A DNA stretch of 5,517 nucleotides from Chloroflexota bacterium (lineage in GTDB: Bacteria; Chloroflexota; Anaerolineae; Caldilineales; Caldilineaceae), in contig QEUW01000477.1 in NCBI GenBank assembly GCA_003577005.1, positions 1 through 5,517 of the forward strand. The letters are read 5' to 3'. Of this stretch, positions 1 through 5,517 are shown piece after piece. Below the pieces are notes generated by a model. The model was not told where the DNA came from. It made no database searches and saw only the letters and a list, made by a program, of their open reading frames with translations. The translations under genes and the position numbers were made by a program. How positions within the stretch are numbered: position 1 is the stretch's first letter; every line of letters begins with the position of its first letter.

Positions 1-1067
1 TTGCCCATTCCCCCCATGCCGACCACCGTCACCAACCGACAGCGCTCGTCAACCAGCCAGTGGTGCAACCGGGCCAGTTCGGCCTCCCGCCCACAAAATC
101 CACTTACATCGGGCGCATCGCCCCAGTCGCGCGTCGATGCTGGGGGGGCAAGTCTCGCAGGGGTAGCGAAGGCGTCTCTTTCTTGCCCCTTCCCCTGTAT
201 CCACAGGGTGACTTTGGGGTTCACTTTGCCATTGATCGCCTGCTCGTGTGCCAGATCATCCGCTATCGCCTTGCCCAATGCACCGGTTTTGACTTGCTCA
301 TACAGGGCTGTCGTGGCTGGATCGGGTTCGGCGCCAAATTCTGCGCTCAACACCTGGCGGCAGGCACGATATTGGGCGATGGCGGCGCTGCGTTGCCCAC
401 TGCACGCCAACGCACGCATGAGTTGCCGGTGCGCCTCCTCGCGCCAGGGTTCCAGTGCCAATTGCCGCCGTGCATAATAGGCCGCCCGTTCATAATCACC
501 ATTGACGGTACAGGCGTGCGTCAGATAGAAAAGCGCATCCAGCGCCTGGATGTGGTACTGCTCCTGTTTGAGGCGCCGCCACTCTTCAAAGATCCCGCTA
601 TCCCGGATCGTGAGGTCGGCGAGAAAGTCACCGTGATAGAGGGCAACGGCCTGTTGCAGTTGTTGCAGGCAAGGCTGGCAGTGGGCAAGCTGGGCATGGG
701 TATGGGCGGCGCAATGGGCGAGCAGGTTGGTAAAGGTCGCCACATCCAGGGTATACGCGACAGCAGGATTCAATTGCAGCGTCTGCCGTGTACTCAACAG
801 CAAGGGCTGTGCCCCCGTGGCGTCATGGATGGTTGCCCGCAGACAGTGTAACACATGGCGCAGCGTGGTGCGGGCGCTCTCCTCCGGGTAGTCCGGCCAC
901 AAAAGGGCTGCCAATGTGCTGCGGCTGTGCGCTCCTCCCCTGGCTGCTGCTTCGACCGCCAGATAGGCCAGCAGTGCGCGCCCTTTATCGGTTTCAAAGT
1001 CAGTAATCGATTGGTCATCAAGCAGCGCTTGAAAGCGACCAAACAAGCTAAGGGTCAATTTTGCCAT
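1..1067 (-). CDS. SARP/AfsR-like transcriptional regulator: winged helix + BTAD + NB-ARC (STAND) ATPase, 3' end beyond the window
   Basis: Reading the minus strand from ATG at 1067 gives 355 uninterrupted codons to the left edge. Residues 1-100 look like an OmpR-type winged helix, with the typical LFGRFQALLDD start, DKGRALLAYLAV, LAALLWPDYPEESARTTLR and a closing QTLQLN strand. Residues about 105-258 match the bacterial transcriptional activator domain, made of TPR-like helices: LYHGDFLADL, EEWRRLKQEQ, GDYERAAYYARRQLALEPW, EEAHRQLMRAL and FGAEPDPATTALYEQV. A linker (259-318) leads to FCGREAELARL and VVGMGGMGK, the Walker A loop of an NB-ARC ATPase, where the window ends; the rest of the ATPase and probably a TPR or WD40 sensor lie outside. 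A TAA three codons before the ATG fixes the start; no good Shine-Dalgarno is visible. Family knowledge: such proteins are ATP-controlled cytoplasmic activators. It is transcribed away from the MFS gene and is inferred to control that promoter. Confident on domain class; target inferred. Confidence 0.93.
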   Translation of the reverse strand, partial: MAKLTLSLFGRFQALLDDQSITDFETDKGRALLAYLAVEAAARGGAHSRSTLAALLWPDYPEESARTTLRHVLHCLRATIHDATGAQPLLLSTRQTLQLNPAVAYTLDVATFTNLLAHCAAHTHAQLAHCQPCLQQLQQAVALYHGDFLADLTIRDSGIFEEWRRLKQEQYHIQALDALFYLTHACTVNGDYERAAYYARRQLALEPWREEAHRQLMRALACSGQRSAAIAQYRACRQVLSAEFGAEPDPATTALYEQVKTGALGKAIADDLAHEQAINGKVNPKVTLWIQGKGQERDAFATPARLAPPASTRDWGDAPDVSGFCGREAELARLHHWLVDERCRLVTVVGMGGMG

Positions 1068-1134
1068 ATCAGTTTAGCTTGAATGCAGACCATCCGGATC
1101 TTGGGCAGAAGGGGGTGGGGCGGCGCTGACAAAT

Positions 1135-1162
1135 GTTATCCCGCTCTGAGCTGACGCGTCAG
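1135..1162 (-). promoter_or_regulatory. Candidate promoter of the regulator gene
   Basis: On the minus strand, CTGACG (1162-1157) followed after 16 bp by GATAAC (1140-1135) gives a 4/6 plus 4/6 match to the sigma-70 -35 and -10 hexamers. It lies about 68 bp before the regulator ATG. The -35 candidate lies inside the 23-bp palindrome, which would suit autoregulation. The match is modest and could be chance. Confidence 0.3.
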
Positions 1163-1165
1163 AGC
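1143..1165. repeat. 23-bp interrupted palindrome with a 12-bp perfect core
   Basis: The outer arms GCTCTGA (1143-1149) and TCAGAGC (1159-1165) are exact reverse complements. Within them CTGACGCGTCAG (1151-1162) is a perfect 12-bp palindrome, so the TCAG-type half-site appears in nested form. No T-run follows on either strand, so an operator for a dimeric regulator is likelier than a terminator. It overlaps the candidate -35 box of the minus-strand regulator. Confidence 0.6.
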
Positions 1166-1178
1166 ACGCTGCCCACCC

Positions 1179-1245
1179 AAATTCATCACGTACTCATCCA
1201 AATCTATCACGGTCGCGGCGTTAGTATATCACGTTTTTATCACGC
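1179..1245 (+). promoter_or_regulatory. Phased ATCACG direct repeats, probable SARP-type operator
   Basis: ATCACG occurs four times, starting at 1185, 1206, 1228 and 1239, so the steps are 21, 22 and 11 bp, about two, two and one helical turns. The first two copies share a longer AAATYYATCACG context (1179-1190 and 1200-1211). A degenerate ATCCAA sits at 1196, 11 bp after the first copy. Known SARPs (ActII-ORF4, DnrI, AfsR) bind heptamer direct repeats with 11- or 22-bp periodicity just upstream of -10. With a heptamer ATCACGC the last copy ends at 1245, 8 bp from the TATAGT box, the spacing I recall for those activators. Binding by the adjacent regulator is inferred. Confidence 0.65.
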
Positions 1246-1253
1246 AAACTAGC

Positions 1254-1259
1254 TATAGT
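1254..1259 (+). promoter_or_regulatory. Candidate -10 box of the MFS/ABM gene cluster promoter
   Basis: TATAGT matches the -10 consensus at five of six positions. No TTGACA-like hexamer stands 16-18 bp upstream; that place is taken by the last two ATCACG repeats. This is the architecture of activator-dependent SARP promoters, in which the bound protein replaces a good -35. Transcription would begin near 1266, leaving a leader of about 145 nt before the transporter ATG. Confidence 0.5.
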
Positions 1260-1302
1260 GAAGAGAGCCCAATTCTTACGTACAGATTTCACAACAGTCG
1301 AT

Positions 1303-1332
1303 TTTGGAAACGGCGCTGGCTGCGTTTCCAAA
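1303..1332. repeat. Perfect 10-bp inverted repeat in the transporter leader
   Basis: TTTGGAAACG (1303-1312) and CGTTTCCAAA (1323-1332) are exact reverse complements around a 10-nt loop. If transcription starts after the TATAGT box, this would form a hairpin early in the leader RNA. There is no T-run after it, so it is not a standard terminator. It could be a second operator, an mRNA-stabilising hairpin or part of an attenuator. Confidence 0.55.
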
Positions 1333-1411
1333 GGTGTCAAAATAGGTCAGTTCAGCAATTGCTCAACCGGAATAGATAGGCAGAGAGAACGAAACCGGGG
1401 GGAATCCACTA

Positions 1412-2683
1412 ATGAATCACTATATCCAGACGTGGCGTGGTTTCAACCGCAATGTCCGTCGATTATTTTTCGCAAACGCGATACTTGGCTTTGTCTTCTT
1501 TGGTATCTATGCCTTGCTTTTGAATCTCTATCTGCTGCGCCTGGGCTATGGCGCAGATTTTATTGGTCAGGTCAACGCGGTGGGGCCGCTGGCCCTGGCC
1601 ATTGCCAGCTTGCCGGCCGGCGCTTTTAGCCAGCGCTATGGCATCCGGAGCAGCCTGCGCATCGGTTTTTTGGGCACCATCCTGTGCCGGGCCTTGCTCC
1701 CCTTGAATGAGTTTTTGCCCGGCGGATGGCAGCAGAGCTGGATTCTTAGTAGCTACGGCATCGTCTGGGCGTTTGGGGCGCTCATTCTGGTAAACATTCC
1801 CCCCTTTCTGATGGCGGCCACAGCAGAAGAGGAGCGCAACCCTGCCTTTGCCGCGCAGGGTGCGATCTGGCCGTTCTTTGGCTTTGCCGGCAACCTGGTG
1901 GGCGGCCTGTTGCCGGGGCTGTTCGCCATCCTGCTGGGTGTTACACTGGCTGATGCAGCGCCCTATCGTCTGGCGCTGCTAGTGGCGTCAGCCATCGAAT
2001 GTCTGGCGGTGCTGGCTATCTGGCAGACCACAGAGGTCGCGCGCACGCCAATTGCCGAGCCGAAGCAACGCACCGCCGAATCAGCCTTGCCCTGGGGTTT
2101 GATCGGCGTGGTGACGCTCATCTCTGTCTTCCGCATCGGCAGCGAGTACACCATGCGCATCTTTTTTAACGTCTATCTGGACGGTGCGCTGGCGACGCCA
2201 ACCGCGCTGATTGGCCTGCTGTTGGCTGCCGGTAACTTGCTGGCCCTGCTGTCGCTCCTGGCGCCCTGGGTCATGGCCCGGCATAGCAAAGAGCGCATCA
2301 TCATCGCCGCCCTGCTGGGGATGGCGTTGGCCTATCTGCCTGTTCTCTTCATTACGCACTGGCTTGCCGTCGGTGTAAGTTTCATTGTCATGATCGGGCT
2401 GGTGGCGATGATGGTGCCGGTTTACCAGATTTTCAGCCTGGAACTGGTCCAGCCTCAGTGGCATACGGCGATCTCCAGCGCGATGTCCATGGCGGTGGGC
2501 GTCAGCATTGCCACCGTCGCCCTGGGCGGCGGCTATGTGATCGTGAGTGATGGGTATATCGCCCTGTTTGCCCTGGGCGCGCTGCTGGCGCTGGCGGCGG
2601 CGCTGATCTTTGGTGTTTATTTTCGCAAATCACGCAGCCGACCCCGCTTGCCTCTGGCCACAGCAGAAGCAGCCCTGGAGTGA
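1412..2683 (+). CDS. MFS transporter, about 12 transmembrane segments
   Basis: This 423-residue protein is strongly hydrophobic, with about twelve membrane spans: roughly 18-42, 52-72, 82-98, 110-133, 150-178, 184-205, 226-246, 264-288, 295-314, 316-338, 355-378 and 381-404. The central hydrophilic loop (206-225) and short charged C-tail fit the 6+6 plan of the major facilitator superfamily. A motif A-like loop, GAFSQRYGIRSS (70-81), stands between TM2 and TM3. R241, E245 and R249 in TM7 are charges that may contact substrate or protons. The ATG has GGGGGGAA 7 nt upstream and the length is usual for the family. It is the first gene after the divergent control region, so it is probably the operon leader. 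Export of a pathway product or toxic intermediate is inferred from the neighbours; the substrate cannot be read from sequence, and import is possible. Confidence 0.9.
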   Translation: MNHYIQTWRGFNRNVRRLFFANAILGFVFFGIYALLLNLYLLRLGYGADFIGQVNAVGPLALAIASLPAGAFSQRYGIRSSLRIGFLGTILCRALLPLNEFLPGGWQQSWILSSYGIVWAFGALILVNIPPFLMAATAEEERNPAFAAQGAIWPFFGFAGNLVGGLLPGLFAILLGVTLADAAPYRLALLVASAIECLAVLAIWQTTEVARTPIAEPKQRTAESALPWGLIGVVTLISVFRIGSEYTMRIFFNVYLDGALATPTALIGLLLAAGNLLALLSLLAPWVMARHSKERIIIAALLGMALAYLPVLFITHWLAVGVSFIVMIGLVAMMVPVYQIFSLELVQPQWHTAISSAMSMAVGVSIATVALGGGYVIVSDGYIALFALGALLALAAALIFGVYFRKSRSRPRLPLATAEAALE

Positions 2684-2700
2684 CCTCAGCGGGCATTTTT
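2672..2700 (+). terminator. Weak terminator-like hairpin at the transporter stop codon
   Basis: GCCC (2672-2675) pairs with GGGC (2691-2694), with an inner GAG/CTC pairing and the TGA stop in the loop; ATTTTT follows (2695-2700). The stem is short and interrupted, so at best it would attenuate read-through between the transporter and the small genes behind it. Confidence 0.25.
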
Positions 2701-2749
2701 AGCTACCCTTACCGTTCTTCTTGTTTCCCTGACCCAAGGAGGTAAATCG

Positions 2750-3034
2750 ATGGTCATTCTGATGGTTCAATACAACGTTCGTCCCGAAAAAGCCGCCGAG
2801 TATGCAGCGTGGGCGGAGGCTAAGGTTCCTATCGCCTTGAGCACCCCGGGCCTGGTCGAGCTCAAGGGTTATCGCAATATCACCGGCGATCACCGGACGA
2901 CAGTTCTCGACTTTTTTGAGGATCTGGCCGGCTTCGCCACCTGGCGGGCGAACGAGGCCATCGCCCAAATTTTTGCTGAATTGTGGCAGTATGCCGACAA
3001 CGTGCATACCGAGCTGCTCGTCTCCGAAACCTAA
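2750..3034 (+). CDS. ABM-like dimeric alpha/beta-barrel protein (first copy)
   Basis: This 94-residue cytoplasmic protein has the size and pattern of the antibiotic biosynthesis monooxygenase (ABM) / dimeric alpha-beta barrel fold: a first strand ILMVQYNV (3-10), helix EKAAEYAAWAEAKVPIAL (13-30), PGLVELKGYRNITG (33-46), strand TTVLDFF (50-56), a helix from ATWRANEAIAQIFAELW (63-79), and a last strand HTELL. Family members act as homodimers; some are cofactor-free oxygenases on aromatic polyketides (ActVA-Orf6, TcmH type), others are cyclases, decarboxylases or of unknown role. No catalytic residue can be assigned with confidence. A textbook AAGGAGGT (2736-2743) lies 6 nt before the ATG. It starts 66 bp after the transporter. 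Its C-terminal third recurs at 5313-5408 as a truncated duplicate. Fold fairly sure; reaction unknown. Confidence 0.85.
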   Translation: MVILMVQYNVRPEKAAEYAAWAEAKVPIALSTPGLVELKGYRNITGDHRTTVLDFFEDLAGFATWRANEAIAQIFAELWQYADNVHTELLVSET

Positions 3035-3065
3035 GTGTTGTTGACGTTCCGGCATACCCCAGACA

Positions 3066-3099
3066 AGGTGACCGTTACTTGCGCAAGTGACGGTCACCT
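3066..3099. repeat. 34-bp near-perfect inverted repeat between two ABM genes
   Basis: Two 17-bp arms (3066-3082 and 3083-3099) are reverse complements with one mismatch, which is a G-U wobble in RNA. The inner ACTTGCGCAAGT (3077-3088) is a perfect palindrome and the outer AGGTGACCGT/ACGGTCACCT pair is exact. What follows is A-rich, not T-rich, so it is not a normal plus-strand terminator. Likely roles are an RNA hairpin that protects or separates transcripts, or an operator for the next gene, whose ATG is 27 bp downstream of it. Confidence 0.7.
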
Positions 3100-3126
3100 A
3101 AAACTGCAAAAAAGGAGAAAACCATC

Positions 3127-3414
3127 ATGTACGTTCGCGTTACAACCGGCGGTTTCGATCCGGCCAAAGAACAGGAACTTCAGCGGTTGATCGACGAAAA
3201 ATTCATCCCTCTGCTACAGCAGTTGCCTGGTCTTCACCGCTACCTGAGCGGCATCGACCGCGCCGCCGGGCGCTTCGTGAGTATCACCATATGGGATAGC
3301 CTGGACCACGCACAAGCGTTTCCCGCCGCGATTGCGGATCTGCTTGGCGAATTTACGGCAGCCAGTTTGCGGCCTGAGCCAACACAGCTCTTTGAGGTGA
3401 CAAGAGAGGTTTGA
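3127..3414 (+). CDS. ABM-like dimeric alpha/beta-barrel protein (second, divergent)
   Basis: This 95-residue protein opens with strand MYVRVTTGGF, then a helix from PAKEQELQRLIDEKFIPLLQ (12-31), PGLHRYLSGID (34-44), strand GRFVSITIWDS (48-58), helix DHAQAFPAAIADLL (60-73) and C-terminal strand TQLFEVT (86-92). That order of beta-alpha-beta-beta-alpha-beta is the ABM/ferredoxin-like barrel. It is only distantly similar to the gene before it, so the two are old paralogues or separate recruits that might pair as a heterodimer (inference). AAGGAG (3112-3117) lies 9 nt before the ATG. It is 92 bp behind the first ABM gene, across the large inverted repeat, and 80 bp ahead of the methyltransferase. 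Enzymatic role not readable; a monooxygenase, a cyclase-like tailoring enzyme or a binding protein are options. Confidence 0.82.
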   Translation: MYVRVTTGGFDPAKEQELQRLIDEKFIPLLQQLPGLHRYLSGIDRAAGRFVSITIWDSLDHAQAFPAAIADLLGEFTAASLRPEPTQLFEVTREV

Positions 3415-3494
3415 TCTACAGCTCAAGGAACTATCACTATAACGATTCCAATTGTATCCGATTTGTAAAGGGTTTGTGAACAAGGAGGTACACT

Positions 3495-4295
3495 ATGACA
3501 GAGTATAAGTACATAGCCGACAACGCGTGGAAGGCTGCCCGCGAACGGCTCACGCTGCTCGAAATGGCGGCGGACCCGGGGACCATTCGCACTCTGGGTC
3601 TGATTGGCGTCCAGGCAGGCTGGCACTGTTTAGAAGTCGCCGGCGGTGGCGGCTCGATTGCGGCCTGGCTCTGCGACCAGGTTGGGCCGGGTGGCCACGT
3701 CATGGCCACCGATCTCGATCCACGTTTCCTTGAAGCGATCACCGCCCCCAATCTGGAGGTGCATCGCCACAATATCCTGACTGACCCGCTCCCCGACGCC
3801 GCCTTCGACCTCGTGCATGTGCGGGCGCTCCTGGCGTTCCTCCCCCACCCAGACCAGGTCATCCGCACGCTGGTGGCAGCGCTCAAGCCCGGCGGGTGGC
3901 TCTTGGTTGAGGAGCCCGACCAAGACTCGGCCATCCCCGATCCGTCGATGGAACCCGGGGCAACGGCGCTCTCGCAGAAGGGCTGGGAGGCGTTGTTAAG
4001 CTTCGCTAGGTCACGGGGGTATGACACGAGGCTTGGCCGCCGTTTGTATCACGACGCCTGCAGCGCCGGTCTGGTCGATGTCCAGGCGGAGGGCCACGTC
4101 TCCATGCAGATTGGGGGAACACCAGCGGTGCGCTTCTGGCGCGTCACGCTTGAGCAGCAGCAAGACCACCTGCTGGCGGCAGGGCTACTGACCCAAGCGG
4201 AATTGGCGGACTATCGCACGCTCTTGGAAAGTCCGGAATATCGTTGGCTGTCACCGGTAGCGATGTCCGTGTGGGGACGCCGGCCGTCGGTGTGA
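3495..4295 (+). CDS. Class I SAM-dependent methyltransferase
   Basis: The 266-residue product shows the Rossmann methyltransferase motifs in order: motif I LEVAGGGG (46-53), the acidic residue after the second strand in ATDLDP (D73), the AdoMet-site strand FDLVHVRALLAFLPHP (104-119), and LKPGGWLLVEEPD (130-142). The start has AAGGAGGT (3482-3489) 5 nt before ATG. The second glycine-rich stretch departs slightly from the usual G-x-G-x-G form (V-A-G-G-G-G). The long C-terminal part (150-266) presumably forms the substrate lid. The acceptor (O, N or C) cannot be told; UbiE-like small-molecule enzymes are the closest general type. Placed between ABM genes, it is likely to tailor the same metabolite. 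Cytoplasmic. Family assignment is firm, substrate unknown. Confidence 0.92.
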   Translation: MTEYKYIADNAWKAARERLTLLEMAADPGTIRTLGLIGVQAGWHCLEVAGGGGSIAAWLCDQVGPGGHVMATDLDPRFLEAITAPNLEVHRHNILTDPLPDAAFDLVHVRALLAFLPHPDQVIRTLVAALKPGGWLLVEEPDQDSAIPDPSMEPGATALSQKGWEALLSFARSRGYDTRLGRRLYHDACSAGLVDVQAEGHVSMQIGGTPAVRFWRVTLEQQQDHLLAAGLLTQAELADYRTLLESPEYRWLSPVAMSVWGRRPSV

Positions 4296-4368
4296 CGATG
4301 CGGGAAGACAAGTAGGGCTAACAACACATCCTTCGTCGTTCGACGTTCCTTACCATTTGCGTTCAAAT

Positions 4369-4375
4369 CAGGAGG
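4369..4375 (+). promoter_or_regulatory. Ribosome binding site that decides the start of the third ABM gene
   Basis: CAGGAGG, continuing to CAGGAGGT, stands 5-6 nt before ATG 4381. The open frame could be extended to TTG 4357, but that would place this site inside the coding sequence and leave the TTG without one. ATG 4381 is therefore the chosen start. Confidence 0.8.
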
Positions 4376-4380
4376 TTACA

Positions 4381-4695
4381 ATGTACAGCGTACTGGCGCA
4401 CGTCACCATCCAGCCGCAACACGTGGACGAGTTCATCACCCTCCACCGGCAACTCGCCAGCGAGTACCTGCGGGAGGAGCCGGGCACGCTCGGCTTCGAT
4501 GTCATTCAGGACGAAAAGGCGGCGAATCACTTTTTTGTTCATGAGACCTATGTGGACGAAGCCGCCTGTCAAGCCCATATGCACGGGGAGATCGTCCACC
4601 GCTACTTGCCACGGATTCTCCCCTTGCTCAGCGGGCCCATCGACGATTCCATCTTCCTCGGCAAGGGGTTCAACATCACACCTGTCGAGACCTAA
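4381..4695 (+). CDS. Putative quinol monooxygenase, ABM/YgiN-like
   Basis: This 104-residue protein fits the YgiN branch of the ABM family: first strand MYSVLAHVTIQP, helix HVDEFITLHRQLASEYLREE (14-33), the hallmark EPGTLGFDVIQDE (33-45), then HFFVHETYVDEAACQAHMHGE (50-70) and a helix to the end of the domain. The E-P-G-x-L-x-F-D and F-x-H-E-x-Y-x-D blocks are the most recognisable and are typical of this family, whose members oxidise quinols or related aromatics without a bound cofactor, or are of unknown role. It is the most canonical of the three ABM genes here. It lies 85 bp after the methyltransferase and 75 bp before the VOC gene, consistent with co-transcription. Activity on a methylated aromatic intermediate is inference. 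Confidence 0.88.
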   Translation: MYSVLAHVTIQPQHVDEFITLHRQLASEYLREEPGTLGFDVIQDEKAANHFFVHETYVDEAACQAHMHGEIVHRYLPRILPLLSGPIDDSIFLGKGFNITPVET

Positions 4696-4770
4696 TCAAT
4701 TTTGATTTTAAGGTCTCGCCACATAAAGAGCCGTATAACAAGAATTTAAGGCCGACCGGGAGGTTAGGCA

Positions 4771-5268
4771 ATGCATGTTCCAATCCTGGCTCCGCACTTC
4801 TGTCAGGTCGCTTGGGTTGTAAAGGATATTGCCAAGGCTGAAACGTTTTTCACCCAGATCATGGGGGTGAAGAAGTTTGTCCACGTTGACAGCCAGGCGC
4901 AGGACAACGAAGGGACGTATCTGGGCCAAGCGGGGGATTGGGTCATTCGGATCGCCCTGGCGTACGCCGGTGATACGCAGATCGAGCTCATTCAACCTCT
5001 GTCTGGCAAAAGCATATTCGCGGACGATCTCGCACGGTATGGGGATGCGGTGCAGCATGTGGCGTATTGGATTGATGAGTCCGAATATGAGGCCGCTGCA
5101 CATCACCTGGAAGCGTCGGGCTATCCACTCATCCAAGGGTTCAAGGGTCGCATTGGCCGAGTCGGCTATTTTGATACCCGAGCCGCCATTGGCGTTGTAA
5201 CGGAGATTATCGGCTCTACTCAAGAAGGACACGACATCCGCCGCAATCTCAAGGCCGGAAACGTTTGA
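4771..5268 (+). CDS. VOC (glyoxalase/bleomycin-resistance fold) protein
   Basis: The 165-residue product shows two VOC beta-alpha-beta-beta-beta modules. Module 1 starts at HFCQVAWVVKDIAKAETFF (9-27), followed by TQIELIQPL (69-77). Module 2 starts at VQHVAYWIDESEYEAAAHHLEASG (94-117) and ends with VGYFDT and GVVTEIIG (141-148). Four residues at the usual metal-ligand places are Q12, E72, H96 and E145, the same Q/E/H/E set as human glyoxalase I, so metal binding is plausible. Members include glyoxalase I, methylmalonyl-CoA epimerase, extradiol dioxygenases and drug-binding resistance proteins; the sequence alone does not choose among them. GGGAGGT (4758-4764) lies 6 nt before ATG. Given the cluster it may act on, isomerise or sequester the pathway product. 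It is followed by a truncated ABM copy in a frame starting at the TTG that overlaps its stop codon. Confidence 0.88.
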   Translation: MHVPILAPHFCQVAWVVKDIAKAETFFTQIMGVKKFVHVDSQAQDNEGTYLGQAGDWVIRIALAYAGDTQIELIQPLSGKSIFADDLARYGDAVQHVAYWIDESEYEAAAHHLEASGYPLIQGFKGRIGRVGYFDTRAAIGVVTEIIGSTQEGHDIRRNLKAGNV

Positions 5269-5312
5269 CCGGCTGTCATGCGCCCGTCGCCAATGCACCG
5301 CTCTCGGTCATA

Positions 5313-5408
5313 GCCACCTGGCGGGCGGACGAGGCGGTAAGCCAAATCTTTGCGGAATTGTGGCAGTATGCCGACAACGTACATACCGAGCTGCTCGACC
5401 CCGAAACT
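5313..5408 (+). pseudogene. Truncated duplicate of the first ABM gene (C-terminal 32 codons)
   Basis: These 96 bases align without gaps to 2936-3031, with 84 identities by hand count. They encode the counterpart of residues 63-94 of the first ABM protein (ATWRADEAVSQIFAELW and so on), with 27 of 32 residues kept and the changes N68D, I71V, A72S, V91D and S92P. At least five codons differ only silently. The first 62 codons are absent, and the parental TAA is replaced by GGG, so the frame reads on to TGA 5505-5507. The open frame can be traced back to TTG 5265, which overlaps the VOC stop (TTGA), and its own stop overlaps the next ATG (ATGA). No good ribosome site precedes the TTG. I call it a gene remnant; a small expressed chimeric protein of about 80 residues is the alternative. 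Confidence 0.75.
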
Positions 5409-5503
5409 GGGTCCGCCGAAGCGTTCTCTAGCGCCGATCTGTGCGCACACCCCGCTGCTACTACGCTGTGCAGGGGGATTCATTGTGAAAAGGAGATGGC
5501 ACG

Positions 5504-5517
5504 ATGATAGAGTTGTC
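5504..5517 (+). CDS. Start of a further plus-strand gene, cut by the right edge
   Basis: ATG at 5504 is preceded at 8 nt by AAGGAG (5490-5495), the same strong site type used by the genes before it. Only four codons and two bases are visible (M-I-E-L), so no product can be named. Its ATG overlaps the TGA that ends the frame carrying the ABM remnant (ATGA). A GTG at 5485 in another frame is a less likely start. Confidence 0.55.

Follow-up and report, generated by a model that had tools for sequence, protein, structure and literature searches.

A phased array of ATCACG repeats in the analysed window, a 5,517-nucleotide stretch of DNA from a Chloroflexota bacterium, most probably forms the cognate operator of a divergently encoded BTAD-NB-ARC regulator, working SARP-style as an activator site. 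A SARP-like operator of the neighbouring BTAD regulator had been proposed from the sequence alone. The proposal is now supported by further sequence comparison: because the layout of the repeats across the family, the position of the -10 box, conservation in the closest relative and the co-variation of repeat letters with regulator residues agree, these repeats very likely serve as its operator.

As that sequence-only reading had described, four exact ATCACG copies lie on the + strand at 1185, 1206, 1228 and 1239 (steps of 21, 22 and 11 bp). In the first two copies the core is preceded by CAAATYY. The -10 hexamer TATAGT follows on the same strand at 1254-1259, 9 nt after the last hexamer (and its ACG) and 8 nt after the heptamer ATCACGC, with a predicted start at about 1266. 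No usable -35 accompanies it, since scanning the + strand of 1000-1480 with a consensus revealed no sigma-70-like promoter there. As a plain word ATCACG is only mildly enriched in the whole window (7 matches against 2.86 expected, with 7 reached in 5 of 200 shuffles), and the signal therefore lies in clustering and phasing, not in copy number. When the 344-bp intergenic region was shuffled 5000 times with its dinucleotides preserved, phased chains of at least three identical hexamers arose 4 times and chains of at least four once. The mild enrichment of the word, together with an exact 7-mer at a lag of 11 in 58 of 5000 such shuffles, might speak for repeats produced by chance; given the rarity of the four-copy chain, the retention of the array in the closest relative and the family-wide pattern described below, chance has a negligible probability.

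The comparison with relatives refined the earlier reading of the array, placing the core operator in two 8-bp units, 11 bp apart, at 1226-1244. In the unit frame, which was defined from 66 divergent ACG-anchored loci, the predicted upstream unit is ATATCACG (1226-1233, + strand, copy 3) and the predicted downstream unit is TTATCACG (1237-1244, + strand, copy 4), one 11-bp step apart. Copies 1 and 2 (1185-1190 and 1206-1211, + strand) would be auxiliary sites. Additional upstream copies of the unit were considered as a family rule and rejected, since no single distance had them in more than 3 of 55-65 loci. A further copy 43 bp (42-44) upstream of the core pair was seen in 3 of 55 loci (the window, L026 and L036); it could serve in looping, act as an auxiliary site or be due to chance.

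The presumed reader of the repeats is encoded at 3-1067 on the - strand by a gene that is cut by the window edge, leaving the N-terminal 355 amino acids. That the divergent gene next to the array encodes a BTAD protein was confirmed (PF03704, E 1.1e-28). The protein has the layout of the SARP family, an N-terminal OmpR-type winged helix followed by a BTA domain, and sequence matches to EmbR and AfsR span it from residues 3/8 to 259. Its predicted structure (pLDDT 94.6) has AfsR as the best fold match, while TPR proteins occupy the ranks from 5 on. Residues 62-79 form the recognition helix of the model, and T67, R70, H71, C75 and E25/T26 align with AfsR positions 84, 87, 88, 92 and 45/46, respectively; positions 84, 88 and 92, spaced by four residues, occupy one face of this helix. 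Behind the BTAD of the closest ortholog lies an NB-ARC domain (PF00931), both the ortholog's open reading frame and the window gene being cut. Large SARPs of the AfsR type have NB-ARC/NOD and TPR domains after their SARP part; no TPR part was seen in these two cut frames. A receiver domain was found neither in the 355 amino acids of the window, which hold only the BTAD, nor among the six families in the 763 amino acids of the ortholog, and the regulator is thus not an OmpR/PhoB response regulator by this feature. PhoB and PhoP are response regulators with a receiver domain. Their PHO boxes likewise consist of direct repeats with an 11-bp step, which an OmpR-type winged helix reads, and such repeats upstream of a -10 are typical of PHO boxes.

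The window invites comparison with AfsR and the afsS promoter of Streptomyces coelicolor (PMC10936776). AfsR combines the same winged helix and BTA domain, and its extra ATPase domain has an NB-ARC counterpart in the ortholog of the window's regulator. The afs box comprises two 11-bp direct repeats at -40 to -19 with no good -35, and the first 8 bp of each repeat are contacted (PMC10936776). On our mapping, if transcription starts at 1266, the units of the window would occupy the corresponding positions, -40 to -33 and -29 to -22. The published SARP promoter rule asks for repeats 11 or 22 bp apart with the 3' copy 8 bp from the -10 (PMC10936776); the window follows it, with one step of 21 instead of 22, and its 3' repeat lies 8 bp from the -10 where the -35 is replaced or overlapped. 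Unlike in the AfsR/afsS case, the Chloroflexota site adjoins the gene of its regulator. PimR-type SARP-LAL regulators (PMC5930380) share intergenic heptameric direct repeats with 4-bp spacers, of which two are required for binding, and the occasional addition of upstream operators; PimR differs in a site that does not lie over the -35, in its C-terminal half and in its heptamer.

A scan of public genomes for the regulator confirmed 149 relatives, which belong to the Chloroflexota and not to the actinomycetes. The closest, L001 from Caldilineaceae bacterium CHL12, has a regulator with 86% protein identity. In this one ortholog the four repeats (including both auxiliary copies), their spacing and the -10 hexamer are all unchanged, as expected of a conserved operator, and ATCACG has these four matches only within 4506 bases. 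Because L001 is so close, its conservation alone is modest evidence. The first gene behind the promoter changed, but the operator and the promoter itself did not. In L001 the promoter is separated from the transporter by a small open reading frame and a STAS-like one (complete, 1195-1764 of L001). The window lacks about 743 bp of this DNA, and a relic of the STAS-like frame, its last 13 codons and stop (1304-1345, + strand), was left there by an apparent deletion. Two more distant loci, L241 and L273, have a core pair identical to that of the window and also carry a similar small frame behind the promoter, which makes deletion in the window lineage the simpler reading, and we infer that this lineage lost DNA between the promoter and the transporter gene. 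An inverted repeat at 1303-1312/1323-1332 was considered as a terminator and rejected; the terminator scan was negative, and the repeat falls within the relic.

Repeats of this kind recur upstream of other Chloroflexota BTAD genes. The first locus set kept the best 80 of the 149 confirmed relatives. L001, nearly a duplicate of the window, was left out along with L037 and L039 (less than 100 bp upstream), which gave 78 BTAD genes, those of the window and 77 loci, each with upstream DNA of at most 350 bp. An exact 7-mer recurred at a lag of 11 in 52 of the 78 regions, whereas shuffled regions gave 1.35 on average and none of the other lags between 8 and 60 exceeded 8; the count in a non-redundant subset was 27 of 45. 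Upstream of other long open reading frames at the same loci, the lag-11 count was 8/150, with 0 to 18/150 at other lags. A second set, from 149 new loci of which one had no usable upstream sequence, comprised 77 regions de-duplicated against the first (near-duplicate removal dropped 76 of 267 regions) and gave 40 of 77 at lag 11, followed by lag 22 with 13. The claim of a SARP-like repeat layout thus holds quantitatively across many Chloroflexota loci. Within the CHL12 genome, only 14 of 40 paralogs have a lag-11 7-mer, and the letters of the repeats vary from paralog to paralog.

We also defined a complete site, without reference to ACG, as two 8-mers 11 bp apart (at least 7/8 equal) that are followed, after a gap of 9, by a -10-like hexamer on the outward strand, which leads away from the regulator. 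Such sites occurred at 49/114 and 32/77 loci and at 0/150 controls. Replacing the lag of 11 by 8, 9, 10, 12, 13 or 14 left at most 2 loci; the neighbouring gaps (7, 8 and 10) score high as well, since a longer repeat leaves room for sliding. Against the operator reading, no complete site was found in 110 of 191 BTAD upstream regions. Among nine distinct near paralogs of the window's regulator, L151, L152, L154, L155 and L156 each have a site of at least 6/8, and four (L234, L260, L261 and L112, which equals L153) have none. The longest neighbour is a divergent open reading frame at 62 of 75 loci with a called site versus 54 of 95 without.

When loci were aligned only on the ACG of their repeats, a -10 appeared by itself. 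A -10-like hexamer lies at a gap of 9 from ACG in 33 of 41 divergent loci of the first set and 20 of 25 of the second (53/66), on the outward strand, and no other gap between 0 and 30 has one in more than 3 loci. Of 40 loci in a set that was not de-duplicated, 26 have G at +8, as extended -10 promoters do, and shuffled regions yielded an ACG pair in 15 of 3820 cases. This spacing is what the SARP promoter rule prescribes, in the register of AfsR (PMC10936776). Operators called on the regulator's own strand (7 and 6 loci in the two sets) had a -10-like hexamer at gap 9 in 0 of 13 cases; these 13 calls were left out of the co-variation set, which consists of the 66 divergent ACG calls.

This geometry bears on whether the bound regulator acts chiefly as a repressor, be it of its own divergent promoter or of the transporter promoter, a reading that we consider unlikely. 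It would suit an array set between divergent genes, and at several other loci, L035, L056, L062 and L064 among them, a TATAAT-like box was noticed by eye after the repeats on the regulator's strand, so that one operator may serve two divergent promoters. Against repression stand the -10 fixed 9 nt away on the outward strand, its absence from this position in the 13 same-strand cases and, in the window, the missing -35 within a geometry that is that of SARP activation (PMC10936776). Judged by this geometry, the operator is probably a site for activation. Two regulator monomers would stand side by side on the 1226-1244 pair, with one recognition helix per 8-bp unit, and would stand in for the missing -35 and bring RNA polymerase to TATAGT at 1254. 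The outcome would be expression of the transporter gene or, in L001, of the small frame, the STAS-like frame and the transporter. The scheme presumes binding, activation over repression, a dimer, a contact with sigma and gating by the NB-ARC part; SARPs activate as side-by-side dimers that touch region 4 of sigma.

The letters of the repeat unit co-vary with residues of the adjacent regulator. Over the 66 loci, the best of 103 alignment columns (AfsR numbering) was 92 for base 3, 88 for base 4, 84 for base 5 (followed by 88), and 45 and 46 for base 2; base 1 had no interpretable partner among these columns. In each set 92, 88 and 84 ranked first for bases 3, 4 and 5, and 45/46 ranked first or second for base 2. 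Phylogeny was treated through identity bands and subsets. Columns 46, 92, 88 and 84 again ranked first among pairs within bands of overall identity, and the same columns led in the 37 loci under 60% identity, with 45 ahead for base 2. In the 45-55% band base 4 was equal in 447/463 pairs with the same residue 88 and in 59/439 pairs with different residues, the pairs being non-independent. The first set alone selects 46, 92, 88 and 84; the second alone selects the same residues, but with 45 before 46 for base 2 and with 92 nearly tied with 45 for base 3. These comparisons suggest which amino acids of the regulator read which letters of the DNA. They also bear on the idea that another protein of the OmpR/PhoB type binds the repeats. 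The class of DNA-binding fold and the repeat step are alike, and the AfsR site is also recognised by PhoP (PMC10972967); an outside regulator, though, would not tie the repeat letters to recognition-helix residues of the adjacent BTAD protein, and the repeats vary between paralogs of one genome, so that this idea is very improbable. The neighbouring regulator is the reader favoured here.

Tables built from 41 loci were then used to match 25 other regulators with 17 distinct operators, the four code residues having been chosen on all 66 loci ahead of this held-out matching. The true operator reached a mean percentile of 0.889 and was uniquely first for 9 of the 25 regulators, compared with maxima of 0.72 over 500 random column sets and 0.67 over 300 shuffled pairings. 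Single-position predictions in the second set were imperfect, being correct in 15/23 cases for residue 92, 16/21 for 88, 17/23 for 84 and 12/24 for 46. Guessing the commonest letter gave 6, 15, 10 and 8 of 25, respectively, and the gain is small for 88.

Bases 6-8 were fixed by construction in the anchored calls because ACG was required. With the -10 required instead, R87 accompanies ACG in 62 of 74 cases and S, N or Q at 87 accompanies ATA in 5 of 7 (L055, L179, L189, L292 and L054, the last a Q row of doubtful alignment). The AfsR structure has R92 in contact with base 3, T88 with the base-5 pair and S46 with the backbone of bases 1-4 (PMC10936776). Residue 92 is thus paired with base 3 in the structure and in the Chloroflexota co-variation alike, whereas residue 88 ranks first for base 4 and second for base 5 in the latter. 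The partner of R92 at base 3 is T in AfsR and mostly G in our set, and the units end mostly in ACG instead of the AGC of the afsS -35 hexamer TTCAGC (PMC10936776). T88 is highly conserved in Streptomyces SARPs (PMC10936776), while the base-reading positions vary in Chloroflexota. In the window T84 fits C at base 5 and R87 fits CG; H88 and C92 are rare types, and the code table therefore gives no independent prediction of bases 3 and 4. It is likely that the Chloroflexota BTAD regulators are naturally diversified SARP-type activators, many beside their own operator, that share a near-modular code in which 45/46 reads base 2, 92 base 3, 88 base 4, 84 base 5 and 87 bases 7-8.

Looking forward, such a code, if true, would allow operators to be predicted from protein sequence and specificity to be changed residue by residue. 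Replacing T67/H71/C75 by Q/Q/H should shift preference to TTTTGACG over TTATCACG, and R70 to S should favour units ending in ATA over those ending in ACG. A phylum with up to dozens of such regulators per genome would gain defined operators and target promoters, the many natural regulator-operator pairs would become a test bed for DNA reading by the SARP winged helix, and in uncultured bacteria the sequence would reveal the closest targets of large signalling regulators of the NB-ARC type. Among the listed titles and abstracts of open-licence papers we saw no work on SARP-type operators in Chloroflexota, and novelty is provisional. RegPrecise has a Chloroflexi collection, and the main text of PMC3840689 mentions neither SARP nor AfsR.

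The presumed target, and the first complete gene behind the promoter, encodes an MFS transporter (1412-2683, + strand; PF07690, E 7.7e-19). Its homologs among the matches listed (120 of 626) include relatives with 70-85% identity; of the 46 family genomes, 16 contain a match at E <= 1e-60, with more than 41% identity in CHL12 only. We rejected a common function of the divergent genes, as 12 of 20 tested (of 49 eligible loci) had a Pfam family and these point to no one function. A CHL12 regulon defined by exact ATCACG-N5-ATCACG was also discarded, the two sites being the operator of the ortholog and one inside a 610-codon open frame. BTAD regulators are greatly expanded in this single genome, in which 57 stretches match the window's regulator, several of them pieces of one gene. 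A small open reading frame of the form RLW...WR...F..L...FL was seen just behind the operator-promoter at L001, L149, L222, L241 and L273. It was rejected as a general target: a regular expression for RLW...W found it at 4 of 82 called loci (L001, L149, L222 and L273, missing L241) and in 0 of 528 random stretches. The other neighbours in the window encode ABM monooxygenases, a methyltransferase and a glyoxalase-like protein; in actinomycetes, SARPs govern the production of antibiotics or other secondary metabolites. By eye, positions 5320-5407 are very like 2939-3032 (CCACCTGGCGGGCG...ACATACCGAGCTGCTCG), which belongs to the 3' portion of an ABM monooxygenase gene (2750-3034), and the end of the window is apparently a truncated duplicate of that part.
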